Of a DNA stretch of 38,388 nucleotides, positions 1-38,388 are shown piece after piece. The stretch's first letter is position 1. The number at the start of each line of letters is the position of its first letter. The translations under genes and the position numbers were made by a program. The notes under the pieces were generated by a model. That model saw only the letters and a program-made list of their open reading frames with translations, searched no databases and was not told the origin of the DNA. The DNA is taken from the NCBI GenBank assembly GCA_903830945.1, contig CAIKVT010000077.1:1-38388 (forward strand). The letters are read 5' to 3'. The DNA is from an uncultured Elusimicrobia bacterium. Lineage in GTDB: Bacteria > Elusimicrobiota > Elusimicrobia > UBA1565 > UBA9628.

Positions 1-480
1 AGGACGTCTCCGGTCTCTCGGATGACCAGGGCGCCATCCTGCGCTCGCGAACCATCGGCTTCATCTTCCAGATGTTCAACCTGCTGGCCCGGACCTCGGC
101 CTTGGACAACGTGGCTTTGCCCATGATCTACTCCGGCGCGCCCAACCGCGAGGAGCGCGCCCGGGACGTGCTCGCGCAAGTCGGCCTCTCGGACCGCCTC
201 CACCACAAGCCCAACGAGCTCTCCGGCGGCCAGCAGCAGCGGGTGGCCGTCGCGCGTTCCTTGGTCAACCATCCCAAGATCATCTTCGCCGACGAACCCA
301 CCGGGAACCTGGCCTCGGATCAAGCCGAGGATATCCTCAACCAGCTCAAGCTCCTCAACCGCGGCGGCATCACCATCATCATGGTCACCCATGAGCCGGA
401 CATCGCGGCCCACGCCAAACGCATCATCCGCATCAAGGACGGCATGATCGTAGCCGACGAACTCACGGCGCTAGGCGATA
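1..480 (+). repeat. Tandem duplicated ATPase segment (partner 1991-2470)
   Basis: Bases 1-136 are identical to 1991-2126, and 210-318 are identical to 2200-2308, at a constant offset of 1990 bp; the rest of 1-480 differs at scattered sites. The 1990-bp period matches one gene length, so this is a tandem gene duplication. Identity falls sharply after about 480/2470, in the permease parts. This pattern fits a recent duplication with strong selection on the permease, or gene conversion restricted to the ATPase half. Confidence 0.9.
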
Positions 481-1790
481 AGGGCTCCTCCGGGGGCGGC
501 GTGACCATCATGAAGCCCGCAGCCAAGCGAGGCTCCGAGATGACGATCGATCTCAGCCATCCCAACCTCAGCTTCTCCGAGATCCGGGAGTTCAGCGCCT
601 CGGCCCTGCGCGCGCTGGGCGCCAACAAGGTCAGAAGCGCCCTCTCCATGCTGGGCATACTCATCGGCGTCGGAGCCGTCATCGCCATGATGGCGATCGG
701 CAAGGGCGCCCAAAAGTCCATCGAGTCCCGGCTGGCGAGCTTAGGCTCCAACCTGGTCATGATGATGCCCGGTTCCACCTCCTTGGGCGGCGTGCGCGGC
801 GGCTCCGGCACCCGCAGCCGCTTCACGGTCGAGGACGTGAAGGCGATCTCCAAGATCCCCCATGTCTCCCGCACCGAGGGCAACGTCAGCGGCTCAGGGC
901 AGATGGTCTACAAAGACCAGAACTGGAACACCCAGCTCACCGGATCCACCCCGCTTTACGCGGCCATGCACAACGCCCAGCCCTACTACGGCCGCTTCTT
1001 CACCGATGAGGAAGACCAGCACCTGGACCGCGTGGTCCTGCTCGGCCAATCCGTGGTCAATAACCTCTACCCCAAAAACGAGAACCCGGTAGGCACGATC
1101 GTTAAGATCAACCACGTCAATTTCAAGGTCATCGGCATACTCCCCATCAAGGGCTCAACGGGGTTTCGCGACCAGGACGACATGGCCATCATCCCCCTGC
1201 GCACGGCCATGAAGCGGGTCGTGGGCAAGGTCTACGTGGACAACATCGCCATCGAGGCGGACGCGCCGGAATCCATCGAACGGGTCATATCCGACGTGCA
1301 GCGCCTCATGCGCCGCCGCCACCATCTGCCCGACTACAAGGACGACGACTTCACCTTGCGCAACATGGCCGACATCCAGGCCGCGCTGGCCGGCACCACC
1401 CAGACTTTCACGCTGCTCCTGGGCATCGTGGCCGCGATCTCGCTTTTGGTGGGCGGCATCGGCATCATGAACATCATGCTGGTCTCGGTCAGCGAGCGCA
1501 CCCGCGAGATTGGACTGCGCAAAGCCGTAGGCGCAGCGAGGCGAGCGATTTTATCTCAGTTCCTCATCGAGTCTGCGGTGCTTTCCACCATGGGCGGCGT
1601 GATCGGCATCATCCTGGGGATGACCGTATCCTTCACCTTGTCAAAATTCGCAGGCTGGGCCGCGGTGGTCACACCCCAATCCGTCCTGATGGCCTTCGTA
1701 TTCTCCGCGAGCGTCGGGGTTGTCTTCGGCTTCTGGCCGGCGCGCAAGGCTTCGCTGCTCTCCCCCATCGAAGCCCTGCGCTATGAATAG
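1..1790 (+). CDS. MacB-like ABC exporter, ATPase-permease fusion (5' partial)
   Basis: The reading frame is open from the first bases, so the gene starts upstream; aligned on its neighbour it lacks about 69 N-terminal residues including Walker A. Visible ATPase motifs are the signature LSGGQQQR, Walker [14 protein letters not shown] and the H-loop in MVTHEPD. A linker follows, then a MacB-type permease: first membrane segment near [17 protein letters not shown], a periplasmic domain, and three C-terminal FtsX-like helices with the signature [20 protein letters not shown]. MacB-type pumps use ATP hydrolysis in the cytoplasm to drive export through periplasmic and outer-membrane partners; no adaptor or TolC gene is in view, so the substrate is unknown. 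It ends IEALRYE, like the next gene, and its stop overlaps that gene's start by 8 nt (ATGAATAG). Confidence 0.93.
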
Positions 1791-3777
1791 CCTCATCGAG
1801 CTGCAGGGCATCACCCGATCCTACCGGTTGGGCGGCGACGAGCTTAAGGTCCTCAAGGGGATCAGCCTGCGCATCGAGGAAGGCGAATTCGTCGCCATCA
1901 TGGGACCCTCGGGCTCGGGCAAGTCCACCCTGATGCAGATATTAGGGCTCTTGGACCGGCCCACCTCGGGCAAGTACCATCTGCTGGGCCAGGACGTCTC
2001 CGGTCTCTCGGATGACCAGGGCGCCATCCTGCGCTCGCGAACCATCGGCTTCATCTTCCAGATGTTCAACCTGCTGGCCCGGACCTCGGCCTTGGACAAC
2101 GTGGCTTTGCCCATGATCTACTCCGGGGCGCCAGACCGGGAACAGCGCGCCTTGGACGTGCTCAAGCAGGTCGGCCTGGAGGACCGCCTCCACCACCGGC
2201 CCAACGAGCTCTCCGGCGGCCAGCAGCAGCGGGTGGCCGTCGCGCGTTCCTTGGTCAACCATCCCAAGATCATCTTCGCCGACGAACCCACCGGGAACCT
2301 GGCCTCGGACCAAGCCGAGGGTATCCTCAACCAGCTCAAGCTCCTCAACCTCAGCGGCATCACCATCATCATGGTCACCCACGAGCCGGACATCGCGGCC
2401 CACGCCAAACGCATCATCCGCATCAAGGACGGCATGATCGTGGCCGACGAACTCACGGCGCTAGGCGATAAGGACTCCTCCGAAGGAGGCGTCGCCGTGA
2501 AGACCGCGGTCCGGACCCGCTCCGAGCTCAAGCTCGACCTCAGCCATCCCCACGCCAGTCTGGCCGAATTCCGGGAGTTCAGCGCCTCGGCCCTGCGCGC
2601 CCTGGGCGCCAACAAGGGCCGCAGCGCCCTATCCATGCTGGGCATCCTCATCGGCGTGGCCGCGGTCATAGCGATGCTGGCCATCGGCAAAGGTGCGCAG
2701 AAATCCATCGAAGGCCGGCTGGCGAGCCTGGGCTCGAACCTGGTGATGCTGTTTCCCGGCGCCCCCAGCGCGCGCGGGGTCCGCGGCGCGGCCGGAGACT
2801 CCAGCCGCTTGACGCTCCTGGACTCCAAGGCCATCCGCGGCCTGAGCCCGGGCATCAAGGACCTCTACCCCGAGGCCGAAGGCAACGTGCGGGTCGTCTT
2901 CGGGGCCAAGAACACCGTCACGGAGATGCAGGGCGTCACCCCAAGCTACGCCTCCATGCGCAACGCCGTCCCTATCTATGGCAGGTTCTTCACCGCGCGC
3001 GAGGACCTGATAAAGGACCGCGTTGTCGTTCTGGGCACGACCGTGGTCAGGGACCTCTTCGGGACAGAGAACCCGCTCGACAAAACGGTCAAGATAAACC
3101 GCATCAACTTCAGGGTCATCGGGATACTCCCCTCAAAGGGCGCCAGCGGCTTCAACGACCAGGACGACATGATCGTCGCCCCCATCAACACGGCCATGAA
3201 GAGAGTCCTGGGGACCCAGTACCTCCACGAGATGGCCATCGAGTGCGCCTCCCCCGAGACGATCCAACCCGTGATTGCGGAGATCCGCAGGTTTCTGCGC
3301 CACCGCCACCGCCTGCCGGATTACAAGGAGGACGATTTCAACCTGCGCGACATGACCCAGATGCAGGCCACCCTCTCCGAGACCACGCGCACTATGTCCA
3401 TGCTTCTGGGCTTCGTGGCGGCCATCTCGCTCATCGTTGGCGGAGTCGGGATCATGAACATCATGCTGGTCTCGGTCAACGAACGCACGCGCGAGATCGG
3501 CCTGCGCAAGGCCGTGGGCGCGCCGCGGCGGGCCATCCTCGCCCAGTTTCTCCTCGAGTCCGCCGCGCTCTCGACGTTGGGAGGGGTCCTGGGCATACTC
3601 CTGGGCGCGTCCATCTCCCTGGGGCTCTCCGCCTTCGCCGGCTGGAGCGCCGTCGTCACCCCTCAGGCCGTCCTGCTGGCCTTCGCCTTCTCGACCGGCG
3701 TGGGGGTGCTCTTCGGCTTCTGGCCCGCGCGCAAGGCGTCGCTGCTCTCGCCCATCGAAGCCCTGCGCTACGAATAG
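1783..3777 (+). CDS. MacB-like ABC exporter, ATPase-permease fusion
   Basis: 664 residues, the full MacB architecture. The ATPase comes first, with Walker A GPSGSGKST near residue 40, LSGGQQQR, Walker [12 protein letters not shown] and the H-loop MVTHEPD. The permease follows, with one helix ([19 protein letters not shown]), a MacB periplasmic domain and three C-terminal helices containing [20 protein letters not shown]. An in-frame extension to 1720 exists but would lie within the upstream gene. The ATG at 1783 inside the upstream stop gives the family N-terminus ([16 protein letters not shown]) and suggests translational coupling. It is a tandem paralogue of the first gene: the ATPase halves are nearly the same DNA, the permease domains much less so. 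Probably exports a peptide, lipid or small molecule; substrate unknown. Confidence 0.95.
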   Translation: MNSLIELQGITRSYRLGGDELKVLKGISLRIEEGEFVAIMGPSGSGKSTLMQILGLLDRPTSGKYHLLGQDVSGLSDDQGAILRSRTIGFIFQMFNLLARTSALDNVALPMIYSGAPDREQRALDVLKQVGLEDRLHHRPNELSGGQQQRVAVARSLVNHPKIIFADEPTGNLASDQAEGILNQLKLLNLSGITIIMVTHEPDIAAHAKRIIRIKDGMIVADELTALGDKDSSEGGVAVKTAVRTRSELKLDLSHPHASLAEFREFSASALRALGANKGRSALSMLGILIGVAAVIAMLAIGKGAQKSIEGRLASLGSNLVMLFPGAPSARGVRGAAGDSSRLTLLDSKAIRGLSPGIKDLYPEAEGNVRVVFGAKNTVTEMQGVTPSYASMRNAVPIYGRFFTAREDLIKDRVVVLGTTVVRDLFGTENPLDKTVKINRINFRVIGILPSKGASGFNDQDDMIVAPINTAMKRVLGTQYLHEMAIECASPETIQPVIAEIRRFLRHRHRLPDYKEDDFNLRDMTQMQATLSETTRTMSMLLGFVAAISLIVGGVGIMNIMLVSVNERTREIGLRKAVGAPRRAILAQFLLESAALSTLGGVLGILLGASISLGLSAFAGWSAVVTPQAVLLAFAFSTGVGVLFGFWPARKASLLSPIEALRYE

Positions 3778-3797
3778 GCCAAATCCCCGCGGGAGTT

Positions 3798-3806
3798 TGG
3801 TAGAAT
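3798..3806 (+). promoter_or_regulatory. Candidate extended -10 element for the peptide-use operon
   Basis: TGgTAGAAT lies just after the second MacB gene. If used, transcription would start near 3813, which would exclude the ATG at 3805 and favour the in-frame ATG at 3832. The same motif class precedes several other first genes here. A GGGAG at 3791-3795 instead supports start 3805, so the two signals conflict. Confidence 0.4.
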
Positions 3807-4965
3807 GTCGCGGCTGACTCAAGCCCCGACAATGAGCAGAAACTCGACGACCTCGACTCATCTTCACGTACGCGCCCGCAGCCTGGGGATCGTCCTCGGA
3901 CGCCATCCGACGGGCCGCCATAACGCCATCACCGACGTCTCCGGCGTCCGTGTCGGCCACGCGACGCTGATTTCCGGACATGGCCCCCTGGTCGTCGGCA
4001 AAGGCCCGGTACGGACCGGGGTGACAGTGATCGTCCCGGCCGGCGGAGACGTATGGAACTCCAAGCTCATGGCCGGAGGGTTCGTGCTCAACGGCAACGG
4101 CGAGGCGGCCGGGCTCATGTGGATACTGGAATCCGGCATCCTGGAGACGCCCATCGCCCTGACCAACACCCTGAACGTCGGGACCGTGCAAAAGGCCCTG
4201 GTCGATTGGATGATCGAGAGGCATCCCGCCATCGGAGTGACGGACGACACACTTTCGCCGGTGGTGTTCGAATGCGATGACGGAAGCCTCAACGACATCC
4301 GCGGCCAGCACGTGAAGTGCAAGCACGTCTTCGCGGCGCTCCGCGGGGCCTCTTCGGGGCCCGTGGCCGAGGGAGCCGTAGGGGCCGGCACCGGGATGAT
4401 GACGTACGAGTTCAAGGGAGGCATCGGCACCTCCTCCCGCCGCCTGCGCCGGCAAAACGGCGGCTACACGGTCGGCGTCCTTCTCAACGCCAACCACGGC
4501 AAGCGGCCCCTCTTACGGGTGAAGGGCGTTTGCGTGGGCGAGCGGATTTCAGATCTCATGCCCGGCAAACCCCAAGAGGGGTCGATCGTAGTCGTGATCG
4601 CGACCGACGCTCCTCTGGACAGCCGCCAACTCTGCCGCTTGGCCAAACGGGCGATGCTGGGGATCGCGCGCACCGGCGCGGTGGCGACCCACGGCAGCGG
4701 GGATGTTGCCGTCGCCTTCTCGACAGCCAATCGCGTCCCGCACTATCCCAAAAAGCCGACTTTCCGAGTCGAGCTTCTCTCTGATTTCTTCCTGGACCCG
4801 CTTTTCGAGGCGGCGGCGGAGGCCGCCGAAGAGGCGGTCCTCAACGCGCTGCTGGCCGCAACGACCACCGTCGGCCGCGACGGAAACACGGCCCACGCCC
4901 TCCCGCAGGATCGGCTCCTGGAACTTCTCAGGTGGCACCGGGCCGTTCCAGGGGAAACCCCGTGA
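3805..4965 (+). CDS. P1 family (DmpA/BapA, S58) aminopeptidase
   Basis: 386 residues, family length. It matches DmpA-like L-aminopeptidase/D-esterases, Ntn-type hydrolases that self-cleave into two chains and release N-terminal residues from small peptides. Landmarks are the N-terminal AITDVSGVRVGHATL, the FVLNGNGEAAGL and TNTLNVGTV segments, and the autoprocessing region GGIGTSSRRL, where Ser210 should become the N-terminal nucleophile (predicted cut Thr209|Ser210). No signal peptide, so probably cytoplasmic. The start is uncertain: 3805 has GGGAG nine bases upstream, while a candidate promoter favours 3832. The conserved domain begins after both. Its stop overlaps the peptide transporter start (GTGA), giving a peptide uptake and cleavage operon. 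Confidence 0.92.
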   Translation: MSRLTQAPTMSRNSTTSTHLHVRARSLGIVLGRHPTGRHNAITDVSGVRVGHATLISGHGPLVVGKGPVRTGVTVIVPAGGDVWNSKLMAGGFVLNGNGEAAGLMWILESGILETPIALTNTLNVGTVQKALVDWMIERHPAIGVTDDTLSPVVFECDDGSLNDIRGQHVKCKHVFAALRGASSGPVAEGAVGAGTGMMTYEFKGGIGTSSRRLRRQNGGYTVGVLLNANHGKRPLLRVKGVCVGERISDLMPGKPQEGSIVVVIATDAPLDSRQLCRLAKRAMLGIARTGAVATHGSGDVAVAFSTANRVPHYPKKPTFRVELLSDFFLDPLFEAAAEAAEEAVLNALLAATTTVGRDGNTAHALPQDRLLELLRWHRAVPGETP

Positions 4966-6266
4966 GCCTCCCCGCCGAGAAAACGGACGCTGCGCAGGAC
5001 TTGTGGGGCCACCCGAAAGGGCTCTACGTCCTGTTTTTCACCGAGATGTGGGAGCGCTTCTCGTTCTACGGGATGCAGGCCATCCTGGTCTACTACATGA
5101 TCAAGCACCTCATGTTCAGCCAGGAGAAGGCTTCCAACGTCTGGGGCCTTTATACGGGCTTCGTCTATTTCACGCCCTTCTTCGGCGGGCTTCTGGCCGA
5201 CAAGGTCCTCGGCCAGAGGCGGACCGTGATCATCGGCGGCGTGCTCATGGCGATCGGCCATTTCATGATGCCCTTTGAAAGCCTGTTCTATCCAGCACTG
5301 ATCGTCCTCATCATCGGCTGCGGAGCCCTCAAGCCCAACATCTCGACCCAGGTCGGCAGCCTCTATGCCGAGCACGACCACCGCCGAGACCGGGCCTTCA
5401 GCATCTTCTACCTCGGGATCAACCTAGGGGCCTTCTTCTCGCCGTTGGTGTGCGGGACCTTAGGGGAGACCTTCGGCTGGCATTACGGCTTCGCTGCGGC
5501 GGGGGTCGGCATGCTCATCGGGCTGGCGGTCTATATATGGGGGCAGAAATATCTCGCCCCGGACGAGCTGATGAAATTCAGGGCGGGGCAGACGGAGCAC
5601 GCGCCATTGACGCCCTTGGACAAAAAACGTATCTGGGCGCTGTTCGTGTTATGCCTGCTCAACATCTTCTTCTGGGTGGCCTACGAACAACAGGGGAACA
5701 CGCTGGCCCTCTGGGCGGACCAGAACACCAACCGGCATGTCTTCGGCGGATCCTGGCAGATGCCGGCCTCCTGGTTCCAAGCGGTGAACCCGGCCTTCAT
5801 GTTCTTCATGACCCCCCTGCTGTGCCGGTTGTGGACCTGGCAGGGCGGCCGCAACACCGAACCGTCCAGCATCACCAAGATGACCATCGGATGCGCGTTC
5901 TTGGGGATCGCCTTTTTGCCCATGGTCCTGATCGCCCGGACCATGGCCCCCGGCGCGGCCGTCAGCTCATGGTGGCTGATCAGCTGCCTGTTCTTCATGA
6001 CCATCGGCGAGCTCTACCTCTCCCCCATCGGGCTCTCCTTGGTCACCAAAATGGCCCCGCCGCGGCTCGTCTCTAGGATGATGGGTCTGTGGTTCCTCTC
6101 GTATTTCGGTGGAGGCTACCTCTCGGGCTGGGCCGGCACGTTCTGGGAGAAAGTGCCCAAGCACAACTTTTTCCTCCTGATGACGGGCGTGGCCTTCCTG
6201 GCCGGACTCACGATTTTCCTGGTCGCGCGGCCCATCCACAAAGCCATCGGGAACGTCGATGATTGA
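4962..6266 (+). CDS. POT/PTR2 proton-dependent oligopeptide transporter
   Basis: 434 residues, multi-pass MFS protein of the POT (PTR2) family, which imports di- and tripeptides with protons across the inner membrane. The family motif ExxERFxFYG is present as EMWERFSFYGMQ early in the protein, followed by FFGGLLADKVLGQRR and GCGALKPNISTQVGSLY. I chose the GTG at 4962 (MSLPAEKTD) because it overlaps the upstream stop as GTGA and has AGGGG at a suitable distance; an in-frame GTG at 4932 would add ten residues. Its position between two peptidase genes supports uptake of peptides that are then hydrolysed inside. Confidence 0.93.
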   Translation: MSLPAEKTDAAQDLWGHPKGLYVLFFTEMWERFSFYGMQAILVYYMIKHLMFSQEKASNVWGLYTGFVYFTPFFGGLLADKVLGQRRTVIIGGVLMAIGHFMMPFESLFYPALIVLIIGCGALKPNISTQVGSLYAEHDHRRDRAFSIFYLGINLGAFFSPLVCGTLGETFGWHYGFAAAGVGMLIGLAVYIWGQKYLAPDELMKFRAGQTEHAPLTPLDKKRIWALFVLCLLNIFFWVAYEQQGNTLALWADQNTNRHVFGGSWQMPASWFQAVNPAFMFFMTPLLCRLWTWQGGRNTEPSSITKMTIGCAFLGIAFLPMVLIARTMAPGAAVSSWWLISCLFFMTIGELYLSPIGLSLVTKMAPPRLVSRMMGLWFLSYFGGGYLSGWAGTFWEKVPKHNFFLLMTGVAFLAGLTIFLVARPIHKAIGNVDD

Positions 6267-6296
6267 CGGGAGCAGGCCCCTCCGCGCGCCTGCCGC

Positions 6297-8594
6297 ATGA
6301 ACTTCCTGGCCAAAGAGTTCGTCTCCGCGGCCGCCGTGCTTCTGTCCGGGTTCGTCACGGACCCCGCCCCCTGGACGCGCATGGAAGCCAACTCCGAGCA
6401 GCGCCATCCCATTTATCTAGGACGGACAGCGCGGGAGCTGGCCTTCGGGCTGCCGAGCCGGGGCACCCGGTCCACCGTGCTGCCGGAAAGCCTCAAGGCG
6501 CTCGCCGAGAGGCAGGTCCGCGCGGTTCAGGCGGGTTCGCCTGATATCCCCAAGGGCTCACGAATCGAGTTCGAACTGTGGCCCACGCTCAACGACGACG
6601 GGAGGCTCACCTGGGCGATCGCCCGCTGGCGAGACGCTCCAGACCGACCCTGGCGCTGGCTTGCGGCGGACGCGACGGGACGGGCCCTCCCTGGGCTCGA
6701 GGTCCAGCCGGAGCTTCCCATTGCTGCGGATTCCCGCACCCCGGCCGGCCGGTCCCTGATCTTCGACGATGTCCTCTCCCTGAAGAGTCTCTACGATAAG
6801 CCGCTCTTCGGCAACTGCGTCTGGACTACTCCGGAAGGCGACCGGATTCAGGCAGCCTGGCTGCCGATGAATGACGTAGACCGCTACCGCCAAGACCTTA
6901 TGCGCAGCGGAGCGGGCCTCGTATGCCATGCCGTGAGCCCGCCGGCGCGCCTCGACGCGCGGCCGGTGAGCTTCGTCGTGGCCATGCGCGACGACATTCT
7001 GGAATGGCCGCCGGAAATCGTCTGGCCCAAAACAGAACCGTTGTCGGGCCGGGAGGAGCCGCAGGGCCATCCGTCAGAGACGAAGACGAGAGCGCTGGAC
7101 TGGCCGTCGAATTACGTCGCGCGCTACCGCGAGGACATCCGGATTCTCTCGGGAGAGCTGGAGGCGTTCTTCCCCGTCAGCGGAAAGACGCTGCGCTTCA
7201 AGAGGAAGAACAACGCTGCGCCGGACAATCAATTGGAGGAGCTGGTCGATTATCTCGCCGAGCGCTATCGCGGCCTGGCAATCGAGACGCGGCGGCAGAC
7301 CTTCCTATGGCGGGGCCAGCGCCAGTCGAATCTGATCGCCGTGATCCGCGGCACGCGACCTGCGGCGGAGAATCGGCCGGTCCTGCTCGCCGACCATATC
7401 GACACGGCCTTTTGCGAGGACGAGTTCAAACGATCGGGCCGCCGCGTCTCCGCTCCGGGCGCCGACGACAACGGGGCGGCCACGGCGACTCTGCTGCGCG
7501 CCGCAGAGATACTGAAAGGACTGCGCCCCCGAAACGACGTGTGGTTGGTCCACCTCACGGGCGAGGAGTTCCCGGCCGACGATCTGGGCGCGCGCAGGCT
7601 GGTCGACGAACTGCTCCAGAAGCGACAGGACATCGGCGGCGCCGTCATCCTCGACATGATCGGCTTCCGCAAGCCGGGCGACCCAGTCGTGCAGATCAAC
7701 CCCGGCGACTCCGAGGCATCCCTCGCCATGGCGGAGGAGGCCATGCTCTCCGCGCGCCGGGTCGCCCCCGGACTTTTGGTCCCGGAGCTCAGGACCCGCT
7801 ACGATCCCAGAAGTTATCTCCACAACACCGACGGCCTCATCTTCTCTCACGCAGGATATCCCGTCATCCTCATCAACGAGCATATTAATAGACTTGAGAA
7901 CATGAGCCGGCCGCATTACCACCAGACCACGGACCTCTCCGGGACGCTCGATTGGGACTATGCCGTCGCCGTGTCGAAGACGGCCATCGAAACGGTCGCG
8001 CGGCTCGCCGAGACCGCCGCGCCAGCCCTGCCCGCCGACGCCCTGCCCGTGCCCCTCGTGCGCCAGGCGGCTTCCTACAGTTGCGGCGCGGCCGCCTTGC
8101 TGTCCGAGCTTTATTACTGGCGGACCTATGACGGCAACGAGTCGTCCTTATACTCCGAAATCGAGACAGACCCCAAAAGCGGCACGAAGCCGCAGGGCCT
8201 TGTCCGCGGCGCGAAAAAATACGGCCTGGACGCCAACTTCAAGGAGAACGTGTCCCTGGACGAGCTGCGCGCCGCGTTGAAGCGCGGCGAGCCCGTGATC
8301 CTCGACATCCAGGCCTGGCCCTACGGGGGCCAGGCCTCAACCGCGACCTGGAACCAGCGCTGGGAGGACGGCCACTACGTCGTCCTAGTCGCGATAGACG
8401 AGGAAAACGCCTATTTCATGGACCCCTCGGTGGCCGCAGGCTATTCCTTCATCCCGTTGCCGGAGCTGCTGGAGCGCTGGCACGACTACGAAAACATGCC
8501 GGACGGCGTCTGGCGAAATCAACGGCTCGCCGTCTTCATCCGGGGCAGTGACCCGATCCAAAGCTTCCCCGCACCCGTGACGCCCACCCACTGA
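6297..8594 (+). CDS. M28-like metallopeptidase fused to C39-like cysteine peptidase domain
   Basis: 765 residues. An N-terminal region of about 270 residues has no family I recognise. Next is an M28 zinc aminopeptidase-like domain (about 280-580) with HID in LLADHIDTAF, GADDNGAATATLL, the Glu pair in TGEEFPADD, LDMIGF and a late His region HYHQTTDLSG. The C-terminal 180 residues look like a C39 papain-fold peptidase: Cys in YSCGAAALLSELYYW, His in GHYVVLVAID, Asp in FMDPSVAAGY. C39 domains usually occur in bacteriocin ABC exporters or as small stand-alone proteins, so the fusion is odd. The N-terminus is weakly hydrophobic and a signal peptide is doubtful. It lies 30 bp after the peptide transporter. 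No strong ribosome site is seen. Confidence 0.85.
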   Translation: MNFLAKEFVSAAAVLLSGFVTDPAPWTRMEANSEQRHPIYLGRTARELAFGLPSRGTRSTVLPESLKALAERQVRAVQAGSPDIPKGSRIEFELWPTLNDDGRLTWAIARWRDAPDRPWRWLAADATGRALPGLEVQPELPIAADSRTPAGRSLIFDDVLSLKSLYDKPLFGNCVWTTPEGDRIQAAWLPMNDVDRYRQDLMRSGAGLVCHAVSPPARLDARPVSFVVAMRDDILEWPPEIVWPKTEPLSGREEPQGHPSETKTRALDWPSNYVARYREDIRILSGELEAFFPVSGKTLRFKRKNNAAPDNQLEELVDYLAERYRGLAIETRRQTFLWRGQRQSNLIAVIRGTRPAAENRPVLLADHIDTAFCEDEFKRSGRRVSAPGADDNGAATATLLRAAEILKGLRPRNDVWLVHLTGEEFPADDLGARRLVDELLQKRQDIGGAVILDMIGFRKPGDPVVQINPGDSEASLAMAEEAMLSARRVAPGLLVPELRTRYDPRSYLHNTDGLIFSHAGYPVILINEHINRLENMSRPHYHQTTDLSGTLDWDYAVAVSKTAIETVARLAETAAPALPADALPVPLVRQAASYSCGAAALLSELYYWRTYDGNESSLYSEIETDPKSGTKPQGLVRGAKKYGLDANFKENVSLDELRAALKRGEPVILDIQAWPYGGQASTATWNQRWEDGHYVVLVAIDEENAYFMDPSVAAGYSFIPLPELLERWHDYENMPDGVWRNQRLAVFIRGSDPIQSFPAPVTPTH

Positions 8595-8624
8595 CGCGCG
8601 CGGCTCAAATCCTTCGCGATGTTT

Positions 8625-8632
8625 TGTAATAT
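8625..8632 (+). promoter_or_regulatory. Candidate -10 element of rodA
   Basis: TGTAATAT in an AT-rich dip (TTTTGTAATAT) after the peptidase gene. Transcription is predicted near 8639, only about three bases before the ATG at 8642, so the mRNA would be nearly leaderless. No -35 hexamer or Shine-Dalgarno sequence is evident. Confidence 0.45.
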
Positions 8633-8641
8633 GGCTGCACG

Positions 8642-9982
8642 ATGGCATTGCGAGCGGAAAGCGGCGGCAAGAGCCGTTTCGATTGGGGCTTCATCGCGAC
8701 CGTAGCCGGACTGGTCCTGATGGGCAGCCTCGCCGTCTTCTCCGCCGCCAACCCGCTCCCCTACTGGGGACAGATCGTCCAAAGGCACATCCTGGCCTTG
8801 GTCCTGGGTGCCGCCCTGTTCATCTTCGCCATGAACTTCAACTACCAGGTGTTCCAAGACCAAGCCAAAGCGATCTACGGATTCGTCCTGGCGCTGCTGG
8901 CCTGCGTCATCGTCCTGGGCACCGCTCACAAAGGGCACAAGGCCTGGCTCAACCTCGGACTCGTCTCATTCCAGCCATCGGAGCTGGCCCGCACCGCCAT
9001 GATCCTGGTGCTGGCCGCTTTCCTGAGCCGGCGCGTGCGCCGGGCGGCAGAGCTCGAGACCGTGCTCTACTCCTTCGCCATCCTCGCCCCGGTCCTCGCT
9101 CTGATCCTCAAGGAGCCGGACTTCGCGACCTTTCTGTCCTTCCTCCCCATCCTGCTGGGGATGCTCTTCTGCGCGGGCGCCAGCTCCCGCCACCTCAGCG
9201 CCATCACGGGTTACGGCTTGGTCGCCCTGGGCCTGCCCATGCTCATCACGTGGTGCCAGATCCGCTACGCGGCCCCAGCGCCCAACTCCTGGCCGGACCT
9301 GCTCATGCGCGCCGCCCGATTCGGCTGGCCGGCGGTGGGCGCCATGCTGGCCTCGACGCTGCTGAGCCTCGCGGCCTGGCGCCTGGCCGGAATGATGCGG
9401 CTGAAGATCAAGACGATCACCTTCATCGCCATCCCCATCATCTTCAGCGCGGGTCTGCTCACCGGCATCGCGGTCAACGCCAAGCTCAAAGGCTATCAGA
9501 GGAACCGCTTCGTGGCCTACGTGGCGCCCCAGGAGGACATCCAGGGGGCGGCCTACCACGTCCATCAATCCCAGATCGCCATCGGTTCAGGCGGGCTGCT
9601 GGGCAAAGGGCTCTTCTCGGGAACGCAGTCGCAGTTGGGATTCTTGCCCGAGCGCCACACGGACTTCATCTATGCCGTGGTGGGCGAGGAGATGGGCGTC
9701 TGGGGGACCATGAGCATACTCGGGCTCTACCTGCTGCTGCTCTGGCGCGTGGTCGTGGCCGGACGCTGCGCCCGCGACACCTACGGCTATCTGGTCTGCT
9801 GCGGGTTCATCTCGATGTTCGCCTTCTCGCTGGCGCTCAACATGGGGATGTGCCTGGGCGTCATCCCGGTGGCGGGCATCCCCCTGCCGCTGATCTCCTA
9901 CGGCGGTTCAAGCCTGGCCATCACCCTTTGGTCCTTGGGCATCGTGGCCAACATCTACGCCCGCCGCTACGCGCTGCTCTAA
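8642..9982 (+). CDS. rodA: RodA/FtsW (SEDS) peptidoglycan glycosyltransferase
   Basis: 446 residues, polytopic membrane protein of the SEDS family, which polymerises lipid II into glycan strands for elongation (RodA) or division (FtsW). Family landmarks are AWLNLGLVSFQPSELAR, the region LKEPDFATFLSFLP (equivalent to the QPDxGT catalytic Asp motif, with Glu for Gln), GFLPERHTDFIYAVVGEE, and near the C-terminus GIPLPLISYGGSS. It is longer than many RodA proteins because of an extra hydrophobic stretch around residues 210-280. RodA rather than FtsW is a tentative choice. No penicillin-binding protein gene is adjacent. The 3' end overlaps the convergent SseB-TPR gene by 4 bp. Confidence 0.93.
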   Translation: MALRAESGGKSRFDWGFIATVAGLVLMGSLAVFSAANPLPYWGQIVQRHILALVLGAALFIFAMNFNYQVFQDQAKAIYGFVLALLACVIVLGTAHKGHKAWLNLGLVSFQPSELARTAMILVLAAFLSRRVRRAAELETVLYSFAILAPVLALILKEPDFATFLSFLPILLGMLFCAGASSRHLSAITGYGLVALGLPMLITWCQIRYAAPAPNSWPDLLMRAARFGWPAVGAMLASTLLSLAAWRLAGMMRLKIKTITFIAIPIIFSAGLLTGIAVNAKLKGYQRNRFVAYVAPQEDIQGAAYHVHQSQIAIGSGGLLGKGLFSGTQSQLGFLPERHTDFIYAVVGEEMGVWGTMSILGLYLLLLWRVVVAGRCARDTYGYLVCCGFISMFAFSLALNMGMCLGVIPVAGIPLPLISYGGSSLAITLWSLGIVANIYARRYALL

Positions 9983-11076
9983 GAGACGTCCCCGGATCCC
10001 TTGAGCAGTGCCAAGAGCGCCTCGTCGCCGGGAAAGTCCTTAAGCGCTGCGCCCGCGGACTTCCGAGCCTCCTCGGTCCGCCCAAGGGCTATAAGGGCCC
10101 GCACGCCGTTGACGCGGAAAGAAAGCTCAGCCGGGTACTTAGCGGCAGCCTTGCCGCAGAACTCCGCGCATTCGTCCAAGCGTCCGGTCTTGCCGAGGAT
10201 GGCGGCCTGGCACATCCAGGCGAAAGCCTCGTCGCCCTTACGCGCAAGCCAGTCGCAGAGGGACTCAGCCTCCCCATACATCTCGAAGCCGATCAACGAA
10301 TGCAGGATATCCCGCAGGTAGCGGCCGGCGCCTGCGGTATCGGAAACTCCACAAGTACCGGCCGGACGGATTTCCTCACGGCTGGCACCGAGGCTCTTCA
10401 GATAGCGCAAGACCTGCAGGAAATGGCGGCACACCATCCAGACCACTCCGTTACGGCCCAAGTCGAGCCGCACAAGCTTACGCAAGTCCTCGGCGACAAA
10501 GTGCCCGGCCGCCGGCAGGCACAGAAGCTTGCCCTCACCCTGCCGGCCGCCCAAATCGGCACGACCGTAAGCGATGGGCACCCCTTCCGGGATGGCGAGA
10601 CGCGCCACTGGAAGTTCATAAAGCTCAGGAGTATCCTCCGGGACGCGGCCCTCGCCGAGCGAGCGCACCAAAGACCAGGGGACCGATACCTGGGTGCCCA
10701 ACTCGAGGGTGAGCCGCAGCCCCGCGAAGTAGCGCACCCCGCGCAGAAGGCGGAAGACCTCCCCCGGCTGGTGCTCCATCCAGACGAATTCCTTGCCCCC
10801 GGGAGCGCGCAGGCGACACGCGCGCACGAACTCACCCACATCGTCCCGGGCCGGGAAGACCGGGACCCAGATTCCTCCCAACTCCGGGTCGCGGTCGGCC
10901 CAGGCCGCGAAGTCCCGGGCCTTGCGGGACACCCGCACCTCGGGACCGTCCGGCAGCGGTTGGTCCACACCCAACAGGAAGGTCTGCGACCGTAAAAGCT
11001 CCCGGTAGAGGCTGCCGCGGGGATGGCGCGGATGGTCCGCGGCCTGCTGGATCAAGTGCTCCAACGTTTCTACCAC
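9979..11076 (-). CDS. SseB-like domain protein with C-terminal TPR-like helices
   Basis: 365 residues, GTG start. The first 130 residues resemble the SseB N-terminal domain (LYRELLRSQTFLLGV, then GGIWVPVFPARDDVGEF, a pattern typical of SseB-like proteins of unknown role). The C-terminal third is built of paired helices like tetratricopeptide repeats (EAESLCDWLARKGDEAFAWM, then LDECAEFCGKAAAKYP and EEARKSAGAALKDFPGD). Residues 233-252 (EIRPAGTCGVSDTAGAG) are encoded by a palindromic repeat also found at 19747-19804 in an unrelated gene; it looks inserted in a loop between helices. No signal peptide, so probably a cytoplasmic scaffold or regulator; the function is unknown. Confidence 0.82.
   Translation of the reverse strand: MVETLEHLIQQAADHPRHPRGSLYRELLRSQTFLLGVDQPLPDGPEVRVSRKARDFAAWADRDPELGGIWVPVFPARDDVGEFVRACRLRAPGGKEFVWMEHQPGEVFRLLRGVRYFAGLRLTLELGTQVSVPWSLVRSLGEGRVPEDTPELYELPVARLAIPEGVPIAYGRADLGGRQGEGKLLCLPAAGHFVAEDLRKLVRLDLGRNGVVWMVCRHFLQVLRYLKSLGASREEIRPAGTCGVSDTAGAGRYLRDILHSLIGFEMYGEAESLCDWLARKGDEAFAWMCQAAILGKTGRLDECAEFCGKAAAKYPAELSFRVNGVRALIALGRTEEARKSAGAALKDFPGDEALLALLKGSGDVS
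10329..10386. repeat. 58-bp palindromic repeat inside a protein gene, copy A
   Basis: Matches 19747-19804 at 48 of 58 positions by eye without gaps; all ten differences are transitions. It lies in frame within the minus-strand SseB-TPR gene. The surrounding 10323-10363 forms an imperfect inverted repeat: GGCCGG/CCGGCC outside and CCTGCGG/CCACAAG inside an 11-nt loop. In the minus-strand RNA the inner stem still pairs through G-U wobbles (CUUGUGG with CCGCAGG). Confidence 0.75.
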
Positions 11077-11082
11077 AGCCCC

Positions 11083-11088
11083 AAGTTA
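11083..11088 (-). promoter_or_regulatory. Candidate -10 element of the SseB-TPR gene
   Basis: TAACTT on the minus strand, seven bases before the GTG start at 11076, so the predicted transcript starts at the start codon. It lacks the upstream TG seen at other promoters here and is weaker evidence. Confidence 0.3.
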
Positions 11089-11135
11089 TCCTCTTAAGAA
11101 CAGATTGTCAAGCCATAAGCCGCGCCGTTCAATTT

Positions 11136-11143
11136 TGTAGAAT
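11136..11143 (+). promoter_or_regulatory. Candidate -10 element of fba
   Basis: TGTAGAAT within ATTTTGTAGAAT. A start near 11150 would give an 18-nt leader carrying a strong Shine-Dalgarno AGGAGG at 11157-11162, six bases before the ATG at 11168. This gene is therefore a leadered contrast to the leaderless genes nearby. Confidence 0.5.
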
Positions 11144-11167
11144 ATCGCAGTCATCCAGGAGGAATCC

Positions 11168-12166
11168 ATGGCCAACATGGTCGCCGACGTCAAGACGGTC
11201 TCTTACAAGGACTTGGGCTTCGTCAACACGCGGGAGATGTTCAAGGACGCGATGAAGAACGGCTACGCGGTCCCCGCCTACAACTTCAACAACATGGAGC
11301 AGATCCAGGCCATCATCACCGCCTGCCAGAAAAGCCGCTCGCCAGTCATCCTGCAGGTCTCCAAGGGCGCGCGCGACTACGCCAACGCGACTCTGCTGCG
11401 CTGGATGGGCCGCGGCGCCATCGAGATGATGAAAGAGATGGGTAAGCCGGTGCCCGTGGCCCTGCACCTCGACCACGGCGACACCTTCGAACTCTGCAAG
11501 TCCTGCATCGACTCGGGCTTCTCCTCGGTCATGATCGACGCCTCCTCCAAGCCCTTCGCCGAGAACGTGGCCCTGACAAAGAAGGTCGTGGAGTACGCCC
11601 ACCCGCGCGACGTGACCGTGGAAGGCGAACTGGGCGTGCTGGCCGGCATCGAAGACGAGGTCTCGGCCGAGAAATCCCACTACACGGATCCCAAGGACGT
11701 GGAGAACTTCGTCAAGCAGACCGGCGCGGACTCGCTGGCCATCTCCATCGGGACCAGCCACGGGGCCTACAAGTTCAAGCTCAAGCCGGGCGAGTCGGTG
11801 CCGCCCCTGCGCTTCGACATCCTCGAGGCCTGCGAGAAGCGCATCCCGGGCTTCCCCATCGTGCTGCACGGCGCCTCCTCGGTCCTCAGCGCCTACATCG
11901 ACATGATCAATAAGTATGGCGGCAAGATGGAAGGCACGGCCGGCATACCGGAAGAGCAGCTGCGAAAAGCCGCCAAGTCCGCGGTCTGCAAGATCAACAT
12001 CGACTCAGACGGGCGCTTGGTCATGACAGCCCTGATCCGCAAGGTCTTCGCGGAGAAGCCGGGCGAGTTCGACCCGCGCAAGTACCTGGGCCCGGCGCGC
12101 GAGGAGCTCGTCAAGATGTACATGGACAAGAACGAAAAGGTCGTCGGCTCAGCCGGCCGCTGTTAG
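11168..12166 (+). CDS. fba: Class II fructose-bisphosphate aldolase
   Basis: 332 residues. The zinc-dependent class II aldolase interconverts fructose 1,6-bisphosphate with dihydroxyacetone phosphate and glyceraldehyde 3-phosphate in glycolysis and gluconeogenesis. Landmarks are the N-terminal VPAYNFNNMEQIQAII, the zinc/catalytic segment ALHLDHGDTFELCK, the second zinc region EGELGVLAGIEDEV, the phosphate-binding SIGTSHGAYKFK, and LHGASSV followed by the C-terminal helices. The start has a strong AGGAGG. It stands alone between convergent and divergent neighbours, as expected for a highly expressed housekeeping gene. Confidence 0.96.
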   Translation: MANMVADVKTVSYKDLGFVNTREMFKDAMKNGYAVPAYNFNNMEQIQAIITACQKSRSPVILQVSKGARDYANATLLRWMGRGAIEMMKEMGKPVPVALHLDHGDTFELCKSCIDSGFSSVMIDASSKPFAENVALTKKVVEYAHPRDVTVEGELGVLAGIEDEVSAEKSHYTDPKDVENFVKQTGADSLAISIGTSHGAYKFKLKPGESVPPLRFDILEACEKRIPGFPIVLHGASSVLSAYIDMINKYGGKMEGTAGIPEEQLRKAAKSAVCKINIDSDGRLVMTALIRKVFAEKPGEFDPRKYLGPAREELVKMYMDKNEKVVGSAGRC

Positions 12167-12178
12167 CTGTTTTGAGGA

Positions 12179-12212
12179 TGGCCGTCTAAACTCAGATTTT
12201 CTGAGGCGGCCA
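12179..12212. terminator. Hairpin between convergent fba and minus-strand gene
   Basis: Two nested inverted repeats, TGGCCG (12179-12184)/CGGCCA (12207-12212) and CTCAG (12191-12195)/CTGAG (12201-12205) with an ATTTT loop, directly after the fba stop and covering the last codons of the convergent gene. There is no following T run, so it may act as a weak or factor-assisted bidirectional terminator. Confidence 0.4.
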
Positions 12213-13607
12213 ATACTGACGCAGGATATCCATGACCAGACTGACCACGGCGCGGCCGGTCGCGTAGATCACATCCCCAAGACCCAAGGCCGCCAACGCC
12301 GCAAAAGCCAACGCAATGGTAGGGTTAGCCACGGCCAGGGCGAAGCCGGTCATGAGGGCCTGGAGCACGTAGCCGCGCGCCATGTGCGCGGGCCCGTCAG
12401 CCGGCGACTGACCGGGCTTGTACAAAGCGGCATAAAGAGCGGTGGCAACGCCGGTGGCGGACATGGCGCCTACGCCTAGGCTGTACAAGAGGTCCGGCGA
12501 CACCTTAAGCCCCCCGATGCTCAAACCCAAAGCCGCGGCCACGACAGGAAAAACGGCCATGATCCGGTCCGCGGACGAAGTCGCGGGGTCCGTGAACTTG
12601 CCTTGGAACGCGGTCTGGCCCAACGCCGCGGTCGCCAAAGCGGCAGGCAACGGGCTGACGGCGCCGCGCAGGCCGAGGAATACCACCTGCGAAAGATCCA
12701 TGCAGGCATAGACTCCGGCCCCGCCCAGGATGCCGTAACGAAGGATCGAAGCGAAGACCTCGACCGCGCTCGGCGGAGGGCCATCCTTGCGATACGCGAC
12801 GAACGCACCATAAGCGGCCCCCACGACAGCGGCGACCACGCTGGCGGTCGGGTGCAGCCATCCCATGACCGACGTGGCGGAGACGACGCCCGCAACCGGC
12901 ACTCCAGCCGCCAGGGCCAGTGTTGGGAAAACCAGGATCAGGCCGGCGGCCAGGGCCACCAGCAGAACCTTCTTAGCCAACGCCGGCTTCGCAGCCGGCA
13001 GAGAGGGGACGGACAGATCAGCCTTAGGCTCCGGCTGGACCGCGGTCTGGGCTTTTCCCAAAGGCGCGGCCTGACTGAAAACGCCGGCTCCCGCGATGAC
13101 CGGAGTGCCGTCGTCGCGCCGGATCGTCCCGCCGTCCATGAGGCCGGCCATGCGCTGAGCCGAGACCTCCACGGATTCCGGCTTCGAGGAATCAGCGGAA
13201 GATCCCTGGCGGAGCACGCCCATGGCCGCCGGCGCGGCATCCGGCTTACCCTGCTCCGCAGCCCGTGCGGGAGCTGAGACCAGTGGCCCTAAGACGCGCT
13301 CCTCGGCTGCTGCAACCGGAGCGGCCGCGGACACCGCGGTCGGGACCACCGAGATAGTCAAATTCGGGACAGAGGCCGTCAGAGGCACGGCCAACAGGCT
13401 CGCGGGCATCAAGGAAACCCCGGCATGAGAGAAGGCAGCCACGGGCACGACCGAGAAGTTCCCCTGGACCGCGGAGACGCCGGCGGCTCCGGTTACCGCA
13501 GCTGAAATGACCTGGCCGGCAGCGGCGTAACCGGGAAGACCTGGGGACAGCAGAAAAATCGCCAAAGCCATGACGCTGCGCAATATGGTGAGCGGAAGAC
13601 GGGGCAT
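12192..13607 (-). CDS. Secreted/membrane protein of unknown function with Ala/Val-rich linker
   Basis: 471 residues; I recognise no family. The start at 13607 is set by AGGAG seven bases upstream; a longer frame to 13649 lacks this. Residues 1-32 form a signal peptide (hydrophobic MALAIFLLSPGLPGY, then AAA). About 190 residues of low complexity follow, rich in Ala, Val, Pro and Ser. The rest is a run of hydrophobic segments, perhaps eight helices (KVLLVALAAGLILVFPTLAL, then GAAYGAFVAYRKDG and more), ending DILRQYWPPQKI. The combination of an exported disordered linker and a membrane domain looks lineage-specific. It is probably anchored in the inner membrane with the linker in the periplasm. 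Confidence 0.75.
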   Translation of the reverse strand: MPRLPLTILRSVMALAIFLLSPGLPGYAAAGQVISAAVTGAAGVSAVQGNFSVVPVAAFSHAGVSLMPASLLAVPLTASVPNLTISVVPTAVSAAAPVAAAEERVLGPLVSAPARAAEQGKPDAAPAAMGVLRQGSSADSSKPESVEVSAQRMAGLMDGGTIRRDDGTPVIAGAGVFSQAAPLGKAQTAVQPEPKADLSVPSLPAAKPALAKKVLLVALAAGLILVFPTLALAAGVPVAGVVSATSVMGWLHPTASVVAAVVGAAYGAFVAYRKDGPPPSAVEVFASILRYGILGGAGVYACMDLSQVVFLGLRGAVSPLPAALATAALGQTAFQGKFTDPATSSADRIMAVFPVVAAALGLSIGGLKVSPDLLYSLGVGAMSATGVATALYAALYKPGQSPADGPAHMARGYVLQALMTGFALAVANPTIALAFAALAALGLGDVIYATGRAVVSLVMDILRQYWPPQKI

Positions 13608-13719
13608 AGATATTCTCCTAGTAGGCCTTAGGAGGGCATGATACCGCAAACCCGGACCAGGACGTATGAGCCCAAAGGGCCATCAAGGGCGGGGATTTTG
13701 GCCTACTTACAGCCAGGAC

Positions 13720-14535
13720 TTAAGACTTACCTGCGCACAACGGGATGCGCATATGCCGCCCATCCCGGCCGTGGTGTACGGCCAGGATCTCGGCCAAGAC
13801 CGAGACTGCGATGGCGCCGGGAGACTTCCCCCCGCAGTTGAGCCCGATGGGTGCGAAGACCCGAAGATCCTTCTCCGGGTGTAAGCCATTGCGGTTGAGG
13901 AACTTGAAAGCGGAAGGCACCTTGCTCTTGCTGCCGATCATGCCGATGTAGGGTGCCGGCGTCTTCATGGCCGCAGCCAGGCACTCCTTGTCCAAAGCAT
14001 GGCCGCGCGTCACGATCACCACGTAAGTCTTCCGGTCCACACCGGCGAGCTTGACGGCCTTGTCGGGCCGCTCGACCAAGATGCGAGCCGCGTGCGGGAA
14101 GCGCGTCTTATTGGCAAACTCCTCGCGGTCGTCCGCCACCGTGTAGGGAATGCCGGCCATGACCGCGGCTTCGGCGATCTTAAGGCCCACGTGCCCGCCG
14201 CCGACGATGAGCAGCTTGAGCTCGGTCACATGCACGTCGATGAATATCTCCACGCAGCCCATGCACTCCATTCCGATGCCTTTAGGCGTGAGGTCGAAGG
14301 CCACCTTGCGGCTGGTCCCCTCACGCAACGCCTTCTTGGCCGCGTCGATGGCCATATTCTCGAGCATGCCGCCGCCCACCGTGCCGGCGATGGATCCGTC
14401 CTCATAGACCACCATCTCGGAGCCGCACTCACGCGGAGTCGAACCCGCCGCGGAGATCACGGTCACCAAAGCCGCGCCTCGGCACTGGCTCATGGCCTCG
14501 GCCATGAGTTTGAAGACGTTCTCGGCTTCCTGCAT
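13720..14535 (-). CDS. XdhC/CoxI-family molybdenum-hydroxylase accessory protein
   Basis: 271 residues. XdhC-type proteins bind molybdenum cofactor and help sulfurate and insert it into xanthine-dehydrogenase-like enzymes. The N-terminal XdhC_CoxI domain has ISAAGSTPRECGSEM and GTVGGGMLEN. The C-terminal Rossmann domain has LLIVGGGHVGLKIAEAA, YIGMIGSKSK and APIGLNCGGKSPGAIAVS. The usual CGG motif is CMGC here (Cys91, Cys94 in GMECMGCVEIF), so an extra Cys is available. The start at 14535 has GGAGG seven bases upstream and follows the DUF6485 stop at once; the longer frame to 14580 overlaps that gene. It is the last gene of a three-gene operon, with no molybdenum hydroxylase in view. Confidence 0.9.
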   Translation of the reverse strand: MQEAENVFKLMAEAMSQCRGAALVTVISAAGSTPRECGSEMVVYEDGSIAGTVGGGMLENMAIDAAKKALREGTSRKVAFDLTPKGIGMECMGCVEIFIDVHVTELKLLIVGGGHVGLKIAEAAVMAGIPYTVADDREEFANKTRFPHAARILVERPDKAVKLAGVDRKTYVVIVTRGHALDKECLAAAMKTPAPYIGMIGSKSKVPSAFKFLNRNGLHPEKDLRVFAPIGLNCGGKSPGAIAVSVLAEILAVHHGRDGRHMRIPLCAGKS

Positions 14536-14536
14536 A

Positions 14537-14734
14537 TCAGTCCTCCCGATCCCGGACCAGGGCCGCGAAAGAGCGGTCATAGGTCTTCTCGGCCCGCGCG
14601 CTGAACAAGCAGGCCGGGAACTCGTTCATGCCGCGATGAAAGGCCAGGCACTCGCAGCAGCGCCCTTTCTTGGAGCAATCGTAGGTACAGTTGCAGCTCT
14701 TGGAATTGGCCGACTTCTGAGTGCATTCAAGCAT
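14537..14734 (-). CDS. Small cysteine-rich protein, DUF6485-like
   Basis: 65 residues with eight cysteines, most within [17 protein letters not shown] (positions 14-30), then FPACLF and a C-terminal YDRSFAALV. This pattern matches the DUF6485 family as I remember it. The spacing suggests a bound metal or Fe-S centre, but no function is established. The ATG at 14734 lies inside the last codons of the MFS gene (8-nt overlap), and XdhC follows 1 nt after the stop, so all three are probably translated as a coupled unit. A longer frame to 14929 lies within the MFS gene and is not used. Confidence 0.82.
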
Positions 14735-16109
14735 GTTGCGCCTCCTGCTGCGCATTCCTGACCTCTTTGTGCCGCAGCAGCCACGGCCGGGCCAAGAGCA
14801 GCCCGATGGGAGTGATGCCCGCGATAAGTGCGTAGATGAACCACAGAGAGCCTGTGTCCAGCGGCCCGCCCTTGGGCACGAAGCGCTCGAGCATCCAGCC
14901 GGAATAAAGACCCGTGGTGAACTTGGCAAGGAACCAGGGGATGCCGGCCAAGCCCATATAGGCGCCTACCCTGCCCTGCGGCGCGAGATCGGCTACGTAT
15001 TCCAGGAAGCGCGATGACCATACCGCCTCACCCAACGAGAAGATCAGGGTGTAGAGGATCAGGCGCGTCAGGCTCGGCCCGGGCACCAAGATGAATGTGG
15101 TCAAGGCCGAGATGCTGGTCCCAATGATCATCATGGTGATGATGTTGGCCTTGCGCGTCAGGCCCGCGATGAGCGGGACGAAGATCACGATGATGAAAGG
15201 ATTCAAGCCGGCGATCCACTCGAACTTGGCGCTCACCTCCGGCGCATAGGCCCGGAACACGTAATCCGGCATGGTTAGGAACTGGTGCGCAAAAAGGGTG
15301 CGCACGGGCAGAAGGATGAAGATGAAGAACATGAAGCGGGGGTCGAGGACGGGCAGCTCCTTGATCTTCTCGATCAGAGTCTTCTCCGGCCCCTCGGCCT
15401 TGGGCGCGTCCGCGACCACGCGGTCCCGCAGTTCGACCGCCTTGGTGAAAAAACCCATGTGTATGAGGAGCATAAGGACTGTGATGCCGGTGCACATCCA
15501 GAACACCCCGTCGAAACCCAGGCCCAAGCCCTTGATGCCGAACACAAAGGGGGTGTTGGTGCGCACGAAAGGCGAGACGAAATTCTCAGCCACGATGCCC
15601 AGATTCATGATGGCGTAAAGAATGCCGTAGCCCATGGTAGCCGTGCGCGCATCCGTGTACTCCTTGACGCCGGCGTAGAGCGCGGGCTGGATGATGCCCT
15701 CGCCGACGGAAAGGACCAGGAGCCCCAACCATGCCGCGGTGTAGCTCCCGCCACCGAAATGCGGCGAGCCGGACAGCAACACACGGCCGGCAAGGCAGAG
15801 CAACAGGCAGAAGGTCAGGGCCCGGCGCACGCCGAGCTTATCCGAGACGAAGCCGCCGCCGAACATGGTCAAGGTCACCAGTCCCGTAAACGCCGAGACC
15901 GAGATAGCCGCAGCATGGTCGGACATGCCCAGGCGCTCCTTGCCCAGGAACAGAGTCAATAAGGTCAAGATGCCAAAATAGGCGACGCCGTCGCCGAAGT
16001 TGACCATATTGACGAGCCAGAAGCCCTTGGAGGCGCCGAAAAGGATCTTGATGGACTCCCAGGTGCCGATCTCCTTCTGCGCGGGCGCGCCTGCGGCGGC
16101 TTCGCTCAT
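14727..16109 (-). CDS. MFS transporter
   Basis: 460 residues with about 12 hydrophobic segments and an MFS loop motif ([15 protein letters not shown]) between helices 2 and 3. The N-terminal half vaguely resembles POT/nitrate-type carriers ([16 protein letters not shown]). An AGGAG precedes the ATG. It is the first gene of the operon with DUF6485 and XdhC. One possibility is import of a purine, metal or oxyanion linked to a molybdenum enzyme, but the substrate cannot be read from sequence. Confidence 0.85.
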
Positions 16110-16134
16110 GATATCTCCTGTCCGGACCGGGGAT

Positions 16135-16142
16135 ATGATACA
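16135..16142 (-). promoter_or_regulatory. Candidate -10 element of the MFS-DUF6485-xdhC operon
   Basis: TGTATCAT on the minus strand. Predicted start near 16128 gives a leader of about 19 nt that contains AGGAG before the ATG at 16109. Confidence 0.4.
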
Positions 16143-16219
16143 ACACCTAAGCTAGGCAGCGCGGGATTCATCGTCGCCTGAGGGATTGCCGCTGGCCTTA
16201 GGCGAGGAGCTCCCAGGTG

Positions 16220-16228
16220 TGGTATTAT
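16220..16228 (+). promoter_or_regulatory. Extended -10 promoter of the DUF3467 gene
   Basis: TGgTATTAT, a good extended -10 element. Start near 16235 would give an 81-nt leader to the ATG at 16316, which has a strong GGAGG at 16303-16307. An upstream in-frame ATG at 16244 has no ribosome site. Confidence 0.5.
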
Positions 16229-16315
16229 AGCGCGTAGCCCAATATGGAGCCCAAGAAATTCTTCGGCGGCAAGCATCAATACACCAAGTGGGGCAAGCTC
16301 ACGGAGGTACGCACC

Positions 16316-16615
16316 ATGTCCGAACCCAAGACCCTGACCCCGCCCGCAGGGCAGGTGCCATTGCAGGTAGAAATGGACGACGCGACAGCTCAAGGAGTCT
16401 ATGCCAACTTGGCCGCGATGTCCCATACCGAGGCCGAGTTTATATTTGATTTTATTTTTGTTCAGCCCAATGCGCCCAAGGCCAAGCTGCGCAGCCGCGT
16501 GATCTCAAGCCCCGTGCACGCCAAGCGCGTGCTGGCCGCGCTGGCGGACAACGTGCGAAAATACGAGGAACGTTTCGGGACCATCAACGCCGGCCCGCCG
16601 GGACCCAAGAGCTAG
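16316..16615 (+). CDS. DUF3467 family protein
   Basis: 99 residues matching the DUF3467 pattern: YANLAAMSHTEAEFIFDFIF, FVQPNAPKAKLRSRVISS, then HAKRVLAALADNVRKYEERFG. These small cytoplasmic proteins are widespread in bacteria, with no established function. I place the start at 16316 because of GGAGG eight bases upstream and because the family fold begins shortly after; starting at 16244 would add 24 atypical residues. The release-factor-like gene follows 14 bp later on the same strand, likely one transcript. Confidence 0.9.
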   Translation: MSEPKTLTPPAGQVPLQVEMDDATAQGVYANLAAMSHTEAEFIFDFIFVQPNAPKAKLRSRVISSPVHAKRVLAALADNVRKYEERFGTINAGPPGPKS

Positions 16616-16629
16616 CCCCCATTTCGCCC

Positions 16630-16992
16630 ATGGAAGCGCGACCGCTGCGCGAGGCTGATTTACGCGAGACATTCTTGCGGGCCTCGGGCCCGGGCGGCCA
16701 GAACGTCAATAAGGTCGAAACCGGAGTTTTACTCACCCATATCCCCACCGGGCTCAGCGTCCGGGTCACGGACGAGCGCTCCCAGTCCCAGAACCGCCGG
16801 CTCGCCCGCTGTCGCCTGGCCGACAAACTGGCTCTACGCGCAGCGGCGGAGCGCGCCCTCCGCGTGCACGCCGAAGAACTCCAGCGCCGCAGGAATCGCA
16901 AGCGCAGCCGGGCCTCCAAGGAGCGCATGCTCGAACAGAAACGCCTCCGGGCTAGAGTCAAAGGCACGCGCCGCAGCGGCTGGGAAGACTGA
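16630..16992 (+). CDS. Peptide chain release factor-like (GGQ) protein
   Basis: 120 residues, a stand-alone RF-1 catalytic domain. The GGQ motif lies in GPGGQNVNKVET (about residues 20-31), where the Gln side hydrolyses peptidyl-tRNA. The tail is basic and helical (RRRNRKRSRASKERM), as in ArfB/YaeJ proteins that rescue stalled ribosomes by entering the empty mRNA channel. No codon-recognition domain is present. It could be ArfB or a related release-factor-like protein of unassigned role. Confidence 0.9.
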   Translation: MEARPLREADLRETFLRASGPGGQNVNKVETGVLLTHIPTGLSVRVTDERSQSQNRRLARCRLADKLALRAAAERALRVHAEELQRRRNRKRSRASKERMLEQKRLRARVKGTRRSGWED

Positions 16993-17006
16993 CTCCGCAG
17001 GCATTT

Positions 17007-17015
17007 TGCTAACAT
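17007..17015 (+). promoter_or_regulatory. Extended -10 promoter of the deacetylase-GNAT pair
   Basis: TGcTAACAT in GCATTTTGCTAACAT, 15 bp after the release-factor-like gene. Predicted start near 17022 leaves a leader of about 7 nt before the ATG at 17029, too short for a ribosome site. Confidence 0.5.
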
Positions 17016-17028
17016 CCTTGCTGCCAGC

Positions 17029-18060
17029 ATGCGCAAGATCCTCAGAAACATCCTCTACAACGCGCTCCACGCGGCCGGCCTGACCGGGCTGCTCCTGCGC
17101 AAGAACCGCCGCCGCGTGCCCGTCCTGATTTACCATGGGGTCACGGACCTGCGCTGGCCCGGCATGCTCGACTGCGAGAAAAAACACATCTTCGCCGAGG
17201 ACTTCGAGCGGCAGTTGGTATTCATCAAGGAGCACTTCCAGGTGGTCCGCCTCGCCGACTATGCCGAGACTCTGCGCGGCCGCAAGACCTTGCCCGAAGG
17301 CTGCGCCGTCATCACCTTCGATGACGGCTATGCTGATAACCACAGCGTGGCCTTCCCGCTGTTGCGCAAACACGGCCTGCCCGCGACCGTGTTCCTGGCC
17401 GCGGATTTCGTGACCAAGGGGACCGCGCTCTGGGTGGACCGGCTGGCCTGGGCCGTCGCGCGTACCGAGCTCGACGACTGGAAAGACCCGATGGAAGCGA
17501 CCCGGTTCCCGCTGGCCACGGATGCGGGCAAGACTGTCTGCTACCTCCGGGTCAAACGCAGGCTCAAGCTCCTGCCCGACGCTGAACGTGAAGAACTCGT
17601 CGATCGCATCTGCGCGGCGCTGCTCGACTCCCGCGCGACAGAGCCTCCGACCTTGTTCTCACCGCTATCTAAAGACCAGGTCCGTGAATTGGCGAACTCG
17701 GGCTTGATCGAGATCGGCTCCCACGGCTGCCGCCACGCCATCCTGACCGCCATGTCCCTGCACGATGCCGGCCTCGAGATATCACGGTCCAAGAATGCTT
17801 TGGAAGATTTCTGCGGCCAGCCGGTCACGAGCTTCTCCTATCCCAACGGCGACTTCAACCCGGCGCTCGCGAAGATGACCGCTGAAGCCGGCTACACTTG
17901 CGCCGTGGCCGGTGGCCTGCGTCTCAACGAACCGGAAGCCACGGACCCCTTTGCCATCCGCCGCCTGGCTTTAGCCGAAGGCGACAACGAGACTATGATG
18001 GCCGCGACGCTTTCCGGCATCCGCGGCCGCATGATCGCCTGGGCCGGAGGTCGGACATGA
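17029..18060 (+). CDS. Polysaccharide deacetylase (NodB homology) family protein
   Basis: 343 residues. The NodB motifs are present: YHGVTD near the N-terminus, the metal motif TFDDGYADN (about residues 100-108), the His pair in IGSHGCRHAIL and FSYPNGDFN. Such carbohydrate esterase 4 enzymes remove N- or O-acetyl groups from glycans using a divalent metal. The N-terminus is amphipathic/basic rather than a clear signal peptide. The start codon of the acetyltransferase-like gene overlaps its stop (ATGA); deacetylase plus acyltransferase pairs are common in exopolysaccharide loci. Confidence 0.9.
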   Translation: MRKILRNILYNALHAAGLTGLLLRKNRRRVPVLIYHGVTDLRWPGMLDCEKKHIFAEDFERQLVFIKEHFQVVRLADYAETLRGRKTLPEGCAVITFDDGYADNHSVAFPLLRKHGLPATVFLAADFVTKGTALWVDRLAWAVARTELDDWKDPMEATRFPLATDAGKTVCYLRVKRRLKLLPDAEREELVDRICAALLDSRATEPPTLFSPLSKDQVRELANSGLIEIGSHGCRHAILTAMSLHDAGLEISRSKNALEDFCGQPVTSFSYPNGDFNPALAKMTAEAGYTCAVAGGLRLNEPEATDPFAIRRLALAEGDNETMMAATLSGIRGRMIAWAGGRT

Positions 18061-19136
18061 TTCCCCCGATCGAAATCGCGCCGGTCGCGCCCGCAGACGA
18101 AGAGGCTTTGGCCGACTTCCTCGCGACGTTCCCGGGCCTGGAATGCCGCCTTGAGTTCTGGCTGAGCCGCTTCCGGCTCTGGTGGCAAGGCAATCCGGCC
18201 TGTGCCGGCTCGCCAGCAGGCTGGATCCTGCGCCGAGACGGCGCCATCCAGGGATTCTTAGGCAACCTTCCCAGCCTCTTCCAGTTGGGCGGCGGTCCTA
18301 AGACCGTCTACTCCATCACATCCTGGATGGTCCTGCCCGAGTGCCGCGAGCAGAGCCTGTCCTTGCTCATGGAACACATGAAAGCCGCGGACCAGACCTT
18401 GCTCTTCGACACCACGCCGACAGCCGTGGTGGCGACGATCCTGGAGTCCTTAGGCTTCAGGCCCCTGCCTTGGGCCGGGGACCGCGAGAGCTTCATCGTG
18501 GTGGACTGCAAACGCGTCCTCGCAGCGGCCGCTCCCGGCCTTCTGCGCGGAGTGGGACTTCCTGCCCTCGCAGCGGCCGGCTTGGCGCCTTTGCAGACCT
18601 TGCGCCTGAGACCCCTGCATGCATCCGGACTGCTCCCGGCAGTCAAGTCCTCTGACGTCGGGGAAGAATTCGACGAGCTTTGGGATCGCACCCGGGGGCT
18701 TTACGCCAACACCAATGTGCGTACGGCTCAGGCGGTGCGTTGGTATGGTCTGGGAGATGGCGAGATCGAGAAGGAACTTTTCATCTGCCGCCAAGAGGGC
18801 CGGTTATGCGGTTACATGATCCTTAAATCACGAACCAGGCACGGCCTCAAGACGTTGGACTGCGTGGATTTCTGGGAGGACCCATCCGCCGCCGGAGTTC
18901 TAGAATCGCTCCTTGCGACGGTCTGGAACACCGCGCAAGACCGGCGGCTTGACCTGCTCACCTTCCCGCATTTCACCACGCGCTTCGGCGAGCGGCTGGG
19001 CCGCGCCGGGCTCTTCGAGCATGCCTCGGGCCGCCGAGCCTTGTTCTTCGGGACCCCGGAACTCCTCGCGAGCATCACATCGGAGAATTCCTACTTCGTG
19101 GGCCTACAGGGCGACTATGGCACCGCCGCCTCCTAG
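18057..19136 (+). CDS. GNAT-like acyltransferase family protein
   Basis: 359 residues. The layout resembles GNAT-fold proteins of glycan loci: an N-terminal domain with GWILRRDGAIQGFLGNLPS and ITSWMVLPECREQSLSLLMEHM, and a second domain from about residue 200 with LFICRQEGRLCGYMILKSR. No classic acetyl-CoA loop can be named with confidence, so the donor and substrate are open. The start at 18057 is fixed by ATGA overlap with the deacetylase; an in-frame extension to 17898 lies within that gene. Confidence 0.7.
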   Translation: MIPPIEIAPVAPADEEALADFLATFPGLECRLEFWLSRFRLWWQGNPACAGSPAGWILRRDGAIQGFLGNLPSLFQLGGGPKTVYSITSWMVLPECREQSLSLLMEHMKAADQTLLFDTTPTAVVATILESLGFRPLPWAGDRESFIVVDCKRVLAAAAPGLLRGVGLPALAAAGLAPLQTLRLRPLHASGLLPAVKSSDVGEEFDELWDRTRGLYANTNVRTAQAVRWYGLGDGEIEKELFICRQEGRLCGYMILKSRTRHGLKTLDCVDFWEDPSAAGVLESLLATVWNTAQDRRLDLLTFPHFTTRFGERLGRAGLFEHASGRRALFFGTPELLASITSENSYFVGLQGDYGTAAS

Positions 19137-19174
19137 TGTGAAGTTCCCCGCCTGGTTAAACGACATCTGATGGA

Positions 19175-19206
19175 AATTACTACGTAATTCGCAAAAGACG
19201 AATTAC
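19175..19206. other. Three-arm AT-rich hairpin region before ndk
   Basis: AATTAC (19175-19180) can pair with GTAATT (19184-19189) over a TAC loop, or GTAATTCG (19184-19191) can pair with CGAATTAC (19199-19206) over a CAAAAGA loop. The two hairpins exclude each other. No T run follows. It may be a terminator remnant of the upstream gene, a protein site or a conformational switch; it lies upstream of the predicted ndk transcript. Confidence 0.5.
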
Positions 19207-19241
19207 CATTCCAGCCCCGACCCCCCCGAAACCCCGAAACT

Positions 19242-19250
19242 TGCTAAAAT
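19242..19250 (+). promoter_or_regulatory. Extended -10 promoter of the ndk operon
   Basis: TGcTAAAAT, the same nine bases as at the cold-shock gene promoter. The predicted start is at 19257, the A of the ndk ATG, so a leaderless mRNA is expected. No -35 hexamer and no Shine-Dalgarno sequence is present. Confidence 0.55.
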
Positions 19251-19256
19251 CCCTCT

Positions 19257-19712
19257 ATGTCCATCGAAACGACTCTCATCCTCATCAAGCCCGACGGGCT
19301 CTACCGCCGGCTCACCGGCCTCACGATCGACCGCCTCGACGCGTCCGGCCTGGAAATGGTCGCGGCCAAGATAGTCAGCGTCTCCAAGGACCTGGCCGAG
19401 AAGCACTACGCCGAGCACGTGGGCAAGCCTTTCTATCCCAACCTGATCAAGTACATCCGCGGCGAGTTCCACGGTCTTTCGGACCACCGCGTCCTGGCGC
19501 TGGCCTACCGCGGCGAGGATTGCATCGCCAAGGTCCGCGCGGTCGCCGGCGCCACCAATCCCGAGGCCGCCGCGCCCGGCACCATCCGCGGATCCTTCGG
19601 TCGGGTGACCACCGCCGGCCAGTTCGAGAACGTCCTGCACGCCTCGGCCAATCCCGCCGACGCGGCGCGCGAGATCGCCCTTTGGTTTAAGGACAGAGAG
19701 ATCCTCCCATGA
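19257..19712 (+). CDS. ndk: Nucleoside diphosphate kinase
   Basis: 151 residues, family length. It transfers phosphate from ATP to nucleoside diphosphates through a phosphohistidine. The N-terminal LILIKPDG has the conserved Lys; AVAGATNPEAAAPGTIRGSFG and the active-site NVLHASAN with the catalytic His are clear. The Kpn-loop region FHGLSDHRVLALAYRG departs from the usual SGPVV pattern. No ribosome site is present and a -10 element sits seven bases upstream, so it is probably translated from a leaderless mRNA. First gene of an operon with a hydrolase, murQ, an esterase and SUI1. Confidence 0.94.
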   Translation: MSIETTLILIKPDGLYRRLTGLTIDRLDASGLEMVAAKIVSVSKDLAEKHYAEHVGKPFYPNLIKYIRGEFHGLSDHRVLALAYRGEDCIAKVRAVAGATNPEAAAPGTIRGSFGRVTTAGQFENVLHASANPADAAREIALWFKDREILP

Positions 19713-20671
19713 GACGCATCCTCATCACGGCGCTGCTCTGCGCCGCCGCCTGCGGTATCGGAAGTTCCGCAGGTGCCGGTTGGACGGATTTCCTTATGGC
19801 CGGCGTGACGGTCTCGGCCGCGGCCCCGACCGTGCCTTCCAAGCTCCGCGTCTTCCCCGGCCTGCTCATCGAAATCATGACCAAGGACGGCTGGAAGCTC
19901 CAAGCCAAGTACAACCCGCCCCAAGAAGGCAAAATGAGTTTCTTGCTGCTGCATGGGACAGGCGGCCGAAAGGAAGACTGGTATAGTCTGGCCCGACCGC
20001 TGCTCAAGCGAGGCTACGGCTATCTCGCCCTCGACCTGCGCGGCCACGGCGAGAGCCGCACTGCTCCCGACGGAAAGCCCGCGACTTACCGAAAATTCAT
20101 CGTCAACAAGGACTTCAACGGCGACAAGCACTATAACGAGTACCTCAAAATGATCGCGGATCTGGATGCCGCCATGGCCTATCTCGCAAGCCAAGGAGTG
20201 CCCGACGACCAAGTGGGGGTCATCGGCGCGGACGTGGGCAGCAGCCTGGCCCTGCGCTACGCGGCCCTGCACCCCAAGGTCCCCATGGTCGCGCTGATTT
20301 CACCGCGCCTGCAGTACCAGGATGTGACCGCGGTCAACGCCATGCGCGCTTACAAAGACCGGCCGGTGCTCATGGTCTACTCCGAGGCGGACAAGAACAC
20401 GGCCCGGGAGCTCCCCATCCTCCAGCACTTCGCCGTGATGTCCGCGGGAGAGCGCAAGGTCACCGTGGTCGCAGCCCCGACCGAGCACGGCGCCAAGATG
20501 CTGCGCGGCCCGGTCATCGACCAGGTCCTCGACTGGATCAAGAATCCCATCAAGCCTGAGGTCGCGGCCTCCAGCGGCACGGCCATGCCGACCTCACCGG
20601 ACGCCTTCGGAGTAGATAATGCCACCGCACCCCGGGCCCCCGGTCCGGACGCGCCGTCGCCAGCCGAGTAA
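19709..20671 (+). CDS. Secreted alpha/beta hydrolase
   Basis: 320 residues. The N-terminus is a signal peptide (MRRILITALLCAAACGIGSS), part of which is encoded by the palindromic repeat. The alpha/beta hydrolase core has LLLHGTGGRKEDW (oxyanion loop), LDLRGHGES, a nucleophile elbow region GADVGSSLAL, an acid near YSEADKN and a late His in TEHGAKML. The elbow G-A-D-V-G carries Asp where a Ser would be, though other assignments are possible, so an esterase role is not certain (Asp nucleophiles occur in dehalogenase/epoxide hydrolase relatives). Starts within the ndk stop (ATGA). A Pro/Ala-rich tail ends the protein. Confidence 0.82.
   Translation: MRRILITALLCAAACGIGSSAGAGWTDFLMAGVTVSAAAPTVPSKLRVFPGLLIEIMTKDGWKLQAKYNPPQEGKMSFLLLHGTGGRKEDWYSLARPLLKRGYGYLALDLRGHGESRTAPDGKPATYRKFIVNKDFNGDKHYNEYLKMIADLDAAMAYLASQGVPDDQVGVIGADVGSSLALRYAALHPKVPMVALISPRLQYQDVTAVNAMRAYKDRPVLMVYSEADKNTARELPILQHFAVMSAGERKVTVVAAPTEHGAKMLRGPVIDQVLDWIKNPIKPEVAASSGTAMPTSPDAFGVDNATAPRAPGPDAPSPAE
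19747..19804. repeat. 58-bp palindromic repeat inside a protein gene, copy B
   Basis: Second copy of the repeat at 10329-10386. Here CCTGCGG (19749-19755) and CCGCAGG (19767-19773) form a perfect 7-bp stem over an 11-nt loop. It encodes about residues 13-32 of the alpha/beta hydrolase, the end of its signal peptide and start of the mature chain, in the opposite orientation to the coding direction of copy A. Confidence 0.75.
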
Positions 20672-20672
20672 G

Positions 20673-21575
20673 ATGGCCCAGGTCTCATCCAGCGTCTACG
20701 CCCGGTTGCCCACGGAGCGGCCCAACCCGCGCACCCGGCATATCGACCGCCGCAGCGCCCTGGGCATCGCCCGGGCCATCAATCGGGAAGACGCTCTGGT
20801 AGCCGCCGCCGTCAGCCGACAGAGCCGCGCCATCGCGCGCGGCATGGAGATGCTGGCCGGCTGCCTGCGCCGCAAAGGTGCGGTGATCTTCCTGGGCGCG
20901 GGCACCAGCGGCCGCTTGGCCGTTCTGGAAGCGGCCGAATGTCCCCCCACCTACGGCACGACCTCGCGCGAGATCCGGGCCGTGATGGCCGGCGGCAAGA
21001 GCTCGGTCTTCCACTCAAAGGAAGGAGCCGAGGACGATCCCCTCTCCGGAGCCCGGGCCGTCTCCGGACTGAGCCGCAACGATGCCGTCGTCGGCATCGC
21101 CGCCTCCGGGGTCACGCCCTTCGTACGCGCGGCGCTGCGCGCCGCACGGCGACAAGGCTGCCGCACCATTCTCGTCACCTCCAATGGTCGACCGCCGGGT
21201 GATCCCGCGGAGCTGACCATCGCGCCCGACGTGGGCCCCGAGGTAGTGGCAGGATCGACGCGCATGAAATCCGGCACCGCGGCCAAGCTGGTCTTGAACA
21301 CCTTGACCACCGGCACCATGATCCTGCTGGGCAAGGTCTACGACCGCTGGATGGTGGACCTCAAGCCCACCTCGCGCAAGCTCCGCCTGCGCGGCGAACG
21401 CATCATCGCCGAACTGGGCCGCGTCAGCCCGGCCCGGGCCCGGGCCCTGTTCAAATCCGCGGGCGGCAGCGTCAAGACCGCGGTGGTCATGGTCCGCAAA
21501 GAGCTGACCGCACAACAGGCCCGCAAACTTCTGGCCTTCTGCGACGGCTCCTTGCGCAAAGCCCTGGAGATATAA
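20673..21575 (+). CDS. murQ: N-acetylmuramic acid 6-phosphate etherase
   Basis: 300 residues, family length. MurQ cleaves the lactyl ether of MurNAc-6-phosphate to GlcNAc-6-phosphate and lactate during recovery of cell-wall sugars. The SIS domain shows GAGTSGRLAVLEAAECPPTY, GIAASGVTPFVRAAL, GPEVVAGSTRMKSGTAAK and the C-terminal helices ending SLRKALEI. The N-terminal TERPNPRTRHIDRRS also fits MurQ. The ATG is 1 nt after the upstream stop; the 5' extension to 20619 overlaps that gene. The esterase starts directly after its stop. No murK/anmK or PTS gene is in the window. Confidence 0.95.
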   Translation: MAQVSSSVYARLPTERPNPRTRHIDRRSALGIARAINREDALVAAAVSRQSRAIARGMEMLAGCLRRKGAVIFLGAGTSGRLAVLEAAECPPTYGTTSREIRAVMAGGKSSVFHSKEGAEDDPLSGARAVSGLSRNDAVVGIAASGVTPFVRAALRAARRQGCRTILVTSNGRPPGDPAELTIAPDVGPEVVAGSTRMKSGTAAKLVLNTLTTGTMILLGKVYDRWMVDLKPTSRKLRLRGERIIAELGRVSPARARALFKSAGGSVKTAVVMVRKELTAQQARKLLAFCDGSLRKALEI

Positions 21576-22577
21576 ATGCTCGGCAAAGTCCAGATCGAAT
21601 CCGTAGGCAGCATCGTGCTCAAGGGCAACCCCTTAGGCGACCCCCGGCTGCGCCAAGTCCCGGTCTACATGCCGCCCTCCTACAACACGGTCCGCGGCCG
21701 AACCTATCCCGTCATCTACTGCCTGGCAGGCTTTACAAGCACGGGCCGCAGCTTCCTTAATGTCCACCCCTGGCGGGAGAACCTGCCGGAACGCTTTGAC
21801 CGCCTCATCGCCGAAGGCAAGGCCAAGGAGTGCGTCCTGATCATGCCGGACTGCTTCACGGCCTTCGGCGGCAGCCAGTATCTCGACTCTTCCGCCACCG
21901 GGCGCTACGAAGCCCACGTGATTGACGAACTGATCGGATTCTTCGAAGACAAGATGACGCTGAGCCGCCGGCCGGAAAGCCGCGCGGTCGCGGGAAAGTC
22001 CTCGGGCGGCTACGGGGCTTTGATGCTCGGCATGAAGCATCCGGACGTGTTCGGACATGTCGCCAGCCACAGCGGCGACATGTCCTTCGAGGCCTGCTAC
22101 GGCCCGGACCTCTTGAAAGGCGTCGCGGCCTTGGGCGACTACGACGGGTCCATGGAGCGCTTCCTCAAGGAATTCCGCGCCGCGCGAGACAAGGACGGCT
22201 TCGATCACGCCTTAGTCAACCTGGCGGGCATGTCCGCCTGCTACTCGCCCAACCCGAAAAGCAAGACAGGCTTCGATCTGCCTTGCGACCCCCGAACAGC
22301 CGAACTCATCCCGGAAGTCTGGGCACGCTGGAAAACGCTCGACCCGGTGGCGATCGCCGCGAAGTACCGAGCCAGCCTAAAGAAACTCAAAACGCTCTTC
22401 TTCGACGCGGGCCGGCGCGACGAGTTCCATCTGAACCTGGGCGCGCGCAAGTTATCCCAAGTTTTGAAAGGCCTCGACGTGAAGCACACCTATGAGGAGC
22501 ACGGCCTCGGGCATTTCGACAGCGCCGAGCGCTGGGACGTGTCCTTGGCACTCCTTTCCAAGCGCCTTGTTCCGTGA
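21576..22577 (+). CDS. Esterase D/S-formylglutathione hydrolase-like esterase
   Basis: 333 residues of the PF00756-type esterase family. The N-terminal strand region VPVYMPPSYNTVRGRTYPVIYCLAGF is followed by the nucleophile elbow GKSSGGYGAL (Ser), an acid region DAGRRDEFHL and the His in HGLGHFDS, giving a complete triad. No signal peptide, so cytoplasmic. The substrate is not readable; in this operon with murQ it may remove acyl groups from cell-wall sugars, which is a guess. TAAATG joins it directly to murQ. Confidence 0.88.
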   Translation: MLGKVQIESVGSIVLKGNPLGDPRLRQVPVYMPPSYNTVRGRTYPVIYCLAGFTSTGRSFLNVHPWRENLPERFDRLIAEGKAKECVLIMPDCFTAFGGSQYLDSSATGRYEAHVIDELIGFFEDKMTLSRRPESRAVAGKSSGGYGALMLGMKHPDVFGHVASHSGDMSFEACYGPDLLKGVAALGDYDGSMERFLKEFRAARDKDGFDHALVNLAGMSACYSPNPKSKTGFDLPCDPRTAELIPEVWARWKTLDPVAIAAKYRASLKKLKTLFFDAGRRDEFHLNLGARKLSQVLKGLDVKHTYEEHGLGHFDSAERWDVSLALLSKRLVP

Positions 22578-22870
22578 GCGACGATATCATCTACTCGCCG
22601 GACCATCAGTGGGGCAAGAAGGGCACGCCCCGCCAGCCCGAACCCGTACGCCTGAGCTTCGGCCGCGGGTCCAAGGGCAGCGGCATCACGCGCGTCGAGC
22701 GCCTGGTCATGCACCCCACGCTCAAAGACAAGCTTCTGGCACAGCTCAAGAAAAAGCTGGGTTGCGGCGGCACGATCAAGGACGGCGCCCTGGAGTTCCA
22801 GGGCGAGCAATGCGACAAGCTGGAGAAGGAACTCGTCACGCTGGGCTACAAAGTCAAACGGATCGGCTGA
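22574..22870 (+). CDS. SUI1/eIF1 (YciH) family translation factor
   Basis: 98 residues, GTG start overlapping the esterase stop (GTGA). The SUI1 fold is shown by KLLAQLKKKLGCGGTIKDG, then ALEFQGEQCDKLEKELVTLGYKVKR. Bacterial YciH resembles eukaryotic eIF1 and affects start-codon fidelity. Its presence is notable beside the many predicted leaderless or Shine-Dalgarno-poor mRNAs here, but a link is only a thought. Its last 25 bp overlap the convergent DMT transporter gene. Confidence 0.93.
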   Translation: MSDDIIYSPDHQWGKKGTPRQPEPVRLSFGRGSKGSGITRVERLVMHPTLKDKLLAQLKKKLGCGGTIKDGALEFQGEQCDKLEKELVTLGYKVKRIG

Positions 22871-23808
22871 TCCACGGCCGGCGCCTGCGACCGCGCGCGC
22901 ACATCCTGCCACACATACCCGGTGACCGCCGCCAGGATCAAAGCTCCGCCCAATACCTGATTCAGCCTCAGTGGCTCATGCAGGATCAGCACGCCGGCCG
23001 CGGTGCCGATGACAGGCTGAAAATAGAGCGTGGCCGCCAAAACCGGAAGCGGGACGCCTCTCTGCAGCAGATACAGCCAGAACAGATAGGTAAGAGTCGT
23101 TCCGAACGGACCCAGCCAAAAGAAGGCCAGCCAACCCCAGGTGGAGAGCCAGACCAGATGCGGACCGCCGCGCAGCAAGGCCAACGCGCTCAGCAAGAAA
23201 AACCCGATGCACACCGCCGGCGCGTAGATTCGAGGTCCAGGATAGCGCCTGGAAAGAGTCTTGGGCAGCACGCTGAAGCAGGCCTCGCAGAACACAGCGG
23301 CCAGGATAAGCAGGTCGCCGCGCGACCATTGCCGCAAGGCCCGCGGGATATCGGACAAACCGGCTGAGGAGAAGATCCCGGAAAGAGTCAACGCCCCCGC
23401 CGCCGCAATCGCCATCACACACGACTCCTGGCGGGTCAGGCGGCCGCGCATGAGCAGCCAGGCCAGCAGCAAAGTAAACAGCGGCTCCATCGTCATCAGG
23501 ATGCTGTTGCTCACAGCGGTCGAGGCTCCCAAGCCGCTCATCTGGCAGAGAGGCGCCAGGAAACACGTCGTCGCTCCGATGATCCCCACGATGGCCATAT
23601 CGCGAAGCGGCATCGGACGAGGCTCCGCCTCACTGCCGGCACGGCGCAGCCAGGGCCAGGCTGCGGCCAATGCCAGCGCGGCCCCGGCATATCTGAGCCA
23701 CGCCGTAGTCAAGGGGTCCGTCTGCGCGATAAGGACCTTGCCCGCGATGGGGTTGAGCGCCCAGAATAGGTTGGCGACCATCAGCAGCACGAGATCGAGC
23801 GGGCTCAT
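22846..23808 (-). CDS. DMT superfamily (EamA) transporter
   Basis: 320 residues with about ten hydrophobic segments in two EamA halves, for example LDLVLLMVANLFWALNPIAG with PLTTAWLRYAGAALALAA in the first and LALHLG-like segments plus PVIGTAAGVLILHEPLRL in the second. The last motif is typical of metabolite exporters. The start at 23808 gives the standard N-terminus; the frame extends to 23880 without a better start. The substrate is unknown. It is divergent from the S46 peptidase gene, with a shared 65-bp control region. Confidence 0.9.
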   Translation of the reverse strand: MSPLDLVLLMVANLFWALNPIAGKVLIAQTDPLTTAWLRYAGAALALAAAWPWLRRAGSEAEPRPMPLRDMAIVGIIGATTCFLAPLCQMSGLGASTAVSNSILMTMEPLFTLLLAWLLMRGRLTRQESCVMAIAAAGALTLSGIFSSAGLSDIPRALRQWSRGDLLILAAVFCEACFSVLPKTLSRRYPGPRIYAPAVCIGFFLLSALALLRGGPHLVWLSTWGWLAFFWLGPFGTTLTYLFWLYLLQRGVPLPVLAATLYFQPVIGTAAGVLILHEPLRLNQVLGGALILAAVTGYVWQDVRARSQAPAVDQPIRLTL

Positions 23809-23822
23809 CAATGGGCAGAGTG

Positions 23823-23828
23823 TATAAT
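23823..23828 (+). promoter_or_regulatory. Candidate -10 element of the S46 peptidase gene
   Basis: A consensus TATAAT, preceded by TG, in the divergent region between the DMT transporter and the S46 peptidase. Start near 23835 leaves a leader of about 39 nt with GGAGG at 23865-23869. The opposite strand reads TTATAC nearby and may serve the transporter. Confidence 0.5.
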
Positions 23829-23873
23829 GTATCGTATCATTCTTCATCCGCAACGACGCTGCCCGGAGGCCCC

Positions 23874-25931
23874 ATGGCATCCCTTCTCGTTCTTCCGCTC
23901 GTTCTGCTCTTCGCCGTCCCGCCGGTCCTGGCCGACGAAGGCATGTGGACCCTGGACAACCTGCCCGTCAAGCAGCTCCAGGAGCGCTACAACTTCGCCC
24001 CAACGACGGACTGGCTCACCAAGGCGCGACTGGCCTCGGTGCGCTTCAACGACGGGGGCTCCGGCGCCTTCGTCTCCTCCAACGGACTGGTCATCACAAA
24101 CCACCACGTGGCCTTAGGCCAACTCCAGAAGATGTCCACAGATAAGAAGGACTACGTGAAGGAAGGCTTCTTCGCGCGGCGACCCGCCGAAGAGCAACCC
24201 TGCCCGGACCTGGAGCTCAACGTCCTATTCTCAACCCAGGACGTCACGGCCCGCGTGCTGGCCGCCATCGACGCCAAGGCCTCGGACGCCGTCCAGAACG
24301 CCCAGCGCAAGGCCGAGATATCACGGATAGAGAAAGAATCCTTCGACCAGACCAAGCTGCGCTCGGACGTAGTCGAGCTCTACAACGGCGGGCAGTACCA
24401 ACTCTACCGCTATAAAAAATACACAGACGTGCGCCTGGTCATGGCGGCCGAGGTGCAAGCGGCCTTCTACGGCGGCGACTACGACAACTTCGTCTTCCCG
24501 CGCCACGACCTGGACATGGCCTTCTTCCGCGTCTACGAGGACGACAAGCCGGTCAAGTCTCCAGCCTATTTCAAGTGGAGCCGGTCCGGAGCCAAGGACG
24601 GCGAGCTGGTGTTCGTCTCCGGCCATCCCGGCCACACCGACCGCTTGATGACCGTCAGGCAGCTCGAGTTCGAGCGCGACTACGACCTGCCGACCCGCCT
24701 AAAGAAATTCGCTCTGCGGCGCGCGGCCTTGAACGATTACTCGGCCCGCGGCCCGGAGCCGGCGCGGCGCGCCCGCAACAAGATCTTCGGCCTGGAGAAC
24801 TCCTTCAAGGCCTATACCGGCGAGTTGGCCGGCCTACAGGGCCCCATGCTCATGGCGGCCAAGACCAGCGCGGAAGCCGCCCTACGCACCGCGACGACGG
24901 CCACGCCCGCACTCGCTTCTGCCGTCGCGTCATGGGACCGCCTCGCCGCGGTCCAGGAGAAGCTCGTGGCGCGCTTCAAGGACCTGCAGTATCGCAACGC
25001 TTCGGACTCCCGGCTCGCGGCCATCGCGGAGCGCATCGTGCGCTACGTCGCGGAGGTAGAAAAGCCCAATGACAAGCGCTACGAGGAGTTCCGAGACTCC
25101 AACCTCGACTCCCTACGCTTCCAGCTCTTCTCGCCCGCGCCGATCTATCCGGACCTAGAAGAACATATGCTGGCTTTGGATTTAAAGGAATCCTTGAGCG
25201 AACTCGGCTCAGACCACCCCTATATCAAAGCCGCTTTGGGCGGCAAAGACCCCCTCAGCGTAGCGCACGCGCTCGTCTCCAGCACCGGCCTCGGTGACCC
25301 CGAGCTACGCAGGAAGCTCGTAGCCGGCGGCCGCAAGGCCGTAGCCGTATCCACCGACCCACTGATCGTCTGGGCGCGCGGCCTGGACCCACTCTACCGC
25401 GAACTGCGCACGTGGCGCGAGGATGAGATCGAGAGCGTGGAGGCGCTCGAAGGCAACAGGCTCGCCAAGGCGCGCTTCGCCATCCTGGGCACGTCCACCT
25501 ATCCGGACGCGACCTTCACCCTGCGGCTCTCCTACGGCAAGGTCGCGGGCTATGAAGAAGGCACGACCAAGGTTCCTGGCCGGACCACTTTCTACGGGCT
25601 CTACGACCGGGCGGCCTCTTTCGGCAACCAGCAACCCTTCGACCTCTCCCCCTTGGAAGCCGAGCGCAAATTAGATGTCGACCTTGCCACACCTATAGAC
25701 TTCATCACAACCAACGACATCATCGGCGGCAATTCCGGCAGTCCGGTCTTCAATCGAGATGGAGAATACGTCGGCCTCATCTTCGACGGGAACATCCCGG
25801 GGCTGGCGCTGCGCTTCGCCTATTCTGAAGAGAGGGCTCGAGCCGTGGCCGTGCACTCCTCCGGCATCCTCGAGGGGCTGCGCAAGATCTACCGGATGGG
25901 CTCGCTGGCGGACGAATTGACCGCCCCGTAG
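23874..25931 (+). CDS. Secreted S46 family dipeptidyl peptidase (DPP7/DPP11-like)
   Basis: 685 residues. S46 enzymes are periplasmic serine peptidases that release dipeptides from peptide N-termini in asaccharolytic and peptide-using bacteria. A signal peptide (LLVLPLVLLFAVPPVLA|DEGMW) precedes the conserved GMWTLDNLP start. The triad is visible: His in GLVITNHHVAL (77/78), Asp in FPRHDLDMAFF and Ser621 in IGGNSGSPVFN. The start at 23874 has GGAGG four bases upstream and directly yields the signal peptide; the frame extends to 23811 without support. Together with the peptide transporter and P1 and M28-C39 peptidases elsewhere, it suggests use of peptides as nutrients. Confidence 0.95.
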   Translation: MASLLVLPLVLLFAVPPVLADEGMWTLDNLPVKQLQERYNFAPTTDWLTKARLASVRFNDGGSGAFVSSNGLVITNHHVALGQLQKMSTDKKDYVKEGFFARRPAEEQPCPDLELNVLFSTQDVTARVLAAIDAKASDAVQNAQRKAEISRIEKESFDQTKLRSDVVELYNGGQYQLYRYKKYTDVRLVMAAEVQAAFYGGDYDNFVFPRHDLDMAFFRVYEDDKPVKSPAYFKWSRSGAKDGELVFVSGHPGHTDRLMTVRQLEFERDYDLPTRLKKFALRRAALNDYSARGPEPARRARNKIFGLENSFKAYTGELAGLQGPMLMAAKTSAEAALRTATTATPALASAVASWDRLAAVQEKLVARFKDLQYRNASDSRLAAIAERIVRYVAEVEKPNDKRYEEFRDSNLDSLRFQLFSPAPIYPDLEEHMLALDLKESLSELGSDHPYIKAALGGKDPLSVAHALVSSTGLGDPELRRKLVAGGRKAVAVSTDPLIVWARGLDPLYRELRTWREDEIESVEALEGNRLAKARFAILGTSTYPDATFTLRLSYGKVAGYEEGTTKVPGRTTFYGLYDRAASFGNQQPFDLSPLEAERKLDVDLATPIDFITTNDIIGGNSGSPVFNRDGEYVGLIFDGNIPGLALRFAYSEERARAVAVHSSGILEGLRKIYRMGSLADELTAP

Positions 25932-25965
25932 CCCTTTGAGCAGATGGCCCGGTCTCGCCACGATT

Positions 25966-25974
25966 TGATAACCT
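25966..25974 (+). promoter_or_regulatory. Extended -10 promoter of the metallophosphoesterase gene
   Basis: TGaTAACCT. The predicted start at 25981 is one base before the ATG at 25982, so a leaderless mRNA is expected. No ribosome site is visible. Confidence 0.45.
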
Positions 25975-25981
25975 AGACGCC

Positions 25982-26956
25982 ATGAACAAGCGTTCCTCTG
26001 CGGTGTGCCTCTCCCTGGCCCTCGTTCTTCTAGGCCCAGCCTTGCCTTGTTCAGCGGCCCCGCGGGATTACACCCGCTTGGTCGTATTCTCGGACCCGCA
26101 CCTGCCCGGACGGCTCCTCCCGGAGAAGAACCAGGTCATAGAAACGGTCAACCAGTGGGATGACGTAGACGGCGTCGCGGTGACTGGAGACGTCACCGCA
26201 GGCCAAGGAACGAAAGAGGAGTACGCCTTCGCCAAGGAGTTCTTCGCCAAACTCAAGGCGCCCGTTTATCCCATCGCCGGCAACCACGACTACATCTACG
26301 ACCTCGATCCGGACGGCCAAACGCGTAAAGCCCCTCCCGAGGTGCGTCAGGCAAAGCTCAAGCTCCTCCAAGACACCTTCGGCCTGCCCGCGACGCGCTA
26401 TGAAAAGAAGTTCGGCCGCTATCTCTGTCTGTTCATCTCCAACGACGACCTATACTCCCCGCTGCTCACCGTGATGTCGAGCGGCACCTTAGCCTGGCTA
26501 CAAGACGAACTACTGAACAACCCTGACGCCCCGACCATCATCTTCTTCCATGGGCCGCTAGCGGGGACGATCCGAAGCCGCAATGAGGTCAGCGGCAATC
26601 CCGGCTTCATCGCCCAGCCAGCGGACCATCTGCGCAAGCTGCTGCGGCGGAACCCCCAGGTCTTCATGTGGGTCTCCGGCCATACCCACATCGGCGCGAC
26701 CAACGCCAGATTCGCGGACCGCAAGATCAACCTCTACGACGGCCGGGTCGCCGAGATCCACAACAGCGACATGGACGGCCGTAGCTACCTCTCGGCCAAC
26801 GACCACGAGACGACCACCCACGGCACCATTTGGACCAACTCCCTGTTCCTCTATCCGGACAAGGTAGTGGTCAAGACCTACGACCACAAGAAAGGGACCT
26901 GGCTAAAAGCCCTGACCCGGGAGATCCATCCCGACCCCGTCAAAAAACAACCGTAA
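25982..26956 (+). CDS. Secreted metallophosphoesterase
   Basis: 324 residues. A signal peptide (VCLSLALVLLGPALPCSAA) leads into a calcineurin-like phosphoesterase with all metal motifs: SDPHLPG (D-x-H), TGDVT (GD), AGNHDY (GNHD), FFHGP and GHTH. These bind two metals and cleave phosphomonoesters or diesters. Export suggests a periplasmic role in phosphate or nucleotide salvage; the substrate is unknown. A Cys near the cleavage site (ALPCS) is not a good lipobox because Pro precedes it. Confidence 0.92.
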   Translation: MNKRSSAVCLSLALVLLGPALPCSAAPRDYTRLVVFSDPHLPGRLLPEKNQVIETVNQWDDVDGVAVTGDVTAGQGTKEEYAFAKEFFAKLKAPVYPIAGNHDYIYDLDPDGQTRKAPPEVRQAKLKLLQDTFGLPATRYEKKFGRYLCLFISNDDLYSPLLTVMSSGTLAWLQDELLNNPDAPTIIFFHGPLAGTIRSRNEVSGNPGFIAQPADHLRKLLRRNPQVFMWVSGHTHIGATNARFADRKINLYDGRVAEIHNSDMDGRSYLSANDHETTTHGTIWTNSLFLYPDKVVVKTYDHKKGTWLKALTREIHPDPVKKQP

Positions 26957-26975
26957 AGATCCCGTCCGCGTCCAG

Positions 26976-27112
26976 ATTCAGGGACACCACACTCATCTGC
27001 TCACGGATCACGTGCTGTGTCCCGGATCAGCCTGAACTGTTTTTTGTTACCATGAATAGATGAATTCAGGGACACTAGACCTATCTGCCTGGGAGTTAAG
27101 TGTGGTGTCCCC
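26976..27112. repeat. Pair of REP-like hairpin repeats
   Basis: Two roughly 50-bp units, 26976-27025 and 27064-27113, start with the same ATTCAGGGACAC, share ATCTGC about 19 bases in, and end with GTGTCCC. Each can fold through GGGACAC/GTGTCCC arms. The left unit's GGGACACCACAC also pairs with the right unit's GTGTGGTGTCCC, so the pair can form a large cruciform, as in REPINs. The sequence style recalls repeats linked to Y1-type (REP-associated) transposases; none is in this window. Confidence 0.6.
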
Positions 27113-27139
27113 GCATCTGCCTCATCTGGCGTAGAGAAG

Positions 27140-29389
27140 ATGGCATTTGTCTGCGCTCTGCTCGTTTTAGGCCTCAGCGGCCTAGTTGGCCAGATTGTGC
27201 TCCTGCGCGAGTTCTTGGTCGTCGCCTCGGGCAACGAGCTGGCCATCGGCGTGTTCCTGGGCAACTGGCTGGCCTTGGAAGCGCTGGGATGCTTCCTGGC
27301 CGGACGGGTCTGGGCGAAGTCCGAACGCCCGGCCGCCGCCTTCGCCCTCTGCCAAGCCTGCTTCGCCGTAGCACTGCCCGCGGCCCTCTTCGCGATCCGA
27401 GACCTGCGGGCGCTCTGCGGCGCGGCCCCCGGCGAGGCTTTAAGCCTAGCGGCGATGTTCACAGTCTCGCTGGCTCTTCTGGCCTGCGTCTGCGTCCCGC
27501 ACGGCGCTCTCTTCGCCCTGGCCGGGCGCATGCGGCAGCGCGAGGATCCCGGCCGCGAGAACGGCGGCATGATCTACGGCTGGGAGACCTTGGGCACGCT
27601 GGCCGGCGGCCTCATCCTGACGTTCTGGCTCATCCCCCGCTTCCAGTCCTTCCGCATCGTTCTGGCCGTCTCGACTTTGGACCTGCTCTTCTGCGTTATG
27701 ACCCTAGCCCGCGCCAAGGAGGAACGCTCAGCGAAGCTCTGGGGCCTCTACGGCTTGGGCGCAACGGCCGCCGCGATCCTGGCGCTGGGCCCGGCCGCCG
27801 CCACGCTGCACCGCGTCTCAGTGCAGCGCCAGTGGCCCGGTTCGGAGGTCGTGTTCTACGACAACTCGGTCTACGGCAACATCACGGTGCTTAAGTCCGA
27901 AGGCCAGTTCACCTTCCTGACCGACGGCAAGATCGCCACGACCTCGCCGGTGCCCGACATCGAGTCCGTCGAGGAGCTCGCCCACTTCGCGCTCTTGGCG
28001 CAGCCCCGGCCCGACGACGTTTTGGTCCTGGGCGGCGGCGCGGGCGGCCTACTGCGCGAGGTCCTCAAGCACCCGGTCCAGCGCGTCGATTACGCGGAGC
28101 TCGACCCTCTGCTCCTAGCGGCGCTGACGCGCTTCGCGGCGCCCATGACCGGAGGCGAACTCCAGGACCCACGCGTGAGCGTCCACGCCGCGGACGGCCG
28201 GCTCTTCGTCAAAGGCGCGGCGCGCCGCTACGACGTCATCCTCATCGGCGCGCTGCAACCGGACAGCCTGCAAGCCAACCGGCTCCTCACAATGGAATTC
28301 TTCGCCTTAGCCCGGACCCGGCTCAAGCCCGGCGGCCTGCTCGCCTTCTCCTTGCCGGGGTCCACAGCCTTCCTGGAGCCGGACCTCGCGAGCCTCAACT
28401 CCTGCGTTCTGCAGGCGGCCTCGGGCGTCTTCGCCGTTGTGCGGCCCATCCCGGGTGAGACCAACATCTTTCTGGCCTCCGACGAACCTGGGTTCAACGG
28501 CCTGACCGCCGGACTGCTGATCCAGCGCCTGCGCAAGCGCCGCATACAGACCGGCTTCGTAGGCCCGGAACAGCTCTCTCTGCGCCTGGAGGAGCAATGG
28601 GGCCGGATGTTCCAGAGGTTCCTATCCCCGGTCGCGGCCCGGGCCGGGATCAACCGGGATTTTAACCCGCGAGCCGTGCTCCATGAACTGGCTGATTACA
28701 ACGCCATGTTCTCACCAGGCGCGGCGCGGCTCTTTACCTGGGCCGAGCTCCTGACCTTGCCGCGCCTGGCTGCGGCCTTAGTCGCCGTGCTGCTGGCCGC
28801 CTTAGCCTGGCATGGGCGCCGGCGCAGGCTCTCCTCCTTCGCCGCACCCTTGGCCATCATTACCACGGGCTTTGGCGGGATGGTCTATAATATGGCGCTG
28901 ACCTTCGCCTTCCAGGCGCTCTACGGCTATGTCTATCTCTGGATCGGCCTTTTGATCTCTGTGTTCATGGCCGGCGCGGCCGGAGCGAGCCTTCTGTTCT
29001 CCTGCGGGACCGGTCCCGCGCGGCGCACGTTCCTAGGCTTGGAGACCGCTCTGGTCATTTTCTCGGCGGCCCTGCCCATGACCTTCCAAGCGCTAGCCGG
29101 AGCTCCAGTCCCGGACAGCCTCATGAAAGGTGCCTTTTTGATCCTATGTCTCGTCTCCGGCGCCTTGACCGGAGCGCAGTTCCCTCTGGCCTGCCGGATG
29201 CCGGGCCCGGGCATGGCCTCGCTCTACTCTTGCGATTTATTGGGCGGCTGGCTGGGCGCGACGGTCGGCAGCGCGGTGCTCCTGCCGATCCTGGGATTGC
29301 GGGATGTCTGCTTCTGCGTGGCGCTGCTCAAACTCGCCAGCCTCGCCCTGTGCGTCGCGGCGCTGCCTCTGGCGGGACGGAAGACATGA
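27140..29389 (+). CDS. Membrane-embedded spermidine synthase-like protein
   Basis: 749 residues in three parts: about seven N-terminal membrane helices (1-235), a spermidine-synthase-like Rossmann domain (about 240-500) and about seven C-terminal helices (530-745). The nucleotide-binding motif reads VLVLGGGAGGLLREVLKH, where true enzymes have GGGDGG. The catalytic DSSDP-type segment is replaced (VILIGALQPDS), so the usual catalytic Asp is absent. FLTDGKIATTS fits the SpeE substrate loop. It thus looks like a methyl- or aminopropyl-transferase fold with another activity, held in the inner membrane. Its stop overlaps the radical SAM gene (ATGA), so the two probably work together. Confidence 0.85.
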   Translation: MAFVCALLVLGLSGLVGQIVLLREFLVVASGNELAIGVFLGNWLALEALGCFLAGRVWAKSERPAAAFALCQACFAVALPAALFAIRDLRALCGAAPGEALSLAAMFTVSLALLACVCVPHGALFALAGRMRQREDPGRENGGMIYGWETLGTLAGGLILTFWLIPRFQSFRIVLAVSTLDLLFCVMTLARAKEERSAKLWGLYGLGATAAAILALGPAAATLHRVSVQRQWPGSEVVFYDNSVYGNITVLKSEGQFTFLTDGKIATTSPVPDIESVEELAHFALLAQPRPDDVLVLGGGAGGLLREVLKHPVQRVDYAELDPLLLAALTRFAAPMTGGELQDPRVSVHAADGRLFVKGAARRYDVILIGALQPDSLQANRLLTMEFFALARTRLKPGGLLAFSLPGSTAFLEPDLASLNSCVLQAASGVFAVVRPIPGETNIFLASDEPGFNGLTAGLLIQRLRKRRIQTGFVGPEQLSLRLEEQWGRMFQRFLSPVAARAGINRDFNPRAVLHELADYNAMFSPGAARLFTWAELLTLPRLAAALVAVLLAALAWHGRRRRLSSFAAPLAIITTGFGGMVYNMALTFAFQALYGYVYLWIGLLISVFMAGAAGASLLFSCGTGPARRTFLGLETALVIFSAALPMTFQALAGAPVPDSLMKGAFLILCLVSGALTGAQFPLACRMPGPGMASLYSCDLLGGWLGATVGSAVLLPILGLRDVCFCVALLKLASLALCVAALPLAGRKT

Positions 29390-30483
29390 AGCGCTGGATC
29401 GCGCGCGTCGTAGGCGCCGCCGTGCTCGTAGGCGCTGTTTTGGTCTCCTGGAACTGGTCCGCGGAGAAGCCGCCCTTCGGCCATGAGTGCAGGTTCTACA
29501 AGACGCTCTTCGACGGCCAGGTGCAGTGTCGGCTCTGCCCACGCAAATGCGTCATCCCTGAAGGAAAACGCGGCACCTGCAACATCCGCCAGAACGTGAA
29601 CGGCAAGCTCATCCTCGTCACGTACGGCAAACCCTGCTCGATCGGAGTCGAGCCCATCGAGAAAGCTCCGCTGTTCCACTTCATGCCAGGGCACCGGCGC
29701 CTGGTCCTGGCCACGGTGGGCTGCGTGCTGCGCTGCCGCTTCTGTCAGAACTGGCAGATATCCCAGGCCGCCTTCGAGGATGTGCCGCATTACGAGCTGA
29801 GCCCGGAGCAGGTCGTGGCGGTCGCGCTGCATGAGAAGGCGGCCTCCATTTGCTTTACCTTCACCGAGCCCACGGTGTTCTACGAGTATATGTACGACGT
29901 GGCCAAGCTGGCCCATGAGAAAGGACTCAAAACCTCCATGATCACGAGCGGCTACATCGAGACCGAGCCGCTAGTCGAGCTGCTCAAGGTGCTCGACGCA
30001 GTCAAGATCGATCTCAAGGGCTTCACGGAGAAATTCTACGAGGAGATGGCCGCGGCCGACCTGGCGCCGGTCTTAGCCGCCATCAAGACAGTCAAAAAGA
30101 GCGGCCGGTGGCTGGAAATCGTCAACCTGGTCATCCCCGGCCAGAACGATGACCCCCAGGACACGGCGAGGATGTGTCGTTGGCTCAATGAGAACACGGG
30201 GGCTGACACACCCGTGCACTTCACGCGCTTTTTTCCCGCGTACAAGTTATTGAGCGTGCCGCCCACTCCCGTAGCGACACTGGTACGCGCCTACGACATC
30301 GCCAAGGCCGCGGGCTTACATTACGTCTATGTCGGCAACGTACCCGGCCATCCCATGGAGAACACCCTTTGCCCTAAATGCGGCAAGACCTTGATCGAGC
30401 GGCAAGGCTTCCAGGTCGTCAAGAACAGCCTCAAGAATGGCCGCTGCCCTTACTGCGGGGAGCGTCTCAACGGACTGTGGTGA
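29386..30483 (+). CDS. amrS: Membrane-anchored AmrS-like radical SAM enzyme
   Basis: 365 residues. An N-terminal anchor (VVGAAVLVGAVLVSW) is followed by CRLCPRKCVIPEGKRGTC, EPIEKAPLFHFMPGH and the 4Fe-4S motif GCVLRCRFCQNWQISQ (CxxxCxxC). The middle has FTFTEPTVFYEYMYDVAK and MITSGY, typical of AmmeMemoRadiSam-system radical SAM proteins, whose reaction is not known. A C-terminal zinc-ribbon-like part has CPKCGKTL and CPYCGERL. No AmmeMemo partner genes are adjacent; the 4-nt overlap with the spermidine-synthase-like gene suggests that protein is its partner. The start at 29386 is chosen for the ATGA overlap; the longer frame to 29146 lies inside the upstream gene. Confidence 0.9.
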   Translation: MKRWIARVVGAAVLVGAVLVSWNWSAEKPPFGHECRFYKTLFDGQVQCRLCPRKCVIPEGKRGTCNIRQNVNGKLILVTYGKPCSIGVEPIEKAPLFHFMPGHRRLVLATVGCVLRCRFCQNWQISQAAFEDVPHYELSPEQVVAVALHEKAASICFTFTEPTVFYEYMYDVAKLAHEKGLKTSMITSGYIETEPLVELLKVLDAVKIDLKGFTEKFYEEMAAADLAPVLAAIKTVKKSGRWLEIVNLVIPGQNDDPQDTARMCRWLNENTGADTPVHFTRFFPAYKLLSVPPTPVATLVRAYDIAKAAGLHYVYVGNVPGHPMENTLCPKCGKTLIERQGFQVVKNSLKNGRCPYCGERLNGLW

Positions 30484-30502
30484 GCCCCACCAGAAACCGA
30501 AG

Positions 30503-31225
30503 TCACGAGGTGGCCTTGGCAACGATCATACGCCAGCGGAAGGCCCAGCGCCAGGAGATCTCGGACGCGAGCAGGCCGGCACGGCGCGCGAGGTCCTCGA
30601 GATCCGATCGGTGAAAGGCGCGCAACACCGAGAGCGGGGCATCATGGCGGATGAGACGGTTCCTCGAAAGCCCGGCGCTTAGCCCCCGAACCGCGTAGTA
30701 GGCGGCCGGATGGCGATGAAGGTCGTTGATCACAAGCCCCCACCGGCAGAGCTTATACATCTTGGCCAGGGCCTGGACCGCCGCGTCGTCGGGGAGATGG
30801 TGAAGGAGCAACGCCGCGTGCACGATGTCGTATGTCCGCGTGGCGGGCAGGTCGAAAAGGTCCTGGGCGGTGAATTCCAGGCCGGGCAGACCGGCATTTC
30901 TCAGGCGCGCGCAAGCCACGGCCTCCGACGCCAGATCGATACCGTAGACGCGCGCGCTCAGTCCACGCCGGCGCGCCCACGAGACGATGCGCCGCGCTGT
31001 ATCTCCCCCACCCGAGCCCACATCCAGGACGTCGAACTCGCGACACCCGGACGGGATAAGGCGCTCCAAAGCTCCCAAAGTCACGCCGTAGCCGCCCAAG
31101 GCCGCATTGATAGAGGCCAACTCCCTTAAGCACTCGGCCAATTCCGCCGGGTCGAGGTCGGAAGCATCGATGAGTTCGCGAACCTTGCTGCGCGTCTTAA
31201 AGTCCGGCGAGGCAGGATCGCTCAT
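30503..31225 (-). CDS. Class I SAM-dependent methyltransferase (type III PKS operon)
   Basis: 240 residues. The SAM-binding motif VLDVGSGGGDTARR, then RVYGIDLASEAV and DIVHAALLLHHLPDDAA mark a Rossmann methyltransferase of the UbiE/small-molecule type. It follows the type III PKS with a 4-nt ATGA overlap. By comparison with phenolic-lipid operons it could methylate a ring hydroxyl or carbon of the PKS product; srs-type operons normally use an isoprenylcysteine-methyltransferase-like enzyme instead, so this is a different enzyme class in the same slot. Confidence 0.9.
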   Translation of the reverse strand: MSDPASPDFKTRSKVRELIDASDLDPAELAECLRELASINAALGGYGVTLGALERLIPSGCREFDVLDVGSGGGDTARRIVSWARRRGLSARVYGIDLASEAVACARLRNAGLPGLEFTAQDLFDLPATRTYDIVHAALLLHHLPDDAAVQALAKMYKLCRWGLVINDLHRHPAAYYAVRGLSAGLSRNRLIRHDAPLSVLRAFHRSDLEDLARRAGLLASEISWRWAFRWRMIVAKATS

Positions 31226-32358
31226 GGTCTGGAGAAGATTGCGCCCTCCATGGTGAGCCCAGGCCCGAAACCCAGAGCCGCAACGGTGCCTTGCGAAGCC
31301 CGCCGCAATTCTTTATCCAGAACAAAAAAGATGGTCCCACTCGACATATTGCCGCAGGAGCTCAAGACCTCAAAGGAGGATCGGACCTGCGAGTCCGTCA
31401 GGCCCAGGGAAGACTGAACCTCCTCGACGATCTTGCGCCCCCCGGGATGGATGGCCCAGGCGCTGCCGCCACATTTGAGTCCCGCGCGGTCAAAAAGCTC
31501 CCCCACAAAGCCGGACGCGGCGCTCTTAAGTCGCGCAGGGACCTCGCGGTCTAGACGCATCTCGAAGCCAGAGGGTCCGATGCGCCAGGACATATGCTCG
31601 AGACTATCATTCTCGACACGGCTATGAGTGGCGACCAGGTCCGCCAACCCGACCTTGAACCGTCCGGGCCGAGCGTAGACAGCGGCGGCAGCGCCATCGG
31701 CAAAGAGACTGTTGGCCACGATGAAGTCAGGCAGGGCCCTCTTCTGGAAATGCAGGCTGCAGAGCTCGACGCAGACCTGCAGGACCACGGCCTCTGTCTC
31801 AGCCCCCAAGATCTGCCCGGCCATCCTCAGGCCGCTGAAGCCCGCATAGCAGCCCATAAAGCCCAACACCGCCCGGTGAACCTGGGAACCCAGCCCAAGA
31901 CGGCCGATAAGGAGGATATCAGGGCCGGGAGCGAATAGTCCCGTGCAGGTCGTAAAGATCAGGTGGGTGATCTCCGCGGGCTTGGCGCCCGACTCGCGCA
32001 GGGCTTTGCGGCAAGCCGCCTCCGCCAGATCGACGCTCCATTCTTCGTACACCTTCATGCGCGTCGCCGTAGTCGGGAATGGCTCAAGGGCCCAGTTAGG
32101 CGGGTAGAACTCAAAGTCCGCCGGGGAATCCTTAGTATAGTCGGCCAGGACGCTATGCCTTTTAGTGATCCCCGAGGAAGCGTATATCTTTTCAAGGAAA
32201 TCGAGTGTGACCGCGCGCCGGCGGCCCTGGAGCGTGGCCTCGGCCAAAGACGCCATGAAACGTTTGACGGCCGGCTGACCTGCTTGGTGCGGGGGCAATG
32301 CCGTCCCCAATCCATAAAGGCGAGCTCGGGCTTTCCTGCGCCGAGGAGAGTATCTCAC
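31222..32358 (-). CDS. Type III polyketide synthase (chalcone synthase-like)
   Basis: 378 residues from GTG 32358. Type III PKS enzymes extend an acyl-CoA with malonyl-CoA at one active site and cyclise the product to resorcinols, pyrones or phloroglucinols. The triad is complete: Cys in GFMGCYAGFSGL (residue 170), His in WAIHPGGRKIVE (304) and Asn in SSCGNMSSGT (337); spacing fits chalcone synthase. The nonaromatic surroundings suggest fatty acyl starters, which is inference. The start is uncertain: a TTG at 32367 lies inside a near-perfect -10 element, so the GTG at 32358, about two bases after the predicted transcript start, is favoured. Confidence 0.93.
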   Translation of the reverse strand: MRYSPRRRKARARLYGLGTALPPHQAGQPAVKRFMASLAEATLQGRRRAVTLDFLEKIYASSGITKRHSVLADYTKDSPADFEFYPPNWALEPFPTTATRMKVYEEWSVDLAEAACRKALRESGAKPAEITHLIFTTCTGLFAPGPDILLIGRLGLGSQVHRAVLGFMGCYAGFSGLRMAGQILGAETEAVVLQVCVELCSLHFQKRALPDFIVANSLFADGAAAAVYARPGRFKVGLADLVATHSRVENDSLEHMSWRIGPSGFEMRLDREVPARLKSAASGFVGELFDRAGLKCGGSAWAIHPGGRKIVEEVQSSLGLTDSQVRSSFEVLSSCGNMSSGTIFFVLDKELRRASQGTVAALGFGPGLTMEGAIFSRP

Positions 32359-32366
32359 GCGGGCCA

Positions 32367-32375
32367 ATTATAGCA
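32367..32375 (-). promoter_or_regulatory. Extended -10 promoter before the type III PKS
   Basis: TGcTATAAT on the minus strand, a perfect extended -10, in the 28-bp gap between monooxygenase and PKS genes. Start near 32360 would give an almost leaderless mRNA beginning at GTG 32358. It would allow the PKS and methyltransferase to be expressed apart from the monooxygenase. Confidence 0.6.
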
Positions 32376-32395
32376 CACGCCCGCGGGACTACAGA

Positions 32396-33547
32396 TCATC
32401 CTATTAGGCAGGATCCTGCCTGGTAGTCATGGATCGCGTGGAACGTCTTCTCGATGGCGCCCGACAAGAAAGATCGGGAGAGCTTGTTTCTCAAAAACAT
32501 GGCGCCCCAGCCCTCGGACTGGGCGAACCTGCCGATCCAACGGGCACCGAGCACAATCGCCGCGACGCGAGCGCGCCGGAGCTTCCCAAAACGGTGGAAC
32601 GCCGTTTCGATCGAGCCGCCTCCTGCCAGAAGCCGGGAAAGAACAAGAGCGTCCTCGAGCGCCTGGCAGGTCCCTTGCCCGAGATTCGGAGTCATCGGAT
32701 GCGCGGCATCGCCGATCAGCACGACTCGCCCCCTCGACAAAGTCCAGGTCGTCGGCCGATCCAGCGCCGGCGTCCTTACGATCGCTGAGTCAGGGGTCGC
32801 CGCAATGACCTCGGCGATGGGCGGATGCCAAGCTCGAAAATGATCTAGGATCCCAGCTTTACTCTGCGCCGCCGCCGTATCAGGCTGATTTCGCGTCGCA
32901 TACCAGCACACTTTTCCATCCCCGATGGGCATGATCCCGAAGCGTTCCCCTTTCCCCCAAGCCTCCGTAATATTGCCATCGGCGTAAAAGGGAGGCAGCA
33001 TCTTCGCCACCCCTCGCCAGATCATATAGCCGCGATAGACGGGACGCTCGACTTGACCCGTCACGAAATGCCTCACGACGGAGCCCAGACCGTCGGCGCC
33101 GATGACCGCATCGAATTCCGACATCCGGCCTCCCTCGAAATGCACGCGGAGCTTCCGGCCGCCTTCCGGCCCCAGGCTGATGCCCTCACAGCCCTGACTG
33201 ACATGAATCCGCCGCCGGTCCACGGCCGCGAGCAGAATCGAAAGCAACGCCGTCCGATCCAGACAGAGAGCCGGCGTCGCCTGCCCAAGGATCCGGACCG
33301 AGGCCCACTCCCGACCGCCAGGGTCCCTGAGCTGGACCCTTTCCACGCGGCTGACCACGCGCAGACATGATTCGAGCAGCCCAAGCTCGCGCAGCGCGTG
33401 CGTGGCATTCGGCCAAAGGCTCAGCCCCGCGCCGATCTCCCGGATCGCGGAGCTGCGTTCGAATATCTCAACGTCGACCCCGATGCGCCCAAGCGCGATC
33501 GCCGCGCAAAACCCGGCGATGCCGCCGCCGACCACGGCCACTTTCAT
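32396..33547 (-). CDS. FAD-dependent aromatic-ring monooxygenase
   Basis: 383 residues of the p-hydroxybenzoate-hydroxylase type. The N-terminal dinucleotide fold is VAVVGGGIAGFCAAIALG, the DG motif is VIGADGLGSVVR, and the GD motif is RVVLIGDAAHPMTPNLGQG. These enzymes use NAD(P)H, FAD and oxygen to hydroxylate aromatic rings. It stands 28 bp before the type III PKS on the same strand, as SrsC does relative to SrsA, and probably hydroxylates the resorcinol product to a quinol. It needs oxygen, so the organism should meet air at times. Confidence 0.92.
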   Translation of the reverse strand: MKVAVVGGGIAGFCAAIALGRIGVDVEIFERSSAIREIGAGLSLWPNATHALRELGLLESCLRVVSRVERVQLRDPGGREWASVRILGQATPALCLDRTALLSILLAAVDRRRIHVSQGCEGISLGPEGGRKLRVHFEGGRMSEFDAVIGADGLGSVVRHFVTGQVERPVYRGYMIWRGVAKMLPPFYADGNITEAWGKGERFGIMPIGDGKVCWYATRNQPDTAAAQSKAGILDHFRAWHPPIAEVIAATPDSAIVRTPALDRPTTWTLSRGRVVLIGDAAHPMTPNLGQGTCQALEDALVLSRLLAGGGSIETAFHRFGKLRRARVAAIVLGARWIGRFAQSEGWGAMFLRNKLSRSFLSGAIEKTFHAIHDYQAGSCLIG

Positions 33548-33586
33548 GCCGCCCTCAAGGATGATCCGCAGCGCATGGAATGTCCG

Positions 33587-34048
33587 CTAGAACTTGGCGG
33601 AACCCGCGTCCGTGCCACCGGCGGCGCCGGAGGATGACTGGACCCCAGCGCGCGCCCCGCCGGGGAACACGAAGGTGTCGATGCGCAGCCGCGCTCCCAT
33701 CACGCCGATCCAGCGCAGATCGTCACGCTGGAAGGTCAAAAGCGGCGCGGCCTTGCAATGCAGCGTACAAACGACCTCGATGGTACACGGGGCGCCAAGC
33801 TGACCGATCTTCTGCGCGGCCGGCGCGATCTTGCGGATCAGGGCGGTCATGTAATCCTGGAACGGCGACGAGGCCAGCGCGCCGGACTCGATGATGAAAC
33901 CATGGTCCCGAGCCGCGGCCCCAAAGGCTCCAAGACGATCGCCGATCTTCCAAGATTCACTGGGCTTAAGGCCGATGCGGACCTCGATGTCCTGCGGGGT
34001 CATGGTCAGGCTCAAGATTCTAAGTCGGACGTCGGTCTGTTCATGCAT
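33587..34048 (-). CDS. DUF4279 family protein
   Basis: 153 residues. The pattern DIEVRIGLKPSESWKIGDR, then LIRKIAPAAQKIGQLGAPC and LRWIGVMGARLRIDTFVFP matches DUF4279, small proteins often seen as immunity-like or stand-alone genes, function unknown. The C-terminal 25 residues are Gly/Ala/Ser-rich. It lies 39 bp before the monooxygenase on the same strand and may share its transcript, but a biosynthetic role is not evident. The start has a -10 element eight bases upstream and no ribosome site. Confidence 0.75.
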   Translation of the reverse strand: MHEQTDVRLRILSLTMTPQDIEVRIGLKPSESWKIGDRLGAFGAAARDHGFIIESGALASSPFQDYMTALIRKIAPAAQKIGQLGAPCTIEVVCTLHCKAAPLLTFQRDDLRWIGVMGARLRIDTFVFPGGARAGVQSSSGAAGGTDAGSAKF

Positions 34049-34055
34049 GGGAATT

Positions 34056-34064
34056 ATGATACCA
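34056..34064 (-). promoter_or_regulatory. Extended -10 promoter of the DUF4279-PKS operon
   Basis: TGgTATCAT on the minus strand. Predicted start near 34049, one base before the ATG at 34048: a leaderless mRNA. No -35 hexamer is evident. Confidence 0.5.
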
Positions 34065-34201
34065 CACGCAGGGCCGAGTACGGTGCTCTACCCGGCTGCG
34101 ACATCAATATCGTCCAATATTCCTTGACGACGACACAGCCTAGGTCTAAAGACGGTGCCGGACTAGGCCTGAGGACTCATGTGATGGGCCTTCGGTAAGC
34201 T

Positions 34202-34207
34202 TATAAT
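34202..34207 (+). promoter_or_regulatory. Candidate -10 element of the small secreted protein gene
   Basis: Consensus TATAAT, with start expected near 34214 and a leader of about 40 nt that carries AGGAGG at 34242-34247. The rest of 34065-34200 shows nothing I can name. Confidence 0.45.
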
Positions 34208-34253
34208 ACATTGGCTGTCGATTTAGACTCATGACTCTTACAGGAGGATGATC

Positions 34254-34712
34254 ATGCTGGGGAAAAAACCATATATGTTGCTGGTTGCGCTCTCGCTTTG
34301 CGTCTTGAGCAACACGAAGCTCTATGCCCAAGAACGCGTCAAAGACTTTGGACCGGGCTCTTGCACTGTCCAACTGGAAGACAGTCTCAATAAATTTCAA
34401 ACCGTGCTGACGGCCGCCATGGAGCCAAATGGGAGCTACGAGATCACGGATCGCTCCCCCAAAGGCCCTCCACAAACCATAGAAATAACAATCAAAGGCG
34501 CGGACACGACTATCGGGACCTTGGTAGGCGTGCCCCACATGACGCCCAAAGATATCACGGCCCGATATGGAGAGATGGTTGCTCGATTGCGGGCCAAAGG
34601 CAGCTACAGTGACGGTCAGCTAAAATGGACCTTGCCGACCAACTCCACGTGTCAGGGCCTGGACCTGGAACTCATCATGTTTTTGGTTTTCGAGTGGTTC
34701 TACTTCGGATGA
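34254..34712 (+). CDS. Small secreted protein of unknown function
   Basis: 152 residues; no family recognised. A signal peptide (PYMLLVALSLCVLSNTKLYAQ) precedes a mature chain with two cysteines in CTVQLED and STCQG that could form a disulfide, and ends in a hydrophobic tail IMFLVFEWFYFG. The ATG at 34254 is six bases after AGGAGG; the ATG at 34248 touches that site and is unlikely. Base composition is lower in GC than the genes to the left, as in the rest of this end of the window, which hints at acquired or accessory DNA. Confidence 0.75.
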   Translation: MLGKKPYMLLVALSLCVLSNTKLYAQERVKDFGPGSCTVQLEDSLNKFQTVLTAAMEPNGSYEITDRSPKGPPQTIEITIKGADTTIGTLVGVPHMTPKDITARYGEMVARLRAKGSYSDGQLKWTLPTNSTCQGLDLELIMFLVFEWFYFG

Positions 34713-34725
34713 ACCAGCCACTTCG

Positions 34726-34807
34726 TGCTAAAATATAGAGGGGAGATGCTTTCCCTCATCACAGACGCATGTCTGCAGACGCCGTAAAATAGAGGAATAC
34801 AAACACA
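34726..34807 (+). promoter_or_regulatory. Promoter and structured leader of the cold-shock gene
   Basis: TGcTAAAAT at 34726-34734 gives a start near 34741 and a 67-nt leader. The leader can fold GGGA.../...TTCCC (about 34741-34755) and CAGAC (34762-34766)/GTCTG (34771-34775), with AGAGG at 34791-34795 as a distant ribosome site. A second -10-like TAAAAT at 34785-34790 could yield a short mRNA without these hairpins. Cold-shock mRNAs in other bacteria are controlled by leader structure. Confidence 0.5.
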
Positions 34808-35011
34808 ATGGCTACAGGAAAAGTGAAGTGGTTCAATGATCAGAAGGGATTCGGCTTCATCACGCCGGATGACGGCTCCAAGGACCTTTTCGTCCATCAC
34901 TCGTCCATCACTGGTGACGGATTTAAGACTTTGGCTGAGAATCAGGCCGTCGAGTTCGAGACCGAGCAATCCGATAAGGGGCCTCGCGCCAGCAACGTCA
35001 AGAAGCTCTAA
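34808..35011 (+). CDS. cspA: Cold-shock domain protein
   Basis: 67 residues, the usual length. The OB-fold with RNP1 (KGFGFI) and RNP2 (LFVHHS) is intact, between [12 protein letters not shown] and ASNVKKL. Such proteins bind single-stranded RNA and DNA and melt RNA structure. It is a single-gene unit with its own promoter, leader and terminator. Confidence 0.97.
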
Positions 35012-35029
35012 GCTTCAGACGGCCTAAAA

Positions 35030-35070
35030 GACCGCCCGCAACCTTCGTGTTACGGGCGGTTCTTTTTTTT
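35030..35070 (+). terminator. Intrinsic terminator of the cold-shock gene
   Basis: ACCGCCCG (35031-35038) pairs with CGGGCGGT (35053-35060), followed by eight T at 35063-35070. A strong Rho-independent terminator 19 bp after the stop codon. Confidence 0.92.
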
Positions 35071-35095
35071 CCATAGACCCACTAGCGCCTGGGCC

Positions 35096-35124
35096 TTGAC
35101 AAAAAATAGTTCCGGGGCTATAGT
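35096..35124 (+). promoter_or_regulatory. Consensus promoter of a candidate small RNA
   Basis: TTGACA (35096-35101), exactly 17 bp, then TATAGT (35119-35124). This is the best -35/-10 pair in the window; other genes here mostly have only extended -10 elements. Predicted start at 35131. Confidence 0.75.
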
Positions 35125-35130
35125 CATAGT

Positions 35131-35219
35131 ATTGAAGCCCTCCGGGGCGACCAAAAGAAGACAACCGGCGGCGACGCTGCCGGAAAAGCCAAATCCCCTT
35201 AAAGGGGATTTGGCTTTTT
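35131..35219 (+). ncRNA. Candidate small RNA with three hairpins
   Basis: About 89 nt between a consensus promoter and a perfect terminator, with no convincing ORF. Hairpin 1, 35137-35148: GCCC/GGGC closed by a TCCG loop, an UNCG-type tetraloop. Hairpin 2, 35165-35183: CCGGCGGC/GCTGCCGG with a GAC loop and one G-U pair. Between them is an A-rich single strand (ACCAAAAGAAGACAA). Hairpin 3 is the terminator. I recognise no Rfam family. It could be a regulatory RNA, possibly acting on the neighbouring stress genes, but no target can be read. Confidence 0.6.
35184..35219. terminator. Perfect bidirectional intrinsic terminator
   Basis: AAAAGCCAAATCCCCTT (35184-35200), one A, then AAGGGGATTTGGCTTTT (35202-35218): a perfect 17-bp inverted repeat with T runs on both strands. 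It ends the candidate sRNA on the plus strand and could end the minus-strand thioredoxin-DUF6132 operon. Downstream, 35220-35329 holds a second TTGACA (35238-35243) without a good -10 and a small AGCTCA/TGAGCT hairpin (35260-35279), nothing else I can name. Confidence 0.9.
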
Positions 35220-35329
35220 ATAACTCGGTTCCTACCCTTGACACTAAACTATCGCCATCAGCTCATATCTGGCTGAGCTTGCAAGCCAACCCGACTAGAC
35301 AAGAAAGTGTAGGACAGTTATGCAGTCTT

Positions 35330-35494
35330 CTACCTGCCCATCGCCACCATGACGCCGATGGCCACTCCCCATAGGGTGCTGACGTAGGGATTCGCCATGA
35401 TTGGGCAGCCCCCACTCTTACAACCAACCAATTTATGGCAACCGAAGCTGGCTAAGCCTCCGACTATTGCTGCCAGAATGACTTTGTATGTCAT
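35330..35494 (-). CDS. DUF6132-like small membrane protein
   Basis: 54 residues. An N-terminal helix (YKVILAAIVGGLASFGCHKL) is followed by VGCKSGGCPIMANPYVST and a second helix (LWGVAIGVMVAM). The GCxSGxCPIxxNPxxST signature matches the DUF6132 family as I remember it, often found beside sulfur and redox genes. The cysteines may take part in thiol or metal chemistry at the membrane. The ATG at 35494 has AGGAG seven bases upstream; a longer frame to 35521 is not supported. Last gene of the minus-strand operon. Confidence 0.82.
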   Translation of the reverse strand: MTYKVILAAIVGGLASFGCHKLVGCKSGGCPIMANPYVSTLWGVAIGVMVAMGR

Positions 35495-35537
35495 ATTCAG
35501 TCTCCTGACATTTAGATGCAAATATCAGGGATTGGAT

Positions 35538-35759
35538 TCAGCTCTTCTTAAGAAGCTTGCGCAATCGAAAACGGAGTCTCTCGGAAAGAACAGCTTTCGG
35601 CTGGCGCTTGAGGAGGCCCTTGGTCTTGCGCAAAGTGTTGATGAAAGCGATGCAGGGTTTGCAGCCTTTCATGTGCGAGTCAATGTGCCGACAAATGGAG
35701 GCGTCCAGGTCCCGATCGATGTAATCGGAAAGATACTTGAGCAGTTCCCGGCACCTCAT
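35538..35759 (-). CDS. Zinc-finger anti-sigma factor
   Basis: 73 residues. MRCRELLKYLSDYIDRDLD followed by HMKGCKPC (HxxxCxxC) is the ZAS motif of anti-sigma factors such as RsrA-like proteins, which hold an ECF sigma factor inactive and in some cases release it on thiol oxidation. The chain ends in a basic helix and has no membrane segment, so it is soluble. The start overlaps the sigma factor stop by 4 nt (ATGA), fixing the short form; the frame to 35993 runs inside the sigma gene. Confidence 0.9.
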   Translation of the reverse strand: MRCRELLKYLSDYIDRDLDASICRHIDSHMKGCKPCIAFINTLRKTKGLLKRQPKAVLSERLRFRLRKLLKKS

Positions 35760-36343
35760 GACGAGACCACCTTGTCGAGCCGGTCTCGCAGGAACAGCCG
35801 CCCGCGATGCAGGCATGATTTGACCGCGGCGACGGAAAGCTTCATCACCTTGGCCGTCTCCTCGCTGGAAAGCCCCTGGATATCGCGCAGGACCACAACC
35901 AGGCGATAATCGATTGGCAGGTCGCCTAAAGCCGTCTCGATTGCCTCCCGCAATGCCTTTTTGCGCGACAATTCCTCCGGACCATCGGACCAATCCCGGA
36001 AGATCGGCCCGCTGCCCGGATCGCTGTCGTCATCATGGTGATGGGATTGATCCAAGAGAGGCACCACCGGCTCCCCGCGCTTCTTGCGAAACCGCATCCA
36101 GCACAGGTTCGAGGCGATGCGATAGAGCCAGGTGCCCAGATTGGAATCCTCTCGAAAATGGGACAACTTTTTGAACGCGGTCAGAAACGTCTCCTGATAG
36201 ACGTCCTCCGCCTCGGCTGGCATGCCGACGCAGACCTTATGGGCCAGGTTGAATATCTTGTCCTCGTACCGCGACACAAGAGAAGAAAACGCCTCTGAAT
36301 TCCCCTGTTTGCTCTTAATGATGAGTTCTGCTTCGGACTCCAT
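35756..36343 (-). CDS. ECF-type RNA polymerase sigma factor
   Basis: 195 residues. Region 2 is FSSLVSRYEDKIFNLAHKV through DVYQETFLTAFKKL and GTWLYRIASNLCWMRFRKK. After an acidic/His linker (HHHDDDSDPGSG), region 4 is LGDLPIDYRLVVVLRDIQGL with AAVKSCLHRGRLFLRD. It directs polymerase to stress promoters and is paired with the soluble zinc anti-sigma factor, suggesting a redox or metal signal. The ATG at 36343 is used; the extension to 36388 lacks support. An AT-rich TGAATATATATCAT stands just upstream and may be its own promoter. Confidence 0.94.
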   Translation of the reverse strand: MESEAELIIKSKQGNSEAFSSLVSRYEDKIFNLAHKVCVGMPAEAEDVYQETFLTAFKKLSHFREDSNLGTWLYRIASNLCWMRFRKKRGEPVVPLLDQSHHHDDDSDPGSGPIFRDWSDGPEELSRKKALREAIETALGDLPIDYRLVVVLRDIQGLSSEETAKVMKLSVAAVKSCLHRGRLFLRDRLDKVVSS

Positions 36344-36388
36344 ACTGCAATGATATATATTCAGGCGCCATATTAGGCGACAAGACAA

Positions 36389-36562
36389 TCACCATTGCTT
36401 CGGTATCTCCAGCGGCTCTTGGCGTGGATGCCGGCTGAATCTTGTCCAGCAGACATTCACTCCGCACCGGATCATCATCAGGCCGAGTAAGCCCAACGCC
36501 GCGGCCAAAAGGAATTCCCAGAAAGGCCCGTTGAATATCACGCCATCACGCAAGAAGCCCAT
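36389..36562 (-). CDS. Small membrane protein, unknown
   Basis: 57 residues; no family recognised. One strong membrane helix (PFWEFLLAAALGLLGLMMIRCG) with a basic tail ending EPLEIPKQW. The ATG at 36562 has GGAG eight bases upstream; the longer frame to 36724 runs inside the thioredoxin gene. It sits between thioredoxin and the sigma factor on the same strand, so is probably part of this operon. Two Cys (RCGVNVC) could be thioredoxin-exchangeable, an untested idea. Confidence 0.65.
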   Translation of the reverse strand: MGFLRDGVIFNGPFWEFLLAAALGLLGLMMIRCGVNVCWTRFSRHPRQEPLEIPKQW

Positions 36563-36581
36563 GGCAGTACTCCGACTGAAC

Positions 36582-36902
36582 CTAAAGCAACCGGCCGATC
36601 TGGCTGCGCAATTCAAACTTAGGACGCACGCCAGTTGAACGATCCACCAGTTTCCCGGCCTTAAAAAAGAGCACGGTCGGGATGGCAGAGATTTGAAGCT
36701 CCGAGGCCGCCTCGGTGTATTCATCGGTATTGAGCTTCCCCACCTTGACCTTGCCTTTGAATTCCTCGGCCAGTTCCTCGATCATGGGGCCAAGCATGCG
36801 ACAGTGACCACACCACGGGGCCCAGAAATCCACGACAACGGGGACCTCGCTCTCCAAGACTTCTTTCCGAAAATTCGCATCAGTGATTTCAACATGGCTC
36901 AT
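36582..36902 (-). CDS. trxA: Thioredoxin with WCGHC active site
   Basis: 106 residues, normal thioredoxin length and fold: VVVDFWAPWCGHCRMLGPMI, KVGKLNTDEYTEAASEL, ISAIPTVLFFKAGK with the cis-Pro. The active site is Cys31-Gly-His-Cys34 instead of CGPC; CGHC is typical of protein disulfide isomerase and raises the redox potential. No signal peptide, so cytoplasmic. GGAGG precedes the ATG. It is the first gene of the minus-strand redox operon and lies divergent from the methyltransferase-OsmC pair. Confidence 0.95.
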   Translation of the reverse strand: MSHVEITDANFRKEVLESEVPVVVDFWAPWCGHCRMLGPMIEELAEEFKGKVKVGKLNTDEYTEAASELQISAIPTVLFFKAGKLVDRSTGVRPKFELRSQIGRLL

Positions 36903-37026
36903 AATAGTCCCTCCTACCCTTTTGATGCAGATACACAGGAAAGGATTCATGCCCATGAAAACAAGGTGGTGCGGGTGGACGGCTGAACCTATTTGGTTGA
37001 ATATGCATCTCAATATTGGAGGCAGG

Positions 37027-37629
37027 ATGACAATAGGACGGCATGGCGCGCAGCAAAGAGACCGCTTTGACCCCAAGAGGGCCGCGCTGCTGGATGACCC
37101 AGCCAGGTTCAGATATTTACCTCTGCGGCAATTATTTAGATTCCTGGATGCCCCACGGGGGTCCACAGTGCTCGATTTCGGTGTCGGGACCGGCACCTAC
37201 GCTATAGAACTGGCTCGTGCGCGACCAGATATTACGATCATCGCTTTTGACGAGCAGCGCCGGATGTTGGATCTTCTCAAGAAGAAACTCTCGGCCGATC
37301 CCTTGCCGAACATCCAGCCTCTCCTTGCGGATAAGAAAGGATTCGCCTCAGCGCGGGGGCTGGCTGACCGCATACTGGCCCTCAATGTACTGCATGAATT
37401 GGGGGATGAGGCACTGAACAAGATGCGTTCACTACTGAGGTTTGATGGGCGCATCCTGTTCGTTGATTGGAATGGCGGAATCGACCGGCCGGTGGGGCCG
37501 CCGCGGGACCATGTGTATTCGCCGGCGAAAGCCATGCGGAGGCTGAAGGCATTCGATCTAAGAATCATGCGCAAACGCATTCTGCGTTATCATTATGCGC
37601 TGGTCTGCGAAACAGGGAAAGGAGACTGA
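37027..37629 (+). CDS. Class I SAM-dependent methyltransferase
   Basis: 200 residues. The SAM motif is VLDFGVGTGTYAIELA, followed by IIAFDEQRRMLDLL and ILALNVLHELGDEA, then DGRILFVDWNG. This is a small Rossmann methyltransferase whose acceptor is unknown. The ATG at 37027 is supported by GGAGG at 37018-37022; the frame extends upstream to 36883 but crosses the divergent thioredoxin start. It is followed 2 nt later by the OsmC gene. The N-terminal FDPKRAALLDDPARFRYLP type is common near redox and heavy-metal genes, as I recall. Confidence 0.9.
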   Translation: MTIGRHGAQQRDRFDPKRAALLDDPARFRYLPLRQLFRFLDAPRGSTVLDFGVGTGTYAIELARARPDITIIAFDEQRRMLDLLKKKLSADPLPNIQPLLADKKGFASARGLADRILALNVLHELGDEALNKMRSLLRFDGRILFVDWNGGIDRPVGPPRDHVYSPAKAMRRLKAFDLRIMRKRILRYHYALVCETGKGD

Positions 37630-37631
37630 AT

Positions 37632-38027
37632 ATGGAAATGCGGATAAGTTTTCAGGGCAACAAGAAGGTGTCTGCGGATTTCTCAGGCTTCAATGTCCTG
37701 ACCGACCAGCCGAAGGATGACGGAGGAGATGCCAGCGCACCCTCCCCGTTTCAGTTGTTTCTTGCATCCTTGGGCACTTGCGCGGGATATTTCGTGCTCA
37801 GTTTCTGCCAAAAACGCGGCATACCCACGGAAGGCATCGAGCTTGTGCAGATGGCCCACTGGGACGACGAAAAGCATCTCGTGTCAAAAGTTGCGCTCGA
37901 AATCCGGGTGCCGAACAGTTTCCCCGAGAAGTACAAGAACAGTCTAATCAGCGCGGCGAACCTCTGCACAGTGAAGCGCCATTTGCAGGAACCGCCCCAG
38001 TTTGAAATAGTGACGCGGGTGGGATAA
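37632..38027 (+). CDS. OsmC-family peroxiredoxin-like protein
   Basis: 131 residues. OsmC/Ohr proteins reduce organic hydroperoxides with a Cys pair. SAPSPFQLFLASLGTCAG carries Cys50 and the late SLISAANLCTVKRHL carries Cys112, positions comparable to the catalytic pair of E. coli OsmC. An extra Cys59 lies nearby. The ATG at 37632 has AGGAG seven bases upstream. Together with the methyltransferase and the divergent thioredoxin/ECF operon, it suggests a thiol or peroxide stress island. Confidence 0.92.
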   Translation: MEMRISFQGNKKVSADFSGFNVLTDQPKDDGGDASAPSPFQLFLASLGTCAGYFVLSFCQKRGIPTEGIELVQMAHWDDEKHLVSKVALEIRVPNSFPEKYKNSLISAANLCTVKRHLQEPPQFEIVTRVG

Positions 38028-38270
38028 TTAAGACGTCCCCGGCTGGCCAGCTCCCTTGACGAATCTATTCCAAGCCAGGCGCAAGATCGCGGTCAGGGTC
38101 AGGATCACTCCGAACGTGACTACGATCGTTGCTCCGGTCGGAAGATCTAAACGGTAGGAGCCTGCCATCCCCAAAGCGCTGACGACCGTGCCCATGGCCC
38201 AGCCGATCGCGAGTCTGGGCCCGAGCCTGCGCGTGAAAAGCATGGCTGCTTTACCGCCCACCGAAACCAC
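38028..38270 (-). pseudogene. 5'-truncated metal ABC transporter permease (ZnuB/MntB-like)
   Basis: The minus-strand frame (80 codons from an internal GTG) matches the C-terminal part of ABC-3 family zinc/manganese permeases: RLGPRLAIGWAMGTVVSALG, then YRLDLPTGATIVVTFGVIL. About 200 N-terminal residues and the start are missing. Two in-frame stops (TAG 38285-38283, TAA 38288-38286) lie just upstream, and the preceding bases to the window end do not continue the permease in any frame. It is therefore a gene remnant, probably from a deletion or insertion. The final 100 bp (38289-38388) contain nothing I can identify. Confidence 0.75.
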
Positions 38271-38388
38271 CCCTCTGACGACCTATTAAACGAACCCAGA
38301 CGTTGAGGCAGGATTGCCGGCAGCATTGGCGCGTGAGCACCGGTGTCGTTGATCTCGACGTTGCCTGCGTCATGGTGCTGAGCGGGAA

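Follow-up and report, generated by a model that had tools for sequence, protein, structure and literature searches.

A probable hid-type alkylresorcinol-lipid operon in Elusimicrobiota, with a PHBH-type flavin monooxygenase in place of a geranylgeranyl-reductase-like oxidoreductase

To which of the known phenolic-lipid systems does a compact cluster encoding a flavin monooxygenase (FMO), a type III polyketide synthase (PKS) and a methyltransferase (MT) belong when it occurs in an uncultured member of the Elusimicrobiota, and what might it make? The cluster lies in a window of 38,388 nucleotides, the whole stretch of DNA analysed here, on contig C77 of an Elusimicrobiota metagenome-assembled genome (MAG) of 3.24 Mb and 99.3% completeness. 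The original prediction had likened the three genes to the srs phenolic-lipid pathway of Streptomyces. Our own reading, to which we give a probability of roughly 0.7, is that they form an alkylresorcinol-lipid operon of the widespread hid type, composed of a PKS, a class I MT and an FAD-dependent oxidoreductase, in which an oxidoreductase resembling geranylgeranyl (GG) reductases would have been lost, with a PHBH-type FMO in its place.

The three genes are arranged in the order FMO-PKS-MT, all on the minus strand (Table 1), and the tight linkage ascribed to them was borne out. All the open reading frames are present and intact, and their family matches lie far above chance. The PKS stop and the MT start overlap by 4 nt (ATGA), and 37 nt separate the FMO stop from the GTG at 32358. 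Alignment places the PKS start at this GTG, where relatives begin with ATG or GTG, and it is most likely the true start instead of the listed TTG at 32367, which falls inside a TATAAT box. The perfect extended −10 previously noted ahead of the PKS is indeed there: TGCTATAAT is the sole exact match in the window, with 0.10 expected, and ends about 8 nt ahead of the GTG, close enough for the transcript to be leaderless. As the TATAAT is common to the window and the close relative L032 only, being absent in L031, L034 and L035, and as a sigma-70 scan returned no full promoter or promoter-like site, partial expression of the PKS apart from the FMO is possible but unproven. Terminators in the same scan were below chance.

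Table 1. Position and strand of the genes of the cluster and of the promoter-like box within the window
Feature	Position	Strand	Remarks
FAD-dependent PHBH-type monooxygenase (FMO)	32396..33547	(-)	383 aa; proposed ring hydroxylase
Type III PKS	31222..32358	(-)	likely GTG start 32358; listed ORF to 32367 from TTG, 381 aa
Class I SAM methyltransferase (MT), PRK06202-like	30503..31225	(-)	240 aa
Extended −10-like TGCTATAAT	32367..32375	(-)	upstream of PKS GTG; putative

The GC content of the operon (61-66%) is like that of its left flank and falls only beyond position 34000, so there is no sign of a recent import of the operon alone. To its right, between 34000 and 38388, where an ECF sigma factor and a thioredoxin are encoded, GC is down to 52-55%, against about 63% before. 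On the other side, a radical SAM protein of the AmmeMemoRadiSam system (29146-30483, plus strand; TIGR04337, 373 bits) is convergent with the operon. The DUF4279 gene located upstream of the operon (33587-34048) was not found upstream of the FMO in the gene lists of the relatives and is not counted as part of it.

The PKS is a type III enzyme of the chalcone synthase superfamily, as indicated by its domains (Chal_sti_synt_N, 7.6e-28; Chal_sti_synt_C, 4.1e-21; Pfam), by its catalytic triad and by its fold, the AlphaFold model (pLDDT 92.9) giving a best VIA Z of 50.0 to 2h84 and a Z of about 50 also to 4b0n. The Cys-His-Asn triad had been described as intact, and C173, H307 and N340 (numbered, like all PKS residues here, on the 381-aa frame) proved invariant over 117 aligned PKSs. 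More informative on the product is W261, which shares its alignment column with Gly256 of chalcone synthase (CHS) and Tyr224 of THNS, two residues known to correspond (PMC6274091); its equivalence to the ArsB-281 position was drawn through this column. In ArsB, W281 is required for resorcinol formation and its loss leads to pyrone, and ArsC W284 and Met293, observed in an ArsC mutant, show the same nine-residue spacing (PMC6274091) as W261 and M270 in the window. The same column holds Trp in Steely1, and Leu in PKS18 and the Ectocarpus PKS. This combination of Trp261 and Met270, spaced as their ArsC counterparts are, points to a PKS that would favour resorcinol over pyrone, and the enzyme is predicted to be an alkylresorcinol synthase, which would act on a fatty acyl starter.

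The MT, a soluble enzyme, matches Methyltransf_25 (3.3e-15; Pfam), and its best NCBIfam model is PRK06202, followed by UbiG. The earlier description of a UbiE-type class I enzyme distinct from the membrane isoprenylcysteine carboxyl methyltransferases (ICMT) is right as to class I and to the distinction from ICMT, while 'UbiE-type' was a loose label. The third enzyme is a PHBH-type (group A) flavin monooxygenase, with FAD_binding_3 (3.8e-21; Pfam) and the GxGxxG, DG and GD motifs represented by GGGIAG at residue 7, GADG at 150 and GDAAHP at 279. Its best models are PRK06753 and HpxO, the named enzymes closest to it hydroxylate urate, tropone and hydroxynicotinate, and its nearest solved sequences are tropone 2-monooxygenase and a flavoprotein monooxygenase; the alkylresorcinol ring is proposed as its substrate.

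Within the phylum, 13 Elusimicrobiota genomes out of 341 carry a PKS of the window clade (cut-off E < 1e-100). A search of related genomes had been suggested as a check on the operon, and it recovered FMO-PKS-MT in G000, G234 (of the same genus as the host), G183 and G190, together with FMO-PKS devoid of an adjoining MT in G208, so that the FMO sits beside the PKS in five genomes. PKS-MT pairs were found in G231, with neither oxidoreductase adjoining, and in G211, where the locus is interrupted by a contig end. The remaining arrangement is PKS-MT-oxidoreductase, seen in G193 (of the same family as the host), G204, G210, G186, G189 and G185, and more distant loci in G002, G004 and G005 also unite the three genes. 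The best model for the oxidoreductase of these relatives is TIGR02032, of the GG-reductase superfamily, and this form is carried by the close relative G193 and by eight more distant genomes. The PKS-MT pair is kept in all main-clade Elusimicrobiota loci except that of G208; this genome carries, in another place, a further and distant locus with PKS, MT and oxidoreductase (L145). Among the 16 genomes searched with each protein, none has strong matches to both the FMO and the GG-reductase-like oxidoreductase beside the same PKS; the latter is absent beside the window operon and no match better than 9.0e-9 was found in the host genome. Because the relatives within Elusimicrobiota are mostly MAGs, absences among them may be gaps. 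FMO orthologues (72-100% identity) appeared in six genomes phylum-wide, five of them adjoining the PKS; the sixth, in G195 (78%; L142, 6279-7418, plus strand), is an intact frame standing solitary, with neither PKS nor MT. This solitary copy and the PKS-MT pair of G231 indicate that the association of FMO with PKS is not a strict one. As a separate observation, more distant Elusimicrobiota type III PKSs come immediately after a radical SAM protein with B12-binding domain in L044 (8294-10773), L045 (7203-9685), L047 (6587-9069), L048 (7350-9838) and L050 (7972-10475); the best model of the radical SAM protein is TIGR04072 ('lipid biosynthesis'), below its cut-off, and in these PKSs Phe replaces Trp at the resorcinol position.

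Outside the phylum, 84,980 species were scanned and the neighbourhoods of the best 80 named PKS loci, which come from Bacteroidota, Cyanobacteriota, Planctomycetota, Myxococcota, Chloroflexota, Spirochaetota and others, were inspected. A class I MT adjoins the PKS in 54 of these 80, and in 48 of the 54 a GG-reductase-like oxidoreductase is present as well; the other 26 show no partner matched by the profiles used. An ICMT beside the PKS was found in none of the 80. The original prediction was right in noting that the MT of the window is unlike SrsB, an ICMT (PMC6669644). The window-type FMO appears among the 80 in L059 only, which is the same contig as in G234. Since the query used also detects, at 216 bits, a Nostoc FMO that is only 34% identical, a related FMO beside the best loci would have been seen.

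Phylogenies of the PKS (117 rows) and of the oxidoreductases, both obtained by a quick search and both with long branches, suggest the direction of the exchange. The window PKS lies in a clade of seven Elusimicrobiota rows (support 99), nested in eleven Elusimicrobiota rows (95) and these inside 16 rows that include Chloroflexota, Myxococcota and Planctomycetota (100). The oxidoreductase tree separates the FMOs, as a single clade (100), from the GG-reductase-like enzymes. There the oxidoreductase of G193 clusters with its other Elusimicrobiota counterparts (9-row set, 99), as the PKS tree would lead one to expect; from both features it appears that the GG-reductase-like oxidoreductase is probably ancestral and that the FMO came in later. 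The most economical reading would be an ancestor with PKS-MT-oxidoreductase, a single arrival of the FMO at the base of the 7-row clade or close to it, and loss of the old oxidoreductase in the FMO-bearing members of that clade.

Srs, Hid and Ars were compared through proxies, namely cyanobacterial and planctomycetal loci of matching gene content and ICMT-linked PKS loci, and the hid-type assignment of the window, made through the cyanobacterial and planctomycetal ones, is to be read in this sense. The known operons that match are two that the original prediction had missed, hidABC and the MT-oxidoreductase-PKS operon of planctomycetes (PMC10896814, PMC8086630). Found in Cyanobium as well as in other cyanobacteria, hidABC is the operon for hierridin (Costa 2019; PMC8086630), hierridin B being a 5-alkylresorcinol with a hydroxyl at C4 and two O-methyl groups (PMC10896814). 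Like the window, hidABC combines type III PKS, methyltransferase and FAD oxidoreductase, and in the window too a class I MT of the operon family adjoins the PKS. However, the oxidoreductase at the HidB position is GG-reductase-like in the cyanobacterial loci checked and PHBH-type in the window; the order is MT-oxidoreductase-PKS, as in hidABC, or PKS-MT-oxidoreductase in loci of this type, against FMO-PKS-MT here; and the window PKS is only about 39-41% identical to the cyanobacterial ones. In the planctomycetal operon, PKSs expressed in Corynebacterium made pentadecyl- and heptadecylresorcinol (C15/C17), co-expression of MT and oxidoreductase added one methyl, probably on carbon in the case of the Gimesia MT, and the role of the oxidoreductase 'remains to be elucidated' (PMC10896814). 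It shares the PKS and MT families with the window (Paludisphaera MT 36% and PKS 38% identical) and differs in the GG-reductase-like oxidoreductase of the loci checked, in its MT-oxidoreductase-PKS order and in the probable carbon methylation by Gimesia. Loci of Deinococcus radiophilus pRadio1 and Methylobacterium oryzae (L051, L054) likewise present PKS, then class I MT, then an FAD enzyme, which in their case falls outside the window FMO family. Taken over all loci of characterised kind, identity of the PKS is only about 38-43%.

The likeness to srs retains part of its value, given that srsABC of Streptomyces griseus and pkqABC of Mycobacterium smegmatis comprise the same three reaction types, with a monooxygenase as third enzyme (SrsC is annotated as such, and our FMO is a PHBH-type hydroxylase), and have as proposed outcome a methylated alkylquinol or quinone. 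The enzyme set and a phenolic-lipid product, from alkylresorcinol to quinol, are supported by the type III PKS with its resorcinol-type Trp, the class I MT and the PHBH-type hydroxylase; filing the operon under srs is not supported. That it was inherited together with srsABC or pkqABC and makes the same methoxy-alkylquinones is very unlikely, even though pkqA-type PKSs also carry Trp at the ArsB-281 position: the MT of the window is class I and SrsB an ICMT (PMC6669644); the window PKS groups with class I MT-linked PKSs, while the ICMT-linked ones of Azospirillum, Sulfitobacter and Sphingomonas plasmids, taken as proxies for SrsA and PkqA, fall elsewhere in the 117-row tree; and the ancestral partner in the relatives is the GG-reductase-like oxidoreductase. 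Membership in srs was rejected on the first two of these grounds. Streptomyces plasmid PKSs (L056, L057, L148, L150, L152) were also discarded as srs loci, having no ICMT match adjoining and Tyr in the THNS column. It is quite unlikely, too, that the compound decorated by MT and FMO is an alkylpyrone or some further PKS product that is no resorcinol. Type III PKSs often yield both rings in vitro and pyrone makers such as PKS18 are among the nearest solved sequences; yet the Trp of the window PKS corresponds to Leu in PKS18 and in the Ectocarpus PKS, and planctomycetal enzymes of the same operon kind yielded resorcinols. Also unlikely is an FMO that acts on an unrelated substrate next to a working unit of PKS and MT alone, as the solitary FMO of G195, the pair of G231 and the −10-like box that two genomes have between the FMO and PKS genes could suggest. 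Against it, 5 genomes over three families have the FMO immediately upstream of the PKS and in the same direction, and it is found exactly where the other oxidoreductase is lost.

A further possibility concerns the function of the product, which might be a polyketide quinone serving as membrane electron carrier for cytochrome bd in replacement of menaquinone; such quinones are made by Mycobacterium and Streptomyces (PMC9927152). The host genome contains CydA (4.3e-164), and single family searches of this 99.3% complete assembly returned no heme-copper oxidase (COX1), no MqnA/D family match and no MenD over the cut-off, its UbiA proteins being weakly MenA-like. Moreover, CydA occurs in 5 of the 6 FMO genomes and in 0 of the 9 with the other oxidoreductase. 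We hold this role to be unlikely all the same, since a divergent or other quinone path is possible, CydA is also found in close relatives lacking the clade PKS (G229, G232, G233), and the link between CydA and FMO (Fisher 0.002 with no treatment of kinship) comes down to one informative tree-independent pair, for which reason the association is not claimed and the respiratory role is only an idea. A bolder proposal, and an improbable one, would be that the operon makes a non-isoprenoid, polyketide respiratory quinone feeding bd in Elusimicrobiota that have no recognised menaquinone genes, and that the swap from GG-reductase-like oxidoreductase to O2-dependent hydroxylase marks lineages taking up oxygen respiration. 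Two loci deserve mention here. A MenD-family match on contig C39, an open frame of 608 aa with an SDR-like gene as neighbour, was set aside as by eye probably another thiamine-diphosphate enzyme, and one UbiA prenyltransferase of the host, weakly MenA-like (L143, 5302-9286, plus strand), is placed among three genes whose products resemble radical SAM enzymes in their cysteine motifs.

Returning to the hid-type alkylresorcinol operon, its best reading would be srs-like chemistry on a hid-type chassis, whose steps can be proposed from the protein families. The PKS would load a long-chain fatty acyl-CoA or acyl-ACP, add three malonyl units and close the ring by aldol condensation to give a 5-alkylresorcinol. 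With NAD(P)H and O2, the FMO would hydroxylate the ring to an alkyl-hydroxyquinol, oxidisable to the quinone, and a PHBH-type enzyme in the oxidoreductase's place would fit such a reaction. The MT might methylate either a hydroxyl, in the manner of HidA, or a carbon of the ring, the site proposed for Gimesia maris, and both modifications could take place in either order. The product is probably a methylated, ring-hydroxylated phenolic lipid, which might end as a methylated alkylquinol or quinone in the membrane.

To our knowledge, no product is known from Elusimicrobiota. Overall, these data would extend the hid-type alkylresorcinol operon to this phylum, where the enzyme of the operon that is least understood has been cleanly exchanged. 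If the oxidoreductase can be replaced by an aromatic hydroxylase, and one of a well-known kind, this suggests that both enzymes hydroxylate the alkylresorcinol ring. The locus also makes it possible to ask in concrete terms if polyketide quinones are used in an uncultured phylum.
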